Assembly: GCF_001552785.1 (NCBI RefSeq)
Contig: NZ_KQ959483.1
Span: 1-64,000, forward strand
Direction of reading: 5' to 3'
DNA length: 64,000 nucleotides
Source of the DNA: Atopobium deltae
GTDB taxonomy: Bacteria; Actinomycetota; Coriobacteriia; Coriobacteriales; Atopobiaceae
In this document: piece by piece, positions 1-64,000 of the stretch
How the letters are laid out: each line of letters begins with the position of its first letter
Numbering within the stretch: the first letter of the stretch is position 1
Program-made: the position numbers and the translations under genes
The notes under the pieces: model-generated
Seen by the model: the letters and a program-made list of their open reading frames with translations, nothing else
The model's database searches: none
What the model was told of the DNA's origin: nothing

Positions 1-60
1 ATTTACAGCAAAGATGAAGATGAGGATTTGTGGCAGAAATGTGTCAGTGGAACAAAGTAA
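1..60 (+). CDS. C-terminal end of an unidentified protein (partial)
   Basis: The first frame is open from the window edge and closes with TAA at 58-60. It gives 19 acidic-to-basic residues ending in SGTK. A clear intrinsic terminator follows at 118-148 on the same strand, which supports a real gene end here. Too little is visible to name the product, and a chance open frame of 19 codons cannot be excluded. Confidence 0.45.
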   Translation: MYSKDEDEDLWQKCVSGTK

Positions 61-117
61 AAAACAATATTCCTCAAGTGCAGCAAACCTAAAATAAGCG
101 AGCAGTTCCTGACCGGA

Positions 118-148
118 TTCCTGACCCATTTTTTGGTCAGGAATTTTT
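118..148 (+). terminator. Rho-independent terminator
   Basis: A perfect 9-bp stem (TTCCTGACC at 118-126, GGTCAGGAA at 135-143) with an 8-nt loop is followed by TTTTT. It lies downstream of the partial gene at 1-60 and before the tRNA-Val gene of the opposite strand. Confidence 0.85.
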
Positions 149-180
149 CAATCACGAACTACCCGCTTTACCTGCGTAAA

Positions 181-255
181 TGGTGGGCGATACAAGATTT
201 GAACTTGTGGCCTCTTCCGTGTCAGGGAAGCGCGCTCCCCCTGCGCCAATCGCCC
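181..255 (-). tRNA. tRNA-Val (anticodon GAC)
   Basis: The minus strand folds as a full cloverleaf. Acceptor GGGCGAU pairs with AUCGCCC, the D stem is GCGC/GCGC, the anticodon stem CUUCC/GGAAG carries the loop CUGACAC, and the T arm is ACAAG-UUCAAAU-CUUGU. The discriminator is A and CCA is encoded (181-183 on the plus strand). A good promoter lies about 40 bp upstream. Confidence 0.95.
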
Positions 256-296
256 ACATACACCACAGAAGCTTATAAAGAACTGCAGCGGGAGTA

Positions 297-325
297 ACTA
301 TACGACAATATGCGTCTTCTTGCAA
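297..325 (-). promoter_or_regulatory. Sigma-70-type promoter of tRNA-Val
   Basis: On the minus strand the -35 box TTGCAA (320-325) and the -10 box TATAGT (297-302) are separated by 17 bp. The spacing and the position just upstream of the tRNA fit a stable-RNA promoter. Confidence 0.7.
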
Positions 326-383
326 GTGTACATACTGTGTACATATCCACCTCTCTGAACGCATTTGGGGGGTAGGTGCGCGC

Positions 384-2051
384 TTACCGTGCCTCAACAC
401 CTTCAACACGAATGCCGTGACGCAGAGCAAATTGCTTCAAACTTAAGCGATACGCCTCTTTTTGCTTATCGGTCCAGCGCTCAAGATTGCCCGCTATAAG
501 CAAAGCGCTGCTCTGCGCGATAAACGCATCAATATAACTTGCGCGATTAGCATCATCAAAGCTCGCGATGGTATCAAAAAGCATGACTCCGGGATTGGCG
601 CCAAACGCCCAGCCATCAAGTGCGCCGCGAGCGGCGATCGCCTGAATTGCCTGCTGCGTACTTTTGCGTTCGCGCGTTTTGACATGACCAAAGCGCGCGC
701 TATCCCACGCAACAGCGCTACCCGCAGAAATCTCGCAGTACTGCGCATGGCCAATCGCCGAAGCAAGAGGCGCGCCACCAAAGTTCAAAAGCACATCTGG
801 ACCCGCAGCATCGCGAACGATCGTCAAAATCATGTCGAGCAGCTCTGCCCTATTGTGCCCCGCATGTTCGAGAAGTGCGGCCGCATAAATGTAATCGATC
901 GTCAAAAAATCAAAGCCCCACTGCTGTGTCGCCACCTTCACCACATGCGCAATATACTGCTTGACCTCGGCGTTACACACATCCAAAGCAAATAGACCAT
1001 TGTGATGCAGACTCACACATTGCGGTTTTTGAGCAATGTCTCGTAGCAGCCAATCGGGATGCTCCAGCGCCAGACGAGAATCCCGCGCGGACGCAAAGGG
1101 CGCCAACCACAGCCCCGCAAGCATATGCTGCTCATGAATCGTTTGCACCGCTTGCGCGAGCCCGCAGGGAAAACGCTTTTTCGAGACGTCCAACCAATCG
1201 CCTGGCACGCAATAGCCTTCGCCGATCTGAAAAAGCTTACTCAACCCACGCAAATGCAACCCCCGTAGCAGCTCACGATACGCGCGGAGCTGTGAGCGGA
1301 CGGTCTTCTCGTCAGCCTGCGCTAAACGCTGCTCCTCGCTTACTTTTGTGGGATACATCACGCCATCATACGAGGTCGTATAGCCAATAAGCGGATCTGC
1401 CGAGAAGATCGTGTGCTTGCTGCGCTTTACCCAACGGCGCATGACGTTGGAGCGCTTTCCTGTGATGAGGCAGACGGCCATGAGATCGTGATCGACATCG
1501 GGCTGCAAGGCTGCGGCAGGAGGCTCCTTCTCGAAGAGGAAGTTATCGAGCTCGCCCTGCTGGCGAATGACGGTGAAGCCTTTTTCTTCGTTAAGCGAAC
1601 CAAAGAGCGTGTACTGCGGATCACGACGGATGTATCCATACGAAAAGCCGTGCTGGTGGCCAGCGCTACTATCCTGCTTTACAAAGTGATAATCGCCCGC
1701 ACGGGTGGCCGCCTCGTTGCCAAAGAGGCGCTTGGCATACCACGAAAGGCCAGGTGTGCGCCCATGCAAGGGTGTCTCGCCAGAATTAGTATCGGATTGA
1801 TAGCCATTCAAAAAGATGCTTTGAGCGCCTTTAGTAGGTATTTTGAGCTGCATGCTGAGTTCATCGATGACGATCCATTTTGTTGGTACCACGTGCACAT
1901 GCCATTCGTCGTGCTCAAGCTGGACGTAAAAGCCGATCTCACGCGCAAAGGCGACGGGGCGAGCTACTCTATCGGTCGCTAAGCACACTTCAAAGCGTTG
2001 GGGATTGCCAGGTATGTGATAAACCAGTCGTAACAACCGCAGCGGATTCAT
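384..2051 (-). CDS. GH36-like alpha-galactosidase family protein with an altered acid/base site
   Basis: 555 residues, shorter than the usual ~700 of bacterial GH36 enzymes. A (beta/alpha)8-barrel signature is visible: GLWLAPF in mid-protein, then GFDFLTIDY at about 378-387, where D386 matches the GH36 nucleophile. The usual second motif, an R-x-x-x-D segment carrying the acid/base aspartate after the conserved C/N-x-G-G-x-P-L element, reads EISAGS at about 440-445, so the expected Asp is absent. Family membership is seen in the sequence; substrate (alpha-galactosides or related glycans) and activity are inferred. It lies downstream of the glycosyltransferase and the broken ORF but is separated from them by about 120 bp. 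It could be a divergent enzyme using another acid/base or a non-catalytic relative. Confidence 0.75.
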   Translation of the reverse strand: MNPLRLLRLVYHIPGNPQRFEVCLATDRVARPVAFAREIGFYVQLEHDEWHVHVVPTKWIVIDELSMQLKIPTKGAQSIFLNGYQSDTNSGETPLHGRTPGLSWYAKRLFGNEAATRAGDYHFVKQDSSAGHQHGFSYGYIRRDPQYTLFGSLNEEKGFTVIRQQGELDNFLFEKEPPAAALQPDVDHDLMAVCLITGKRSNVMRRWVKRSKHTIFSADPLIGYTTSYDGVMYPTKVSEEQRLAQADEKTVRSQLRAYRELLRGLHLRGLSKLFQIGEGYCVPGDWLDVSKKRFPCGLAQAVQTIHEQHMLAGLWLAPFASARDSRLALEHPDWLLRDIAQKPQCVSLHHNGLFALDVCNAEVKQYIAHVVKVATQQWGFDFLTIDYIYAAALLEHAGHNRAELLDMILTIVRDAAGPDVLLNFGGAPLASAIGHAQYCEISAGSAVAWDSARFGHVKTRERKSTQQAIQAIAARGALDGWAFGANPGVMLFDTIASFDDANRASYIDAFIAQSSALLIAGNLERWTDKQKEAYRLSLKQFALRHGIRVEGVEAR

Positions 2052-2176
2052 GCATACTCCCTACTGGTATGTGCACAAAGCACACATGCCGCACTCTCTA
2101 TAGCGCTTGCAGATGTCGCAGGCGCGCTAAAAACAGTTACCTTTATTATTCCTCATGCACGGGTGCTTGCCAAGAC

Positions 2177-2544
2177 TCATGCGGGCGAGCTTGCCAAGGC
2201 TGCGAACTTATCTGCTGCACTAAACAGCACGGGAGAGGTCTGTTTGAGAAATTCGTCGCGCCGAGCGCCGCGAGATCCGTGTTCGATAAGGACGAAACGG
2301 CCGTGATATTTTTTGAGGCGGGCGTACAGATCTTTGAGCAGGACTGCGGTGGGCTCGAAAGCCTGGTAAGCGGCATTATTTGAGGGCATGTATATAGAGG
2401 CAGCAGGTTCATATAACGATAAGGGTCCCGCTGCCATAATGCAATATCGGCTTTTTGGTAATAGCGCACCGCATCCCAATTCTGAGGATCATACATCACA
2501 GCTAGGGCATGCTGTTGATGGAAACATGCGAGTAAAACCGTCAC
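2177..2544 (-). pseudogene. Frameshifted remnant of an unidentified protein
   Basis: A GTG at 2542-2544 overlaps the TAG stop of the glycosyltransferase by one base, as a coupled gene would. Its frame looks protein-like for about 50 codons (…WDAVRYYQKADIALWQRDPY…) to about 2400. The coding character then passes to another frame (…AYQAFEPTAVLLKDLYARL…, …YHGRFVLIEHGSRGARRDEF…), which ends in TGA at 2177. Neither frame alone looks like a whole protein; one frameshift near 2390-2410 would join them. I do not recognise the family. The remainder down to 2052 shows nothing further. Confidence 0.4.
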
Positions 2545-3644
2545 TAATTAAATTTAACAAACTTACCAACCAGACGATATGCAGCTAACGTGATGTGTTT
2601 TCCAGCCTTGGTGGGCAAATTCGTGCTCGAGCCCACAATGCCAAAACGACAACGACGCCACAGACGTGGATCGTACTCACGTAATTCATTCCACAAAATG
2701 TCGAGCTGCTCCATAGCATCGGGTTGCTTCGAGAGTTTCGAGAAGATCGAGCAAATGGCCATCATGATGACAAAGTAATTAACCATGTAGCTGCGCAATT
2801 TAATCGATGGGATATCCTCATACAGCTTGTACGAATACATCAGGATGCGCGTAATGCGCCGCTGTTGTTCAATGCGTCCCGCCATGACAGTTTCGTTAAC
2901 CGATTGATCTTCTCGGCCGATAAAGTAGCGATACAGATCAACGTCCAAATAGTACAGGCGCTTGCAACGAGGCAGAGGCACAAAGGCGTAGATATTATCG
3001 ACATAAAACGTGTGGGAGGGCAACGGAGTGCCGCCACCAGCGCGCAGAATGTCAGCACGATAGCATAGCGAGTGCATAATGAGGTTTTGCCACATGTGAA
3101 AATGGCCGACCTCGTCCCAGCCAAACACGCGGCCCGTGGGCAAAATGTTGCGGTACGAAACGTAATTTTGCGTGTTGTCAGGCACGTGCTCGTAGACATA
3201 ATTGCTGATAAAAAGGTCCACGTTTTCGTGGACGGCTTCGGAGGCGCGAATCGTATCGACAAGCTTTGCTAACGAAGGAGCATCAAGCCAGTCATCCGAG
3301 TCAACGACCTTGTAAAACACACCGTCCGCTGCGGCAAGACCCGCAAGTACAGCAGCGCCATGGCCGCCATTTTCCTGATGGATGGCTTTAATGATGTTGG
3401 GATAACACTCGGCCCATTCGTCGGCTTTTTGTGCCGTGGCATCCTTGGTGGAACCATCATCAACCACAATGATTTGAATGTCGGGTGCGTAGTTGGTGCC
3501 CTCCAAAATGGAGCTGATACAATGGTCCATGTACGCTGCGGAGTTGTAGCACGGAATGCCAAAGGACAAAATTTTTGATGCCGTTGACGCGACCGTGGAT
3601 GTCGTGGCTGCGGTCGTCGGCTGTGCGGACAAAGTGTCTGTCAT
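2544..3644 (-). CDS. Family 2 glycosyltransferase
   Basis: 366 residues from the ATG at 3644. GT-A fold signatures are clear: an N-terminal IPCYNSAAYM strand-loop, a nucleotide-binding VVDDGS motif, and a metal-binding VVDSDDW motif. The family transfers an activated sugar to a surface polymer, glycolipid or peptidoglycan-linked acceptor, acting on the cytoplasmic side of the membrane; donor and acceptor cannot be told. No transmembrane segments are obvious. Two in-frame upstream ATGs (to 3689) exist, but the chosen start directly precedes the family's first beta strand region. Its stop overlaps the start of the broken ORF downstream. A copy of the CGAGAAGACC motif lies in its leader. Confidence 0.85.
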   Translation of the reverse strand: MTDTLSAQPTTAATTSTVASTASKILSFGIPCYNSAAYMDHCISSILEGTNYAPDIQIIVVDDGSTKDATAQKADEWAECYPNIIKAIHQENGGHGAAVLAGLAAADGVFYKVVDSDDWLDAPSLAKLVDTIRASEAVHENVDLFISNYVYEHVPDNTQNYVSYRNILPTGRVFGWDEVGHFHMWQNLIMHSLCYRADILRAGGGTPLPSHTFYVDNIYAFVPLPRCKRLYYLDVDLYRYFIGREDQSVNETVMAGRIEQQRRITRILMYSYKLYEDIPSIKLRSYMVNYFVIMMAICSIFSKLSKQPDAMEQLDILWNELREYDPRLWRRCRFGIVGSSTNLPTKAGKHITLAAYRLVGKFVKFN

Positions 3645-3702
3645 AGTATGTACCATCCCAGGGTAAGTACTCGCGCATACGCCATACATACGTCATACAA
3701 AA

Positions 3703-3714
3703 GGTCTTCTCGGC
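3703..3714 (-). repeat. Intergenic copy of the dispersed motif GCCGAGAAGACC
   Basis: This full 12-base match on the minus strand lies in the leader of the glycosyltransferase gene, outside any supported coding sequence. It is one of about 70 copies of the CGAGAAG core in the window. Confidence 0.6.
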
Positions 3715-3943
3715 AGGCAACATACGCGAGCATTCATCATGTGTCATATAACTGCGCTGTTTATTTTACCTGAACGGGTAAGCGAACAAAAAATTTCACG
3801 CTATTCGTATAGATTTGCTTAGTTTCGTATTATAACGGCTAACTCTACATGCTACTTCCCTACAACTACGCTATGATTGAAACGCTCTTTGGCGAGCCGT
3901 GTTTGGTCGGCGCCCCTCTCGAAAAAGTCTGCAGGTAGAAGCA

Positions 3944-4855
3944 ATGATTTATACCGTCACCTTTAACCCCGCCCTTGATTATGTCATTCGTCTTGACAAG
4001 CTCGTGCCCGGCACGATCAACCGCCTGACCTACGAAAACGTCATGCCTGGCGGCAAAGGTATCAACGTTTCTATCGTGCTTAAAAATCTCGATCACGACT
4101 CCTGTGCGCTGGGCTTTATTGCGAATTTTACGGGCGATGCCCTTGCAAGCCTAGTAAGTGCTCACGGGTGCAAAACTGATTTCATTCGCTCCCAGCAGGG
4201 CATGACGCGCATCAATGTCAAACTCAAGGCAGAAGAAGAAACCGAGCTCAACGGCATTGGTCCGCAGATAAGCCCAGACGAAATCGAACAGCTTTTTGCT
4301 AAGCTCGACAGGCTAGTTGCCGATGATATGCTCGTCATTTCGGGAAGCGTCCCCAAAACCTTGCCGAGCGATATGTACGAGCAAATCATGTCTCGCCTTG
4401 CGGGACGCGGCATTCGTATTGTGGTCGATGCGGAGCTTGACCTGCTGCTTAACGTGTTGCAGTATCACCCCTTCCTCATCAAACCCAACAATCATGAACT
4501 TGGGGCCATTTTTGACGTCGAACTCAAAACGCGCGAGGAAGTTATTCCGTATGCCAAAAAACTGCAGGCGCGCGGTGCGCGCAACATCTTAGTCTCGATG
4601 GCGGGCGAAGGTGCCGTGTTCGTATCCGAGAACGGTGAGGTATATACCTCCGTTGCGCCTAAGGGAACCGTCGTTAATTCCGTTGGTGCAGGCGACTCCA
4701 TGGTGGCGGGCTTCATTGCTGGCTGGATCGAGAGCGGTCGCGACATGCAGCACGCCTTTAAGATGGGTATTTGCACGGGATCCGCAAGCGCCTTCTCGGC
4801 TGATTTTGCGACACGTAATGAAGTGCAGGCACTCTTAGCGAGCCTGGCCGAATAA
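3944..4855 (+). CDS. PfkB-family sugar-phosphate kinase (1-phosphofructokinase/tagatose-6-phosphate kinase type)
   Basis: 303 residues. The N-terminal TFNPALDYV and PGGKGINVS are the substrate-binding signatures of the FruK/LacC branch. The PfkB signature 2, GAGDSMVAGF at 248-257, supplies the catalytic base D251 and the anion hole. The enzyme phosphorylates a hexose phosphate (fructose-1-P or tagatose-6-P) to the bisphosphate in the cytosol. FruK and LacC cannot be separated here because no PTS or tagatose genes lie next to it. The start at 3944 is chosen because the family begins with the MIYTVTFNPA strand; an AGGTAGAAG-like ribosome site precedes it. It is divergent from the glycosyltransferase, and the 300-bp region between them carries no other gene. 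Confidence 0.88.
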   Translation: MIYTVTFNPALDYVIRLDKLVPGTINRLTYENVMPGGKGINVSIVLKNLDHDSCALGFIANFTGDALASLVSAHGCKTDFIRSQQGMTRINVKLKAEEETELNGIGPQISPDEIEQLFAKLDRLVADDMLVISGSVPKTLPSDMYEQIMSRLAGRGIRIVVDAELDLLLNVLQYHPFLIKPNNHELGAIFDVELKTREEVIPYAKKLQARGARNILVSMAGEGAVFVSENGEVYTSVAPKGTVVNSVGAGDSMVAGFIAGWIESGRDMQHAFKMGICTGSASAFSADFATRNEVQALLASLAE

Positions 4856-4884
4856 TATTCATTTTAGAATAATATTCATTTTAA
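4851..4884 (+). repeat. 17-bp tandem duplication spanning the kinase stop codon
   Basis: AATAATATTCATTTTAG at 4851-4867 is followed directly by a copy differing only in its last base at 4868-4884. The stop codon TAA at 4853-4855 lies inside the first unit. Similar duplications at gene ends occur at 28224 and 60302. Confidence 0.85.
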
Positions 4885-5163
4885 GTACAAATTTATATAT
4901 AGAGAAGCCCTGTGTCTTGTTCACGTGGCACCATGCAACGTAAAAATATATCGCTTATCCGCGTATACATACCACTTACCTAAATTCACGTTTTAATAAA
5001 AGGTATTTTTTTTACATTCTTCATAAAACTTAAAATAGATTTTGAAAAATTTATCCAAATTCGTGCATACCCACATGTTTTTAACTCAAAATCCACTGTG
5101 TGACCTCGCTGGCTTCTGTGGGATTTCGTGTTACAAAATGAGGTTTGTCTGTCACTATCATCT
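4885..5163. other. AT-rich intergenic region before the surface peptidase
   Basis: No gene, tRNA or strong terminator is visible. The stretch is much richer in A+T than its surroundings, with runs such as AGGTATTTTTTTTAC. It presumably holds the promoter of the peptidase, but I see no single convincing -35/-10 pair. Confidence 0.5.
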
Positions 5164-5175
5164 TAAGGAGGATGA

Positions 5176-7767
5176 ATGAACGAGCGCTTTAATTTAAGAG
5201 TTCTGAATGCAAAGGCGCATATTCGTGCATGGTCACGACGCCGCACGCTTATAGCCCTTGCAAGTGCAGCCTTAGCAATGCTTTTAGCCTCTCCTTTTAC
5301 TGCACAGGCTCTCCAGACAGCCACCAAGACTGTCTCCGCCCTGCCTGCTGCCACCGCAGCAGACCCCGCGAGCACCAACGCCACCGCCGATGCCACCGAC
5401 TCCTACGGTACCAAGGTCATGTTTGACTTCAACGGCGACGGTAAAACGACCGAAGCAGACTGGAACGAATACCTCACCTGGATGCACAACTTTAGGCCAT
5501 TTGACTTTGACCTGCAAAGTGGTGACCTTGGCGACTCCCACAACGGCGGCGTACAGATTACTGGCGCCACGCAGCTGCTCGTCAATGGACAGCAGGGGAC
5601 GCTCAAGACGCTCGACAAAAATCTTGATGTCAACAAAATGCCAACCTATTACCTAAACAATATTGGCCAGATTACGCCCGTTAAAAACCAGAGTCCTTGG
5701 GGCACCTGCTGGGCCTTCGCGTCAATTTCGGCCCTCGAAAGTGCCATCTTAAAGGCGCAATATCCCAAGGCCTACAATGCTGAAGATCACAAGGAGCCTG
5801 TCCTCACCAATCTTGATGACCACGGTGTTGACCTTTCGGAGCTCTCCCTTGCGTGGAAGGCATATGATCTGCAATCTGAGGGAAGCCAAAAGGGAGAAGG
5901 TCAGGTAGACGTTCTTCCTCCTGACACCACCCCCGATCGCCTTGCCTGCGGTGGCTGGGCAACCATGGCTCAGACGCTATTCGGTGGCTGGCAAGCGCTA
6001 ACAACCGAGAAGGCACAGCCCTACTGGCCTACTGGTGTGGCTATGAACTGGGACAATCGTAAGAACCTTAGAGGCTTCCACGATAAATGGGCTATGCACA
6101 CCGATGCTAATGGCAAAGAGGTTTACGAGGATGCTGGCGCACGCGTCAATGGCACCTACTACCTGCCCAGCCCCAACATTCTAGTTCCCGATAAGAACGA
6201 CCACCTCGTGTGGAAGGGCTACAACGAAGACGCCAACACCCTTATTAAGCAGGCCCTCGTCAAGCACGGTGGCGTACAAATTGGTTATGGTGCCGACACC
6301 TATCGCCCTGGCCAGAAAAGCAAATCTGACTTTATAAACGGCGAGCACTGGGCACAGTATTGCGACGCCACCAATGTCGAGATTACCCATGCCGTTACCA
6401 TCGTTGGTTGGGATGACAACTTCGATCCCGCCAAATTCAAGGCTGGCAAAAATGACGTCACCAACCTCAAGAAGGGCGCCTGGCTGGTCAAGAACAGCTG
6501 GAACTCCGTCGATCTTCTCATGAAGCAATTTGGTCTGAGCAAAGAAGAGGCTCAAAAGCAAACCAAGTGGGGCATCGTCGATAAGGACGGCGCTCACACT
6601 GGCTTCTTCTGGCTTTCGTACTACGATCGCTCCATCAACACGCCGTCGTACTTCTCGGTAGACCTCAAGCAGGATGGCTACGACTACGATAATAACTACT
6701 CTTACGACTACCTTATTAACCAGTCGCAATCTCCGCTCGTGCTTCGTACTGCCGATAAGGGCACGCTCGTTTCGAACATTTTCACCGCCAAGGGTGACGA
6801 GGCCCTGCGCGCGGTTTCGGTCCAGACGGCTGAGCCCAATAGCAAGACATCCATTAGCATTTATATGCTGAACAATGCCGATGCCTTGAAGGACAACGAC
6901 CCCACCAATGACGGCGAGCCCGTCCTGACCATGAACTACACCGCAAAAGTTCCTGGCCTGCACACCGTCAAACTTCCCCACGCCCTAAACCTGAAAAAGG
7001 GCCAGACCTTCGCAGTCGTTCAGAACGTCACAGGCGTCAATGCCGATAAGAGCATCAACTCCTACCTCAACCTCGAGACAGGTATGTCGCAGGATGCTCA
7101 GTGGCCCGATAAGAACAACGCCGAGACCAAGGGTCGCGCAATGGGCTATGTCTGGAGTACCGCGGTGGCCAATCCTGGCGAGACCTTCGTCAAGCTGATG
7201 ACCAAAGACGGTTACAAGTGGGTCACTCCTGCCGAGATTGGCAAGACTTTAGGCGAGAACAAGTACTTCGAGTTTGGTAACGCCCTTATCAAGGCCTTTA
7301 CCGTTAACGACTTTGCGCAGGACAGCCACTATCAGATGGTTACGAGTTCCAACGTGAAGCAGGGTGAAGAGGTGCTCTTTGCGTCCAACGCGCCGCTGAA
7401 GAGCTTTGTTGCTGTTCGCATTGACGGTGCTACTATTGATCCTTCCAACTACAGCGTAGAAGAGGGAACGACTAAGGTAACCCTGAAGGCTGCTTTCACT
7501 AAGAGTTTAAGCGCTGGTAAGCACACGATTGAGATCGTTTCTACTGATGGTATTGCTAAAGCAACGTTTACCGTTACGGCGACCGATGCTGTGGATACCC
7601 CCAACGATAACAAGACACAAACCGCCACGCAGGTAGTTGCAAAGACTTCCAAGCCTGGCAAGATGCCTCGTACGCAAGACCCCACAACCATAGCACCGAT
7701 GGTGGCTATGGGTGCAGGTGCGGGACTTGCCGCTTTTGGTGCTGTTGCTCGTCGCAAGAAGAACTAA
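5176..7767 (+). CDS. Secreted papain-like (C1) cysteine peptidase with a sortase-type C-terminus
   Basis: 863 residues. A perfect AAGGAGG site lies 5 bases before the ATG. Residues 1-45 form a signal peptide (RRR, a long hydrophobic stretch, then AQA). Residues 84-95 are an EF-hand/dockerin-like loop (D84, N86, D88, K90, D95). The papain domain follows: oxyanion Gln172 and catalytic Cys178 in NQSPWGTCWAF, His405 in ITHAVTIVGW, Asn440 in VKNSWN. After about 480 comes a lectin-like/beta-rich region, and an Ig-like repeat lies near 750-810. The tail has MPRTQ, a hydrophobic span and RRKKN, the architecture of a sortase substrate with Gln where Gly is usual. The likely role is cell-surface proteolysis that supplies peptides for uptake. 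It is flanked by an AT-rich leader and a strong terminator, so it is probably monocistronic. Confidence 0.9.
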   Translation: MNERFNLRVLNAKAHIRAWSRRRTLIALASAALAMLLASPFTAQALQTATKTVSALPAATAADPASTNATADATDSYGTKVMFDFNGDGKTTEADWNEYLTWMHNFRPFDFDLQSGDLGDSHNGGVQITGATQLLVNGQQGTLKTLDKNLDVNKMPTYYLNNIGQITPVKNQSPWGTCWAFASISALESAILKAQYPKAYNAEDHKEPVLTNLDDHGVDLSELSLAWKAYDLQSEGSQKGEGQVDVLPPDTTPDRLACGGWATMAQTLFGGWQALTTEKAQPYWPTGVAMNWDNRKNLRGFHDKWAMHTDANGKEVYEDAGARVNGTYYLPSPNILVPDKNDHLVWKGYNEDANTLIKQALVKHGGVQIGYGADTYRPGQKSKSDFINGEHWAQYCDATNVEITHAVTIVGWDDNFDPAKFKAGKNDVTNLKKGAWLVKNSWNSVDLLMKQFGLSKEEAQKQTKWGIVDKDGAHTGFFWLSYYDRSINTPSYFSVDLKQDGYDYDNNYSYDYLINQSQSPLVLRTADKGTLVSNIFTAKGDEALRAVSVQTAEPNSKTSISIYMLNNADALKDNDPTNDGEPVLTMNYTAKVPGLHTVKLPHALNLKKGQTFAVVQNVTGVNADKSINSYLNLETGMSQDAQWPDKNNAETKGRAMGYVWSTAVANPGETFVKLMTKDGYKWVTPAEIGKTLGENKYFEFGNALIKAFTVNDFAQDSHYQMVTSSNVKQGEEVLFASNAPLKSFVAVRIDGATIDPSNYSVEEGTTKVTLKAAFTKSLSAGKHTIEIVSTDGIAKATFTVTATDAVDTPNDNKTQTATQVVAKTSKPGKMPRTQDPTTIAPMVAMGAGAGLAAFGAVARRKKN

Positions 7768-7836
7768 GCGTTGGCGTGCGGGCGCGTAAGTGTGAGCGCA
7801 CACATAAGCTAAGCGCAGATAACGCTTAAACTACGT

Positions 7837-7868
7837 AAGGCCGCTCTCTTTTTGGGGGCGGCCTTTTT
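7837..7868 (+). terminator. Rho-independent terminator of the C1 peptidase gene
   Basis: The 8-bp stem AAGGCCGC (7837-7844) / GCGGCCTT (7858-7865) is followed by a T run, about 70 bp after the stop codon. Confidence 0.88.
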
Positions 7869-8195
7869 CATGCGACATCATTTCATTTTGACGGGCACTC
7901 TATCTGTGCCAAGTTGTGCTAAAAAATGTATATAAGTACTCTTATTCTATAAAGTTATACATATTCAAAAATATTATTCGTTAACCGTTCGTAAAAAATT
8001 ATTCTTCACAAAGCATTCAATTTATTTTCATTATGAGCTAAAAAGAATTTACTTCCTTATATATTCATATTTTGCATATAGCATATATAAACAAATAAGA
8101 CCAAGTGCGTTTACAAAAATCTGTGCGATTTTTCTTATCATTCGTGATACACCAAAGATGTTGTGTATGCATAACTGACCTCATAAGAAGAATCA
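7869..8195. other. AT-rich intergenic region before the decayed peptidase relative
   Basis: About 330 bp without any supportable gene, strongly A+T rich like the leader of the intact peptidase. The last bases before the start (AAGAAGAATCA) have lost the AAGGAGG seen at the intact copy. Confidence 0.5.
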
Positions 8196-8836
8196 ATGAA
8201 CGAGCGCTTTAACCTAAGGGTTCTCAATGCAAAAGCAGATGCCTCATCCAAAAAGCAGGCTTCTGACAAAGCCGCTAAGGCCACGCAAGCTGCAGCTCAG
8301 GCCAGTGGTTCCGTTGCTGTTAAACCCCAAGATCCACCCGTAACAACAACGACTGACAAAAAGGACGATAAGAAGGCTGACGAGACGAAGCCAGCAGACA
8401 GCAAACCTGCCGATCCTAAGCCAACTTTAGCATAAAAGCTGGAAGCACAAAGGTAACGCTGGCAGACAGCTTCACGAAGTTGCTGGCACTGGATAAGCAC
8501 GCCATCGAAATCATTTCTGAAGACGGTAGTGCAAAGGCAAGCTTTGTTGTGAACAAGGCCGTTGCTTCTGTCGTTAACGGCAACAGCACCAATGGTGCGA
8601 ACGCCACGACAACGGGCTCAACAACGAGTGCCACAACGGGCACCCTTGTACAAACCCCGGCTACAGGCTCCAAAGCCAGCGTCGGCACCGCCTTAGCTCC
8701 TGCCACTGCAGTAATAGCAAGCACAGCAAAACTTCCTCAAACGGGTAAAGCGAGCGGACCTGCTGGCATGCCCAGCGCATTTGGTGGTAGCGTTCTTGTT
8801 GGATTCGGCATGCTTCTTCGTCGTAAAAAGCACTAA
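8196..8836 (+). pseudogene. Decayed LPxTG surface protein sharing ends with the C1 peptidase
   Basis: The first 14 codons encode MNERFNLRVLNAKA, identical to the start of the intact peptidase, but no hydrophobic signal peptide follows. Instead there is a Lys/Asp/Thr/Pro-rich linker ending in TAG-free reading until TAA at about 8433-8435. In the next frame, starting near 8419, coding resumes (SIKAGSTKVTLADSFTKLL…), matching the Ig-like repeat of the peptidase (SVEEGTTKVTLKAAFTKSL). It ends with LPQTG, a short hydrophobic span and LLRRKKH. The simplest reading is a paralogue that lost its signal peptide and catalytic middle by deletion and then took a frameshift. A part could still be translated, but it could not be exported by the usual route. 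Confidence 0.75.
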
Positions 8837-8891
8837 GGATCTGCAGGTCACTCTCAGGCTTAGCTTGCACAGCTAAAACAGCCTAGCTTCA

Positions 8892-8927
8892 AAGCCTCCC
8901 AATTCCAAAAGAGTTGGGAGGCTTTTT
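8892..8927 (+). terminator. Rho-independent terminator
   Basis: The 11-bp perfect stem AAGCCTCCCAA (8892-8902) / TTGGGAGGCTT (8914-8924) is followed by TTT, just downstream of the decayed LPxTG gene. Confidence 0.88.
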
Positions 8928-9315
8928 GCAGCCAGAAGCCACTTATTCTGGTGTAAACACACATTTTCTGGCGCAAGCGATAGGCAATAAAAATTTTTAG
9001 CGATACGTTATAGTCGTATGCATAAAATTTTTAGCGGTAGATGCAACAATATACAATAAAAATTTCCCAGCATTGCATTTCCGCCGGCGCGGTGAACAGA
9101 ATTCCTAAAAAATATTTTATGCTGGCACAAAAGAGAGATTTGCTGGTAGATGACCGAATATATGAGTGTCGTTCACCCCGAACTTCTCACCGTTCACAAA
9201 ATACCACAATTCTAAACAATCTAAACGAGTATTCTATTAAAGAACCATACTTAATTGGAGCGATCAGCTGATGTGGACAGCTGATTGTCTTTGTTGTCCA
9301 GAGAAAGGAACACGT
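8928..9315. other. Leader region of the YfcC gene
   Basis: No supported gene. Two near-copies of AAAATTTTTAGCG lie at about 8989-9032, flanking a TTATAGT-like box, and probably mark the promoter region. A 76-codon open frame at 9041-9271 has no ribosome site and no family resemblance, so it is not called. Confidence 0.45.
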
Positions 9316-10872
9316 ATGGCTGATACAGCTGCTTTACAAGAGCAAGGTTCCCAAGAACCTCCGCAAAAAAAGGGATTTAAGCTTAAATTCCCTAACGCGA
9401 TTACCGTGTTGTTCATCGTCATGCTTTTTGCACAAGCTTTGACATGGGTCGTACCTGCTGGTAATTACTCAAAGTTTATCTATGATTCAGATAAAGAGTC
9501 TTTTGTAGTTACCCATCCCGATGGCTCAACTGAAGATCTCGAGGCCTCGCAGGATACCCTTAAGAAGCTTGGCATTTCGGGTAAGATCGAGGACTACACG
9601 AGCGGCGCTATTTCTAAGCCCGTTGCCATCCCTGGTACTTATCAAAAACTTGATGCTAAGCCACAGGGTCCTCTCGACTTTTTGAAGGCACCCGTTAAAG
9701 GTGTTTACGACACCATCGATATTATTCTGTTCGTCTTCCTTCTTGGTGGCTGCATTGGTGTTTTGAATAAAATTGGCGCACTGAACTCATCAGTCTTTGC
9801 GCTTGCACGCATTACCAAAGGTAAAGAATACATTTTGATTATTGTACTCTCGCTCATTATGATCGTTGGTGGCACCACCTTTGGTCTAGGCGAAGAGACC
9901 ATTGCACTCTTCCCCATTTTGATGCCCGTCTTTATTGTTGCGGGTTATGATGCTATGACCTGCATCGCCGTTATTTATGTCGGTGCTTCCGTTGGTACCA
10001 TGTATTCGACACTGAACCCCTTCAGCATCGGTGTTGCTACCAAGGCTGCTGGTATTAGCATGAGTGACCAGATGAACTGGCGCTTTATCGCATTGGTCGT
10101 CGGTAGTATTTTTGCCATTGGCTATGTCTTGTGGTATGCCCACAAAGTACACCGCGATCCTTCTAAGTCTGTCTGCTACGACATGAAAGAGCAGATCGAA
10201 GAGCGCTGGGTCGACAAAAAGAGTGGTACTCTTGCCTTTACCGGCCGCATGAAGATCTCCCTGCTTGTTTTTGCAGGCGCTATCGCAACGCTTGTCTGGG
10301 GTATCGTCACCGAGCAGTGGTGGTTCGACAGCATGACCGCAACCATTTTGTGCGCCTCCTTTATTCTGGCGCTTACCACAGGTCTTGAAGAGGATGACTA
10401 CATTAGCACCTACATTGCTGGTGCTGGTGACCTCATGAGCGTTGCTCTTGTTTGTGGTGTTGCTCGTGCTGTTAATATCCTGATGGAAGATGGTTTGATT
10501 TCGGACACGATCCTGAGCTACTTCTCGGGCGTTGTACAAGGTATGAGCCCCGTCATCTTTATCATTGTTATGTTCTTCGTGTACTGCATCCTCGGCTTCT
10601 TCATCAACTCGTCCTCGGGCTTAGCTGTACTGTCCATCCCCATTATGGCCCCGTTGGGCGACGCCGTTAACGTTTCTCGTGCAGCCGTTATCTCAGCATA
10701 CAACTATGGTCAGGGTCTCATTTCCTACATTACCCCGACTGGCTTGATCTTGTGCTCGCTGGCAATGGTCGATGTTCCCTTCAGCCGTTGGATGAAGTTT
10801 GTCACGCCGCTGCTGATTGGTACGGTAGGCGTAAACCTGCTTCTGCTCATAGCACAGGTTATGTTTGGATAA
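9316..10872 (+). CDS. YfcC-family membrane carrier (basic amino acid antiporter-like)
   Basis: 518 residues with about 12 hydrophobic spans and a first span starting NAITVLFIVMLFAQALTWVVP, typical of the YfcC/C4-dicarboxylate anaerobic carrier superfamily. The extracytoplasmic loop after it (residues ~45-130) is hydrophilic, as usual in this family. The ATG at 9316 is preferred because AAAGGAAC lies 7 bases upstream; an in-frame ATG at 9271 has no such site. Relatives work as arginine/ornithine or short-chain acid carriers in anaerobes. No arcABC genes are in the window, so the substrate is not known. It is followed by a bidirectional terminator and is likely transcribed alone. Confidence 0.85.
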   Translation: MADTAALQEQGSQEPPQKKGFKLKFPNAITVLFIVMLFAQALTWVVPAGNYSKFIYDSDKESFVVTHPDGSTEDLEASQDTLKKLGISGKIEDYTSGAISKPVAIPGTYQKLDAKPQGPLDFLKAPVKGVYDTIDIILFVFLLGGCIGVLNKIGALNSSVFALARITKGKEYILIIVLSLIMIVGGTTFGLGEETIALFPILMPVFIVAGYDAMTCIAVIYVGASVGTMYSTLNPFSIGVATKAAGISMSDQMNWRFIALVVGSIFAIGYVLWYAHKVHRDPSKSVCYDMKEQIEERWVDKKSGTLAFTGRMKISLLVFAGAIATLVWGIVTEQWWFDSMTATILCASFILALTTGLEEDDYISTYIAGAGDLMSVALVCGVARAVNILMEDGLISDTILSYFSGVVQGMSPVIFIIVMFFVYCILGFFINSSSGLAVLSIPIMAPLGDAVNVSRAAVISAYNYGQGLISYITPTGLILCSLAMVDVPFSRWMKFVTPLLIGTVGVNLLLLIAQVMFG

Positions 10873-10878
10873 TCTCCT

Positions 10879-10890
10879 GCCGAGAAGACC
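10879..10890 (+). repeat. Intergenic copy of the dispersed motif GCCGAGAAGACC
   Basis: A full 12-base match lies just after the YfcC stop codon, between the gene and its terminator. It is non-coding, so codon use does not explain it. Confidence 0.6.
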
Positions 10891-10978
10891 GACGTGGTGT
10901 ACTTGCATCGCTAAAGCTGTTGCTTTACAGCTTCGATCAGATGTTGGGATGCACTGCTAAGGTCCTAAGGTAAAACAA

Positions 10979-11010
10979 AACGGTGGCAGTTCCACACTGT
11001 CACCGTTTTT
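10979..11010. terminator. Bidirectional terminator
   Basis: The stem AACGGTGGCAG (10979-10989) / CTGTCACCGTT (10997-11007), with one G-U pair, is followed by T on the plus strand and by an equivalent T-rich run on the minus strand. It can serve both the YfcC gene and the convergent STAS-HATPase gene. Confidence 0.85.
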
Positions 11011-11032
11011 ATTGTGGCTGCACTTCCTGTTG

Positions 11033-11782
11033 CTAGAGCTTGCAACTACGCAAAAGCTTTACCAGGCGCACAAGTGTGCCCGAACTATTCTTTTTCTTCT
11101 TGATAGAAACTGAATCAACCAACAGACGCATGAGCTTAATGCCACGACCACGCTCCTGATCGCTTCCCGTACGTGAAACAGGGGTGCTCGTCTCGTCAAT
11201 CGAATAGCCGCAACCTGTGTCACTCACCTCAATAACCACGCGGTCGGGATACGCAGCCAGGCTTATGTAGACACAATCTTCGCAGCAGGAATGGTCAATG
11301 GCATTGCCCAGCGCCTCCCCCGCGGCAAGCGTCATGTCAAAAACATCATCAGCAGAAATGTACATACGCTCGAGCATGTGCGTCGTCCACTGGCGAGCCT
11401 TCGAAAGCTCCTCAGCCGAGACAAGCATTGAGCTTTGCCAAATGGGGCGCGCAGATGGATCAAGTGCGGGAATTGAGGCGTGCTTGCCTATGAGCGAGAT
11501 GGGAATCATATCGACAACGCGCGCCAAACTGAGCGCGTGATACACCCCACGCGAAACCGACTTCAGCGAAAGCAGTCCTCCGCGCGAACACATGCGACGC
11601 ATTTCACAAAAAAGAAGCGCCATGCCAGCAGAGTCAATATGCTGCACCTCGGCCATGTTAATAATGATACGCTGGCATCCAGCGTCGATAAGGGCATCGA
11701 TCGTGCGACGCAATTGCGGCACACGCACGACATTCAAATCCCCTTCGAGGGGCACCAGTGCAATGTTAGTTTTGACGGCCAT
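11033..11782 (-). CDS. STAS-HATPase fusion: anti-sigma antagonist joined to an RsbW-type kinase
   Basis: 249 residues. Residues 1-95 form a STAS domain with the phospho-acceptor loop HIDSAGMALLF (Ser51 aligns with the phosphorylated serine of SpoIIAA/RsbV). Residues 120-245 form a GHKL ATPase: N-box E156-ALG-N160, G1 box DTGCGY (D188), G2 box RGRGIKLM. RsbV-like antagonists and RsbW-like kinases are usually separate proteins that bind each other; here they are one chain. It probably works with the PP2C phosphatase encoded immediately upstream in the same direction. The start at 11782 is chosen because it begins the STAS fold; 11 more codons upstream are possible. No sigma factor gene is adjacent, so the target is unknown. 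Confidence 0.85.
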   Translation of the reverse strand: MAVKTNIALVPLEGDLNVVRVPQLRRTIDALIDAGCQRIIINMAEVQHIDSAGMALLFCEMRRMCSRGGLLSLKSVSRGVYHALSLARVVDMIPISLIGKHASIPALDPSARPIWQSSMLVSAEELSKARQWTTHMLERMYISADDVFDMTLAAGEALGNAIDHSCCEDCVYISLAAYPDRVVIEVSDTGCGYSIDETSTPVSRTGSDQERGRGIKLMRLLVDSVSIKKKKNSSGTLVRLVKLLRSCKL

Positions 11783-11898
11783 ACTCACTTTGTTCCCAAA
11801 GCAAAAACCATTCATACCGATAGCGGCGAGTTTTTATTTGCTGCCTTTGGTGTTTTGCGGGCGAGCATAAGCATTTTGCTACTGGTGGACATGAGTTT

Positions 11899-14343
11899 TT
11901 ACTTGTCGCCTTTAAACGTCAGCGCGACCATGGCTAAATCGTCGGTCAAATTGCGGTTCGTGTAACTATCCAGTGTATCGAGCAAGCGCTTCAACAAACC
12001 ACGACTTCCACGAGCAGCCTCGCGCAAGGTTACCTCGCAGAGATTCCGCTCGCCAAAAAAGGCGCCCTCGGCATTACGTGCCTCGGTCACACCATCCGTA
12101 TAGAGCAGCAAGGTATCACCCGCTTCAAAGCTCACCGAACCATTGCGATAGCTCATCTCTTCGAATGCGCCCACAACCGCCGACTGAACATCAAGCATAT
12201 CGAGTTTCCTGCCAGCTCCACGCACTAGAAGCGCTGGTGGATGCCCCGCAGAACAATACTGCAACTCCCCTTTTGTCAGATCGATAACCCCAACAAAAAG
12301 GCTGGCAAAGGTTTCGAGACGAGAAAATCCCAACAAAAAGCGATTAAGCGTTTGCACCATATGCGCTGGCGATAAGCCCTGCCAAGCGTACGCCGCAAGC
12401 GCCGTTTTAACAGCTGCCGAAACAGAAGCTGCCTCGACGCCATGCCCTGACACATCACCCAAAATGACACAGGCACGGCGCTGCGGCAAACGAATAAGGT
12501 CGTAAAAGTCGCCGCCAACAAAAGCATCCTCGGTCGCTGAAGAATAAATACCATCAGCGATAATACCGTCTACCTGCTGCAATTCATTACGCAGCCCCAG
12601 CTGCAATGCCTGTGCAATATGCTTATCGGCATTGCGCTGCTCGGCGCCAACCACATCTTGTCGTATTTTTGCGACTGCCGACTCTAAGAACGTAAGCTCC
12701 AAGTCATCAAGCGGCTCCTGCTGTGGGCCTCGTAACACAAAGAAGACCCAATGCTTTTGCAGCATCGTACCCGCATCAACAACAGCGCCACGGTTGTAGC
12801 TCGTATAGCGCTGTATGAGCCCAGCAAGCGTTTGTGCTTGAGGAGAGCTGCTTAATGGGATAATGTGCGCTTCAGTAGGCTGTGATGCGCTCTGCGAGGC
12901 GCCCTTCTCGTCGTGAACAGCCTGACCAGTACGGTCAACCCGCGCGGCGACCTCGTCGGTCTTCTCGTCAGCTCCGCGTAACAGTGCTTGCAGCTGCTGA
13001 ATGATCTCGGCGGACAAAGACGCGTGGGTGTGGTCCGATAGATCAACCGCAACATAGTGGGCATCCAAATACGAGCAGGTCTGTGCCAAGGCCTGGTCAA
13101 GTGCAGTTGGCGTGAACTCGTCATGCGCCTGCAGCTGCTCGTGCAATTCAGACAGATGCTGGTCAAGCAGGATGCGGCGCTGGTTGCGCAGGTCGGTCAA
13201 GGCTCCCATCAGCTGCACCGATAAGTACTGAGCGATGGAATCCAAAAGGCGCGAGTCGTCGCGGCGAAGACTGCGGGAACGCTCCCAGCCCACCACAATA
13301 AGCGCGATGATATGATCCGAAAACCAAATGGGGACCAAAATGCTACTCATAAAGGGAAAGAGTGTCTCGGTGGGAACCGAAAACGTTTCGTTGGTTTCTT
13401 CGTTGCGCACGCGGCGGAAGGCGGACTGCGGATGACGCAGATCTTCTCGGTCGAACGAAAGTACCTGGATGCGTATGGCTTTACCTGCGGCAATAGCGTG
13501 CGTTTCGAGGCCCTCGCCGAGCGTGAGATAGTGCGGAAGCATCGAAGTTTGCATGGACGACGTCATGCCGCGCAGCACCAAACCATCCGCCTCGGCAAGG
13601 TAGAGCAAGGTGCCCGAGGCTTCCATGGTATCGCGCAGCTGCTCCAACACGTTTTCGAAGAGGCTGGCGACGTCGCTCCAGTTCAGCGTCTCGAGCACGA
13701 TGCTGAGTACGCCCGAAAGACGGCGGTTGGCGCCTTGCAGCTCCGAAATGTGTTCAGCGTCTTCTTCGGTGGTGTGATTGGAAAGCAGAGGTGCGCTTTC
13801 CATCACAAGCAGGTAATTTTTGCCAGGAGTTGCAATTTCGTCGCAGCGGACATGCAAAAAGACGTCGCCACCATTCTTGTGCGCTGCCACAACCGTACAG
13901 CTCGAACCATCCAGCAAAAACGGCGCTGTAAATTCCATGCCCGCGCGATGACTCGTCTGGGCAAACTGGGCTTCAAAGGATTGCGTGGGATACATAATCT
14001 CGTCGATGCGACAACCTACAAGGGTGCGCTCGCCAAGCATGTGAGCTGCGCGCTCGTTGTTATAGACAATGACGCCGCTGGCGGCAAAGACCACCACACC
14101 GTTTGAAGTAATGTCCAGCAGGCGCGTGAGGGTGGCCGCGGCGGTCAGGCGCGACCCGAGTGAGTAGGCCTTTTTTATGCTCGTGCTGGGGTTAGTGGCG
14201 GCGGGATTTGCGGTCGGCGTGGGGTTAGTGATGGCAGCAGGATCGGGTTCGGACGCCACGAGGTTGGCACCAGCGTCAACAGAACCTGAGGTTGTTTCAG
14301 GCCGAGAAGACCAACGAGGCTCGTCTGACGTATGTTCGAGCAT
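11899..14343 (-). CDS. PAS-GAF-PP2C (SpoIIE/RsbU-type) serine phosphatase
   Basis: 814 residues from the ATG at 14343, preceded by AAGGAGTGG. A Pro/Ala/Thr-rich tail (1-60) leads into a PAS-like domain (~70-190), a GAF-like domain (~250-400), a linker, and a C-terminal SpoIIE-type PP2C domain (~600-814). The metal-binding signatures are GGDFYDL, LGDVSGHGVEA, YCSAGHPPALL, LLYTDGVTEA and a final DDLAMV. This family dephosphorylates STAS antagonists and so releases a sigma factor or other partner in response to the sensor domains. The obvious partner is the STAS-HATPase protein encoded 116 bp downstream. No transmembrane segments are seen, so sensing is cytosolic. Longer upstream starts would run into tRNA-Leu and are rejected. 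Confidence 0.88.
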   Translation of the reverse strand: MLEHTSDEPRWSSRPETTSGSVDAGANLVASEPDPAAITNPTPTANPAATNPSTSIKKAYSLGSRLTAAATLTRLLDITSNGVVVFAASGVIVYNNERAAHMLGERTLVGCRIDEIMYPTQSFEAQFAQTSHRAGMEFTAPFLLDGSSCTVVAAHKNGGDVFLHVRCDEIATPGKNYLLVMESAPLLSNHTTEEDAEHISELQGANRRLSGVLSIVLETLNWSDVASLFENVLEQLRDTMEASGTLLYLAEADGLVLRGMTSSMQTSMLPHYLTLGEGLETHAIAAGKAIRIQVLSFDREDLRHPQSAFRRVRNEETNETFSVPTETLFPFMSSILVPIWFSDHIIALIVVGWERSRSLRRDDSRLLDSIAQYLSVQLMGALTDLRNQRRILLDQHLSELHEQLQAHDEFTPTALDQALAQTCSYLDAHYVAVDLSDHTHASLSAEIIQQLQALLRGADEKTDEVAARVDRTGQAVHDEKGASQSASQPTEAHIIPLSSSPQAQTLAGLIQRYTSYNRGAVVDAGTMLQKHWVFFVLRGPQQEPLDDLELTFLESAVAKIRQDVVGAEQRNADKHIAQALQLGLRNELQQVDGIIADGIYSSATEDAFVGGDFYDLIRLPQRRACVILGDVSGHGVEAASVSAAVKTALAAYAWQGLSPAHMVQTLNRFLLGFSRLETFASLFVGVIDLTKGELQYCSAGHPPALLVRGAGRKLDMLDVQSAVVGAFEEMSYRNGSVSFEAGDTLLLYTDGVTEARNAEGAFFGERNLCEVTLREAARGSRGLLKRLLDTLDSYTNRNLTDDLAMVALTFKGDK

Positions 14344-14422
14344 AGCACCACTCCTTATAACAAAGCGCAACAAAAGCGTGCTCGTTTTAGCATAGTCCAT
14401 ACGGATCCATGCGATGCATAAG

Positions 14423-14453
14423 AAAAAACGCGGACCCAACAAAAGGCCCGCGT
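14423..14453 (-). terminator. Terminator of tRNA-Leu
   Basis: On the minus strand ACGCGG (14448-14453) pairs with CCGCGT (14428-14433), extended by GCC/GGT with a bulge, and is followed by TTTTTT. It lies 11 bp past the encoded CCA end. Confidence 0.8.
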
Positions 14454-14463
14454 ATCTTTTTCG

Positions 14464-14554
14464 TGGTGTCGGAGGCGGGACTTGAACCCGCACGACCGTT
14501 TAGTTAGTCACTAGCACCTCAAGCTAGCGCGTCTGCCTATTCCGCCACTCCGAC
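14464..14554 (-). tRNA. tRNA-Leu (anticodon GAG)
   Basis: A class II cloverleaf: acceptor GUCGGAG/CUCCGAC, anticodon stem CUAGC/GCUAG with loop UUGAGGU, a long variable arm, and T arm GCGGG-UUCAAGU-CCCGC. The discriminator is A and CCA is encoded (14464-14466). It decodes CUC/CUU. Confidence 0.95.
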
Positions 14555-14575
14555 GTGTGCGTTACAGCAAGAGAA

Positions 14576-14604
14576 AATATAACACAAAAACTGCTGCGCG
14601 CCAA
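14576..14604 (-). promoter_or_regulatory. Promoter of tRNA-Leu
   Basis: The minus strand has TTGGCG (14599-14604) and TATATT (14576-14581) with a 17-bp spacer, about 20 bp before the tRNA. Confidence 0.7.
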
Positions 14605-14632
14605 CACCAAAAAGGAGTTTTTTGAAGAGTTC

Positions 14633-14661
14633 GAGAAAATCGTGCAAGCGCTGCGCACGAT
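14633..14661 (-). terminator. Terminator at the end of the opp operon
   Basis: ATCGTGC (14655-14661) pairs with GCACGAT (14639-14645) on the minus strand and is followed by TTTTCTC, eight bases after the oppF stop codon. Confidence 0.75.
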
Positions 14662-14668
14662 CTGCGCA

Positions 14669-15736
14669 TTACAGCTCGATCGATGCCTGCTTAATGGGAT
14701 TCACGTTCGCAAAGTGGCAGGCACAAAGATGCTTTTTGCCTACCTCGCTGAAGCTTGGCATATCTCCCTGGCTACACACGTCCTTCGCAATGGGGCAACG
14801 CGTATGGAAACGACAGCCACTCGGCGGATCGATTGGCGAAGGCACATCACCCTTCAAAATAATGCGTTCACGCGTCTTTTGAATGTCGGGGTCAGGCACG
14901 GGCACGGCACTGAGCAGCGACTGCGTGTACGGGTGCTGAGGAGCGTCGTAAAGCGTCTTCCAGTCGGCCGTTTCCATCATATTGCCCAAATACATAACCG
15001 CCACACGATCGGAAATGTGCTGAACAACGGACAGGTCGTGCGCAATAAACAGATAGGCAGTACCATATTCCTTTTGCAGGTCACCCAACAAATTGAGAAC
15101 CTGCGCCTGAATGGATACGTCCAAGGCCGAGACAGGCTCGTCACAGATGATCAATTTTGGCTTGAGAGCAAACGCACGGGCAATACCGACGCGCTGGCGC
15201 TGACCACCCGAAAACTCGTGCGGATAACGATTGATATGCTCGGGGTTTAAGCCGACGACATCCAAAAGACTACGCACGTAATCAATGCGCTCAGTCTTAT
15301 CGGGCATAACACCATGGATAAGCAGCGGCTCCGAAACAATCTCGCCAATGGTCATACGAGGGTTGAGTGAAGCGTAGGGATCCTGGAAGATGAACTGCAT
15401 GTTGCGGCGCATTTCCTTCAGACCCGCTTTATTGAGCTTACCCACGTCCTTGCCATCAAAAATAACTTTTCCGCGCGTTGGCTGGATCAAGCGCATGATA
15501 CAGCGACCCGTGGTGGACTTACCACAACCGGACTCGCCGACCAGACCAAAGGTCTCGCCAGGCCAAATATCAAACGAAACGTCGTTGACAGCATGAACGC
15601 GCTTTTTGTTCATACGGCTAGCAAACAAGCCCGACTCAACGGGGAATTCCTTGGTCAAATGCTCGACATGAAGGAGCGGTTCACCAGCGTGTTTTGTATC
15701 GATTGCATCGACCGTATCGACAGTAGTAACAGCCAT
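14669..15736 (-). CDS. oppF: Oligopeptide ABC transporter ATP-binding protein OppF
   Basis: 355 residues. Walker A GESGCGKST, Q-loop FIFQDPYASLNPRM, signature FSGGQRQRVGIARA, Walker B LIICDEPVSALD and switch FIAHDLSVV are all intact. The C-terminus has the oligopeptide-type extension with a CxxxxxxC-like pattern (GCRFHTRCP…C…C). One of two different ATPases powering peptide import through OppBC. It is last in the operon oppA-B-C-D-F, its start touches the oppD stop, and a terminator follows. Confidence 0.92.
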   Translation of the reverse strand: MAVTTVDTVDAIDTKHAGEPLLHVEHLTKEFPVESGLFASRMNKKRVHAVNDVSFDIWPGETFGLVGESGCGKSTTGRCIMRLIQPTRGKVIFDGKDVGKLNKAGLKEMRRNMQFIFQDPYASLNPRMTIGEIVSEPLLIHGVMPDKTERIDYVRSLLDVVGLNPEHINRYPHEFSGGQRQRVGIARAFALKPKLIICDEPVSALDVSIQAQVLNLLGDLQKEYGTAYLFIAHDLSVVQHISDRVAVMYLGNMMETADWKTLYDAPQHPYTQSLLSAVPVPDPDIQKTRERIILKGDVPSPIDPPSGCRFHTRCPIAKDVCSQGDMPSFSEVGKKHLCACHFANVNPIKQASIEL

Positions 15737-16833
15737 TACTCCTCCTTATTTGACGTAGTACGGGTGCTGCGCGAAGTCACGGGCGCATTCTGTGCAACAA
15801 AATCGGGGTCGTCCGCATAGTGGCAACGAGAATAGTGGCCCGTCTCACTCACATACAGCTCGGGCTTGTGCTTGTGGCAATACTCGGTCGCAAAAGGACA
15901 ACGTGGCGAGAAGGAGCAGCCTTCTGGCACGTTTACCAGCGAAGGCGGGTTACCGTCGATGGGCGTCAGCTCGCTCTTCTCGTCAATCGCAGGCTTGGGG
16001 ATCGAGCGAACCAAACCCCAGGTATAGGGGTGCAGCGAGTTATAGAATATCTCGTCTGCGGTACCAAACTCCACGGGAGAACCTGCGTACATAACCATGA
16101 TCTTATCGGCAACATCGGCAACGACACCGAGATCGTGCGTAATCATGATGATGGCATTACCGTTTTCGGCCTGCATCTTTTTCATGAGCTCAATAATTTG
16201 CGCCTGAATGGTTACGTCCAACGCAGTCGTCGGCTCGTCGGCGATCAAAATGTCGGGGTCGCAGGCAAGCGCCATAGCAATCATGACGCGCTGACGCATA
16301 CCGCCCGAAAACTCATGCGGATAGCTCTTGATGCGCTGAGCAGCGTTGGGGATGCCCACCATTTCGAGCAGCTCAATAGCGCGCTCGGTTGCCTGCTTTT
16401 TTGTGTAGCCACGATGCAAGCGCAGACCCTCGCCAAGCTGGCGACCAATAGTGTAGACGGGGTTGAGCGAGGTCATCGGGTCTTGGAAAATCATCGCGAT
16501 GTCGTTACCGCGAATATGCTCCATCTCGTGCTCGGACATCTTAAGGAGCGAGCGTCCACGATAGCGTACGTCGCCGCCTTCAATCTTTCCGGGAGGCATG
16601 TCGATAAGACCCATGATTGTGAGGTTGGTAACCGATTTACCCGAACCGGACTCACCAACAACGCCAAGAGTTTCTCCACGGTCAAGGGTGTAACTTACGC
16701 CATTGACGGCCTTGACCACACCATCCTGCGTGTGGAAATACATCTTAAGATTGTCCACCTCGAGCAGGTGCTGCCCTTCGGGAACGGGCTGCGTCTTTAA
16801 ATCAACCCAGTTGTCGTGTTTTTTTCTAGCCAT
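15736..16833 (-). CDS. oppD: Oligopeptide ABC transporter ATP-binding protein OppD
   Basis: 365 residues from the ATG at 16833 (AAGGA 8 bases upstream; the ATG three codons earlier sits too close to that site). Walker [11 protein letters not shown]-loop [14 protein letters not shown], signature [14 protein letters not shown], Walker [13 protein letters not shown]. The Cys-rich C-terminal extension of peptide/nickel ATPases is present ([11 protein letters not shown]). It pairs with OppF. One base separates it from the oppC stop and its stop overlaps the oppF start. Confidence 0.92.
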
Positions 16834-16834
16834 C

Positions 16835-17845
16835 TTATGCATCCTTCATCTTTACATCGAGTGCATCGCGCAGACCGTCACCTAACAAAGTAAAGGAAAG
16901 TACCGTCGTAAGAATGGCGATACCAGGCATAACCATAAGCCACGGCTGTGTTGCTAAATACGTTTGACCATCCTGAATCATAATGCCCCATGAAGGCTCG
17001 GGAGGAATAACACCCATACCCAAGTACGACAGAGCCGCCTCGGTCAGAATGGCGCCACCGATATTCATTGTGGCATAGACAACGATCGTTGCTACCGAGT
17101 TGGGGAAGATGTGGCGCGCGACAATACGCAAGTCCGATGCTCCCATGGCTCGTGCCGCGTCAACGTAGTCATTCTCTTTAACGGTGAGAATAGCGGAACG
17201 AAAAACACGGGAAATGGATGGCCAACCCAAAATACCAATAGCGATAAAGACGTTTTGGATACCAGATCCAACTACGGCGAGCAAAGCAATAACAAACAGG
17301 ATGTACGGAAACGCTAAGAAAACGTCCGCCATACGCATGATGATGGTATCCCAAATGCCGCCGTAATAGGCTGCCAATGCGCCCATGACCAGGCCAATAG
17401 CGGTAGAGATCGCCGTTGCCAAAAGTCCAACCGAAAGCGAAACGCGAGCACCATAAATAACGCGGCTCAACACGTCACGACCGAGCGTATCGGTTCCAAA
17501 AGGATGCTCCAGCGACGGTGGAAGACGAGACGTCGTTGCCATGTTGGATGAATTGGATTCGGTGGGGCTTCCCAAAGTTTGAGGCACCCACAGATCGGCG
17601 GTCAGGGTAATGATCACCATAAAAATGATCCACACCATACCGAGCATAGCAAGTTTATTGCGGCGAAGACGCTTCCATGCGTCGCCCCACAAGGTACGAG
17701 TAGGCGCAGCAGGGTTGGTCGCTTTGGCAACCGCAGCCTTACGAGCAACTTCCTCCGTAAAGGAATCTGATTTTTCTTGAGCTTCTTGAGCTTCTTGTTG
17801 GGCTTCCAACTTCAAAGCAGCCATAGCTTCTACTGGATATTTCAT
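16835..17845 (-). CDS. oppC: Oligopeptide ABC transporter permease OppC
   Basis: 336 residues. An N-terminal cytosolic tail with Glu/Ala/Lys is followed by OppC_N and then the binding-protein-dependent transport domain. The family features HPFGTDTLGRDVLSRVIYGAR and the EAA loop (DAARAMGASDLRIVARHIFPN) contact the ATPases. About six membrane segments. A GGGGAG ribosome site precedes the ATG. It forms the channel with OppB, encoded 11 bp upstream. Confidence 0.92.
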   Translation of the reverse strand: MKYPVEAMAALKLEAQQEAQEAQEKSDSFTEEVARKAAVAKATNPAAPTRTLWGDAWKRLRRNKLAMLGMVWIIFMVIITLTADLWVPQTLGSPTESNSSNMATTSRLPPSLEHPFGTDTLGRDVLSRVIYGARVSLSVGLLATAISTAIGLVMGALAAYYGGIWDTIIMRMADVFLAFPYILFVIALLAVVGSGIQNVFIAIGILGWPSISRVFRSAILTVKENDYVDAARAMGASDLRIVARHIFPNSVATIVVYATMNIGGAILTEAALSYLGMGVIPPEPSWGIMIQDGQTYLATQPWLMVMPGIAILTTVLSFTLLGDGLRDALDVKMKDA

Positions 17846-17856
17846 GACAAACTCCC

Positions 17857-18897
17857 CTATCCTTCACTCTTACTTGAATCGAAGCGAATACGAGGATCAA
17901 GGAAGGCATAACTAATATCAACGAGTAAGTTAATGACCATAACCAACACAACAATAACGGTGACCGAACCCAAGACGAGCGGCCAGTCACGCTGCGAAAT
18001 AGCGCGATAGGTTTGGAATCCAACGCCAGGCCAGTTAAAGACCGTCTCGGTAAGAATGGCGCCTGCCATCATGCCACCGAAGTCCATACCAATGTAGGTA
18101 ATAACAGGAATCAAGGCATTTTTAAGGGCGTGGTGCCAAATAACATTACGACGAGACAAGCCTTTGGCGCGCGCGGTACGAATATAGTCTTGGTTCATGA
18201 CCTCAAGAAGCTGCGAGCGCATAATACGGGCTGTATAAGCTGTCGAAACAGCAGCCAGCGTCAGTGCAGGCAAAATGTAGTACACCCAGCCCTGGAATTC
18301 TGCGCTCGGACCACCTGCACCCGAAATAGGCAAATAGATGGCACCGCCCGTAAGATTTTTAAGCGCAATACCAAAGGTGAGTTGCAAAAGCATACCAAAC
18401 CAAAAGGCGGGCATGGCAACAAGTACGGAGGTTACCAAGGTAACCAAGATGTCCCAGAATGAGTAGCGCTTAATGGCCGAAATCATACCCGCACCAATAC
18501 CAATGGCGGCTTCGAGAATAATAGCCACGATCGCCAGCCGTATGGTGTACGGATACTTCGCAACCAAAATACTCACCACCGACTGTCCACTACTCTGGTA
18601 GGAAATGCCCAAATCGCCTTTGAGCAAGTTTGTCAAATAGGTGGTATAGCGCTTCCACATTGGTGTAGGAATGGTATTGCCATTCGCGTCGAGCACCGCA
18701 TGACCAGAGTCATCGGTTTCGATAAGACCAAACGAAACACGCAGATTCATTTCGGTGGTCGGGTCGAGTTTCTTCTCGCCCGCCATCAATTTAATTGGAT
18801 CACCTGGAACGATATTCTCCATCGCAAATAAAATAAGCGTTACACCTAAAAACACCGGTATAAACTGAAGAATACGTTTAATGATGTACTTCCCCAT
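17857..18897 (-). CDS. oppB: Oligopeptide ABC transporter permease OppB
   Basis: 346 residues beginning MGKYIIKRILQFIPVFLGVT, the typical first span of OppB/DppB. The EAA loop is YIRTARAKGLSRRNVIWHHA. Six membrane spans. A moderately longer periplasmic segment (residues ~45-85) follows the first span, as in OppB rather than DppB. AAGGAT precedes the start. It lies behind an attenuator-like hairpin after oppA. Confidence 0.92.
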   Translation of the reverse strand: MGKYIIKRILQFIPVFLGVTLILFAMENIVPGDPIKLMAGEKKLDPTTEMNLRVSFGLIETDDSGHAVLDANGNTIPTPMWKRYTTYLTNLLKGDLGISYQSSGQSVVSILVAKYPYTIRLAIVAIILEAAIGIGAGMISAIKRYSFWDILVTLVTSVLVAMPAFWFGMLLQLTFGIALKNLTGGAIYLPISGAGGPSAEFQGWVYYILPALTLAAVSTAYTARIMRSQLLEVMNQDYIRTARAKGLSRRNVIWHHALKNALIPVITYIGMDFGGMMAGAILTETVFNWPGVGFQTYRAISQRDWPLVLGSVTVIVVLVMVINLLVDISYAFLDPRIRFDSSKSEG

Positions 18898-18945
18898 ACA
18901 GTAACATCCTTATTTGTCGCCAATTTTTTCTCATATAGATGTGTC

Positions 18946-18983
18946 AAAAGGCAGGGGCTGGAAATCCAGTCCCCGCCTTTTTT
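18946..18983 (-). terminator. Hairpin between oppA and oppB (attenuator-like)
   Basis: AAAAGGCGGGGACTGG pairs with CCAGCCCCTGCCTTTT around ATTT with one bulged base. The trailing T run on the minus strand is only TTTT, so partial read-through is likely. This would give more binding protein than permease, a common arrangement. Confidence 0.7.
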
Positions 18984-19005
18984 GAGCAGTTACGCTGCAA
19001 AAATG

Positions 19006-20637
19006 TTATGCCTTCATTTCGGCTCGAGCGAAGTCAGCGTTCTGTACTGGGCTGAAGTAAACAGAACCAACATTTGCAGAAGCCACGTGGGAGTTGGCAT
19101 AGAAGAAGATAGGAATGATGGGCACGTCCTCGCCGATCATCTTGTTGATCTTGCGGTATGCCTCACGACGCTTTGCGTCATCGGTGATTTGACGTGCAGC
19201 CAAGATTTCCTTATCGACCTCAGGGTTGTTGTACTTGGAGTAGTTGTTCTCGGCCTTGGAGTAGAAGTTCGGGTAAATGAAGTTGTCCATGGTTGGATAG
19301 TCTGCATTCCAGCCCAAACGACCAAGAGAGATCGAGCCATCGCCCAGCTTACTCAGATAGGCTGCCCACTCGAGTGTGTTTTGCTTCACCTTGAAGCCAA
19401 CCTTTTCGAGGTCGCCCAAGATAATGGTCATGAGGTCCTCGTGACCACCACCCGTGTTGTAGGAAAGCACAAGCTCGGTGCCCGTGAGGTTATTGTCCTT
19501 AACGATCTTCTTAGCAGCCTCGGGATCATATTTGGCGTAGGGCCAAATGTTGTCCTTGCTATCGTCAATCAGTGAGGGGAACAAACCGTCAGCGACGGTA
19601 CGAGAGCCCTCGTACAGGGTATCATTGATGTTCTGGCGGTTAATAGCCAGCGAAATAGCACGGCGGACGTTGATGTCGGACATCGTCTTGTCCTGTAAGT
19701 TCATCACCAAGTAGTAAATAGAAGCGCAGGTACCCGTCAAGGTCTGCTTACCGGGCGTGGCGGTGTAGCCATCGTCAGCCTTACCATACTGCTTAATGGT
19801 CTCCCCGATGCGGCCGGTTGGAATGTGCGTGAAGTCAAGGTTACCAGCGGTGAACTCATTAAAACCAGTGTTGGGGTCTTTTTGAATCGAAAAGTGCACG
19901 CCATCCAGCTTGGCCTTCTCGCCATAGTAGTCATCAAAGCGCACGACGTCGATGTACTGACCAGACTCCCACTTGCCCTTCATCTTGAAAGGACCATTGC
20001 CGATAGGAGCAAGCAAGAATGCATCGGGGTCATCCAGTGCAGCCTGAGGAACAGGTGCAAGACCAGGGTGAGAAACGATGTAGGGGAAGTCTGCCGTAGG
20101 GGCAACCATCTTGACAACAAGGGTGAGGTCGTCGGGACACTCAACACCCGCAAGTTCAGTTGCTTTGCCTTCCTTCATCTCGGCAGCACCAACAATAGGG
20201 TCGAGGTGGTAAGCGATCTCGGAAGGAGTTTTCATCTTCGTGTCGAGGATACGCTCCCAAGCACGCTTAAAGGACTTGGAGTCAACGGGTTCGCCATTGT
20301 GGAACTTCGCGCCCTTTACCAAAGTAAAGGTGAACTCAGTCGCATCATCGTTCCCTTTCCAAGATGCGGCGGCCATGGGAACAAGTTCCTTCTTCTTCCA
20401 GTCAAAGAACGTAAGGGAATCGAAGAGGCAGTGCTCAACCTGGGTGCCCTCGGACTCCTGTACATTGTACGGGTCAATTGCGACAGGCTCGGTAATGAAG
20501 AACTTCATCGTTCCACCCTTTTTAGAGCCGCCAGCGGCGCCACCGGTATTTTTGCATGCAGCCAGTGCGGCCAAAGCACTTGCTGCAAGGGTACCTTTAA
20601 TAAAGGTACGTCGACCAATCATCAACTTGTCAGCCAT
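19006..20637 (-). CDS. oppA: Oligopeptide-binding lipoprotein (SBP family 5)
   Basis: 543 residues from the ATG at 20637 with AGGAGGAAC upstream. The signal has a twin-arginine motif (GRRTFIKG), a short hydrophobic stretch and a lipobox LAAC with Cys28, so it is probably exported folded by Tat and lipidated. Family-5 features include FTFTLVKGAKFHNGEPVDSK and a stretch on residues placing the peptide between two lobes (DVRRAISLAINRQNI is the most conserved). It captures oligopeptides for OppBCDF. A promoter and a hairpin lie in its leader and an attenuator follows. It probably takes up peptides released by surface proteolysis. Confidence 0.92.
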   Translation of the reverse strand: MADKLMIGRRTFIKGTLAASALAALAACKNTGGAAGGSKKGGTMKFFITEPVAIDPYNVQESEGTQVEHCLFDSLTFFDWKKKELVPMAAASWKGNDDATEFTFTLVKGAKFHNGEPVDSKSFKRAWERILDTKMKTPSEIAYHLDPIVGAAEMKEGKATELAGVECPDDLTLVVKMVAPTADFPYIVSHPGLAPVPQAALDDPDAFLLAPIGNGPFKMKGKWESGQYIDVVRFDDYYGEKAKLDGVHFSIQKDPNTGFNEFTAGNLDFTHIPTGRIGETIKQYGKADDGYTATPGKQTLTGTCASIYYLVMNLQDKTMSDINVRRAISLAINRQNINDTLYEGSRTVADGLFPSLIDDSKDNIWPYAKYDPEAAKKIVKDNNLTGTELVLSYNTGGGHEDLMTIILGDLEKVGFKVKQNTLEWAAYLSKLGDGSISLGRLGWNADYPTMDNFIYPNFYSKAENNYSKYNNPEVDKEILAARQITDDAKRREAYRKINKMIGEDVPIIPIFFYANSHVASANVGSVYFSPVQNADFARAEMKA

Positions 20638-20665
20638 AGGTTCCTCCTCTTGAATCCAATACGTG

Positions 20666-20684
20666 GGGATAACCAATTTATCCC
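20666..20684 (-). promoter_or_regulatory. Palindrome in the oppA leader (possible operator or 5' hairpin)
   Basis: GGGATAA and TTATCCC (20666-20672 and 20678-20684) form a perfect 7-bp inverted repeat with a 5-base centre. It lies between the proposed promoter and the ribosome site of oppA. It could be a repressor site or an mRNA hairpin; no T run follows, so it is not a terminator. Confidence 0.5.
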
Positions 20685-20710
20685 TACACATACTTACTGG
20701 GTCCATACCT

Positions 20711-20739
20711 ATAATACAGAAGCTGATAAATTCTATGAA
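20711..20739 (-). promoter_or_regulatory. Probable oppA promoter
   Basis: On the minus strand TTCATA (20734-20739) and TATTAT (20711-20716) have a 17-bp spacer. The -35 box is only four of six, so this is a moderate call. Confidence 0.45.
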
Positions 20740-20769
20740 TTACGATGTGTTTTATGACTCTAAAAATTA

Positions 20770-20799
20770 ACAAACCGCCCTCTTTTGAAGGCGGTTTGT
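20770..20799 (-). terminator. Terminator after secG
   Basis: ACAAACCGCC pairs perfectly with GGCGGTTTGT (20770-20779 and 20790-20799). On the minus strand TAATTTTTAG follows. It separates the secG transcript from the opp operon. Confidence 0.75.
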
Positions 20800-20886
20800 G
20801 CATATTATATGAAATTTTTCATAGAGAAGGGCTGCAACGCCACACAAATTGCTTTTTTATGTGCTTAAAACCTGCTTAAAACGTAC

Positions 20887-21135
20887 CTAAAACGTGCCCT
20901 GCGGGAAGGTAAGCACAAAAACAACGATGGTCGTCACGAAGACAAGCGAAGCAATAATCGTCAAGCGGTCGAGGTTCTTTTCCCAAACACCAGAGGCTGC
21001 AGAAGAGTTATACATCGACGAGGCGATCATATCCGAAACGCCCGTACCCTTACCCGAGTGCATAAGCACCAAGATAACCACGGCCAAAGCAGAAATTGCC
21101 CACAGAACAAGCAATACAATATTTAATGGACTCAC
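20887..21135 (-). CDS. secG: Preprotein translocase subunit SecG
   Basis: 82 residues, the usual length. Two membrane spans (about 5-25 and 57-77) flank the conserved cytosolic loop LMHSGKGTGVSDM. It is the small accessory subunit of SecYEG in the cytoplasmic membrane. It uses a GTG start with AGAGGAG upstream. It follows the glycolytic genes in the same direction, the order commonly found in Gram-positive bacteria, but a hairpin separates it from gpmI. Confidence 0.93.
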   Translation of the reverse strand: MSPLNIVLLVLWAISALAVVILVLMHSGKGTGVSDMIASSMYNSSAASGVWEKNLDRLTIIASLVFVTTIVVFVLTFPQGTF

Positions 21136-21183
21136 GCTGTACGCTCCTCTAAAAACTATGCATATACACGTCAGTAAATAACA

Positions 21184-21222
21184 AATAACGTCAGTACCAC
21201 AAAGAGCAGCGCTGACGTTATT
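21184..21222 (-). terminator. Hairpin between gpmI and secG
   Basis: AATAACGTCAG (21184-21194) and CTGACGTTATT (21212-21222) are perfectly complementary over 11 bp. On the minus strand TGTTATTT follows, a weak T run. It is probably a terminator or attenuator. Confidence 0.65.
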
Positions 21223-21272
21223 ATAAGCGTTTGCTCACAGCAAAACAGCTTAACACACTCGATACAAAAAGA

Positions 21273-22832
21273 CTACTGTTTTATAAGCACGCGACCAGTC
21301 ATCTCGGCGGGACGCTCAATGCCCATCATAGCAAGAAGCGTCGGTGCTACATCACACAGACGAGCATCGGGTACATCGAGCAACTCGGGCTGCTTGTCAT
21401 CAACAATAATCAGAGGAACGCGACTTGTCGTGTGCGACGTGACGGGCATCTTTTTGCCATCAACCTCGTTGTACATGTGATCAGCGTTGCCGTGATCGGC
21501 GGTGATAAGCGCAAAGCCACCCTTGGCCAAAATGGCGGGAATGATCTTCGACAGACCGTGGTCAACTGCCTCAGTAGCACGACGAGCTGCGTCAACGACA
21601 CCCGTGTGGCCTACCATGTCGCAGTTAGCGTAATTCACGACATAAAAATCTGCCTCGTCATTGTTAATGGCCTCGGTCAAACGAGCGGTGACGCCGGGCT
21701 CGCTCATCTCGGGCTGCAAGTCATAGGTCGCAACCTTGGGCGAAGGAATCAAGACACGTGTCTCGTTTTTCTTAGGAGCCTCAATACCGCCGTTCAGGAA
21801 GAAGGTGACGTGCGCGTACTTCTCGGTCTCGGCAGTGTGGAACTGCGTGAGTCCTGCATCAGAGATCACGTCAGCCAATACATGCGGTGGCACAATTTTG
21901 CCAAAGGCAATGTCAACGTGGTTAAAGGTGGGATCATACTCGGTCATCGTGACAAAGCTTGCCAAGTTCGCAAACTTTTTGCGCTCAAAACCCGTAAATT
22001 CAGGCTCAGTAAGCGCACGTGTGATCTCGCGCGCACGGTCGGGACGGAAATTAAAGAAGATAATGGCATCGCCATCGTTTAGGCCGCCCTTATCGAGCAC
22101 CACGGGCTTGACAAACTCATCGCCACGAGGATCCTCCTCGTAGTAGGACTTCAAAGCCTCGACAGGATCGGATGCCTCAACGCCTTCACCAAGAACAATC
22201 GCATTGTAGGCAAGCTCTTCGCGCTCCCAACGATTATCGCGATCCATGCCATAGTAACGACCAGCGATGGTAGCAATGGCAATGTCAGTGTTGTACCGAG
22301 CCGCAACGCCCTCAAGATACTTCACAAAGCCTTCCATAATGCCCGCGCCAGACTGAGGTGCCACGTCGCGACCATCGGTAAAGGCATCAATGCGAATGCG
22401 CTTGACGCCACGCTCGGCAGCCATGGCAACCAAAGCCTCGGCGTGCACGAGGTTGGAGTGAACGCCACCAGGTGAGACAAGACCCATGATGTGCAGGGTC
22501 TTATCGTCAGCAATAACCGCATCCATCGCACGGGTCAACACGGGGTTGTCCTTAATAGATCCGTCTTTAATAGCGTTGTTGATAAGCGATAAGGACTGAT
22601 ACACAATACGACCAGCGCCGATGTTCAGATGTCCTACCTCAGAGTTACCCATTTGACCTGCGGGCAGGCCAACGTCTTCACCAGAAGCACCCAGGGTTGT
22701 GTTGGGATACTTCTCAATTAAGCTATCCCAAAAAGGAATTGATGCTAACGAGATTGCATTATCTGGACCAGCAGGAGCAATTCCGCGTCCATCCATAACA
22801 ACGAGCAGTGCTGGAGTACGTACATCTGTCAT
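21273..22832 (-). CDS. gpmI: 2,3-bisphosphoglycerate-independent phosphoglycerate mutase
   Basis: 519 residues. The alkaline-phosphatase-like fold carries the metal-binding VVMDGRG at the start and the catalytic Ser64 in GQMGNSEVGH. The second metal cluster includes TADHGNADHM. It interconverts 3- and 2-phosphoglycerate with two Mn ions in the cytosol. Its ATG overlaps the tpiA stop by one base (TAATG), so the two are translationally coupled in gap-pgk-tpiA-gpmI order. Confidence 0.95.
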   Translation of the reverse strand: MTDVRTPALLVVMDGRGIAPAGPDNAISLASIPFWDSLIEKYPNTTLGASGEDVGLPAGQMGNSEVGHLNIGAGRIVYQSLSLINNAIKDGSIKDNPVLTRAMDAVIADDKTLHIMGLVSPGGVHSNLVHAEALVAMAAERGVKRIRIDAFTDGRDVAPQSGAGIMEGFVKYLEGVAARYNTDIAIATIAGRYYGMDRDNRWEREELAYNAIVLGEGVEASDPVEALKSYYEEDPRGDEFVKPVVLDKGGLNDGDAIIFFNFRPDRAREITRALTEPEFTGFERKKFANLASFVTMTEYDPTFNHVDIAFGKIVPPHVLADVISDAGLTQFHTAETEKYAHVTFFLNGGIEAPKKNETRVLIPSPKVATYDLQPEMSEPGVTARLTEAINNDEADFYVVNYANCDMVGHTGVVDAARRATEAVDHGLSKIIPAILAKGGFALITADHGNADHMYNEVDGKKMPVTSHTTSRVPLIIVDDKQPELLDVPDARLCDVAPTLLAMMGIERPAEMTGRVLIKQ

Positions 22833-23596
22833 TACATAACCGCCTTAACCATTGCGCTAAACGAATCTGCCTTCAGGGATGCGCCGCCGACGAGTGCCCC
22901 GTCTACGTCGGGTTTCTCGACAAACGATGCCACATTTTCGGGCTTGGCCGAACCACCATACAAAATGCGAATGCCGTCCGCAATAACCGAACCAAAACGC
23001 TGAGTCAGTGCGGTACGAATGGCGCCGCACACTTCCTGCGCGTCATCTGCGGTAGCCGTTTTGCCCGTGCCGATGGCCCAAATGGGCTCATACGCAATAA
23101 TGTAGCGAGAAGGATCGGTGATGGTCAGGCCCTCGGTGTCCTTGTTAATTTGATCCACGACAAAGGCAACGTGATTGCCTGCCTCGCGGACCTCAAGGGG
23201 CTCGCCGCAACAGCTGATGGGAATAATATCGTGCGCGAGAAGCGCGGCTGCTTTTTTGTTGATGTCCTCGTCGGTCTCGCCAAAGTAACCGCGACGCTCA
23301 GAGTGGCCGATGATGCAGTAGCTCGCACCAACATTGGTAAGCATCGAAGGAGCAGTCTCGCCCGTGTAGGCACCCGACTCTTCCCAGTACACATTTTGTG
23401 CGCCCAAGGCAAAGGGTGCGGACTTTTGGTCAATCACAGTCGAGACGACCTTTAAGTCAACCGTAGGAGGACAAACGACAACATCAACGTCGCGCGTGCC
23501 ATCGCTCAGTTCGTCGGCCAAGTCGGAAGCAAGAAGCACGCTTTCGGTGCAATTCTTGTTCATCTTCCAGTTGCCGGCAATGACTCGTTTACGCAT
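22832..23596 (-). CDS. tpiA: Triosephosphate isomerase
   Basis: 254 residues. Catalytic Lys11 in GNWKMN, His98 in IIGHSERR and Glu170 in AYEPIWAIGTGKT are all present. It interconverts dihydroxyacetone phosphate and glyceraldehyde-3-phosphate. The ATG at 23596 has GGAGG nine bases upstream and overlaps the end of pgk by 8 bases; a TTG one codon earlier is less likely. Confidence 0.96.
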   Translation of the reverse strand: MRKRVIAGNWKMNKNCTESVLLASDLADELSDGTRDVDVVVCPPTVDLKVVSTVIDQKSAPFALGAQNVYWEESGAYTGETAPSMLTNVGASYCIIGHSERRGYFGETDEDINKKAAALLAHDIIPISCCGEPLEVREAGNHVAFVVDQINKDTEGLTITDPSRYIIAYEPIWAIGTGKTATADDAQEVCGAIRTALTQRFGSVIADGIRILYGGSAKPENVASFVEKPDVDGALVGGASLKADSFSAMVKAVM

Positions 23597-24782
23597 CAAG
23601 AAGAGCCTCCACTCCAGGAAGTTGTTTACCCTCGACGAGCTCCATTGAAGCGCCGCCGCCAGTCGAGATCCAGCTCATGTCGTCGGCAAGCTTAAATTTG
23701 TTAATAGCTGCGACCGAATCGCCGCCACCAATGATGGAAGTGCAGTCAGATGCAGCAATCGCGCGTGCGACAGCCTCGGTACCAGTGGCAAATTGATCGA
23801 ACTCGAAGACGCCCATGGGGCCATTCCAAAAGACGGTTTTGGCCTCTTTGACAGCATCGCAGTACAGCTCAACCGTCTTAGGACCAATGTCCATGCCCAT
23901 ACGATCCTCAGGGATACTGTCGGAAGCAACTACTTTGCCCACAGCGTCCTCACCAAAGTGATCGGTTACAACGTTGTCGATAGGAAGCAAAATCTTGCAG
24001 CCTTTTTCCTCTGCCTTTTTGAGCATCTTAGCTGCAGGCTCAATCCAGTCGAGCTCCTTCAGCGAGGTGCCAACCGTCTTGTAGCCCTTTGCGAGGAAGA
24101 AGGTGTAGGCCATGCCGCCACCAATGATCAGGGTATCGGCCGAATCAATAAGGTGGTCGAGAACACCGATCTTGCTGGAAACCTTAGAGCCACCGACAAT
24201 AGCAACAAAGGGGCGCTCAGGGGAAGCAAAGATGGACGTCAGAGTGTCAACTTCCTTCTCGAGCAAAAATCCTGCGACGGCAGGAAGGTAGGCGGCTGGT
24301 CCCACTACGGAACCCTGAGAACGGTGTGCGGTACCAAAGGCATCGAGGACAAAAATGTCACCGTAGGAAGCAAGCTTCTTTGCGACCTCAGGATCGTTTT
24401 TCTTCTCGGCCTTCAAGAAACGAACGTTCTCGAGAAGCAAAATGTCGCCTGGTTTAACAGAGGCGACCTCAGCAGCGGCCTTATCGCCATAGGTATCATC
24501 ACAGAAGCTGACCTCATAGCCAGTAAGCTCAGCGAGCTTCTTCGCAACGGGAGCAAGCGAAAGCTCACTCTCAAAACCAGTGCCAGCAGGACGGCCCAAG
24601 TGGCTCATCAGCACGATGCCTGCGCCGTGCTCTTTGAGGTAGCTAATCGTGGGAATAGCTGCGCGAACGCGGGTGTCATCGGTGACAACGCCATCCTTTA
24701 GGGGCACATTAAAATCGACACGCATCAGGACACGCTTGCCCGCGACGTCAATGTCACGAACGGTTTTTTTCGTAAATGCCAT
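23589..24782 (-). CDS. pgk: Phosphoglycerate kinase
   Basis: 397 residues, the standard bacterial length. N-terminal signatures are KRVLMRVDFNVPLKDG and VLMSHLGRP; the nucleotide-binding GPMGVFEFDQFATGT and GGGDSVAA lie in the C-lobe. It makes ATP from 1,3-bisphosphoglycerate. AAAAGGAGGATGAG precedes the start. It is followed by overlapping tpiA; a hairpin separates it from gap upstream, so gap may also be transcribed at a higher level. Confidence 0.96.
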   Translation of the reverse strand: MAFTKKTVRDIDVAGKRVLMRVDFNVPLKDGVVTDDTRVRAAIPTISYLKEHGAGIVLMSHLGRPAGTGFESELSLAPVAKKLAELTGYEVSFCDDTYGDKAAAEVASVKPGDILLLENVRFLKAEKKNDPEVAKKLASYGDIFVLDAFGTAHRSQGSVVGPAAYLPAVAGFLLEKEVDTLTSIFASPERPFVAIVGGSKVSSKIGVLDHLIDSADTLIIGGGMAYTFFLAKGYKTVGTSLKELDWIEPAAKMLKKAEEKGCKILLPIDNVVTDHFGEDAVGKVVASDSIPEDRMGMDIGPKTVELYCDAVKEAKTVFWNGPMGVFEFDQFATGTEAVARAIAASDCTSIIGGGDSVAAINKFKLADDMSWISTGGGASMELVEGKQLPGVEALLDA

Positions 24783-24822
24783 CTCATCCTCCTTTTAAGG
24801 ACTCCAAAAGAACAAAAGAAAC

Positions 24823-24850
24823 GCGGTCGCGGCTCGAAAGCTGCAACCGC
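24823..24850 (-). terminator. Hairpin between gap and pgk
   Basis: GCGGTCGCGGCT (24823-24834) faces AGCTGCAACCGC (24839-24850) with two mismatches around a CGAA loop. On the minus strand GTTTCTTTTG follows. It probably acts as a partial terminator or mRNA-stabilising end behind gap. Confidence 0.65.
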
Positions 24851-24937
24851 GCCTTACAAACATACTTCAGCGATTACTGAGCAATCGGTTATACCAAACG
24901 GTCATACGATACCTGAGCAACCGTTACACAAGCAATC

Positions 24938-25963
24938 TTATGCAAAGAACTTCTCGAAGTACTTAATCGTGCGGACCATCTGCGAGGTGTAAGAATTCTC
25001 GTTGTCGTACCAAGAGGTCACCTGTACCAAGGTCTGGCCATTGCCCAGGTCCTGAGCCATCGTCTGGGTGGCGTCAAAGATGGAACCGTGGGTGTCGCCG
25101 ATGATGTCGCGCGATACGATGTCGTCGGTGTTGTAACCAAAGGTCTCGGGGATGCTGTCGGAGTATGCCTTCATAGCAGCGTTGATCTCGTCAGCAGTAA
25201 CTTTCTTGTCAACAACAGCGTACAGGTTGGTCAAAGAACCAGTGGGGGTTGGAACGCGCTGAGCAGCACCAACGAGCTTGCCATTGAGCTCAGGGATTAC
25301 CAGACCAATAGCCTTAGCGGCACCCGTGGAGTTAGGAACGATATTCTCGGCAGCTGCACGGGAGCGACGGAAGTTACCCTTGCGCTGAGGACCGTCCAAG
25401 GTCATCTGGTCGCCAGTGTATGCGTGAATGGTGGTCATGATACCGCTGACAATAGGAGCGAAATCATTCAGACCCTTGGCCATAGGAGCCAAGCAGTTGG
25501 TGGTGCAGGAAGCTGCAGAGATGATGTCGTCATCTGCAGTGAGTTGCTCGTGGTTTACGTTGTATACGATGGTGGGAAGATCCTTGCCTGCAGGAGCAGA
25601 GATGACAACCTTCTTTGCACCAGCATCAATGTGAGCCTGTGCTTTAGCCTTAGAGGTGTAAAAACCAGTGCACTCGAGGACAACGTCTACGCCAAGCTCG
25701 CCCCAAGGAAGCTTACTTGCGTCGGCCTCCTTGTAAATGGTAATGGTCTTGTCGTCTACAATAATTGCATCGTCAGAAGCCTTGATAGCGTGATCACGAG
25801 AATAGTTGCCCTGTGTTGAGTCGTACTTCAAAAGATAGGCAAGCATCTCGGGGGACGTAAGATCGTTGATTGCAACAATCTCTGAGTCCTCATGGCCAAA
25901 CATTTGACGGAACGCCAAACGACCGATACGACCAAAACCGTTGATAGCAACCTTAACTGCCAT
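24938..25963 (-). CDS. gap: Glyceraldehyde-3-phosphate dehydrogenase (NAD type)
   Basis: 341 residues. The Rossmann start is [16 protein letters not shown], an Asp in AINDL suggests NAD rather than NADP, and the catalytic Cys153 lies in [12 protein letters not shown]. It makes 1,3-bisphosphoglycerate. AAAGGAGAAAGC precedes the ATG. It is first in the gap-pgk-tpiA-gpmI block. The leader to about 26100 is AT-rich and holds GGTATAGC/GTATAAC-like elements, without a promoter pair I would vouch for. Confidence 0.96.
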
Positions 25964-26171
25964 GCTTTCTCCTTTCGAGAAACCTTCGGTATCTTGTTTT
26001 CCGAATTGGTCTCATTATTGGACTGCTGTTGTTATACTACCCTTATTTTGCTCATTCGGGTATAGCAAAACGAGGAAATTACCAAAAATTGTGGCATCTA
26101 CCTGCAAGTTGACCATCATTCACTGATCAATTAATGACTGCGGCGAGGCGGGTGTGGGTGTAGCAGCGGCT

Positions 26172-26183
26172 GGCGAGAAGACC
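26172..26183 (+). repeat. Intergenic copy of the dispersed motif GGCGAGAAGACC
   Basis: It lies about 20 bp past the whiA stop codon, in DNA with no supported coding sequence. The preceding GGCGGGTGTGGGTGTAGCAG is G-rich and unlike the AT-rich DNA beyond it. Confidence 0.6.
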
Positions 26184-26202
26184 GTGCGAAGACGCGCGGA
26201 CG

Positions 26203-27138
26203 CTACGAACCCTGAAGCGATTGCGCAAATTCTTGCAAGCGCAACCAACGATGATAGAGCGCCGATTTTGATAAGGGCGGCGTTACTTGTTGGCCCAAGT
26301 CGCGCAGTGACAGCTCAGGGAACTCACAACGCAGTGCACAAAATGTTTTGAGTGATGCGGGAAGTGCTTCCAAGCCCACCGTTTTTTTGATATGCGCAAT
26401 GCAGGTAAGTTGGGCGGCAGCGGCATTGGTTGAGCGCGCCTGGTTAGCGATTTCGGCATTGACGCGGCGGTTGACATCATTTTTAAGCGACTTCATATGC
26501 CGGACCTTTACCAGCGCACGACTCATCTTATGCGCTCCCAACAGCGTGAGTAGCGCGACGATGTCCTCGTAACTCTTCAGGTACACAGCATAAGCCCCTC
26601 GCCTATGATGCAGCCGTGCGGGAATGCCTCGCTTGTTGACGAGCTCGACGAGTTGGTTGGCAAATTGCTCGCCCATAACCGCAATTTCCAGATGGAAGTC
26701 ACCATGCGGATTGGCGATAAATCCGCCCGCTAAGAAAGCCCCGCGAATAAACGCATCACAACAGGATGCGTTAACGAGCAGCTCTTGATTGATTCCCGAG
26801 GCAAGACTGTGCTGCTTGGTGAGCACTCCCATACTCACAAGCGCTTGCGCAAGGCCTTCCTGATCGGGAATTTCGATCAGATAATTGCGCGTCTTATGCA
26901 AAATCGACTGACGAAAGGTGAGCTTCGTCTTGAGGCTAAAGACGTCATGCGTCAAGCCCAACACCATACGAGCCACCGCGCCCGTCTCGGTCGAAACACG
27001 AATGGAATAGCAGCCCGGTCCCCTAAACGACAGTGTTCCGCAAATGCGGATAAGGGCGGCGAGCTCGGCCATATCGGCATGGTGAGAAGAGCGCTTGACG
27101 CGCGAAAGCTCATCTTTGACTTCGGCGGTAAATGACAT
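26203..27138 (-). CDS. whiA: WhiA-type DNA-binding regulator
   Basis: 311 residues from ATG 27138 with GAGGAGC upstream. The family order is visible: an N-terminal WhiA_N segment (FTAEVKDELSRV), a degenerate LAGLIDADG-like core (residues ~90-190, including RGAFLAGGFIANPHGDFHLE), and a C-terminal helix-turn-helix (LPASLKTFCALRCEFPELSLRDLGQQ, then KSALYHRWLRL). In actinobacteria it controls division and sporulation genes, elsewhere division and chromosome traits. It follows rapZ by 86 bp. The yvcK gene usually found between rapZ and whiA is not present here. Confidence 0.93.
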   Translation of the reverse strand: MSFTAEVKDELSRVKRSSHHADMAELAALIRICGTLSFRGPGCYSIRVSTETGAVARMVLGLTHDVFSLKTKLTFRQSILHKTRNYLIEIPDQEGLAQALVSMGVLTKQHSLASGINQELLVNASCCDAFIRGAFLAGGFIANPHGDFHLEIAVMGEQFANQLVELVNKRGIPARLHHRRGAYAVYLKSYEDIVALLTLLGAHKMSRALVKVRHMKSLKNDVNRRVNAEIANQARSTNAAAAQLTCIAHIKKTVGLEALPASLKTFCALRCEFPELSLRDLGQQVTPPLSKSALYHRWLRLQEFAQSLQGS

Positions 27139-27224
27139 AAGCTCCTCACTTGTATGCAATGGCCTTACGGGTGCAGATGTTCGATGTTAGCGGGCAGCTG
27201 GCGGTGGGTGGTGCAAGCTACGGC

Positions 27225-28133
27225 TTACTTGTGTGCTGGGCGCTTCTCGGCACGAGACAAATCGCGATGCGAGGTAGTGACCTGATAGCCCTGCTCCATC
27301 AGATAGCGTGCCGTTTGCTCGGCGAGGGTCACCGAGCGATGCTGACCTCCCGTGCAGCCCACCGCAATCGTAAGGTGCGGCTTTCCTTCAGCGATGTAGC
27401 CAGGCATGATGCAATCCAACAGGCGCTCCCAGGATTGCAAAAACTTTTTTGTCTCGGGATGCTCGAGCACATACGACGAGACCTTCTCGTCAAGACCCGT
27501 CAGGTAACGCATTTCGGGATCGTAGTACGGATTTGGCAAGAAGCGCACGTCGATGAGGATATCCGCCTCAGTAGGCATGCCATATTTAAAGCCAAAAGAG
27601 CACACGTTCACTTCCATGAGTTGCGTGGGCGTAAGCTCCGAATAGCGGGCTTGAATGCGATTGCGCAGCGTGCTGGTACGCATGCGGCTGGTGTCGAGCA
27701 CCAAATCGGCACGCTCGAGGGCGCGCGCCAACTGCGAGCGCTCACGGGTAATGGCATGCATGATGTCCTCCCCCTCCTGTGCAAGGGGATGACGGCGGCG
27801 GCGCTCCGAAAAACGGCGGCGCAGCACCTCATTGGAAGCGTCCAAAAATAAAAGGCTGTACGAGAGTTCGTGAGTCATTAGTTCTTCAAGAGCGTCGAGA
27901 AGTTCGTCGAACAGCCCCTGACTGCGCAGGTCACAGACCACCGCAAGGTGTCTTCCCACACCAGAATTGATGCCAATAATCTTTGCGAGGGTGAGCATGA
28001 GTTTAGGAGGAAGATTATCGATAACGTAGTAGCCCAAGTCCTCAAAAACATGCATTGCCTCGGTGCGTCCTGCACCGCTCATACCAGTAATGACCACTAC
28101 ATCGGGAACAGCAACGGTCGTTTTTGATGACAT
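27225..28133 (-). CDS. rapZ: RapZ/YvcJ-family nucleotide-binding protein
   Basis: 302 residues. Walker A GMSGAGRTEAMH is near the N-terminus, Walker B-like ILIDVRFLPNPYYDPEMR is mid-protein, and the C-terminal family block TIAVGCTGGQHRSVTLAE is intact. In E. coli RapZ directs RNase E to GlmZ; in Gram-positive bacteria YvcJ affects competence and binds and hydrolyses nucleotides. Its role here is not known. AAGGAGGACG precedes the ATG. It lies between uvrC and whiA. Confidence 0.93.
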   Translation of the reverse strand: MSSKTTVAVPDVVVITGMSGAGRTEAMHVFEDLGYYVIDNLPPKLMLTLAKIIGINSGVGRHLAVVCDLRSQGLFDELLDALEELMTHELSYSLLFLDASNEVLRRRFSERRRRHPLAQEGEDIMHAITRERSQLARALERADLVLDTSRMRTSTLRNRIQARYSELTPTQLMEVNVCSFGFKYGMPTEADILIDVRFLPNPYYDPEMRYLTGLDEKVSSYVLEHPETKKFLQSWERLLDCIMPGYIAEGKPHLTIAVGCTGGQHRSVTLAEQTARYLMEQGYQVTTSHRDLSRAEKRPAHK

Positions 28134-28223
28134 AGACGTCCTCCTTCATCCTTAGTGCGGTGCGCTTGCAACACTGGGGCCGCACACACGGTCCGCACAC
28201 GAGAGCACAGCTCAAGTGTACAC

Positions 28224-28256
28224 GTTTGTTCACAGCTTTTGTTTGTTCACAGCTTT
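28224..28256 (-). repeat. 17-bp tandem duplication spanning the uvrC stop codon
   Basis: GTTTGTTCACAGCTTTT (28224-28240, plus-strand reading) is repeated at 28241-28256. The TGA of uvrC (28247-28249) lies in the second unit, so the first unit carries a spare copy just beyond the gene. Confidence 0.85.
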
Positions 28257-30301
28257 GCGCGATCGCGTACCTCTTGCAGCTCTTCGTCCCAGCTCTGCAA
28301 AGTATCGTAAATCGTCGTCGCAAGCGCCGAAGAAATCCCTGGCACTTGCGCGATCTTCTCGGCGGAAGCGGCGCGAAGTTTTTTCATGCTTCCAAAATGC
28401 CTGAGAAGTGCACGTTTGCGTTTGGGACCCACGCCCTCGATTTCGTCCAAAATGGATACCGTCATAGCCTTGCCGCGCAGCTCTCGGTGGAAGGTAATCG
28501 CAAAACGGTGGGCCTCGTCGCGCACCTGCTTGACCAAATACAGCGACGCAGAACCCGAGGGCAAGACCACAGGCACGTCATCCCACAACACGAAGAGCTC
28601 CTCATCCGACTTGGCAAGACCTGCCATGGCAATGTGCACGCCAAGCTCTTCGAGCTGCTTTTGCGCGGCATGAAGTTGCGGCTTGCCGCCATCCAAAATC
28701 AGCAGATCAGGCATCGAGCCAAAGCGTGGATCTTCTCGGCGTGGGAGGCCGTAACGGCGCTCCATCACCTCAGCCATCGAGACAATGTCGTTTGCCTCCA
28801 TCAGTGGCGTTTTAATTTTGAAGCGACGATACTGGTCCCTATCGGGCTTGCCTGCAGTGAACACCACCATCGAAGCGGTCGTAAAACGGCCGTGGATGGT
28901 TGAAATATCAAAGCACTCGATGCGCATGGGCGGCTTGTCAAGGGCAAGGGCGCTCTCGAGCTGCAGCAAGGCGGCGTTGGTGCGCTTATCGTCATAGCCC
29001 GTGCGCACCTGATAGCGCACCAACATGTGGTGAGCGTTGTCGGCAGCCATCGTGAGCAGACGGAGTTTCTCGCCACGCTGAGGCACATGAAAATGCACTT
29101 TATGCTGCGCTTTTGCGCTTAACCATTCGGCAAGCACGTCGTCGTCAGCAAGCGCACATGCCACGTTGATCTGATGCGGGATGTCGGAAGTCTGCTCGTA
29201 GTACTGCTTCAAAAAGCCAGCGAGCAGCTCCTGTTCGCTCACCTCGTTGCCCTTATCGAGCACAAACTCGCAGCTACGAATCACACGCCCTTCTCGGACG
29301 ATAAAAACGCAGGCAGCAGCAATGGTTTCTTCTCGCCAAATGCCCACAAAATCGGCGTCGAACGATTGGTTGAAGACGACGTGCTGCTTGGCGCTTAAGT
29401 TTTGAATGACCTCGATGCGTTTTTTGATGCGCTGGGCCTTTTCGAAATCGAGTTGCGCGGCAGCCTCGTGCATTTCGTCGGTCAGCTTCGTAATAAAGTG
29501 CTTCGTGTGCCCCGACAAAAACGCCTCGACCAAAGCCACATGCTCCGCGTATGCCTCGGGCGTAATCTGCCCAACGCATACACCAGGGCCTTTGCCAACA
29601 TGATAGTCAAAACACGGGCGCCCCTGATTTGCTTCAAGCAACGTAATGACGTTAGCATCTTCGGGATGCGCTTTGAGCAGCCGAGAAACCCGACGCCACT
29701 CGGCGCATTCACTCACACATAAGGGGACCAGTTTTCTGACAATTTCGATCATCTTGCGGGCGGCTTTGGCATCCGTATACGGGCCAAAATAGCGTGTGCG
29801 GGCTTTGTGCTTTTCGCGCGTATATTTGAGCGCGGGAAAGATGTCTCCTTTGGTGAGCGCCAGGTAGGGATAGCTTTTATCGTCCTTTAGGTTGACGTTG
29901 TAGGGCGGATGATATTGCTGAATCAAATTAATCTCGAGCACAAGAGCCTCATGCTCGGAGCCTACAACCACATAATCAAAGCCAGCGGTCTGCTCCATTA
30001 AAAAAGGGATTTTGACACGATCGTCGGTCCCATGGATGTACTGTCGCATGCGTGCGCGCAGATTTTTGGCTTTGCCCACATACAGCACCTGCCCGCGGGC
30101 GTCTTTCCACAGGTAGCAGCCTGGCTGTGTTGGCACCTGGTCGACCTGCTGCGCGAGGGTAAGCGCAGGCGATGCGGGTGGTGCAGCGGACGGGGCGGCG
30201 TCAGGCGCGACGGATAACGTGGCTACAGACGTGTCGGGCGGCGTGTCCAAACCTGCGGCGGGCGTGTCCTCCAAGGGTGCTTTGTCATGTGAAGTAGTCA
30301 T
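28247..30301 (-). CDS. uvrC: Excinuclease ABC subunit UvrC
   Basis: 684 residues. An Ala/Pro-rich extension of about 50 residues precedes the GIY-YIG nuclease (PTQPGCYLWKD…VLYVGKAKNLRARM). Then come a UVR domain (LDFEKAQRIKKRIEVI), the RNase H-like second nuclease (IECFDISTIHG…) and C-terminal helix-hairpin-helices (GVGPKRKRALLRHFGS). It makes both incisions around a lesion. The N-terminal extension is unusual for the family; an internal start is possible but none has a clearly better ribosome site. Confidence 0.94.
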   Translation of the reverse strand: MTTSHDKAPLEDTPAAGLDTPPDTSVATLSVAPDAAPSAAPPASPALTLAQQVDQVPTQPGCYLWKDARGQVLYVGKAKNLRARMRQYIHGTDDRVKIPFLMEQTAGFDYVVVGSEHEALVLEINLIQQYHPPYNVNLKDDKSYPYLALTKGDIFPALKYTREKHKARTRYFGPYTDAKAARKMIEIVRKLVPLCVSECAEWRRVSRLLKAHPEDANVITLLEANQGRPCFDYHVGKGPGVCVGQITPEAYAEHVALVEAFLSGHTKHFITKLTDEMHEAAAQLDFEKAQRIKKRIEVIQNLSAKQHVVFNQSFDADFVGIWREETIAAACVFIVREGRVIRSCEFVLDKGNEVSEQELLAGFLKQYYEQTSDIPHQINVACALADDDVLAEWLSAKAQHKVHFHVPQRGEKLRLLTMAADNAHHMLVRYQVRTGYDDKRTNAALLQLESALALDKPPMRIECFDISTIHGRFTTASMVVFTAGKPDRDQYRRFKIKTPLMEANDIVSMAEVMERRYGLPRREDPRFGSMPDLLILDGGKPQLHAAQKQLEELGVHIAMAGLAKSDEELFVLWDDVPVVLPSGSASLYLVKQVRDEAHRFAITFHRELRGKAMTVSILDEIEGVGPKRKRALLRHFGSMKKLRAASAEKIAQVPGISSALATTIYDTLQSWDEELQEVRDRAKL

Positions 30302-30355
30302 GTCATCATCCTACCCCAGTTAACCCCCGTTATGCTTGCAGCAGTACGCCCGTGT

Positions 30356-30361
30356 TATAAT
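30356..30361 (+). promoter_or_regulatory. Extended -10 promoter element
   Basis: TGTTATAAT is an extended -10 (TG-N-TATAAT) about 45 bp before the ATP-grasp gene. No good -35 box is seen, which fits an extended -10 promoter. Confidence 0.6.
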
Positions 30362-30406
30362 CCGCATGAACAAACGATCTCAAAACAATCTACAAAAGGA
30401 GCGGTC

Positions 30407-31762
30407 ATGAGCCAAGATGCGCATAAAGAACAGCGAGTTGATATCTTGCCTATCGTCATCGGTGGTGATATTGGTGCCTATGCCCTTGCGCGACAATTTC
30501 ACGAGGCTTTTGACGTACTTCCCTGCGTGCTCAACACTGACTTTATTGCCGCTATTACGCATTCACGCATCCTGACAACACATGCGCTTCCAGAGCTTTC
30601 CGCCGAGGTCATTCTCGAAGCTGTGTGCGAGCTGGCGAGCGAGGCTTCGCAAAAACACGTCGTTCTTATCGGCAATACCGATCACGTCATACAACTGCTC
30701 GAAACGATTCACACCCAACTTCCTCAAAAGGTTGTCTGCGTGCTCCCCTCTCAGGAGGCCTTCAAATCCGTCTGCGATAAGGCGCGCTTTTCTGGCTTGT
30801 GCCGTGCCCATGGTCTTGCAACGCCGCAAACCGAGCGCATTAAGCTGGCAGGCACCAAGCCCATCGCGTCAACGGAGCTGCCGTTTCCTGTGGTGGCAAA
30901 ACCCGCCGAGTCGGCGCAGTATTCTTCGTGGATGAAGCTGGGTCTTAAAAAGGTATATTACTTTACCGAGCAAGCTCAGCTCGACGAGTTGTGGCACAAG
31001 CTGCGTGATGTAGGCTTTGAGGGAGATTTTTTGGTGCAGCAGCTTATCGCTGGTGACGATACCTATATGGACTCCATCACTATCTATATGGGCGCCGATG
31101 GACACGCTCGCATGCTGGGCGCGGCGCAGGTGCTGCTAGAGGATCATGCACCAACTATGCTGGGCAACCCCGTTGCCATGGTGCTTCGCCAAAAGCCTGA
31201 GCTGTGGAACAAGGCCGAAGAGATGCTCGCAAGCATCGGCTGGCACGGCTTTGCCAACTTTGATATTAAGCGCGACCCACAAACGGGCGTCGAATATTTT
31301 TTGGACTGCAATCCGCGCATCGGGCGCAACTCGTATTACAACGTTGCAGGTGGCGTCAACCCCATGCGTATCATGGTGGAAGAGGCGCTTGGGCTTGGCG
31401 AGGGCGAGAAGGGTGTCGAGAAGCGCGGCGCGGGCGATAAGGACAGTGCTGGCGAGAAGAGCGATGAAGTCGCCAAGAAGACCAGCACTTATGCAAAATC
31501 TACCAGCAAGAAATCCGTGCACATCGCTGACCAAGAAGCGCTCTATACCTTGGTTCCACTCCAGCTGTTGCGTCGCTATATTCGCGATCCACAACTGCTG
31601 AGCGAAGTGAACGGTCTTATCGCCCAGAAAAAAGTGGCGAACCCGCAGCATTACAAGGCAGATCGCGGATCAAAGCGCATGATGAACGTCTTTTTGACCG
31701 AGTACAATCAACTGCGCAAATTCGCAAAATATTATCCCAAGCCGACGGATAGCTCGTTTTAA
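30407..31762 (+). CDS. ATP-grasp carboxylate-amine ligase
   Basis: 451 residues from the ATG at 30407, with AAAGGAGCGG upstream. The fold is ATP-grasp: a pre-ATP Rossmann-like domain (residues 1-115), ATP lid (PFPVVAKPAESAQYSSW), and Mg-binding residues in GFANFDIKRDP…YFLDCNPRIGRNS. Resemblance to D-aspartate ligases of peptidoglycan cross-bridges is possible but not proven. After the ATP-grasp core comes an unusual 45-residue stretch of Gly/Glu/Lys/Ser (roughly 355-400), encoded by three CGAGAAG motif copies. It looks like a recent low-complexity insertion. A terminator follows. Confidence 0.75.
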   Translation: MSQDAHKEQRVDILPIVIGGDIGAYALARQFHEAFDVLPCVLNTDFIAAITHSRILTTHALPELSAEVILEAVCELASEASQKHVVLIGNTDHVIQLLETIHTQLPQKVVCVLPSQEAFKSVCDKARFSGLCRAHGLATPQTERIKLAGTKPIASTELPFPVVAKPAESAQYSSWMKLGLKKVYYFTEQAQLDELWHKLRDVGFEGDFLVQQLIAGDDTYMDSITIYMGADGHARMLGAAQVLLEDHAPTMLGNPVAMVLRQKPELWNKAEEMLASIGWHGFANFDIKRDPQTGVEYFLDCNPRIGRNSYYNVAGGVNPMRIMVEEALGLGEGEKGVEKRGAGDKDSAGEKSDEVAKKTSTYAKSTSKKSVHIADQEALYTLVPLQLLRRYIRDPQLLSEVNGLIAQKKVANPQHYKADRGSKRMMNVFLTEYNQLRKFAKYYPKPTDSSF

Positions 31763-31784
31763 ACAAGAAACTTCATTGTAAGGC

Positions 31785-31824
31785 ACGAGCCTGCACTCCA
31801 AACAATGGTGTGCAGGCTCGTTTT
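31785..31824 (+). terminator. Rho-independent terminator
   Basis: A perfect 12-bp stem ACGAGCCTGCAC / GTGCAGGCTCGT (31785-31796, 31810-31821) is followed by TTT. It closes the ATP-grasp gene. Confidence 0.85.
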
Positions 31825-31827
31825 AGT

Positions 31828-31862
31828 GTATGTGAGCTTGTTTGCCGTATGTGAGCTTGTTT
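31828..31862. repeat. Intergenic 16-bp direct repeat, 19-bp period
   Basis: GTATGTGAGCTTGTTT occurs at 31828-31843 and again at 31847-31862, between the terminator and the nanE stop codon. It is another of the short tandem duplications at gene ends. Confidence 0.8.
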
Positions 31863-31878
31863 AACGTACGTACTGTAA

Positions 31879-32559
31879 TTATTTCAGCGCGTCAACAAAC
31901 CAGTTTGTCAACGAAGTTGGATGCGTAATCGCTGTGCCAACAACCACGGCCCAAGCACCCGCATCAAGCGCCGCACGAGCATCGGCAGGTGTGTGCACGT
32001 GACCCTCGCAAATAACGGGAAAATCGGGAAACTCGGCAGTCGCGGCACGCAGCAATGCAATGTCGGGTCCCTCGTTTAAGATCGTGTCAATCGCAGATTT
32101 GTTGTGCGATAAGGTCGTCGAAACGATGTCACAGCCACAGGCGACCGCATGACGAATATCGTCGAGCGTCATGCAGTCAGCCATGATGAGCACGTCGGTT
32201 TGTTTGCGCAGCTCGTCAACCGTTTCTTTAAAGCTACGACCATCGGGACGAGGACGATCGGTAGCATCAAGCGCCACAACATCGCAGCCTGCCCACACGC
32301 AGGCAAGTGCATGTCGCAAGGTGGGCGTAATGTAGACGCCTTCATGTCCCTCTTTCCACAAACCGATTACGGGGACCTCAACCTGCCCTTTAATGGCAGC
32401 GATGTCGGCAAGGCCCTGGCAACGAATTGCGGCGGCACCACCCTGCTCGGCTGCCAACGCCATAGCCGCCATAATATCGGGACGACGCAGGGGCTCCGAA
32501 GGATATGCCTGCACGCTGACGATCAGTTTATGATGAATAGCTTCAAGAATGGGATTCAT
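31879..32559 (-). CDS. nanE: N-acetylmannosamine-6-phosphate 2-epimerase
   Basis: 226 residues from ATG 32559 with GGAGG five bases upstream. A TIM-barrel of the NanE family: KLIVSVQA at the start, RCQGLADI, a catalytic Lys in VIGLWKEGHEGVYITP, VALDATDRPRPDG, and GTAITHP at the end. It converts ManNAc-6-P to GlcNAc-6-P, the third step after NanA and NanK. It is last in the nan operon, 29 bp behind nanK. Confidence 0.94.
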   Translation of the reverse strand: MNPILEAIHHKLIVSVQAYPSEPLRRPDIMAAMALAAEQGGAAAIRCQGLADIAAIKGQVEVPVIGLWKEGHEGVYITPTLRHALACVWAGCDVVALDATDRPRPDGRSFKETVDELRKQTDVLIMADCMTLDDIRHAVACGCDIVSTTLSHNKSAIDTILNEGPDIALLRAATAEFPDFPVICEGHVHTPADARAALDAGAWAVVVGTAITHPTSLTNWFVDALK

Positions 32560-32588
32560 AGGACCCTCCAGACTTTTTTGCCAAACCT

Positions 32589-33563
32589 TTATTGACGATA
32601 CGCAAAGCGGACGAAATTCTCGGCAGCACCAATCAACGGTGCCATACCACCTAACTCGCCAGTGAGCAGCGGAGTTGTTGCCAGAGGATCCATAGCCTGC
32701 GCCCCAAAGCCACGACGGAGCGCATCGTGCCAAAACACGCCAGACTGTACCACTGAGCCGGACAGGATAATACACGCAGGATCCACCATATTGCACGTGC
32801 TCCCCAGTACCGCGCCCAGTGCATAGCCAGCACGCGACTGCGCTTCTTGCGCGAGGCCGTCCCCTGCATCGGCGCGCTGACTAAGATCAGCGCCAGTAAT
32901 GGACGTACCATCCTCGCGATGCATATTACCGCCCAGAGCTTTATAGCTGGCGAGAAGACCAGGGCCTGCTGCAATCGTCTCGACATGACCAGAGCGACCG
33001 CAGGCGCAGGGCATATCGGCAGCTTGTGGGCAGATCACATGACCAATGCTTCCCGCAACATCATGGGCGCCACGCATGATGTAGTGATCATACACGTAAG
33101 CGCCACCAATGCCCGTACCCACCGCAACGACCAAGCAGCTCGCATAGGCTTTTCCAGCACCGTAGCGCGCTTCACCCAAGGCATGTGCATGCACATCGTT
33201 GAGTGCTTTGGTCGGCAAACCACAGCGCGTTGCTACCGTTGAAGCAAGGGGCGTATTTGACCAGCCGGGCATTACATCGTTAGCAAAATGCACGTCACCG
33301 CGTATTGGATCGATAACGCCAGCACTCGAAATACCAATGCCAGCAGGTTCATAACCAGCCTGACGTGCCTGGTTGAGGAGTGCTTGCGCGGCGTCACACA
33401 CACGCTCGAGCACCGCTGCACCGCCTTGTTGTGCGTCGGTGGCCACTTTGTTAAGCATTGTCAGGCGCGGCGTCGAGCGCTCGTCAAGAAAAACGAGTCC
33501 CGAAGCAATTTTGGTGCCGCCAATATCAAGGGCGATAAGCGGCTGTTTTTTTGTGTCCGACAT
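32589..33563 (-). CDS. nanK: ROK-family kinase, probable N-acetylmannosamine kinase
   Basis: 324 residues. N-terminal ATP-binding ALDIGGTKIASGLV, catalytic Asp123 in ALNDVHAHALGE, and the ROK zinc region HVICPQAADMPCACGRSGHVE. The last ligand is His193 instead of the common Cys, a known kind of variation whose effect here is unclear. Within a nan operon, phosphorylation of ManNAc is the likely role. A TAAGGAG site precedes the start. It cannot be fully separated from glucokinase by sequence alone, but no DNA-binding domain is present, so it is not a ROK repressor. Confidence 0.88.
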   Translation of the reverse strand: MSDTKKQPLIALDIGGTKIASGLVFLDERSTPRLTMLNKVATDAQQGGAAVLERVCDAAQALLNQARQAGYEPAGIGISSAGVIDPIRGDVHFANDVMPGWSNTPLASTVATRCGLPTKALNDVHAHALGEARYGAGKAYASCLVVAVGTGIGGAYVYDHYIMRGAHDVAGSIGHVICPQAADMPCACGRSGHVETIAAGPGLLASYKALGGNMHREDGTSITGADLSQRADAGDGLAQEAQSRAGYALGAVLGSTCNMVDPACIILSGSVVQSGVFWHDALRRGFGAQAMDPLATTPLLTGELGGMAPLIGAAENFVRFAYRQ

Positions 33564-33642
33564 GCGTCTCCTTACAGCAAACCTTGGCTGATACTCAAAC
33601 TAGCTGATGATCGACAATCTATGTGATACCGCGAGCAAATCT

Positions 33643-34563
33643 TTACAGCAGTCCGCACGAAACCAAAACTTCGCGGATATTCTCGACATTCTCGCCCGTC
33701 AAACGCTTCACGGGACGAGGCATTTGATTTGTCTCAAAAATGCCCATGAGCTGCAGCGCTGTCTTAAACGCGCCAACGCCACCTGCGTAGCCCTGCACAC
33801 CCGTCGTGACATCAAAGATGTGCGACAACTCGTTGAGCTTGTCTTGCTCGAGCTTAGCCGTTGCCCAGTCGCCTGCCTGCGCGGCCTTCCACATGCGAAC
33901 ATAACCATAGGGCTCAACGTTGGCAAGACCGGGAACGCTACCATCGGCGCCGCACAAATAAGCGCAGTCGACGACCATCTCGTGGCCCGTCAACACGGAC
34001 AGTGGGTGGCCAGCCTTGGCATTTTCTTGGCACAGGTAGCGGAAATTGATGTCGTCGCCAGAGGAGTCCTTAACGCCCGCAAGCACACCCTCGTGGCCGA
34101 GCTCGATCATGAGTTTCCACGGCAGTTTGGTGTGCACGCACACGGGAATATCGTAGGCAAACACGGGAAGATCCAGCTCGCGAGCCACAATGCGAAAGTG
34201 ATCGGCAATCTCGGTCAGGCCGCCCAAAGCATAAAAAGGCGCGGTGACCACCACGGCATCAGCGCCGAGCTTTTGCGCCATGCGACCATGCTCAAGCACG
34301 CGCTCGGTCTCGGTGTCGATAATACCAACCAACACGGGAACACGGTGATTGACGATGCGAACGGCCTCGGTAATCACCCGCTCGCGCATGGCATCAGTCG
34401 AAAACACAACCTCGCCGGAAGAACCCAAGAAGAACAGCCCGTCAACGCCCGCGTCAATCATGCGGTTGATGAGGTTTTCAAAGGAAGCGATATCCAATGA
34501 ATGATCTTCTCGCTCGGACACTACCACCGGAGGAACGACGCCGCCAATTTTAAAATCACTCAT
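33643..34563 (-). CDS. nanA: N-acetylneuraminate lyase (DHDPS/NAL family)
   Basis: 306 residues. TIM barrel with GSSGE at 47-51, Tyr137 in VFAYDIP and Schiff-base Lys165 in AGVKDSSGD. The family also includes dihydrodipicolinate synthase; the position next to nanK and nanE favours sialic acid cleavage to ManNAc and pyruvate. The ATG at 34563 has GAAAGGAAAG upstream and overlaps the end of the preceding gene by 8 bases, so earlier in-frame starts to 34626 are rejected. Confidence 0.9.
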   Translation of the reverse strand: MSDFKIGGVVPPVVVSEREDHSLDIASFENLINRMIDAGVDGLFFLGSSGEVVFSTDAMRERVITEAVRIVNHRVPVLVGIIDTETERVLEHGRMAQKLGADAVVVTAPFYALGGLTEIADHFRIVARELDLPVFAYDIPVCVHTKLPWKLMIELGHEGVLAGVKDSSGDDINFRYLCQENAKAGHPLSVLTGHEMVVDCAYLCGADGSVPGLANVEPYGYVRMWKAAQAGDWATAKLEQDKLNELSHIFDVTTGVQGYAGGVGAFKTALQLMGIFETNQMPRPVKRLTGENVENIREVLVSCGLL

Positions 34564-35548
34564 GTTCTTTCCTTTCAAAGTGAATGAACTGCAAAATTGC
34601 ATCCTCGAAGTCATTGATTCTCTCATAACCCCATCGAGGATAGCTTACAAGTTTTTTATGAGAAGTACCCAGCTTTTGGTACAACGCATCAAATGAGGAC
34701 AGTTGCTCGGTTTGCCCCAGCTCGCCGACACCCATCAGAGTTGCGGCGGTCACGTCTGGCGCGAAGCTCAAGCAATCAAGGAAGTTCAGTTGAGCGAGAA
34801 GATCATCGGTGTGCGCGCCTTGCGGCTCATGGTGGCGCAAGTAGCTGTGCAGACTTTGATAGATCTGCGGTGTTGCATGGGTGCGGTAGGCCTGCGGTAT
34901 ATCACAGGGGTATGGATTGAGTATCGCAAGTTTTGTCACACGCGGGCCCAGTATGGACGCGGCGGCAAGAGCAAGACCTGCGCCCGTACCTTCGCCTATG
35001 CAAGCAAGGGGCTGAGGGGCAAAGGTGGCGAGATCGGCGGCGGCTTGGGTATCAGCGGCATCTTGCTGCGCAATCCCCAGCGCCACAAGCACCGTCAAAA
35101 GGCTATCTTCAATGCGCTGTGCTTGCGTTGCCCCCTCATCAGACACGAGGTCATACGGACAAAAGCGCTGATCAAGCATCACTACGCGCGCGCCCAAGGC
35201 ACAATAGCGAGTCAGATACAGCCAGCTGCGCGGACCCGTGTGCATGTCATGAAAGTAAACGACCGTTGGCAACGGCGATGAGATTGACGACGCCATCGAA
35301 ACAGATGGTTCTACCACACGAATCGTCAATGGTACACCATCACAAGCGTCAAGATAAATGCGCCCATAGTGCGGGACTGTCGAGAAAATCGTCGAGTTTT
35401 CCCCAAGTTTTGTCTGGTTTGATGGCAGGCTCTCCAACTCTGGAAACACGTTGTACTCAATGGTAGACGGCTGTGCTTTCCACAGTATTTGTAGGTGATG
35501 CTGCACCTGCTCAAGGCGTTGTTGCCAATAGCACTTTATATCGCTCAT
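34556..35548 (-). CDS. CE7 (acetyl xylan esterase-like) pseudoenzyme
   Basis: 330 residues, alpha/beta-hydrolase of the CE7 family, a tandem relative of the next gene upstream. The region of the nucleophile elbow reads IGEGTGAG, so the catalytic Ser is replaced (Gly187). The aspartate loop reads VGELGQTEQ instead of TGLVDDICPV. The His position in the final motif is Tyr308 (RWGYERI instead of EFGHEEI). All three catalytic residues are therefore missing while the fold is kept. Start and stop overlap both neighbours by a few bases, so it is co-translated and not an obvious pseudogene. A binding or regulatory role is inferred. Confidence 0.8.
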   Translation of the reverse strand: MSDIKCYWQQRLEQVQHHLQILWKAQPSTIEYNVFPELESLPSNQTKLGENSTIFSTVPHYGRIYLDACDGVPLTIRVVEPSVSMASSISSPLPTVVYFHDMHTGPRSWLYLTRYCALGARVVMLDQRFCPYDLVSDEGATQAQRIEDSLLTVLVALGIAQQDAADTQAAADLATFAPQPLACIGEGTGAGLALAAASILGPRVTKLAILNPYPCDIPQAYRTHATPQIYQSLHSYLRHHEPQGAHTDDLLAQLNFLDCLSFAPDVTAATLMGVGELGQTEQLSSFDALYQKLGTSHKKLVSYPRWGYERINDFEDAILQFIHFERKEHE

Positions 35549-36561
35549 AACGCATCACAGCCAGACGCGGTCTTCTCACCCGCGACGGTCTTCTCGCCAA
35601 AGGCATCCTTAACAAACCATGACAGTGCCGCATTATCAAAGGCGGGTATTTCTTCATGCCCGAACTCGGGAAACAGTAGATGCTTTTTATCGCAACGCAA
35701 ATTGTTGTACACCGCATACTGGGTTTCCACGGGGCAGATGTCATCAACGAGACCTGTACCAAACAGCACGCTGCAGCGCACCAAATGTGCAAACGAGACG
35801 CTATCGATGTAGCCAAGCTTATAAAAATTCGAAGCAGCCTGCGAACCGTCCGCATCAAACCAACGCGCGTAATAGCGCAGACCTTCGTAAGCCAGCTGGT
35901 CGGCACCAAGCTCATAGATCTTTTGAAAATCGGAGAGGAAGGGGTATAAAATCGCGGCGCGGCGTATAAAATCAGCATTTAAAGCGCAGGTCGCAAGGCC
36001 CACGCCGCCGCCCTGAGAATCCCCATACACATACACGCGCTGCGCGTCAAGGCCCTCAAGCGCACGTACTACGCGACACAAAATGCGAATGTTTTGATGC
36101 AAGCGCACGTAATATAGGTTCTTTTGATCGCCCGTAAGCCCCGTCACGACATGACCTGCCACCGTGGGACCGCAAAAGCCTCCCACATCTTGGCTGCGAC
36201 CGCCCTGACCAGGGTTATCCATGGTGATAGTAGCAAAACCGAGGCCCGCAAAAGTGCAGTTTTCGAGCCAGCTTCTGGTCCTTCCTGGATACCCATGAAA
36301 GCGCAAAAGCACAGGGAGCGCAGGTTGTGCAGGGCGCAAAAAGCGCGCGTACAACTTCGCTTCATGCATGCCAACAAACCACAGGTTAAAAAATTGACAA
36401 CTGGGATAGTCGGCAACCTCGGCGGGCTCGAGCCAAAATTTGAGTGGGCAGCTGTCAGCCTCAGCCATACGAGCTGCCCAAAAATCATCAAAGTCAGCAG
36501 GGATAGGATTGGTTCCTACGTAGGACTCCAAATACTGGCGCTGCTGTTCAAAACTAAGCAT
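35545..36561 (-). CDS. CE7 acetyl esterase (acetyl xylan esterase/cephalosporin C deacetylase type)
   Basis: 338 residues. The complete CE7 triad is visible: Ser182 in YGDSQGGG, Asp273 in GTGLVDDICP, His302 in FGHEEIP, with the RFHGYPGR oxyanion strand at 87-94 and the family QGG…RS block. The family removes acetyl groups from carbohydrates. In a nan operon, O-acetylated sialic acids are the most likely substrates (inference). The C-terminal tail GEKTVAGEKTASGC is unlike the family and contains two copies of the CGAGAAGACC-type motif (one degenerate). It follows the transporter ATPase gene by 18 bp. Confidence 0.87.
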   Translation of the reverse strand: MLSFEQQRQYLESYVGTNPIPADFDDFWAARMAEADSCPLKFWLEPAEVADYPSCQFFNLWFVGMHEAKLYARFLRPAQPALPVLLRFHGYPGRTRSWLENCTFAGLGFATITMDNPGQGGRSQDVGGFCGPTVAGHVVTGLTGDQKNLYYVRLHQNIRILCRVVRALEGLDAQRVYVYGDSQGGGVGLATCALNADFIRRAAILYPFLSDFQKIYELGADQLAYEGLRYYARWFDADGSQAASNFYKLGYIDSVSFAHLVRCSVLFGTGLVDDICPVETQYAVYNNLRCDKKHLLFPEFGHEEIPAFDNAALSWFVKDAFGEKTVAGEKTASGCDAL

Positions 36562-36579
36562 GGAAACTACAGTACTTCC

Positions 36580-37449
36580 TTAAGCTTGTCCCAACTTGGG
36601 ATGCAGCAGCGAGGGCGCCGCACCAAGCAACAGCTTCGTGTAGTCGTCTTTCGGATGTTCGAACACCTCTTGCGCGGGTCCAAGCTCAACGACCTTGCCA
36701 GCGTTCATAACCATAATATCGTCGGAAATATAGCGCACCGTCTGAATATCGTGGCTGATAAAGACCATCGCAAGACCTAGGTCGCGCTTCAGATCCGTAA
36801 GCAAATTCAAGATCTGCGCACGAACCGAAACATCCAACGCACTCGTCGGCTCATCGGCAATAATTGCGTCGGGACCAATCGCAAGCGCGCGAGCAATAGC
36901 AACACGCTGGCGCTGACCACCCGAAAGCTGTCCTGGCAGCGCCTCGAGCGCACTCGAAGGCAGGCCCACCATGCCAATGAGATCGCGCACTCGTCGCTCA
37001 CGCTCAACACTCGTCAACACGTTGTGCACGAGCATAGGATCCAGCAGCTGATCGTGTACCGTCATACGCGCATTTAAGGCGGTGGCGGGGTCTTGGAAGA
37101 CAACCGAAATCACACGACCAATTTTAAGCCTGTCAGCAGCGGTACGCTTCGTAACATCGTTACCCCTAAAGAAGACTTGTCCCGACGTCGGCGCTTGCAA
37201 ACCGCACATAACGTTGGCGGTTGTTGATTTGCCGCAACCAGACTCGCCCACAATGCCCAAGGTTTTACCAGGCATTAAGCGCAGGGTAACACCCTGTATC
37301 GCATGCACAAGACGCGGATTAAAGATGCCTCCCGCACGTGTCTTAAAAGTGACGTGCACATCATTCAAAAAGATAATAGGTGTAACCCCATCAACGGTAC
37401 CGTCATCAAGTGTTACGGGCATGTGTTTTTCGACCGTTGTTCCGCTCAT
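36580..37449 (-). CDS. Peptide/sialic-acid type ABC transporter ATP-binding protein
   Basis: 289 residues. Walker A GESGCGKST, Q-loop VVFQDPATALNARM, signature LSGGQRQRVAIARA, Walker B IIADEPTSALD, switch FISHDIQTV. It is OppF-like but belongs to the second, nan-linked system. Its ATG overlaps the end of the permease-ATPase fusion by 4 bases. It supplies the second ATPase for import. Confidence 0.9.
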   Translation of the reverse strand: MSGTTVEKHMPVTLDDGTVDGVTPIIFLNDVHVTFKTRAGGIFNPRLVHAIQGVTLRLMPGKTLGIVGESGCGKSTTANVMCGLQAPTSGQVFFRGNDVTKRTAADRLKIGRVISVVFQDPATALNARMTVHDQLLDPMLVHNVLTSVERERRVRDLIGMVGLPSSALEALPGQLSGGQRQRVAIARALAIGPDAIIADEPTSALDVSVRAQILNLLTDLKRDLGLAMVFISHDIQTVRYISDDIMVMNAGKVVELGPAQEVFEHPKDDYTKLLLGAAPSLLHPKLGQA

Positions 37450-39458
37450 GCGGCACCTCCTTTCACTGCCGACTTCAGTCCTGCGCTTGCAAGAACCTCG
37501 TCGGGCAATTCCGCAACCTTATGGTGCGTATTGGGAATTTGCTTGAGGACGGGCAGCACGTCAAAGCCAACATCGGGATGGCTCGAACGCGCCGCAAAGC
37601 GATCGCCCGGCGCAAAGTCCACGGGAGAAGGAACGGTACCAGGCACCTGATGCAGGCGACCTGCGCCACCCTCGATCGAGATAACCGAACCCAGAAGGCC
37701 GCGGGTATATTCGTGAATGGGGTTGATGAGCAGTTCTTTGGTCGGCGCCTGTTCAATGACTTGACCTGCATACATGACGGTAATATCGGCAGCGACTTCT
37801 GCAACCAAGGCGAGGTCATGCGACACGAAGATCATGGCAAAACCGAGCTTTGCTTGCAGCTCGTTGAGCAGTTTGATGACCTGTTTTTGCACCGTCACGT
37901 CCAGAGCCGTGGTGGGTTCGTCACAAATCACAAGCTTAGGATCACGCGTCAAAGCCATAGCGATAAGAACGCGCTGACGCTGGCCGCCCGACAACTCATG
38001 CGGATAGCTTTCGAGCACGCGCACGGGGTCGAGACCAACCAAGCGAAGCAGATCCTCCGCAGAACGCGTACCACCGCGATCGGTCAGTTGCTTCATCTGA
38101 GATTTAATAAGCATCGAAGGGTTGAGCGAGCTCAATGCATCCTGATACACCATTGCAATCTCGTGACCACGCAACTCGTTGTGCTGCTTATCGCTCATCT
38201 CGAGCAGGTTTTTGCCCTCATACAGCACTTCACCAGAAATCTGGGCACGCTTATCGAGAAGACCCATGATGGTCAGCGAGGTAATGGACTTACCACAGCC
38301 TGACTCGCCTACCAGACCCATGGTCTGACCAGGGCGTACATCAAAGCTCACGTGGTCAACCACGTTGACGTCACCATGACGCGGGAATTTGATGCACAGA
38401 TCTTTAACGCGAAGCAAGGGTTCCACGCTGTAGTCGGGAACATGCCGGTCATTACGCACCGACTCCACCTTGGCAAGTGCCGTCAAAGCGGCATCCAGGG
38501 ATTCTGCTTGCGCAGCATAGGCAGCAACGGGGTCGGCCACCAGGCGGTCAGCCTCGCGGACAGCCTCGGGATCGTGATCCTCAACGAGACCAGAAGGCGC
38601 GGCGACAAGAGCATCGGTAATGCCTTCGGACAAAATGTTAAGACACAGACAGGTAATCATAATGGCAAGACCAGGATAGAGCGCCTGCCACCAACGACCA
38701 GCCAAAACACCCGCACGGGCGTCGGCAATGATGTTACCCCAAGTTGGCATTGGTTCTTGAATACCAGCGGCAATAAAGGTCAGCGATGCTTCGAAGATAA
38801 TAGCATCGGCAACGAGAGTAACGGCATAGACCATGATGGGTGCAATGCAGTTACGCATGACGTGGCGCCACAAAATCCACGGAGCGCGAGCGCCCGACAC
38901 AACTACAGCACGCACGTAATCCTCGCCATACTCGCTTACGATGTTCGCACGCACCAGACGGGCAATTTGCGGAATGTACATAAAGCCGATGGAGAAGATA
39001 ATACCAGGCATGCTGTTTCCCAAAATCGAGACAAATACGGCGGCCAACGCGATGCCAGGAAATGACATGACAACGTCAATGACACGCATGATGATCTCGG
39101 AAACCCATTTGCGCGAAACGGCAGCAATAGAGCCAATGATCGAGCCAACGAAGAGCGCGACCGCTGTGGCGCTAAAGCCGATGACCAGCGAATAACGTCC
39201 ACCGTACAAAATACGCGAGAAGACATCGCGGCCCTTGTCGTCAGTACCAAAGATAAAGTCAGGCGAGGGGGCCTGACGGGCAACGAAGATCTCGAAGGGA
39301 TTGTGCGGAGCAATAAAGGTTGCAAAAATAGCACTCAGTGCTACCAGCACCAAGACGACAACCGAAATTTTGGAAGATGTGCTCATGTGCTTGAAGCCAG
39401 CAAATTTTGCTTTTTTGCGGACCTTCTCTTCCACGTTAAGAGCTTGATTTTTACGCAT
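37446..39458 (-). CDS. Fused DppC-type permease and DppD-type ATPase
   Basis: 670 residues. Residues ~1-280 are a DppC permease (cytosolic basic start, APHNPFEIF, HPF-like FIFGTDDKGRDVFSRILYG, EAA loop DYVRAVVVSGARAPWILWRH). After a charged linker (~280-340) comes a complete ATPase: Walker A GESGCGKSI, Q-loop MVYQDALSSLNPSM, signature LSGGQRQRVLIAMA, Walker [13 protein letters not shown]. Such permease-ATPase fusions are known in actinobacterial peptide-type transporters, including sialic acid systems. It combines half the channel with one motor. Confidence 0.9.
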   Translation of the reverse strand: MRKNQALNVEEKVRKKAKFAGFKHMSTSSKISVVVLVLVALSAIFATFIAPHNPFEIFVARQAPSPDFIFGTDDKGRDVFSRILYGGRYSLVIGFSATAVALFVGSIIGSIAAVSRKWVSEIIMRVIDVVMSFPGIALAAVFVSILGNSMPGIIFSIGFMYIPQIARLVRANIVSEYGEDYVRAVVVSGARAPWILWRHVMRNCIAPIMVYAVTLVADAIIFEASLTFIAAGIQEPMPTWGNIIADARAGVLAGRWWQALYPGLAIMITCLCLNILSEGITDALVAAPSGLVEDHDPEAVREADRLVADPVAAYAAQAESLDAALTALAKVESVRNDRHVPDYSVEPLLRVKDLCIKFPRHGDVNVVDHVSFDVRPGQTMGLVGESGCGKSITSLTIMGLLDKRAQISGEVLYEGKNLLEMSDKQHNELRGHEIAMVYQDALSSLNPSMLIKSQMKQLTDRGGTRSAEDLLRLVGLDPVRVLESYPHELSGGQRQRVLIAMALTRDPKLVICDEPTTALDVTVQKQVIKLLNELQAKLGFAMIFVSHDLALVAEVAADITVMYAGQVIEQAPTKELLINPIHEYTRGLLGSVISIEGGAGRLHQVPGTVPSPVDFAPGDRFAARSSHPDVGFDVLPVLKQIPNTHHKVAELPDEVLASAGLKSAVKGGAA

Positions 39459-39459
39459 C

Positions 39460-40410
39460 TTACACCGTCCTTATCCTTGGATTGATAAGGATGTAGAGCA
39501 TATCGACCACAATGTTAATGATGATAAACGATAGCGCTACAACAATAACAACGCCCTGTACCAGATTGGGCTCGTTGCCCTGGATTCCCGTGGTGATGGC
39601 CGTACCCATGCCAGGGATCGAGAAGACGCACTCAATAACAACGGCGCCTCCGAGTAAATAGCCGATCTTCATACCAAGGGTGGTTACGGGCGTAATAAGC
39701 GCGTTACGCAGGACATTTTTTGCAATGACGACACGCTTCGGGATACCCGCACCAATGGCGGTACGCACGTAGTCCTTATCGAGCTCTTCGACCATGGAGG
39801 TACGAATAACGCGCGTCAACTGGCCCGTAAGGGGCATGGCCAGCGCCACGGCGGGCATGATCATGCGGCGCCACCAACTCACGCTTAAGAAAACGCCAAG
39901 AGGACCCGAAGCAGGAAGGACGTGAAGATTTGCCGAGAAGAGCAAGATGAGCAAGACAGCCAACCAAAACGAGGGTGTGGCTAAGGCAAGAATCGAAATA
40001 ACACGAATCAGCTGATCGGGCCACTGATCACGATACAATGCAGCAACAACACCAAGAACAAAGGACAAAATGGTGCCAATGATAAGACCAAAGAAGGTCA
40101 GCTGCATGGTAATCGGTAATGCTTCAGAAATTTTGGCATTGACGGAAGCATTGCTCACGCCGTAGGTTCCTAGGTCACCTTGCATAAAACCACCCATGTA
40201 ACGCACATAGCGCACAGGTAGTGGATCATCAAGACCATGGGTTTTATGGTATTGAGCGACTGCTTCTGGTGTGACGTTTTCGCCGAGCTGCGAATAGGCA
40301 GGGTCAATCGGCGAAAATGACATGAGAACAAACACTAGAAGCGTGGCCCCGAGAACCATAAACGGCAAGGCGATAAGCCTTCGCCCAATGAGTCTCAGAA
40401 GATTACTCAC
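39460..40410 (-). CDS. DppB-type ABC transporter permease
   Basis: 316 residues. It starts LRLIGRRLIALPFMVLGATLL, has six membrane spans and an EAA loop DYVRTAIGAGIPKRVVIAKN. It pairs with the fusion protein, from which it is one base away. It is preceded by a hairpin that separates it from the binding-protein gene. Confidence 0.9.
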   Translation of the reverse strand: MSNLLRLIGRRLIALPFMVLGATLLVFVLMSFSPIDPAYSQLGENVTPEAVAQYHKTHGLDDPLPVRYVRYMGGFMQGDLGTYGVSNASVNAKISEALPITMQLTFFGLIIGTILSFVLGVVAALYRDQWPDQLIRVISILALATPSFWLAVLLILLFSANLHVLPASGPLGVFLSVSWWRRMIMPAVALAMPLTGQLTRVIRTSMVEELDKDYVRTAIGAGIPKRVVIAKNVLRNALITPVTTLGMKIGYLLGGAVVIECVFSIPGMGTAITTGIQGNEPNLVQGVVIVVALSFIIINIVVDMLYILINPRIRTV

Positions 40411-40540
40411 CGTGTTGCTCCTCTCTCTTGCACACGTGTTTATGGTGTATACATGGTACGACGCGCCTGACGACGTACATTTTTATTGTACGCCCTGTAC
40501 CAAAGGTGACATTGTTGACGGCGTACTTTTTAAGCACAAA

Positions 40541-40572
40541 GGGTCTCGAGCTCCTCGTGGTTCTCGAGACCC
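40541..40572 (-). terminator. Hairpin between binding protein and permease genes
   Basis: GGGTCTCGAG and CTCGAGACCC are perfectly complementary over 10 bp around a 12-base loop. On the minus strand TTTGTGCTTA follows, a poor T run. It probably stops part of the transcripts, as at oppA/oppB. The remainder of 40411-40642 shows only a small GTAC…GTAC hairpin. Confidence 0.65.
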
Positions 40573-40642
40573 TCTTACAAACAAGCTTCTACGTTACGCC
40601 GCTATCGCGCATAAGCGTTGGGCGTAACTTCAAACCAAACGC

Positions 40643-42217
40643 TTATTTAGCTTTTGCGCCAACGGCGTAAACGCCCGTGGTGCTAATGCCGCCGAAGTCG
40701 GCGATCTTCTCGGCATAGTAAGCGGTGCTGACCTTCTTGTGCAGGACAGGATACAGAGGTGCGTACTCAGCGATAATATCGAAGCACTTGTTCCACAGAT
40801 CCTGCTGCTCCTTGCCACCCTTCTGGACAGCCTGAGCCAAGAGGTCCTGAACTTCCTTGCACTTAGGATCGTCGGCCCACTGAGTACGGGTGGTGGTCCA
40901 GGTGTTATTACCGTAGTACCAACTCATGAGCAGGTCGGGGTCATTACCGAAGCAGGAAGCGTCACCAGGGGCAAGCGCGATGTCGTAGCTCTGAGGATTT
41001 TGGTCGATCGCAGAGTACATAGCGGAAGACTGGTTTTTCTGGATCTCTACCTTAAAGCCGATGGCCTCGAGGTCCTGCTGTACCTGAGCAGACATCGAAA
41101 CGACAAAGTCGGAGTCGGTGGTCGAAAGCGTGATCTTACCAGGAGTGTAGCCCGCTTCCTTGAGCAGCGCCTTGGCCTTCTCGACATCATGCGTATAAAC
41201 GGTTGAAGCCTTGTGGTAATTCGTGTGATTCTCAGGCAGGTAGCAGGTCAAACCAGCAGCCTGGCCAGCAAAGGTGTTCTTAATCATCTTGTCAACATCA
41301 AGAGCGTAACGGCAAGCCTGACGTACCTTGACGTTGTCGAATGGCTTATGCTTTGCATTCATCATCATGAAGACAAGACCAAAGCCCTGTACCTGATCAA
41401 CCTTAACGCCGTCCATACCCTTGATGGTATCGACGTCCTCGGCAGGTATGGACTCCATGATCATGTCGGTACCCTCGCTGAAGGCCGTCTTACGAGCGGT
41501 TGCGTCAACCTGGACATCCCACTGCATGGTGCCAGCACCCGCAGGATAGGGGCCGTTATATTCTTTATTGGGTTTAGCAATAATTTGCGTCTCGCCGTCG
41601 ACCTTCTCGTAAGCCCAAGGACCAGAACCAATAGGCATTGCAGTCAAAGTCTTATCGTCAACATCGGCAGGAACAACACGGATGATGCTCAGACGCTGCT
41701 TAAGCAGTTCAAAGGGGAACTTCGTCTTAACGGTAACCGTGTTGTCGTCCTTCTTGGTGATGGACTCGATGGGCGAAAGCATAGGAATGTAAATGTTGCC
41801 TTCGGCGGTTGCACGCTCGAACGACTTCACAACATCCTCGGGCTTAACGGGATTGCCGTTCGAGAACTTCGCGTCTTTGCGGAGTTTAATCTCGAAGGTG
41901 GTGTCATCGACTTTTGTGGGCTCATCGTCGGCAGCAAGCTCTTTGTGGACTGAATAGTCACGGAAGTCAATGCCGTATAGACCCTCAACAACATGCCAGT
42001 TGGTACCACAGGCTAATGCGGAAGAGGTGTTTGAAGGGTGGAAGTTCTTTGTCTTGTAGGCAGCGGCAATGGTAATGGTTGCATCCTTATTTGCCTTAAC
42101 CTCCGAAGCCTTCTCGGCGGGTTTTCCACAGCCAACCAAGCCAAGGCCCAGCAAAGCGGCCGCAGAGGCGGTTGCACCAAGGAACGAACGACGAGTCATA
42201 CCAGCATTCTGAAGCAT
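40643..42217 (-). CDS. Family-5 solute-binding lipoprotein, probable sialic acid binder
   Basis: 524 residues. Twin-arginine motif TRRSFLG followed by a hydrophobic stretch and lipobox LVGC. The body is an SBP family 5 (DppA/OppA-type) protein: FEIKLRKDAKFSNGNPVKPEDV and VRQACRYALDVDKMI are the best family matches. Members of this class bind sialic acid in the SatA systems of Haemophilus ducreyi and in actinobacterial relatives; this use here is inferred from the operon. The ATG at 42217 has GGAGATC upstream; earlier in-frame starts lack one. Confidence 0.85.
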   Translation of the reverse strand: MLQNAGMTRRSFLGATASAAALLGLGLVGCGKPAEKASEVKANKDATITIAAAYKTKNFHPSNTSSALACGTNWHVVEGLYGIDFRDYSVHKELAADDEPTKVDDTTFEIKLRKDAKFSNGNPVKPEDVVKSFERATAEGNIYIPMLSPIESITKKDDNTVTVKTKFPFELLKQRLSIIRVVPADVDDKTLTAMPIGSGPWAYEKVDGETQIIAKPNKEYNGPYPAGAGTMQWDVQVDATARKTAFSEGTDMIMESIPAEDVDTIKGMDGVKVDQVQGFGLVFMMMNAKHKPFDNVKVRQACRYALDVDKMIKNTFAGQAAGLTCYLPENHTNYHKASTVYTHDVEKAKALLKEAGYTPGKITLSTTDSDFVVSMSAQVQQDLEAIGFKVEIQKNQSSAMYSAIDQNPQSYDIALAPGDASCFGNDPDLLMSWYYGNNTWTTTRTQWADDPKCKEVQDLLAQAVQKGGKEQQDLWNKCFDIIAEYAPLYPVLHKKVSTAYYAEKIADFGGISTTGVYAVGAKAK

Positions 42218-42638
42218 CGGTTGATCTCCAATCTCGAGTACGACGCACGCAACACCAGTTGTCGCGTGCTTGTGTAATACCTTGCAACTCAAGATAAATA
42301 CTACTGATAAACGCAAACTGATACACCAAAAAACGCTCTGTTAATCGCCGAACGGGTTAAAACGCTCGATACATGGTAGGCAGTATTGAGATTTTTTGAA
42401 AAATTACACTAAAATTAGCTTATTTTATGCACGGGCAACTGAAATATTAGTTTGTAAAAACACGGCGGTGCTGGATCAAATCGGCGTAAATTTCTGTAAA
42501 TTTTCGCGCGAGCGGCAAAAATTTGACCTGTTTTGAGCAACATATATTACAAGTTTTTTGGGAATTTCCCCGTATGTCCTGCTCAAATGCAAATTTTGTA
42601 AAAACTGGTATACCGTGTTGGTGCTGGTCAGCGGCGCT

Positions 42639-42650
42639 GGCGAGAAGATC
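42639..42650 (+). repeat. Intergenic copy of the dispersed motif GGCGAGAAGATC
   Basis: It lies in the long intergenic region, two bases before a strong inverted repeat. It is non-coding. Confidence 0.6.
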
Positions 42651-42651
42651 G

Positions 42652-42682
42652 GCTGGCTGCACGGTGGCGCAGTGCAGCCAGC
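42652..42682. repeat. Perfect 11-bp inverted repeat
   Basis: GCTGGCTGCAC (42652-42662) and GTGCAGCCAGC (42672-42682) are separated by 9 bases. There is no T run, so it may be a protein-binding site or a mobile-element-like remnant rather than a terminator. Confidence 0.6.
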
Positions 42683-42854
42683 GGCAGACGTAACATAAGT
42701 CGTCCGTGAGCACATAGACGATCTGGCAAAAATATGAAGCATATACTTTGCTATGATGCAAGATATATATCGTTTATGCGTTAATCCATATGTCTACGCA
42801 TCAGAACATCCATCAGTCCACGCTTGGTCCGCATGCCAACAAGAAGGAGCACCA

Positions 42855-44708
42855 TTGTCAGCAAAATCCTATGATGTCGTCGTTGTGGGAAGTGGCATTG
42901 CTGGCTGCGTTGCAGCCATCGCCGCAGCGCAAGCGGGAGCTCGTGTAGCGCTTTGCTGCGCAGGCAAACTCTTTGGTGGCTCGAGCTTCTTTGAAGGGAC
43001 CTGGGGACTCGGCCTTATCGCTCCCGAAAATACTGCCGATGAGCAGGACTTATGTCAAACCATAACAAAGGTAGGCGAAGGCGTAGTTGACAAGGATTTG
43101 GTTTGCTGCTTCGTGCATAATATTGCGCCAACACTTGAGTGGTTGCAGCATGATTGTCACGTGAGCTTGCGTCATGCAAGCAAGGGCAAAACGCAACAGC
43201 GCGACTATCTCCCCTGCTTCGATCACAAACACCGAGCCTGGTATGGCTTGGAACACGATGTGCTAAAAACGGGGTTTGAGCAGCAATTTTCGTTGTTGTC
43301 GATCGAGTGTTATGCTCATTTGTCCCTCGTGGATATACAAACCTGCAGCAACGATGACGCAGATGACGATACTTCAGACGGCAACGGCGCTTCTGGCACT
43401 GATAACACTTCTGGTGAGAAGATCTGCGGCGTCGAGCTGTACGATCTTATCGGCAAGCGCTTTGTACACTTTGCTTGCAGCAGCGTTGTGCTCGCAACGG
43501 GAGGCTTTGGCGGGCTGTTTAGTCCTACCTTGACGCAGCCCGACGTGCTTTCGGTGGCGCACAGTATTGCGCTGATCCGCGGGGCAAACCTCGTGAACAC
43601 TGAGTTTATGCAGTTTATGCCTTGTATTGTGAAGCCCGTGCGCGGCCTTATTTTTAACGAGAAGACCTTTAAATATGCACACCTCAGCGCGGGTGCAGGA
43701 GAGATACGGGACGAGTCCGAGACGCGAAGCAGCTCCGAGACACAACTCGAGCCTCAGACACAGGACGGCGAAGGTGGCAACGCTTTATACGATCCTCTGC
43801 ACGATGCGCGACTGCTTGATCAGCGTTCCGAACACGGGCCCTTCTCGGCACGCTTAGATGATGCGGCTATTGATCTTGCTATCGACGGGTCGACGACACG
43901 TACGGCACAGGTGCATTATGAACTACCTGTACAGCTTCCAGAATTTATGCAGACCTATTTTTCGTGGTTGCAAACAACAGCCCAGGTCAAACCTGGTGAT
44001 CCGCTCGAAATAGCCCTGTGGCCCCATGCCTCAAGCGGAGGCCTATTAATCGATACACAAGCGCGCTGTGTTGGTGGTCCTACGGGATTGTACGCGGCAG
44101 GTGAATGCTGTGGTGGCATGCATGGAGCTGATCGCTTGGGAGGACTTTCGAGCGCAAATGGCCTCGTGTTTGGACGTATTGCAGGGGCTGCAGCAGCGGC
44201 GCATGCGCGAGTCATCGCACATGCGCAGACTGCAATGCAAAAGCAGATGCAAAAGCTTCCTGATCGAGTGCTGCCTCAGCGAGCGCGGGCTCAACAATAC
44301 CTGCAACAAATTCGCAAATGTATGCAACGCTACGCTGGCATACGACGTTGTGCCGAGGAACTGCAGCACGCGCAATCCACACTTGAGAAACTCAGAGCAC
44401 AGATGAACGCATCACTCGTACCAGCTGATCAGGCTTCAATTGACCAAGCCTCAGTCGAGCAAACCTCAGCAGGTGAGCACCCAACAAAACACATCAATGA
44501 ACTGCGATATGACACCATTCTGTGCTACAACCTCTTGCAAGAAGCACTTCTTGTGCTGCACGCCATGAGCTGGCGTGCCGAGAGCCGTGGCAGCCATTAC
44601 AGAAGTGACATTCCCCATAAGCTGAAGCGTTTTGAAGGTATGCAAAAGGTTTTTCTTGACCCACGCGACCACGCAATCATACGCTCTGAACTTCTCGACA
44701 GGGCATAA
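42855..44708 (+). CDS. FAD-dependent oxidoreductase of the FrdA/SdhA/NadB family
   Basis: 617 residues from a TTG at 42855 preceded by AAGGAG six bases upstream; this start fits directly before the FAD fold (SYDVVVVGSGIAGCVAAIAA), whereas an in-frame ATG at 42753 adds 34 residues of no family value. The FAD-binding GGFGG and the C-terminal GLYAAGECCGGMHGADRLGG are typical of fumarate reductase/L-aspartate oxidase flavoproteins. No iron-sulfur or membrane subunit genes are next to it. L-aspartate oxidase is possible but nadA/nadC are not nearby. It is convergent with livF. Confidence 0.82.
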   Translation: MSAKSYDVVVVGSGIAGCVAAIAAAQAGARVALCCAGKLFGGSSFFEGTWGLGLIAPENTADEQDLCQTITKVGEGVVDKDLVCCFVHNIAPTLEWLQHDCHVSLRHASKGKTQQRDYLPCFDHKHRAWYGLEHDVLKTGFEQQFSLLSIECYAHLSLVDIQTCSNDDADDDTSDGNGASGTDNTSGEKICGVELYDLIGKRFVHFACSSVVLATGGFGGLFSPTLTQPDVLSVAHSIALIRGANLVNTEFMQFMPCIVKPVRGLIFNEKTFKYAHLSAGAGEIRDESETRSSSETQLEPQTQDGEGGNALYDPLHDARLLDQRSEHGPFSARLDDAAIDLAIDGSTTRTAQVHYELPVQLPEFMQTYFSWLQTTAQVKPGDPLEIALWPHASSGGLLIDTQARCVGGPTGLYAAGECCGGMHGADRLGGLSSANGLVFGRIAGAAAAAHARVIAHAQTAMQKQMQKLPDRVLPQRARAQQYLQQIRKCMQRYAGIRRCAEELQHAQSTLEKLRAQMNASLVPADQASIDQASVEQTSAGEHPTKHINELRYDTILCYNLLQEALLVLHAMSWRAESRGSHYRSDIPHKLKRFEGMQKVFLDPRDHAIIRSELLDRA

Positions 44709-44769
44709 AGAAGCGCGGTAACAGCCGCCACGTCAGCTGACCAGCTCATGCATCGGCCACTGGGACGAA

Positions 44770-45477
44770 TCAGCCGCCCAGATACGCCTTTTGTACGCGC
44801 GGATCATCCAGCAGCTCGTGCGCATCACCGCTCATCGTAATGTTGCCCGTCTCGAGCACGTAGGCGCGATGCGCGACCGACAAAGCCATGCGCGCGTTTT
44901 GCTCAACGAGCAAAATCGTAGTGCCCTGCTCATTGAGCATGCGAATGATGTCAAAGATTTCCTTTACCAAAAGGGGCGCCAAACCCATGGAGGGTTCGTC
45001 CAGCATGAGTATTTTTGGACGAGACATCAACGCGCGACCCATGGCAAGCATCTGCTGCTCGCCACCCGAAAGCGTACCCGCACGCTGGCCTTTGCGCTCA
45101 CGCAAACGCTCGAAGCGCTCATAGACTCGCTCCATGGTCTGCTGAGCTTCATCGGGGTTGCGTGTATACGCTCCCATCTGAAGATTTTCCTCAACGCTCA
45201 GTTGGGCAAAAATGCGACGGCCCTCGGGACACAGCGCCAAGCCCTTCGACACCATCTGATGCGTCGGTACCCCTACCAGCGACGTTTTTTCAAGCTCGAT
45301 CGTGGCTTGCTGTGGACGCAAAAGTCCTGCAATGGTATTAAGCGTCGTTGATTTACCCGCACCGTTGGCGCCAATAAGGGTGACAACCTCCCCTTCATGC
45401 ACGTCAAATGAGATGCCTTTAACCGCATGAATGGAGCCATAATACACATGCATATCGTGTACGTGTAACAAAACCAT
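44770..45477 (-). CDS. livF: Branched-chain amino acid ABC transporter ATPase LivF
   Basis: 235 residues, standard LivF length. Walker A GANGAGKST, signature LSGGEQQMLAMGRA, Walker B ILMLDEPSMGL, switch LVEQNA. It is the last gene of the liv cluster, 3 bp behind livG. It powers leucine/isoleucine/valine uptake with LivG. Confidence 0.93.
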   Translation of the reverse strand: MVLLHVHDMHVYYGSIHAVKGISFDVHEGEVVTLIGANGAGKSTTLNTIAGLLRPQQATIELEKTSLVGVPTHQMVSKGLALCPEGRRIFAQLSVEENLQMGAYTRNPDEAQQTMERVYERFERLRERKGQRAGTLSGGEQQMLAMGRALMSRPKILMLDEPSMGLAPLLVKEIFDIIRMLNEQGTTILLVEQNARMALSVAHRAYVLETGNITMSGDAHELLDDPRVQKAYLGG

Positions 45478-45480
45478 GAT

Positions 45481-46392
45481 TTATGCCTCCTCCTGCTTGC
45501 CCAAGTACGCCTCAATAACGGCGGGGTTCGCTTGAATATCGGCTGGGGTTCCCTTTGCAATAATTTTGCCGTAATTCACCACGACGATGCCTTCGCAAAT
45601 ACCCATGACCAGATCCATATCATGCTCGATGAGCATGATCGCAATCCCAAAGCGATCGCGAATTCCGACGATCGTATCCATTAACTCGGCGGTTTCGGAA
45701 GGATTCATGCCCGCCGCTGGCTCATCAAGCAACAGCAGCTTGGGGTTTGTAGCCAACGCACGCACAATTTCCAGACGACGCTGAGCACCATAAGGCAGCG
45801 CACCTGCAGGTACATCAGCCATAGTATGCATGGCAAAAATACGAAGCAGCTCGTCAGCACGCGACGCAAACATACGCTCGCTTGACCAGTGGTGTGGTAG
45901 GCGAAAAATGCCCGAAAACATCCCGCTTTTTACCTGATTATGCAGACCCACCATGACATTCTCGGCAACGGTCATTGTCGAAAATAGGCGAATGTTCTGG
46001 AAGGTTCTTGCAATACCCAGCTTATTGACCGCCGCAGGATCCACGCCCTGGGTATCGTGTCCGTCGAGCATGATGGTGCCACGCGTGGGCTGATACACCT
46101 TGGTTAGCAGGTTAAACACCGTCGTTTTACCAGCACCATTGGGGCCAATAAGGCCAGCGATTTCGGTTTTGCCTACGGTCAGATTAAAGTCATCCACCGC
46201 CGCTAGACCGCCAAAGCTAATGCCAAGGTGGCGGCATTCAAGCGCGGGCGTCAAGTGCACATCGCGCTCAGGCACGATACTGTCGGAGGGCACGGGCACC
46301 ATTTTGGTAAACAGACCATGGTTCTTGCTTGTGAGCTGTGTAGTCGTGCCGCGCTTGCTCGTATCGCGCTTGCTCGTATCGCGTTTACTCAT
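45481..46392 (-). CDS. livG: Branched-chain amino acid ABC transporter ATPase LivG
   Basis: 303 residues. Walker A GPNGAGKTT, signature region YGAQRRLEIVRA, Walker B LLLLDEPAAGM, switch LIEHDMDLV. An N-terminal extension of about 50 residues is unusual and starts with repeats of SKRDT, encoded by a 15-bp tandem repeat. The start overlaps the livM stop by 8 bases. Confidence 0.92.
   Translation of the reverse strand: MSKRDTSKRDTSKRGTTTQLTSKNHGLFTKMVPVPSDSIVPERDVHLTPALECRHLGISFGGLAAVDDFNLTVGKTEIAGLIGPNGAGKTTVFNLLTKVYQPTRGTIMLDGHDTQGVDPAAVNKLGIARTFQNIRLFSTMTVAENVMVGLHNQVKSGMFSGIFRLPHHWSSERMFASRADELLRIFAMHTMADVPAGALPYGAQRRLEIVRALATNPKLLLLDEPAAGMNPSETAELMDTIVGIRDRFGIAIMLIEHDMDLVMGICEGIVVVNYGKIIAKGTPADIQANPAVIEAYLGKQEEA
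46351..46392 (-). repeat. 15-bp tandem repeat at the start of livG
   Basis: GCGCTTGCTCGTATC is repeated exactly at 46351-46365 and 46366-46380, with a third degenerate copy running to the start codon. It is in frame and encodes repeats of S-K-R-D-T. The livM stop lies in the third unit. Confidence 0.85.
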
Positions 46393-47596
46393 GCGCATCA
46401 CCCTCTTTCGCTTGTGACCCAGCTACCGCTGCTTGCAGCGCCGCTGCTTGCGACCCTGTCTGTGCCGCCACTGCACGGCGCCGCTCCAGCCGCAGTCGCG
46501 TAAGCATGCGTTCGCGCCAGGCCTTCAGCTGTTCGTTATTGCCAAGCAACATGGCAAAAATGAGTACGACTGCATACAGCAGCATGCGCCAGTCCGCCAA
46601 AAAACGCAGTGCCTCGGGTAACACCGTCAACACCGCCGCCGAAATTATCGACCCGCGAACATTGCCCATGCCGCCGAGTACAACAAACACCAAGATCATG
46701 ATGGAAAGATTAAAGTCAAATTTCTTCGGCACAATGGACGAGAAGTTCATCGCATACAGCGCTCCCGCCATACCCGCCAACGCAGCCGAAACCGCAAATG
46801 CCATGAGGCGATACTTCGTTGTCGAAATGCCTACCGACTCGGCAGCAATGCGATTATCACGAATTGCCATAATTGCACGTCCGCTGCGCGAATGGATGAG
46901 GTTGAGCACCACAAACAAACAGAACAACACCAGTATCAAGCCCATAAAAAAGGTCGACGCCTTGGTGATACCGCTTGCTCCCTGAGGCCCATTGATAAGC
47001 AGCGCGCCTCCTTCCATACCAAGCGCCTTGGTGCTTTGCAGCGAAACGTGCAGACCGTTCTTATCGATACCAACGTATAAATTGTTCAACACATTTTTGA
47101 TAATCTCACCAAAAGCCAAGGTCACAATAGCCAAATAGTCGCCACGCAGACGCATGACGGGAATGCCAACGCCCACGCCCACAAGGCCCGCAAGAACACC
47201 AGCAATGATCATCGTAAGCACCAGTCGCACACCCGTATCGGGGACCAAAGGCGCGAGTAAGGCCATCACTACCACGCCCGTAAAGGCGCCAACACTCATA
47301 AATCCTGCGTGGCCCAAGCTGAGCTCACCCGAAATACCCACGACGAGGTTAAGTGAAACAGCCATGACAATGTACACGCAAATGGGAACCATCTGTCCTG
47401 CCAGCGCAAAGGAAATCACCTTCGTGCCAATCAGAACCTGCACCACCACATAGGCAAGCACGACCATGGTGTAGGTGACAAGATTTCGTTTGGTACTGCG
47501 TGAACACGCGAGAAGACCGCGTATGCCAGACACGCGGGTCTTTTCGGCAGCGGCGGGCTTCTCGCCAGGCACCGTATTACGCTTCAATTCAGCCAT
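46385..47596 (-). CDS. livM: Branched-chain amino acid ABC transporter permease LivM
   Basis: 403 residues. An unusual N-terminal tail (GEKPAAAEKTRVSG) precedes about eight membrane spans. The family regions NLVVGISGELSLGHAGFMSVGA and RLRGDYLAIVTLAFGEIIKNVLNN are intact. It pairs with LivH. The ribosome site GAAGGTG of this gene overlaps a CGAGAAG motif copy at the end of livH. A long Ala/Gln-rich C-terminal tail follows the last span. Confidence 0.92.
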   Translation of the reverse strand: MAELKRNTVPGEKPAAAEKTRVSGIRGLLACSRSTKRNLVTYTMVVLAYVVVQVLIGTKVISFALAGQMVPICVYIVMAVSLNLVVGISGELSLGHAGFMSVGAFTGVVVMALLAPLVPDTGVRLVLTMIIAGVLAGLVGVGVGIPVMRLRGDYLAIVTLAFGEIIKNVLNNLYVGIDKNGLHVSLQSTKALGMEGGALLINGPQGASGITKASTFFMGLILVLFCLFVVLNLIHSRSGRAIMAIRDNRIAAESVGISTTKYRLMAFAVSAALAGMAGALYAMNFSSIVPKKFDFNLSIMILVFVVLGGMGNVRGSIISAAVLTVLPEALRFLADWRMLLYAVVLIFAMLLGNNEQLKAWRERMLTRLRLERRRAVAAQTGSQAAALQAAVAGSQAKEGDAHE

Positions 47597-47599
47597 ACG

Positions 47600-48481
47600 C
47601 TACACCTTCTCGGAAACCATTTTGCCCAACAGACCTGCTGGTTTGAGCAAAAGAACGACGATCAACACGGCAAACACGATGGCGTCGGCAAGCTGCGTAG
47701 AAATATAGGCTTTCGAGAAGATCTCGATGACGCCCAGCAAAATGCCACCCAGCATCGCACCTGGAATGGAGCCAATACCCCCTAAGACCGCAGCAATAAA
47801 AGCCTTGATACCAGGCATTTGTCCCGTTGTAGGCATAAGCGTGGGATATGCCGAGCACAAAAGCACGCCCGCAATGGCTGCAAGGCCCGAACCAATGGCA
47901 AACACCATCGAAATGCTGCCGTTAACATTAATGCCCATGAGCTGCGCGGCATCCTTATCTTCTGACACGGCACGCATGGCTTTGCCGAGCTTCGTCTTTT
48001 GAGTAAAGAGTGTCAGTGCCGCCATAATCACCAGGTTGGCCACCACGGTCACCAAGCTCACCATATTGATGGAAACCTGCCCACCAAAGAGCATGAGGGG
48101 CGGACCCTCTACCACCGAGCTAAAGGTCTTGGGGTCGGATTTCCACACGAGCAGGGCAAAATTTTGCAGCAAGTAGCTCACGCCAATAGCGGTGATAAGG
48201 ACATCGAGCGATGAAGCATTACGCAGGGGTTTATAGGCGAGTTTCTCGATAACAATGCCCAAAAGCGTACAGACCACGACCGACGCCACCACCGCGCCCG
48301 CAGGGTGTACACCTAGGTAAGCCATCAAACAATAGCAGGTATATGCACCGATCATGATGACATCGCCGTGGGCAAAATTAAGCATTTTAGCGATGCCGTA
48401 GACCATGGTATAGCCCAGGGCGATAATGGCATACACGCTGCCCAGCGAGATACCATTGATCATATGAGATATAAGTCCCAT
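47600..48481 (-). CDS. livH: Branched-chain amino acid ABC transporter permease LivH
   Basis: 293 residues from ATG 48481 with GAGAGGAG upstream. Typical LivH features are ISLGSVYAIIALGYTMVYGIAKMLNFAHGDV at the start and GGIGSIPGAMLGGILLG near the end. It forms the channel with LivM. About 50 extra codons upstream are in frame but have no family value. It is separated from livK by a hairpin region. Confidence 0.93.
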   Translation of the reverse strand: MGLISHMINGISLGSVYAIIALGYTMVYGIAKMLNFAHGDVIMIGAYTCYCLMAYLGVHPAGAVVASVVVCTLLGIVIEKLAYKPLRNASSLDVLITAIGVSYLLQNFALLVWKSDPKTFSSVVEGPPLMLFGGQVSINMVSLVTVVANLVIMAALTLFTQKTKLGKAMRAVSEDKDAAQLMGINVNGSISMVFAIGSGLAAIAGVLLCSAYPTLMPTTGQMPGIKAFIAAVLGGIGSIPGAMLGGILLGVIEIFSKAYISTQLADAIVFAVLIVVLLLKPAGLLGKMVSEKV

Positions 48482-48577
48482 GGACACTCCTCTCCAAAGT
48501 ACGTCAAAGTAGCGTTTGTCAATATTTGTATAGAGTTTGCTTTTCGTATAAGGAATGATTGGCGTTAGGAATGATGA

Positions 48578-48619
48578 TTGCGGCAGCTCACGCACGCGTT
48601 TGTTTGTGAGCCACCGCAA
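48578..48619 (-). terminator. Hairpin between livK and livH (attenuator-like)
   Basis: TTGCGG/CCGCAA (48578-48583, 48614-48619) and GCTCAC/GTGAGC (48586-48591, 48606-48611) form an interrupted stem. There is no strong T run. It probably works as a partial stop or mRNA stabiliser behind the binding-protein gene. Confidence 0.5.
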
Positions 48620-48679
48620 CAAATTACAAATTGTCATTCCTCACAAAGGGGTTAGTGCGTAAAACTACAGGCCGTAAGA

Positions 48680-49912
48680 CTACATGCCAACGTATGCGCC
48701 GTTTTTAATGACCATACCCTTTGGCTTTTTGGAGACTTCGCCCGTATCTGACCAGGTCATACCCGTGCCCGTCAGGCCGTCGTAGCTAAAATCGGAAGCG
48801 GTAATGGCCCCGATGAGCTTATCGCAAATCGTTTTGGCATCCATGTCGGGCGTGACGCCGGACTTCTCGATGGCCTTTTTCACGACGTAGACGGCATCGT
48901 AGGCGTCCGCCGCAAACTGCGTGGGAACGCTGCCGTACTGCTCCTTATAAGTTTTGACAAAAGTCTTGGTCTTCTCGTCAGTCGCATCGGCCGTAAAGAG
49001 AGTCAAAAGCATGACGCCCTCGGCGAGACTGGTGTCGAAACCCTCGAGCGTCAGAAGGCCATCCAAGCCGTCGACGCCAAAGAACTGCGGTGCGTAGCCC
49101 ATGGTTTTTGCCTGCGTCAACACCAACGAGGCTGGCTGATAATACATGGGCATGAAGAGAAAATCGGCGCCCGCGTCCTTGGCCTTGTTGAGCTGGACCG
49201 AAAAATCGGTGGCTGAATCATCAGTAAAACTCGTTTCGACAACGACGGTCAAACCGAGCTCCTTGGCCTTCACCATAAACTTTTTGTAAACGCCCGTAGA
49301 GTAGACGTCGGAGTTGTTGTAGAGCACCGCAATTTTAGTAGCGAGCTTTTTGTCGGCAATATATTGGGCCGAAGCGCTTCCCTGGTTGGGGTCAGTAAAG
49401 CACATCTGGAAGACATTTTTCTTGCGCTGCACCGAAACGTTGCCATCTGCGTCGGGCTGACCTCCAATGACGTCAGTACCCGATGACGAGGGGGTTAACA
49501 TAAACATGTTGTCCGAATTGGCCTCGGAGCTAACAGCAATGGACGAGGTCGTGGTGGTGGCACCAACAAAAATTTGCATGCCCCAATCCTTCAGATTGTT
49601 GTAGGCATTCACCGTTTTTTCGGCATCGTTTTCGTCGTCCTGATAATTCAAATCAAACTTGATGCTACCTGCGGCTTTGTTGATCTCGTCGATAGCCACC
49701 AAGGCGCCCTGCTTGGTTGAGGCACCATAGATAGCTGCAGCCCCCGTGATGGGACCCGTCGAGCCGAGCTTAAAGGCACCTGTTTGCGAAGAGTTGGATT
49801 TTGTGGATGCGCACCCCGCTAGATTTAGTCCCGATAGACCCAAAATGCTAATGACGCCCGAAGTTCCAAAAAGTTTGATGCAATTTCTTCTCGAAATGTA
49901 AGTACCATTCAT
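48680..49912 (-). CDS. livK: Branched-chain amino acid-binding lipoprotein (LivJ/K type)
   Basis: 410 residues from ATG 49912 with GAAGGAGGAAAG upstream. Signal with twin arginine (SRRNCIKLFG) and lipobox LAGC. The mature part is a Peripla_BP_6 type I fold: GSTGPITGAAAIYG at the start and FAADAYDAVYVVKKAIE near the end. It binds leucine-type amino acids and delivers them to LivHM. It is first in the liv cluster. Confidence 0.92.
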   Translation of the reverse strand: MNGTYISRRNCIKLFGTSGVISILGLSGLNLAGCASTKSNSSQTGAFKLGSTGPITGAAAIYGASTKQGALVAIDEINKAAGSIKFDLNYQDDENDAEKTVNAYNNLKDWGMQIFVGATTTTSSIAVSSEANSDNMFMLTPSSSGTDVIGGQPDADGNVSVQRKKNVFQMCFTDPNQGSASAQYIADKKLATKIAVLYNNSDVYSTGVYKKFMVKAKELGLTVVVETSFTDDSATDFSVQLNKAKDAGADFLFMPMYYQPASLVLTQAKTMGYAPQFFGVDGLDGLLTLEGFDTSLAEGVMLLTLFTADATDEKTKTFVKTYKEQYGSVPTQFAADAYDAVYVVKKAIEKSGVTPDMDAKTICDKLIGAITASDFSYDGLTGTGMTWSDTGEVSKKPKGMVIKNGAYVGM

Positions 49913-50060
49913 CGTTCTTTCCTCCTTCGAACGTCGACAATAAGGTGCGCGTACGGCGTAAGCGCACATACAACCATGCGCCTGCGTGAAGCGTTGCCCC
50001 TGCTTGCAAAGAGGCACGCAAATGTCTACAAAACGCATAAAAGATATTCTCTAGTTTTTA

Positions 50061-50070
50061 GCGAGAAGAT
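50061..50070 (+). repeat. Intergenic copy of the dispersed motif (CGAGAAGAT)
   Basis: A 9-base match lies in the leader region of livK. The rest of 49913-50150 holds no gene. Confidence 0.5.
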
Positions 50071-50150
50071 GCATCAAAAATGAGTAAAAAGAAACAATAA
50101 AGAAACGAAGCTGCATAGAAACTGTCATTCATGAGGGGATTTTATATGTT

Positions 50151-51911
50151 TTAACGCATACGCCTTGGCTTTATGAAGCGCTCAAGCATGGCGCGCAAAA
50201 AGTGTGCCTCGGGGAAGTTGCGCAAATACGCAAAGCCAAAACTCACAATAAGCGTCGGGATGCCCGCGACGGCCAGGGTCGCCAAAGCCGTTAGCGTAGT
50301 GTTGCCAAAGCCTATTGCCTGCAATATCCACAGCAGTGCAGCTCCCACCATACTACCAACGCAGCCAATCAGCACAGCGCGTCCAAAACCAACTACAATG
50401 CTCGTAAGACCGATGCCCGACAGACGCTGGCGCAAATACCAAAATACAACAGCATCAACGATAATAAAGAAGATGAGCGAGCTAATGGCAACATTCGCCA
50501 AGCCAAATTGCTCGGTTAAGAACAGACACTGCAGCACCTGTATGATGCTCGCAGCAACAGACGCCCACATTAACACACCCATCGCGCGCAAAGACGAACA
50601 TACTTTTTGCAAATAGGTGCACACCCCATAAAAAGGTAGCGATAGGCCCAAAAAGATGATGTATTGCGTTAGATACAGTGAGTCAGCAGCACCAAAGTGA
50701 CTTGCACCCAAAGCTAACGACAAGGGCCGTGCAAACACCACCAAATACATCATGCACGGCACCAAAAAGAACAGAATCTGACTCGTACCTGCACATACAC
50801 CGTGCTTGTACTTTTTCATGTCATTATGAGCAACCGCGTCCGACAACTCCGTAAACATGGCGACCGTAATGGGAATCGCAAAAATGGAATACGGCAGCGT
50901 AAACCACAGGCGCGCGTAATATGCAATGGAGGCGCCCGCTGCCGTGACCGAAAGCGAGCTTGAGGTTTGCACCGACGTGGTTACAAAATTACCAGCCGTA
51001 AGTAGCAGAGAAGGAACGCCAATTGCAAGCGTTTCTTTGAGAGCTGGGTCGTGTAAATTAATGCGCAAATGCAGGCGTACACCTATCTTGTGCAACGCAG
51101 GCACCTGCACCAATACTTGCACGGCAACACCTAAGGGATTGCCAATAGCAAGTATGAGCAGCGCAATAAAAGGCTCCGACTGTTGCAACAGCGCATAGAG
51201 CACAAAGGATGCTGTACAAATAAAGTTATTAAAGATGGGAGCAGCGTTACTCCATAGGTATTCTCGCTCAGCATTAAGCATGCCCGATAAGAGCGACGAA
51301 AGGCCATAGAGCACAATTTCGATAACGAAGAATCTGAAGAAGAGCGTCGTTAGCGGCGCATTAAAATCTTGTCGCGCGCTAAATGATTGCGTCCAAATCA
51401 CATGCCCCGCAAAAACAAAGCCGATAAGGGCAACGAGGCCCATCAACAGCAGGATGAGTGAGCATAGGTTGGAGGCGTACTCGTTGGCACCTTTACGACC
51501 ACGTTTTTCTTTTACGGACATATAGACGGGCAAGAAGGCCGTAATAAGCATGCCGCCCATGACCAGTTCATAAAGCTGATTGGGTAAATTATTCGCAACG
51601 GTATAGGCGCTTGATACTACTGTGACGCCTAAGGCATAAGCCTGTCCCCAGGTTCTAAAAAATCCCGTAATACGGCTCAGAATGACAAGACCGCTCATGA
51701 GTGCCGCAGAAGCACCCACGCTGGCATGTAGCGTTTTGGGAGCGCTCGGATTGGTGGCATCTAGAGCAGCGGTGGGCGCGGCCTCGCGGGATGCGCTGGA
51801 GGCAAATTCGTTGGTGACGGCAAGTTCGGCTTTGTCGTAAGAGCTCCTCAGGTGCCTAGGCGCCTTGCGCGGGCGTGTAGCTGCAGTATGTGCTAAATGT
51901 TTTCCAGCCAT
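50151..51911 (-). CDS. murJ: Lipid II flippase MurJ
   Basis: 586 residues. A hydrophilic N-terminal tail of about 70 residues precedes about 14 membrane spans of the MOP superfamily. The family block VILSRITGFFRTWGQAYALG and ANNLPNQLYELVMGGMLITAFLPVY is intact. It moves lipid-linked peptidoglycan precursor across the cytoplasmic membrane. The ribosome site is weak; the gene starts 7 bases after the ybaK stop, so coupling is likely. Confidence 0.92.
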   Translation of the reverse strand: MAGKHLAHTAATRPRKAPRHLRSSYDKAELAVTNEFASSASREAAPTAALDATNPSAPKTLHASVGASAALMSGLVILSRITGFFRTWGQAYALGVTVVSSAYTVANNLPNQLYELVMGGMLITAFLPVYMSVKEKRGRKGANEYASNLCSLILLLMGLVALIGFVFAGHVIWTQSFSARQDFNAPLTTLFFRFFVIEIVLYGLSSLLSGMLNAEREYLWSNAAPIFNNFICTASFVLYALLQQSEPFIALLILAIGNPLGVAVQVLVQVPALHKIGVRLHLRINLHDPALKETLAIGVPSLLLTAGNFVTTSVQTSSSLSVTAAGASIAYYARLWFTLPYSIFAIPITVAMFTELSDAVAHNDMKKYKHGVCAGTSQILFFLVPCMMYLVVFARPLSLALGASHFGAADSLYLTQYIIFLGLSLPFYGVCTYLQKVCSSLRAMGVLMWASVAASIIQVLQCLFLTEQFGLANVAISSLIFFIIVDAVVFWYLRQRLSGIGLTSIVVGFGRAVLIGCVGSMVGAALLWILQAIGFGNTTLTALATLAVAGIPTLIVSFGFAYLRNFPEAHFLRAMLERFIKPRRMR

Positions 51912-51917
51912 CGTCGC

Positions 51918-52424
51918 TTACGCTTTCTCTTGTGTAAGATCAGCAAAGTGCCCACCCAAAAACTGCGCCAGCTCCTCGGGATTGAGCTCCAACGAAATGC
52001 CACGCTTACCGCCCGAAACGCCAATGCGTTCAAACTGGAGAGCGCTTTGATCAAAACAGGTATAAAACTGCTTCTTCATGCCTATGGGAGAGCAGCCTCC
52101 TCTGACATAACCTGTAGTTGCCTCAAGATCGTTCATGGGCAGCATGTGTAATGATTTTTCCTGCACGCTTGCAGCCGCTTTTTTAAGGTCGAGTTCGGCA
52201 TCGACGGGAATGCAGCAAACCACGTAGCGTTTTGAGGGACTGACAGTCACCAAGGTCTTAAACGCCGCGGCGGGATTTCGTCCCAGTGATTGCGCAATAC
52301 GCACCCCCACGCCTGTGGATAAGTCTTCGTGTTCAGCATCATAGGTCAAAACGTTATATGTTACGTGCACTCGATCGAGCTCACGCATAGCATTCGTTTT
52401 TGCCAACTTTGCTTTTTTTGACAC
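51918..52424 (-). CDS. ybaK: Cys-tRNA(Pro) deacylase YbaK/EbsC family
   Basis: 168 residues. The YbaK fold is visible: KTLVTVSPSKRYVVCCIPVDAELDLKKAA with its Lys, MNDLEATTGYVRGGCSPIGMKKQ and a final strand. It hydrolyses Cys-tRNA(Pro) made in error by prolyl-tRNA synthetase. GTG start with AGGAGTTAAGC upstream, 2 bases after the uvrA stop. Confidence 0.92.
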   Translation of the reverse strand: MSKKAKLAKTNAMRELDRVHVTYNVLTYDAEHEDLSTGVGVRIAQSLGRNPAAAFKTLVTVSPSKRYVVCCIPVDAELDLKKAAASVQEKSLHMLPMNDLEATTGYVRGGCSPIGMKKQFYTCFDQSALQFERIGVSGGKRGISLELNPEELAQFLGGHFADLTQEKA

Positions 52425-52426
52425 GC

Positions 52427-55324
52427 TTAACTCCTCATATCCATGCGTGCGCGGTCACGCTCCAGAATGGGTGCCAGATAGCGACCCGTCTGACTGTTGG
52501 GCAGTTTTGCGATCTGCTCGGGCGTCCCATATCCAACAATGCTACCACCCGCAGCGCCGCCTTCGGGGCCTAAATCAATAATACGATCGGCAACCTTAAT
52601 AACATCAAGGTTGTGCTCGATGACAAGCACGGTATTTTTGGCATCGACCAGCTTTTGCAGCACTAAAATGAGCTGGCGTACGTCCTCAAAATGCAGGCCC
52701 GTCGTGGGCTCGTCCAAAATGTAGAGCGTTTTACCTGTTTGCTGACGGTGTAGTTCCTTGGCAAGTTTGACGCGCTGCGCTTCTCCTCCCGATAAGGTCG
52801 TCGCAGGTTGCCCTAGGTGAATATAGCCAAGACCGACGTCATACAGCGTTTGCAACTTGTTTTTGATGCGCGGAATGTTCGCAAAAAAGGCCAGCGCCTC
52901 ATGCACAGTCATCTCGAGCACATCCGAAATAGACTTGCCGTGGTAGAGCACCTCAAGGGTTTCTCGATTGTAGCGTTTGCCGTGACACACTTCGCAAGGC
53001 ACGTAAATGTCGGGCAGAAAGTTCATCTCGATTTTGATTTGTCCATCGCCTTTGCAGGCTTCACAGCGACCGCCCGAAACATTAAACGAGAAGCGCCCTG
53101 GGTTGTAGCCACGAGCACGCGATTCTGGCGTCGAGGCATACAGGGAGCGCAGGTCATCCCACAGGCCAATATAGGTTGCGGGGTTGGAACGCGGCGTGCG
53201 CCCAATGGGTGCCTGATTAATGTCGATGACCTTATCGATAAGGGCATGGTCCTGCTCGTCATACAGACCTTGTATTGTTTTGTAAGGACCCGTTTGGCGC
53301 GACGAATGATGCACGATATTGGTAAGCGCGGGAGCAAGCGTGTCGCTTATGAGGGACGACTTGCCCGAGCCCGAAACGCCCGTCACCACGGTAAAGGTTC
53401 CATACTCCACCGAGACACTCACGTTTTTGAGGTTATTGGCGCTCGCTCCCGTGAGCTTCAGCGCACCGCGATGCGGACGGCGGCGCGTTTTGGGAAGCTC
53501 GATCATGCGCTCGCCTGTCAAGTACTTGGCTGTTAGCGATTTGTTTTGCTTGATGATTTGCTCTGGCGTGCCGCAGGTGACGATTTTGCCGCCCAACTCG
53601 CCCGCGTCAGGGCCCATGTCAATCACGTAATCGGCTGCACGGATGGTGTCTTCATCGTGCTCAACCACAATGACGGTATTGCCTTGATCGCGCAGGGCTT
53701 TGAGCGTTTGGATCAGACGGTCGTTATCCCGCTGATGCAAACCAATGGAAGGTTCATCCAAGATGTAGAGAACCCCCATAAGACCAGCACCAATCTGCGT
53801 CGCTAAGCGAATACGCTGGGCTTCTCCGCCCGAAAGCGTGTTGGCCGAGCGGCTAAGCGTCAAATAGTCGAGGCCGACATTAACCATAAACTGCAAGCGA
53901 GCACGAATTTCGCGAACGATAGCAGCGCCAATAAGCTTTTGGCGCTCGCTGAGCTCAAGGTCATTAAAGAATTGCAGGGCCTGCGTGCAGGACATGTCAC
54001 AGACCTCTTGAATGTTCTTCTCGCCCACGGTGACCGCCAGATATGCTGGCTTCAAGCGCGCACCATGGCAGCTGGGACATTGCGCTTCCAAAATGTATTT
54101 CTCAAAATGGGCGCGCATCGTTTTGGAGCTCGTATCCTGGTATTTTTCGAAGAGAATAGCACGCACCCCTTCGAATTTGGTGAACCACTGCGTATCGCGT
54201 CCGTCTTTGGTATGGTAGTCAACCTTGATTTTTTCATCGCCCGTGCCTTCAAGCAGGGCTTGGCGTGTTTTTTTCTTCAGTTTGTTCCACGGCGTGGTGT
54301 CCTTCTCGCCTAGGTGCTTGCACACCGCACGCAGAATTTGCGGATAGTAATTGGAGTGCGCAAAGATTGAGCCAAACACGCCTTCTGCAAGCGAGAGCTT
54401 GGGATCCTCGATAAGAGCTTCGGCATTGACGATGCGTCTGCTTCCCAAACCGTCGCAGTCGGGGCAGGCGCCATAGGGGGCATTAAAGGAAAAATCACGC
54501 GGCTGCAAATCGTCGATGGAGCAACCATGCTCAGGACAGGCCAGTGCGAGCGAATATTGTAATTGCTCCTCGGGGAGCTTCTCGCCAAGCTGCGGATCTT
54601 CGCCGGGCAGTAGGTAAAAACTCACACGACCAGCAGCCAAGCGGCACGCTAATTCGGTGGCTTCCACGATACGCCTCAGGGATTTTTCGCGAATGACAAT
54701 GCGATCAACCACGAGCTCAATGGTGTGCTTATATTTTTTGTCGAGCTTGATTGCTTCGTCGAGCTCAAGAACCTCACCATCGACGCGCACGCGCGAAAAG
54801 CCTTCGGCGCGCAGGTCGGCAAACAGTTTGGTGTATTCCCCTTTTCTGCCCAAGACGATAGGGGCGAGTACCAGGGCTTTTCGACTTTGTCCCAAGGCGA
54901 GGACCTTATCGGCAACCTGATCGGTCGTTTGCCGTTCGATCACGCGACCGCACACGGAGCAATGCGGAATGCCCACGCGTGCAAAAAGCAGGCGCAAATA
55001 ATCGTAAATTTCGGTCACGGTACCCACAGTCGAGCGCGGGTTATGACTGGTCGTTTTTTGGTCGATCGAAACCGCGGGCGACAAGCCATCGATGGAATCC
55101 AGATCGGGCTTATCCATCTGGCCCAAAAACATGCGCGCGTAGCTCGATAAAGACTCGACGTAGCGGCGCTGCCCCTCGGCGTAAATGGTGTCAAAAGCAA
55201 GACTTGATTTGCCCGAACCCGAAAGCCCCGTGATGACGACAAGCTTATCGCGCGGGATGGTCACGTCGATATTGCACAGATTATGTTCACGGGCACCACG
55301 AATAACAATCGAGTTTGACGACAT
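52427..55324 (-). CDS. uvrA: Excinuclease ABC subunit UvrA
   Basis: 965 residues. Two ABC ATPase halves: Walker [10 protein letters not shown] near the start and GVSGSGKSS at about 650; two LSGGEAQR signatures. Zinc modules are CPEHGC…CPDCDG, CPSCHG and CEACKG…CEVCHG. It scans DNA and loads UvrB at lesions. It is followed by ybaK and murJ in the same direction. Confidence 0.96.
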
Positions 55325-55390
55325 ACTACTTCCTTACCTGTTGTGCATGCAGTGGAGGTCGCCGAGTCACTGTCGAGAAAACCAGCGACG

Positions 55391-55402
55391 CCGAGAAGGC
55401 CG
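55391..55402 (+). repeat. Intergenic copy of the dispersed motif
   Basis: CCGAGAAGGCC follows about 20 bases after a near-copy CGAGAAAACC (from 55374), in the leader of uvrA. The pair looks like two motif copies in tandem, one decayed. No gene is present at 55325-55458. Confidence 0.5.
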
Positions 55403-55458
55403 TCAGGACGACGGCATGGGCATGCTAAGTATGTAGTCTACCCAACAAGGGTCGCAGA

Positions 55459-55920
55459 CTAATCGCTGACCAGTACCTTTATGCAAACCTTGCGAATATG
55501 ACTTGGTGCTGTGAGAGCGCAACCAGGCTTGTGGGCATCTTCGGGATAGGCAACCACAAATTCATCTGCTTGAAGAGGAACAAGCATGCAGGAAGCGGGC
55601 TCGCTGTACAGGCAAAAGTCGGCTTGCTCATCAAATGCCTGTAAGGGCTGGACCTGACTTATATGCGCAATACTTACCAGCTCTTCACCAGCAATCACGT
55701 AGTGAATATCGGCATAGCGACGATGAGCTTCATATGCTTTTTCGCTACTCGAAACCGTATCAAATTCTTGAATATTGGCGGTGATGCGATCGCCATCAAT
55801 GATGTGTACACCCAAAGGCAAACTCGCAAGATCTGCTGTGCGAAGCCAAGTAAACGCTTTCTCAAAACGCGTAGTATAGGCAAGATATTTATGGACATCT
55901 TCAAGTCGAGAAACAAGCAT
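55459..55920 (-). CDS. yhcH: YhcH/YjgK/YiaL family protein (probable sialic acid anomerase)
   Basis: 153 residues from ATG 55920 with AAGGGATG upstream. The DUF386/YhcH beta-sandwich is visible: LGVHIIDGDRITANIQEF, EAHRRYADIHYVIAGEE, and AYPEDAHKPGC with the conserved His. YhcH (NanQ) of E. coli speeds opening of N-acetylneuraminate anomers for NanA. It lies about 13 kb from the nan operon here, so a link is plausible but other sugar anomers are possible. It is divergent from mrp. Confidence 0.88.
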   Translation of the reverse strand: MLVSRLEDVHKYLAYTTRFEKAFTWLRTADLASLPLGVHIIDGDRITANIQEFDTVSSSEKAYEAHRRYADIHYVIAGEELVSIAHISQVQPLQAFDEQADFCLYSEPASCMLVPLQADEFVVAYPEDAHKPGCALTAPSHIRKVCIKVLVSD

Positions 55921-56074
55921 GCAATCATCCCTTACAAACAGTTCACGATAGCTACTATAGCAAAAGGAGCCGTAAGGGTCGTGGTAAAAGATGTCACAAC
56001 GGGTAGAATACAAACTGCACAATACGTTACTACACAGCGCAGATGCTGTTGTTTGTATAAAGTGGGTGTACGTT

Positions 56075-57007
56075 ATGGCTTTATGTAATCACGACCGTCC
56101 CATTAGCATGGGGCCGGCCACAGCGCTTGGACAACCAGGTCCAGCAGCTGCAAACGTCACCAATGACTTGTCGGGTGTTCGACATGTCATCGCCGTTGTT
56201 TCGGGCAAGGGTGGCGTAGGAAAATCCCTCGTCAGTGGTATCATTGCTACCAATTTGATGCGAGCGCATCAACGGGTTGGTATTCTCGATGCCGATATTA
56301 CGGGGCCGTCCATTCCAAAAATGTTTGGTCTTACGGGCAAACATGCCACGGGTCTTGGCAATATCATGTTGCCGCAGGTATCTAAACATTCCATCAAAAT
56401 TATGAGTGCAAATCTGATCCTGAAGGATGAGTCGGATCCCGTTATTTGGCGTGGACCTATTTTGGCGGGTGCCATTCGACAATTTTGGGAAGAGACGAGC
56501 TGGGGTGCGCTTGACTGGCTTGTTGTCGACATGCCCCCAGGGACGGGCGACATTGCGCTGACCGTGTTTAAAACGCTTCCTATCGAAGGTGTTGTCGTCG
56601 TAAGCACGCCACAAGATTTAAGCCGCATGATCGTGGGTAAGGCCCTCAAGATGGCTGAGCTCATGAAAATTCCTGTGCTGGGGCTGGTAGAAAACATGAG
56701 CTTTATCACCTGCCCTTGTTGCGGAACTGCCATTGAGCTTTTTGGTAAGAGCCACAGCGATCAAAATGCGCAGCACTTTGACATCCCTGTGCTGGGTCGT
56801 TTGGGCATTGATCCGCGTATTACGCAAGTAGCTGATAAGGGTAAACTGGAAGAAGAGCTTCCTGATGGCTTGCTGCAGGGCGTAATCGATAGGCTGCAAG
56901 CACTTGATGAAGCGCCGCAGCAGTCTCGCACGACGCAGGCGCAACAGCCTGCTGAAGCGGCGTCGCATGCAAACCAACATCCGACACAACCCCCTACGCA
57001 AGCGTAA
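56075..57007 (+). CDS. mrp: Mrp/NBP35-family iron-sulfur carrier ATPase
   Basis: 310 residues. Deviant Walker A SGKGGVGKSLVS, Walker B DWLVVDMPPGTGD and the C-P-C-C cluster-binding pair in ITCPCCGTAIELFG. It holds a 4Fe-4S cluster at a dimer interface and passes it to target proteins. A Gln/Ala/Thr/Pro-rich tail ends the protein. Earlier in-frame starts to 55991 lack family value. Confidence 0.92.
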   Translation: MALCNHDRPISMGPATALGQPGPAAANVTNDLSGVRHVIAVVSGKGGVGKSLVSGIIATNLMRAHQRVGILDADITGPSIPKMFGLTGKHATGLGNIMLPQVSKHSIKIMSANLILKDESDPVIWRGPILAGAIRQFWEETSWGALDWLVVDMPPGTGDIALTVFKTLPIEGVVVVSTPQDLSRMIVGKALKMAELMKIPVLGLVENMSFITCPCCGTAIELFGKSHSDQNAQHFDIPVLGRLGIDPRITQVADKGKLEEELPDGLLQGVIDRLQALDEAPQQSRTTQAQQPAEAASHANQHPTQPPTQA

Positions 57008-57018
57008 GGAGTCCAACC

Positions 57019-58374
57019 GTGAACGCTACAAAGTCCAGCGTACAAGCAAAACCGCGTGTCCTAAACAAGAGGCGACTGCGCCTTCAGGCCCAGGCAAAAG
57101 CTGCAATGCTTGCTCTTGCCCCCTCATACGACCTCGTCATTATTGGCGGAGGTGCTGCAGGGCTTGCGAGTGCTATTTATACCGCAGAACACCAGGTAAA
57201 GACCCTCGTTCTCGAAAAGGATTACGAAGTTGGCCGCAGCATCTTAGCAACGGGCAATGGACGTTGTAATTTTTCGAACCTCTACCTCGAGGGTAAGTGC
57301 TTCAATGATCCCGACTTTGCAAGCATCACGCTAGGGGCTACTCCTTTGCAAGATATTCTTAGCTTCTTCCGCGAAAGTGGTCTGTTGTGGGCACAAAAAG
57401 AAGGACGCCTGTATCCGCGGAGTTTATCGGCAGCCTCTGTGCGCAATGTGTTGGTGCAGCGAGCACAACGCGCTGGCGTTACCTTTGGATGCTGTCGAGA
57501 AGTTCGTCGGGTGGCACCGAGTGTCCAGGCGAAACACGGCGCAGATAGACAAGCTGCCACAAACAAGCTCTGGAATTTGGATATCGTATTCACCGTGGAC
57601 GAAGTTGTGGGAGAGAAGAACAAAACCGCAGTTGCGATATCCAACGACGCAGCCACAAAACAAGTGCAAACCATCCAAGCTAAGCAGCTTATCATTGCGG
57701 CGGGAAGAGGTGCGACACAGACAAATCTGTTAGAAAATCTTGCGATTCCCCACATCGCTGCCTCCCCCGTTTTATGCCCCTTGTACTGCGAAGATACGCC
57801 ACTGATGCAGCTTGACGGAAAACGTTGCACCGCAAAGCTTTCGCTGTATAAAAGCGAGTTCCCTTCAGTTGTGGAAACGGGAGAGCTGCTCTTCCGCTCA
57901 TACGGTCTTTCGGGTATCGCTATTTTTAATCTCTCACGCCATGCCAGCGAGGGCGATACCATTGAGCTGGATCTTATCCCCGAATATTCAGCGGGCGAAA
58001 TTAATCAGCGTTTCTTTGAACTAAAACCAGCAGCCATCAGTTTTGATGGCATGCTCGACCCCGCTATTGCACAGGTCGTACAACACATGGCCTCAGAAGC
58101 ACACGAAACCGATCTTGTGAACTTTGTTAAGCACTTGCGCGTCAAGATTTTGGGCAGAGCTGACTTACAATCCGCGCAGGTCACGCGCGGCGGTTTTGCG
58201 ACCGATGCCTTTGATCCACAAACACTCGAGGCACACAACTACCCTGGCCTTCATTGCGTAGGTGAGGCGCTCAACATCGATGGTGCATGCGGCGGGTTTA
58301 ACTTGTCATGGGCTTGGAAGAGCGGACTGGTCGCAGCACAACATGTGTGTAATGCGCTGAAAACGCGCGAGTAG
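57019..58374 (+). CDS. HI0933/BaiN-like FAD oxidoreductase
   Basis: 451 residues from a GTG with AAGGAG upstream. FAD-binding YDLVIIGGGAAGLASAIYTA, then LATGNGRCNFSN and LRVKILGRADLQSAQVTRGGFAT, all characteristic of the HI0933 family. The C-terminus has GEALNIDGACGGFNLSWAW. Some members (BaiN) act on bile-acid intermediates, but the family is broad and the substrate is unknown. It begins 11 bp after mrp. Confidence 0.88.
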   Translation: MNATKSSVQAKPRVLNKRRLRLQAQAKAAMLALAPSYDLVIIGGGAAGLASAIYTAEHQVKTLVLEKDYEVGRSILATGNGRCNFSNLYLEGKCFNDPDFASITLGATPLQDILSFFRESGLLWAQKEGRLYPRSLSAASVRNVLVQRAQRAGVTFGCCREVRRVAPSVQAKHGADRQAATNKLWNLDIVFTVDEVVGEKNKTAVAISNDAATKQVQTIQAKQLIIAAGRGATQTNLLENLAIPHIAASPVLCPLYCEDTPLMQLDGKRCTAKLSLYKSEFPSVVETGELLFRSYGLSGIAIFNLSRHASEGDTIELDLIPEYSAGEINQRFFELKPAAISFDGMLDPAIAQVVQHMASEAHETDLVNFVKHLRVKILGRADLQSAQVTRGGFATDAFDPQTLEAHNYPGLHCVGEALNIDGACGGFNLSWAWKSGLVAAQHVCNALKTRE

Positions 58375-58395
58375 GCATAAGCGAGTGGCACATCT

Positions 58396-60309
58396 ATGAT
58401 ACAAATTGTAAATCTACACCTTGATCCATTCGCGTTTCGAGCTGTGCAGCACAACAGTAACGCATACAACGATGCATCATCTGGACGCACTGAGGAGCAC
58501 ACTGATGGACACGCAGGCGAGCGCGCTGAACTAGCACAACTCAAACGTGCAGCGCTTGCGCATGCTGAGGCGTCTGCCCTACTTGACATACTCGCAGATA
58601 AACTCAAGCTTGATCCTCATGAAATCCAACACTTCAAGCTCCATCGTCGCTCGATTGATGCGCGCAAGCGCAACTCGGTTAAACTGCTGTATACGGTGCG
58701 TTTTTGCTTGGCCGCAGGTGAAGCTGCCGAGAAGACCCTCGTCGAGCACTATACAAGCGGAGCGCGGGGCGATTCACGACAAAAATCACGACATAAGTCG
58801 CAGTCAAAATCGCGATACAATTCACGGCAAAGCTGGCAACTAAGCTGGATGCCGCAGCCACAAGCGCCTAGTTTCGAGAAACTCATTACAACACAAGCTG
58901 CGACAGACAAAGTTGTCGAGCCTGCGACCTTCTCGTCAGTCACACCAATACTGGCACCCGAGCTCTCAGACGAGCGCATCGTTGTTGTTGGCGCAGGTTG
59001 TGCGGGTCTTTTTTGTGCGCTCACCCTCGCGCATGCAGGCCTAAAACCCATTCTTATCGAACGCGGGAACAACGCCGCGCGACGCACGCTTGACATCAAA
59101 CACTTTAATCAGACGGGCCAGCTCGACCTCGAAAGTAACATTCAATTTGGTGTCGGTGGTGCGGGGACATTCTCGGACGGCAAGTTGGCAACAGGCACCA
59201 AAAGCGCTCTGCATGCGCTTATCACCAAAACCTTTATTGACGCGGGTGCGCCGCACGACATTTCCTGGAACGCGCATCCCCACATTGGAAGCGACATTTT
59301 GCCCAACGTCGTGGACACCATCTGCGATCAGATACGCGCGCATGGCGGTGAGATCTATTGCAGTACTAAGGTGACGGAGCTGCTCATCAATCACGGATCC
59401 GTGCGTGGCGTGCGTGTGATACACACAAACCCACAGGTAAATGGCACTGTCGAGAAGACCATCGCGACAAGCAAGGTTATCCTTGCCAGCGGGCACTCGG
59501 CACGAGACGTGTTCAAAATGCTGGCGCAGCGCAAGGTGTTTCTCGAACGAAAAACCTTTGCTATGGGTGTGCGGATCGAACATCTGCAACAGCACATCAA
59601 CGAGGCACAATATGGGCGCTTTGCCGATGCGGCCATCCTAGGAGCGGCGCCGTATAAACTCGTTGCACACTTGGATACAAAGCGCAGCGCTTTTTCGTTT
59701 TGCATGTGCCCTGGTGGCTATGTCGTCGCTGCTACCAGCGAGAAGAACGCTGTGGTCACCAATGGCATGAGCCTTGCAGCGCGTGCGGGAACCAATGCCA
59801 ACGCAGGCTTTTTAGCTAATGTCTACCCTGATGATTTACCTGGTGACAGCCCTCTTGAGGGACTGTATTTACAACGCCGATGTGAGCAAGCAGCCTACGA
59901 GCGTGGTGGCGGCAGTTATGTTGCACCCGCACAACTTGTCGGCGATTTTATGCAAAAGGTTGCCTCAAGTGCAGCAGGATCCATTGTGCCTACCTATAGC
60001 CGTGGGGTGAGCTGGACTTCGTTGGAAGGGTGTTTGCCGACCTACATCACCGATACCCTGCGTAAAAGCCTTCCCCTTATGGAGAAGCGCTTGCATGGTT
60101 TTGCCGTGGCAGATGCCGTGCTCACGGGTGTAGAAACCAGATCAAGCAGCCCCATACGCATCACGCGTGATGCCAGCAGTTTCCAAAGCATAAACTGCAA
60201 AGGACTCTATCCTTGCGGAGAAGGAGCAGGGTATGCAGGGGGCATTATGAGTGCTGCTACCGATGGTGTTCGTGTAGCGCGGGCCGTCATTCAGGCCGCG
60301 CGCGCTTAA
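58396..60309 (+). CDS. COG2509-type FAD-dependent dehydrogenase
   Basis: 637 residues. The N-terminal region has a small DUF-like domain (residues 1-120), then an unusual Ser/Arg/Lys/Gln repeat stretch (about 125-145), then FAD-binding IVVVGAGCAGLFCALTLA, the family block QFGVGGAGTFSDGKLATG and PCGEGAGYAGGIMSAATDGVRVA. Substrate unknown. It lies 21 bp behind the previous flavoprotein and may form one operon with it and mrp. Confidence 0.86.
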   Translation: MIQIVNLHLDPFAFRAVQHNSNAYNDASSGRTEEHTDGHAGERAELAQLKRAALAHAEASALLDILADKLKLDPHEIQHFKLHRRSIDARKRNSVKLLYTVRFCLAAGEAAEKTLVEHYTSGARGDSRQKSRHKSQSKSRYNSRQSWQLSWMPQPQAPSFEKLITTQAATDKVVEPATFSSVTPILAPELSDERIVVVGAGCAGLFCALTLAHAGLKPILIERGNNAARRTLDIKHFNQTGQLDLESNIQFGVGGAGTFSDGKLATGTKSALHALITKTFIDAGAPHDISWNAHPHIGSDILPNVVDTICDQIRAHGGEIYCSTKVTELLINHGSVRGVRVIHTNPQVNGTVEKTIATSKVILASGHSARDVFKMLAQRKVFLERKTFAMGVRIEHLQQHINEAQYGRFADAAILGAAPYKLVAHLDTKRSAFSFCMCPGGYVVAATSEKNAVVTNGMSLAARAGTNANAGFLANVYPDDLPGDSPLEGLYLQRRCEQAAYERGGGSYVAPAQLVGDFMQKVASSAAGSIVPTYSRGVSWTSLEGCLPTYITDTLRKSLPLMEKRLHGFAVADAVLTGVETRSSSPIRITRDASSFQSINCKGLYPCGEGAGYAGGIMSAATDGVRVARAVIQAARA

Positions 60310-60363
60310 CGGAGTCGCGACGCAGCGGGCGCTTAACAGAGTTGCGGCGCAGCGGGCGCTTAA
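60302..60363. repeat. 27-bp tandem repeat spanning both convergent stop codons
   Basis: Two units of 27 bases (60302-60328 and 60329-60355, four mismatches) and a partial third begin GCGCTTAA. The TAA of the oxidoreductase lies in the first and the TAA of uvrB in the third copy; each unit contains a stop for both directions. It fills the whole gap between the two genes. Confidence 0.85.
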
Positions 60364-62645
60364 TGTTTTTTGCGACGACGAGCGTGACTGCGGCGCGTGG
60401 CATACTGACTTCCCGAACGCGCGCTCGCACGTAAGCGCTGCAATACATGTTCGGAGCTCGTGCCTTCAAGATACGATTTCACGCGCACCAACTGATCACG
60501 CATACCAGCCGCACGTTCAAAGTCCATAGCTTGTGACGCTTCTTGCATTTGCGCCTCGAGCGCAACAAGATATGCTTTTTGCTCATCGGGTGCCAAACTA
60601 GCAAATTCCTGCAAGAAGTCATCAAAGGCCTCATCGGTCTTCTCGGCATACGAGGTGTGCGGCACATCGCTCGCAGGCGTAAAGAACTCGCCATTTTTGC
60701 GCGAGCGCTGCGACAGATTTTTATCAGCATCGGTAATAAAGCCCGTGACATCCGTGATGGACTTTTTGACCGTTTTTGGCACAATGTGGTGCTCTTTGTT
60801 GAATTGCTCCTGCAAGCTGCGACGACGATGCGTTTCGTCAATCGCGACGCGCATGGAGTCGGTGATAACGTCAGCATACATGATCACATGGCCGTTTGCG
60901 TTACGCGCAGCACGGCCAATCGTCTGAATGAGCGAACGACGGTTGCGCAAGAAGCCTTCCTTATCGGCATCGAGAATCGCAACCAGCCCGACCTCGGGGA
61001 TGTCGAGACCCTCACGCAAAAGGTTAATGCCGACCAGCACGTCAATGGTTCCGCGGCGTAGGTCGCCGATAATTTCGACGCGCTTGAGAGTATCGGTGTC
61101 GGAGTGCATGTAATTCACCTTAATACCCGCGTCGAGCAGGTGTTCGGTTAAGTCTTCTGCCATGCGCTTGGTAAGGGTGGTAACCAGCACGCGCATGCCC
61201 GACGCCACTACGCTGGCAATCTCGGCCTGCAAATCGTCAATTTGACCGCGGATGGGGCGCACGTCAATTTTGGGATCGAGCAGGCCCGTGGGACGAATGA
61301 TTTGCTCGACCGTTTGCTCGCTGACCGCCTGCTCGTAGTCGCCAGGCGTGGCCGACACATAAATAAACTGGTTAATACGCTGCTCAAACTCATCAAAGCG
61401 CAAAGGACGGTTATCCAGTGCGGAGGGCAAACGAAATCCGTGCTCAACAAGGGTGGTTTTTCGCGAGCGGTCGCCTTCGTGCATGCCGCGAATTTGCGGA
61501 ATGGTGGCATGGCTTTCGTCGATAATGCACACCATGTCCTCGGGAAAATAATCGATAAGCGTGTAGGGCGGCTCACCTGGCCTGCGACCATCCAAGTGAC
61601 GTGAATAATTCTCGATGCCGTTACAATAACCCATGTTCTCGAGCATCTCGAGATCAAAGGCACAACGCTGCTGAAGGCGCTGCGCTTCGAGCAGACGATT
61701 TTCTCGGCGGAGCTCCGCGAGGCGCTGTTGCAATTCCTCGTTGATGCTCGTAAGGGCGTGGTTGATTTTGGGGCGCTCAGTCACGTAGTGCGATGCAGGC
61801 CAAATGGGCACCGCATCAAATTCGCGCAGGATGGACCCCGTCGTATTGTCGATCTCGGCGATAAGTTCGATCTCGTCGCCAAAAAAACTGATGCGCAGGG
61901 GGTTCTCGGCATAAGGCGGAAAGACATCCACGCTATCGCCACGGACGCGAAACGTACCACGTAGCAGCTCAAAGTCGTTGCGATCGTACTGGATGTCAAT
62001 GAGATTGCGGATAAAATCGTCGCGCTCGAGAGGTACTTTTTTGTCGACCGTGGGCGCAAGGCCCGCGTAATCCTCGGGGCTTCCGATACCGTAAATGCAC
62101 GAAACGGAGGCCACAACGATAACATCGCGACGACTCAAGAGATTAGCAGTTGCTTGGTGACGGAGCTTCTCGACCTCTTCGTTAACGGAAGAGTCTTTTT
62201 CGATGTAGGTGTCCGAAGCGGGAACATAGGCTTCGGGCTGGTAATAGTCGTAGTACGAAACAAAGTAGACGACCGCGTTGTGCGGGAAGAGCTCCTTCAT
62301 CTCGCTAGCAACCTGTGCCGCAAGCGTTTTATTGGGCTCCATAATAAGCGTGGGGCGATTGATGCGCTCGATAGTTTTTGCCATCGTAAAGGTTTTGCCC
62401 GAGCCCGTCACGCCCAACAGCGTTTGATAGCACATGTGATGGTTAATGCCGTCGGCAAGTTTTTGAATGGCTTGCGGTTGATCGCCAGCAGGTTCGTATT
62501 TCGAGACGACCTCAAATTTTGCATCGGAATGCGTGACGCCAAAGCGCCTCAGCTGCGCTCCCAAGTGCTGGCGGCGCGTATGTTCAAAGTCGGCGCGATG
62601 CTGCTGGTCGGCGGCGCTATACTGCTCGTCCTTGTGTTGTTCCAT
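60360..62645 (-). CDS. uvrB: Excinuclease ABC subunit UvrB
   Basis: 761 residues from ATG with GGAGGTGC upstream. Walker A GVTGSGKTFT, the damage-probing hairpin (VSYYDYYQPEAYVPASDTYI), DEAD-like IIDESHAT, helicase motif VI (QTIGRAARNANG), and the UVR domain. An extra basic tail of about 40 residues (ending RRSHARRRKKH) follows the UVR domain. It forms the pre-incision complex with UvrA and UvrC, encoded elsewhere in this window. Confidence 0.95.
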   Translation of the reverse strand: MEQHKDEQYSAADQQHRADFEHTRRQHLGAQLRRFGVTHSDAKFEVVSKYEPAGDQPQAIQKLADGINHHMCYQTLLGVTGSGKTFTMAKTIERINRPTLIMEPNKTLAAQVASEMKELFPHNAVVYFVSYYDYYQPEAYVPASDTYIEKDSSVNEEVEKLRHQATANLLSRRDVIVVASVSCIYGIGSPEDYAGLAPTVDKKVPLERDDFIRNLIDIQYDRNDFELLRGTFRVRGDSVDVFPPYAENPLRISFFGDEIELIAEIDNTTGSILREFDAVPIWPASHYVTERPKINHALTSINEELQQRLAELRRENRLLEAQRLQQRCAFDLEMLENMGYCNGIENYSRHLDGRRPGEPPYTLIDYFPEDMVCIIDESHATIPQIRGMHEGDRSRKTTLVEHGFRLPSALDNRPLRFDEFEQRINQFIYVSATPGDYEQAVSEQTVEQIIRPTGLLDPKIDVRPIRGQIDDLQAEIASVVASGMRVLVTTLTKRMAEDLTEHLLDAGIKVNYMHSDTDTLKRVEIIGDLRRGTIDVLVGINLLREGLDIPEVGLVAILDADKEGFLRNRRSLIQTIGRAARNANGHVIMYADVITDSMRVAIDETHRRRSLQEQFNKEHHIVPKTVKKSITDVTGFITDADKNLSQRSRKNGEFFTPASDVPHTSYAEKTDEAFDDFLQEFASLAPDEQKAYLVALEAQMQEASQAMDFERAAGMRDQLVRVKSYLEGTSSEHVLQRLRASARSGSQYATRRSHARRRKKH

Positions 62646-62680
62646 AGCAGCACCTCCCCTCACGCTACACAAAGCTGTGG

Positions 62681-63286
62681 CTACGCAATGCCCTGCGGCC
62701 ACAAACGTTTATACTCCGCATATGAGAGTTCTACCCGTTTTACGTACAGTGCCGTTTCGGGATACGAAATCGTCTCTTTAAAACGCTCATCATCAATAAG
62801 ATTGGCAGACCACCTTTTGACTCTGCCGATACCCGCATTGTATGCCGCGATGACCTTATCGGTCTTTTTAAGGCGTTTTTGCAGGTAGGAAAGGTAAGCA
62901 CAGCCGTATTCAATATTGGTTTTTGGATCGAACAAATTTTTTGGGTCGTAGGCTTTGCCGTCCACCAGACGAAGATCGGCAAGCTCTTGCGCGGTTTTAG
63001 GCATGAGCTGCATGAGCCCCTTTGCCCCGACGCTCGACTGCGCTTGCGGATTCCAATTAGACTCGCAACGAATTACAGCGCAGGCTAAATACGGATCAAC
63101 ATTATGGCGCGCCGCAGACGCTACAACGGCGTCGTTGTACTTCACGGGTGCGACCCACGGACGCGCAACCGCTGCAGGAATCATCTCGAAAGCGTAGGCA
63201 AAACTTGCCAGCACAACAAGCACCAACAGCGGAAGTATTCGGAACCACCGAAAGAATCGTAATTTTTTACGACCAAAGATCCTCAT
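62681..63286 (-). CDS. Membrane-anchored lytic transglycosylase (SLT family 1)
   Basis: 201 residues. An N-terminal membrane anchor (about 16-37) precedes the SLT domain: catalytic Glu75 in IRCESNWNP, SSVGAKGLMQLMP, and AAYNAGIGRV. It cleaves peptidoglycan glycan chains on the outer face. The ATG at 63286 has GGGAG upstream and overlaps the end of coaE by 20 bases. Confidence 0.9.
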   Translation of the reverse strand: MRIFGRKKLRFFRWFRILPLLVLVVLASFAYAFEMIPAAVARPWVAPVKYNDAVVASAARHNVDPYLACAVIRCESNWNPQAQSSVGAKGLMQLMPKTAQELADLRLVDGKAYDPKNLFDPKTNIEYGCAYLSYLQKRLKKTDKVIAAYNAGIGRVKRWSANLIDDERFKETISYPETALYVKRVELSYAEYKRLWPQGIA

Positions 63287-63923
63287 GAGACTCCCACCAT
63301 GCCTGCACCTGTAAAGCAAGCGCGTCAACGCTTCGCGTGTTGATAATTATAGTATCAGCATGGTCGGCAAGCCACGCGGCAGAAGCTTGATGCTGCGAGC
63401 GGCCGATAAAATCGTCGCGTGACATACCGCGCTCTTGAGCGCGCTCAAGTCGCAGGCCAAAGGGTGCGTCAATAACGAGAATTTCATCGGGTGTGTCCAG
63501 TAGATCTTCAACTTTATGCAAGAGTGGAACTTCGACTACACAAATACGACAGGAGGAGATGTCCAGCGTCTTGAGCTTATCGAGAAGGGCAGCTTTAATG
63601 GCAGGAAGCATGATGGCTTCAAGCTGCGCAAGGCGCGCTGCTGCCGCTTCATCTGGTCCAAAAACCTTGTCCGCAAGCACGTCACGCTTGATGCTTTGAC
63701 TTGCGCGATCATAGACCTCATCACCAAACTGTGCCACGATCTGGGTTTTTACCTTATCGTCTTTATGCAGCAAGTCATGACCAATATCGTCGAGACTCAG
63801 ACAATTCGCGCCAAGATCAGAAAGCATCCTTCGGACACTCGATTTGCCCGAAGCGATGCTTCCCGCTAAAAATACCAGATACGGTGTGCGATCAAGGACT
63901 CTGTCAAAGTTGACGCGCGTCAT
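63267..63923 (-). CDS. coaE: Dephospho-CoA kinase
   Basis: 218 residues. Walker A AGSIASGKSSVRRM, LSLDDIGHDLL, and VVEVPLLHKVEDL are the CoaE motifs. It phosphorylates dephospho-CoA to CoA in the last step of the pathway. A weak ribosome site; its ATG overlaps the stop of the gene before it by four bases (ATGA). Confidence 0.92.
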   Translation of the reverse strand: MTRVNFDRVLDRTPYLVFLAGSIASGKSSVRRMLSDLGANCLSLDDIGHDLLHKDDKVKTQIVAQFGDEVYDRASQSIKRDVLADKVFGPDEAAAARLAQLEAIMLPAIKAALLDKLKTLDISSCRICVVEVPLLHKVEDLLDTPDEILVIDAPFGLRLERAQERGMSRDDFIGRSQHQASAAWLADHADTIIINTRSVDALALQVQAWWESHEDLWS

Positions 63924-64000
63924 GAGGCGTCCCGAGCGGCAACTACCGCTGCAATAAAGCCATCCCAGATGCGCTTATCGGCGGGGAACTGTTCCCAGGT
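63920..64000 (-). CDS. C-terminal end of a gene upstream of coaE (partial)
   Basis: The last 26 codons of a minus-strand gene (TWEQFPADKRIWDGF…) end with TGA at 63920-63922, overlapping the coaE ATG. The frame is open to the window edge and the overlap supports a real operon partner. I do not recognise the family from this short piece. Confidence 0.7.
   Translation of the reverse strand, partial: TWEQFPADKRIWDGFIAAVVAARDAS

Follow-up and report, generated by a model that had tools for sequence, protein, structure and literature searches.

Two tandem members of the CE7 esterase family, one with a complete catalytic apparatus and one that has lost its nucleophile, are maintained side by side in the sialic acid operons of Atopobium and its relatives, and we propose that the second protein, hereafter the partner, is probably an obligate non-catalytic subunit of a heteromeric CE7 deacetylase. 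We infer the complex, its effect on activity and its substrate from co-occurrence, gene order, gene fusion, the one-origin clades into which the two proteins fall, selection, rate matching, the exchange of an arginine between them and the CE7 fold of the partner, which together favour such a heteromer. The preliminary description of this DNA had spoken of a CE7 pseudoenzyme kept under translation; there is strong support for its retention, since it is conserved, its dN/dS stays below 1, it occurs fused to CE7 and its evolutionary distances follow those of CE7.

A CE7 gene pair in a sialic acid operon

The window analysed here is a 64,000-nucleotide stretch of Atopobium deltae (contig NZ_KQ959483.1, positions 1 to 64,000). 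On its minus strand, genes for a substrate-binding protein, OppB, a permease-ATPase, an ATPase, the CE7 esterase, the partner, nanA, nanK and nanE follow one another in this order (Table 1), and nanA, nanK and nanE are thus accompanied on the same strand by a transporter of the sialic acid type, an Opp-type ABC system. The NanA-like lyase and the NanK-like kinase scored below the cut-offs of the corresponding NCBIfam models (92.6 bits for N-acetylneuraminate lyase and 94 bits for N-acetylmannosamine kinase), and the nanE start is likely at 32559, in an open frame extending to 32796. As first described, the downstream copy is full length and overlaps both neighbours by a few base pairs. Its stop codon occupies 34556-34558 and the nanA ATG lies at 34563 with a GGAAAG ribosome-binding sequence; the spacing between CE7 and partner is likewise short or overlapping in most relatives. 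The two proteins are the only AXE1 members of this genome.

Table 1. Features of the sialic acid operon in the window.
Feature	Position	Strand	Basis
NanE N-acetylmannosamine-6-phosphate epimerase	31879..32559	-	NCBIfam PRK01130, 262 bits (cut-off 189)
NanK-like ROK kinase	32589..33563	-	Pfam ROK, E 1.9e-49
NanA-like N-acetylneuraminate lyase (DHDPS family)	33643..34563	-	Pfam DHDPS, E 5.7e-42
8-bp overlap, partner stop / nanA start	34556..34563	-	sequence
Non-catalytic CE7-fold partner, 330 aa	34556..35548	-	Pfam AXE1 with AlphaFold2, Foldseek and VIA-align
4-bp ATGA overlap, CE7 stop / partner start	35545..35548	-	sequence
CE7/AXE1 catalytic esterase, 338 aa	35545..36561	-	Pfam AXE1; residues aligned with 40 relatives
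Opp/Dpp-type ABC ATPase (F subunit)	36580..37449	-	family matches
Fused permease-ATPase (C and D subunits) of the same Opp/Dpp transporter	37446..39458	-	Pfam BPD_transp_1 and ABC_tran in one frame
OppB-type permease	39460..40410	-	position, and order kept in relatives
SBP_bac_5 substrate-binding protein with twin-arginine signal (MTRRSFLG; start assumed)	40643..42217	-	Pfam E 4.9e-65; TAT_signal_seq

Two further observations concern the surroundings of the pair. The OppC/OppD fusion is common to the other Coriobacteriia nan operons read, whereas the Firmicutes operons have separate genes. Positions 30332-31762 (+), at the distal end of the nan operon, encode a 476-aa ATP-grasp-like protein with weak family matches only.

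One copy is a complete esterase, the other has lost its nucleophile

The upstream protein matched Pfam AXE1 with 261 bits (E 1.7e-77, cut-off 21) and its nearest solved structure is 3fcy (E 2.2e-66). Alignment confirmed the catalytic residues initially assigned to it, Ser182 (in GDSQG), Asp273 and His302, and added the oxyanion Tyr91, so that the protein combines CE7 family membership with an entire Ser-Asp-His triad (GxSQG / D / HE). CE7 enzymes are defined by RGQ, GxSxG and HE motifs (PMC9606172; PMC6282417); the RGQ signature is missing here, residues 117-119 reading PGQ (Pro117). The beta-interface loop is intact (35 aa), and the CE7s that occur with a partner retain this loop along with the three-helix insertion and the N-terminal extension.

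The downstream partner shares about 25% identity with the upstream CE7. It matched AXE1 with 63 bits (E 2.5e-17, same cut-off) and was left unnamed by every model in an NCBIfam search. Following the structure prediction and CE7 alignment that had been suggested for it, the partner proved to be an AXE1 protein of CE7 fold: for its AlphaFold2 model (22 sequences; pLDDT 83.9, pTM 0.87) the best 48 Foldseek matches were all CE7 structures, and VIA-align Z scores ranged from 26.7 to 30.5 for CE7 chains and did not exceed 19.7 for other alpha/beta hydrolases. Its alignment places Gly187 (in GEGTG) at Ser182, Gly278 (GELGQ) at Asp273, Tyr308 (YERIND) at His302 and Met102 at the oxyanion Tyr91, leaving neither a GxSQG serine nor a triad. 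Arg128, the arginine of RGQ, and the family motif YP[KR]W.YERIND.E are kept.

The reported loss of Ser, Asp and His holds for the window copy; family-wide, however, only the Ser is always gone. Among 43 aligned partners its position is occupied by Gly in 41 and Arg in two, while 38 retain the Asp, 38 retain the His and the oxyanion Tyr is absent. All three catalytic residues are lost only in the window's genus, which takes in Atopobium minutum and, apparently, A. fossor. E-R-x-N is invariant across the 43 partners, and E-R-x-N-x-F-E is invariant over two phyla. We also considered an alternative nucleophile in the window copy; the only polar residues of the elbow are Thr188 and Glu186, neither of which would be usual for an esterase, and this candidate was rejected.

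Similar elbows were seen in two other proteins. A 741-aa protein (locus L203, 4327-6552) has two alpha/beta hydrolase domains in tandem, with GYSLG in the first and GEGLG in the second. It looks like a further, separate instance in which a dead domain with this GEGxG elbow has been joined to an active one. A 269-aa alpha/beta hydrolase (locus L201, 5435-6244) has GEGLGG in place of GxSxGG.

The pair is conserved in gene order and fused in some genomes

Relatives were recovered by an alignment-based scan of genome contigs, a single-sequence scan having given none. In a class sample of 398 genomes, the pair was present in all 54 that carry this CE7 clade, a co-occurrence which argues that the pairing is not due to chance; with the fusions described below, it is the prozyme-like pattern of a dead paralog conserved with its active copy. 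At the family level, 38 of 140 genomes matched. Hosts include A. minutum, A. fossor, Lancefieldella rimae, Olegusella massiliensis, Parafannyhessea umbonata, Olsenella and Collinsella aerofaciens. The search for the same pair in other nan operons, proposed at the outset, was successful, and nearly all loci read display the order Sat/Opp transporter-CE7-partner-nanA-nanK-nanE, with the partner directly between CE7 and nanA. Frameshifts or loss in close relatives had been envisaged as signs of decay, and neither a lost nor a broken copy was found. Three genomes with a match to the partner profile and no paired CE7 (G072, G230 and G246) turned out to contain unrelated alpha/beta hydrolases.

Outside the class, the pair was found in Oscillospiraceae, one Clostridia genome and Anaerococcus. 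The Oscillospiraceae pair is accompanied by an Opp-type transporter, a flavoprotein and a Gfo/Idh dehydrogenase (L080 8680-9813; L193 10611-11723; L194 7113-8249) whose best solved match, 8tdi, is a glucuronide-3-dehydrogenase, and nanA, nanK and nanE are absent from these loci. The original placement of the pair inside a sialic acid operon is correct for the window, but the pair is not confined to such operons. An FrdA/NadB-like flavoprotein (FAD_binding_2) is also encoded in the window at 42753-44708 (+), pointing away from the operon; its relatives lie near the operon in Atopobium and Parafannyhessea and within the CE7-partner operon of Oscillospiraceae (L080 5261-6871, L193, L194), and a functional tie is possible.

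At 19 loci with a standalone CE7, no partner was present within about 1.5 kb. One of the nan operons (genome G497) contains a CE7 with RGQ and no partner, the next open reading frame being regulator-like and without a match, which indicates that a partner is not needed for CE7 work in general and goes with this particular clade.

In 13 Atopobiaceae-type genomes CE7 and partner form one open frame, and a single CE7-partner polypeptide also occurs in three genomes of the Anaerococcus family; contig ends truncate a few of these fusions. Two to three changes on the CE7 tree are needed to account for the fused state, so that there was probably more than one fusion event or a fused gene has separated again. 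The model of one fusion (G136; halves of about 334 and 200 residues) reached pLDDT 89.1 and pTM 0.89 over 534 residues, a pTM that would be hard to reach unless the relative placement of the two halves were also predicted with confidence. Single partners were misaligned to the wrong half of fusions and were excluded from the fused structure alignment.

A single origin, purifying selection and matched rates

A tree of 100 rows resolves three clades: partners (SH-aLRT 100), paired CE7s (91) and standalone CE7s (95). Comparison of dN/dS between close species, a check the preliminary description had proposed for strains, revealed purifying selection on the partner: values lie between 0.06 and 0.32 in 14 of the 15 comparisons, the fifteenth giving 0.65 with a dS of only 0.015. 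Corresponding values for CE7 are 0.02-0.14. The partner is thus one clade under purifying selection.

Evolutionary distances of CE7 and partner are correlated at 0.77, and still at 0.63 (permutation p 0.0005) when four operon genes (transporter, NanK) are controlled for. Between partner and NanA the correlation is 0.07 (p 0.29), and the known complex partners of the transporter reach 0.87-0.93 in the same test. The partner evolves faster, with a mean distance of 1.34 against 0.55 for CE7.

Reciprocal change of an arginine

The Arg of RGQ is present in 16/16 standalone CE7s, is replaced by Pro in 39/41 paired CE7s and is found in 38/43 partners. The two paired CE7s that lack the Pro are Anaerococcus fusions in which RGQ is kept; the exchange is therefore not universal. 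Paired and standalone CE7s are separated at four positions, the site of this Arg and Val152, Gln156 and Arg159, the last three of which lie just behind the beta-interface loop, a location that would fit an altered subunit contact.

We suggest that a single ancient duplication gave rise to a catalytic subunit and a partner. The catalytic subunit would have kept Ser-His-Asp, the oxyanion Tyr and the beta-interface loop and lost the RGQ Arg; the partner would have lost the Ser and the oxyanion Tyr and kept that Arg together with a polar pocket formed by Glu186, usually Asp and His, Arg310 and Asn312. It would dock on the catalytic subunit as a heteromer, made covalent by fusion in some species, and support the stability, activity or substrate access of that subunit. 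In the window, the complex would probably strip O-acetyl groups from sialic acids imported by the Sat/Opp-type transporter, rendering them degradable by NanA, NanK and NanE. The substrate may be O-acetylated acidic sugars more widely, because the Oscillospiraceae pair sits with a dehydrogenase that best matches a glucuronide-3-dehydrogenase and without nan genes. A stricter, prozyme-like division of labour is conceivable, if somewhat doubtful, in which the RGQ-less CE7 is impaired and works only within the heteromer, the partner supplying the Arg or a sugar pocket.

Alternative explanations

The main rival to a heteromeric deacetylase is a new function for the partner in the old pocket, given the residues conserved there. 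The partner would then either act as a ligand sensor or catalyse a reaction other than that of an esterase; a mutarotase- or lactonase-like conversion of the same sugar, carried out by the GEGxG Glu together with His, Asp and Arg, is one example. The fusions would be bifunctional. A ligand sensor among alpha/beta hydrolases is known in the gibberellin receptor GID1. The near-invariant residues of the partner mostly surround the former active site (HD..R..RGW, GEGxG, NP.P, GT..D, HER.N), in loops that a pure scaffold would have no need to conserve; Glu186, which precedes the Ser position, is kept in 39/43 partners; and the Oscillospiraceae pair serves an operon without nan genes. Fusion and rate matching, moreover, would be compatible with two enzymes of consecutive steps too, and the faster evolution of the partner and the partner-less CE7 in the G497 nan operon also speak against a heteromer. 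However, Asp and His are gone in the window's genus, the Anaerococcus partner lacks the entire GEGxG and the His, and yet the protein is retained in both; the partner is strongly coupled in rate to CE7 and not to NanA, and we know of no enzyme with its residue set. We consider such a new role unlikely.

Much less probable is a mixed form of the canonical, doughnut-shaped CE7 homohexamer in which the partner replaces some of the protomers. This arrangement had been put forward from the outset. CE7 enzymes are hexamers (PMC6209228), and the fold of the partner agrees with it. The hexamer is held by the beta-interface loop, the three-helix insertion and the N-terminal extension (PMC6209228), and in the partners the loop is lost or replaced: it measures 15 aa in the window copy compared to 35 in active copies, and 93% of partners have a deletion of the TVxGH segment. 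The three-helix insertion (in the fused, the Collinsella and some further partners) or the N-terminal extension is missing from many of them as well, although the window partner retains that insertion and a long N-terminus. Mixed oligomers of the usual hexameric kind are therefore unlikely and not favoured; from these sequences, a heteromer would be expected to use a different contact. A duplicate in decay, still in frame only owing to its operon position, is barely credible. The lost catalytic residues, the low Pfam score and the faster change than in CE7 could point that way, but decay is rejected by the presence of the partner in every class genome with this CE7, dN/dS well below 1 and motifs invariant over two phyla.

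Automatic annotation lists one esterase beside a second, weak one or a protein with no name. Should the two genes encode a single enzyme, testing the CE7 of Atopobium, Lancefieldella, Olsenella or Collinsella without its partner may give no activity or a misleading result. The family is, in addition, a clean natural experiment for studying how a pseudoenzyme subunit originates, with standalone, paired and fused states of one fold and reciprocal residue loss, in culturable human-associated bacteria (gut, oral and genital) with sialic acid operons.

Comparison with known systems

A literature search found no description of a CE7 pseudoenzyme or of a CE7 pair, and a survey of actinobacterial nan genes (PMC8754123) makes no mention of an esterase. 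The catalytic copy resembles known CE7 esterases (acetyl xylan esterase / cephalosporin C deacetylase; 3fcy, 6fkx, 1ods, TM0077) in fold, Pfam family, triad, GxSQG, HE and beta-interface loop. Those enzymes are, however, homohexamers with RGQ (PMC6209228, PMC9606172), whereas here PGQ is combined with a putatively obligate partner that has neither the Ser nor the beta-interface loop. A similar system is pneumococcal Axe (SPD_1506), likewise an intracellular Ser esterase tied to sialic acid use (PMC5352144; PMC3658417). In pneumococcus, a CE7 on its own is able to remove acetyl groups from a sialylated mucin (PMC5352144), and sialic acid loci frequently contain axe-type genes (PMC3658417); for Axe and the axe/nanS-type esterases, these papers report a single active esterase with no inactive one beside it.

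Dead duplicates serving as required subunits are known from trypanosome deoxyhypusine synthase and from AdoMetDC with its prozyme (PMC3663545, PMC5201418). The former, in which the impaired copy is raised 3000-fold by its dead paralog (PMC3663545), would by analogy be the closest functional parallel. The trypanosome systems differ in being unrelated eukaryotic enzymes without an operon, and activation, deduced for the CE7 pair, is experimental there. As a bacterial hydrolase hexamer built from two gene products, metformin hydrolase MetCaCb (PMC11271267) offers a further likeness, although it belongs to the metal-dependent ureohydrolase superfamily and differs in fold and chemistry.
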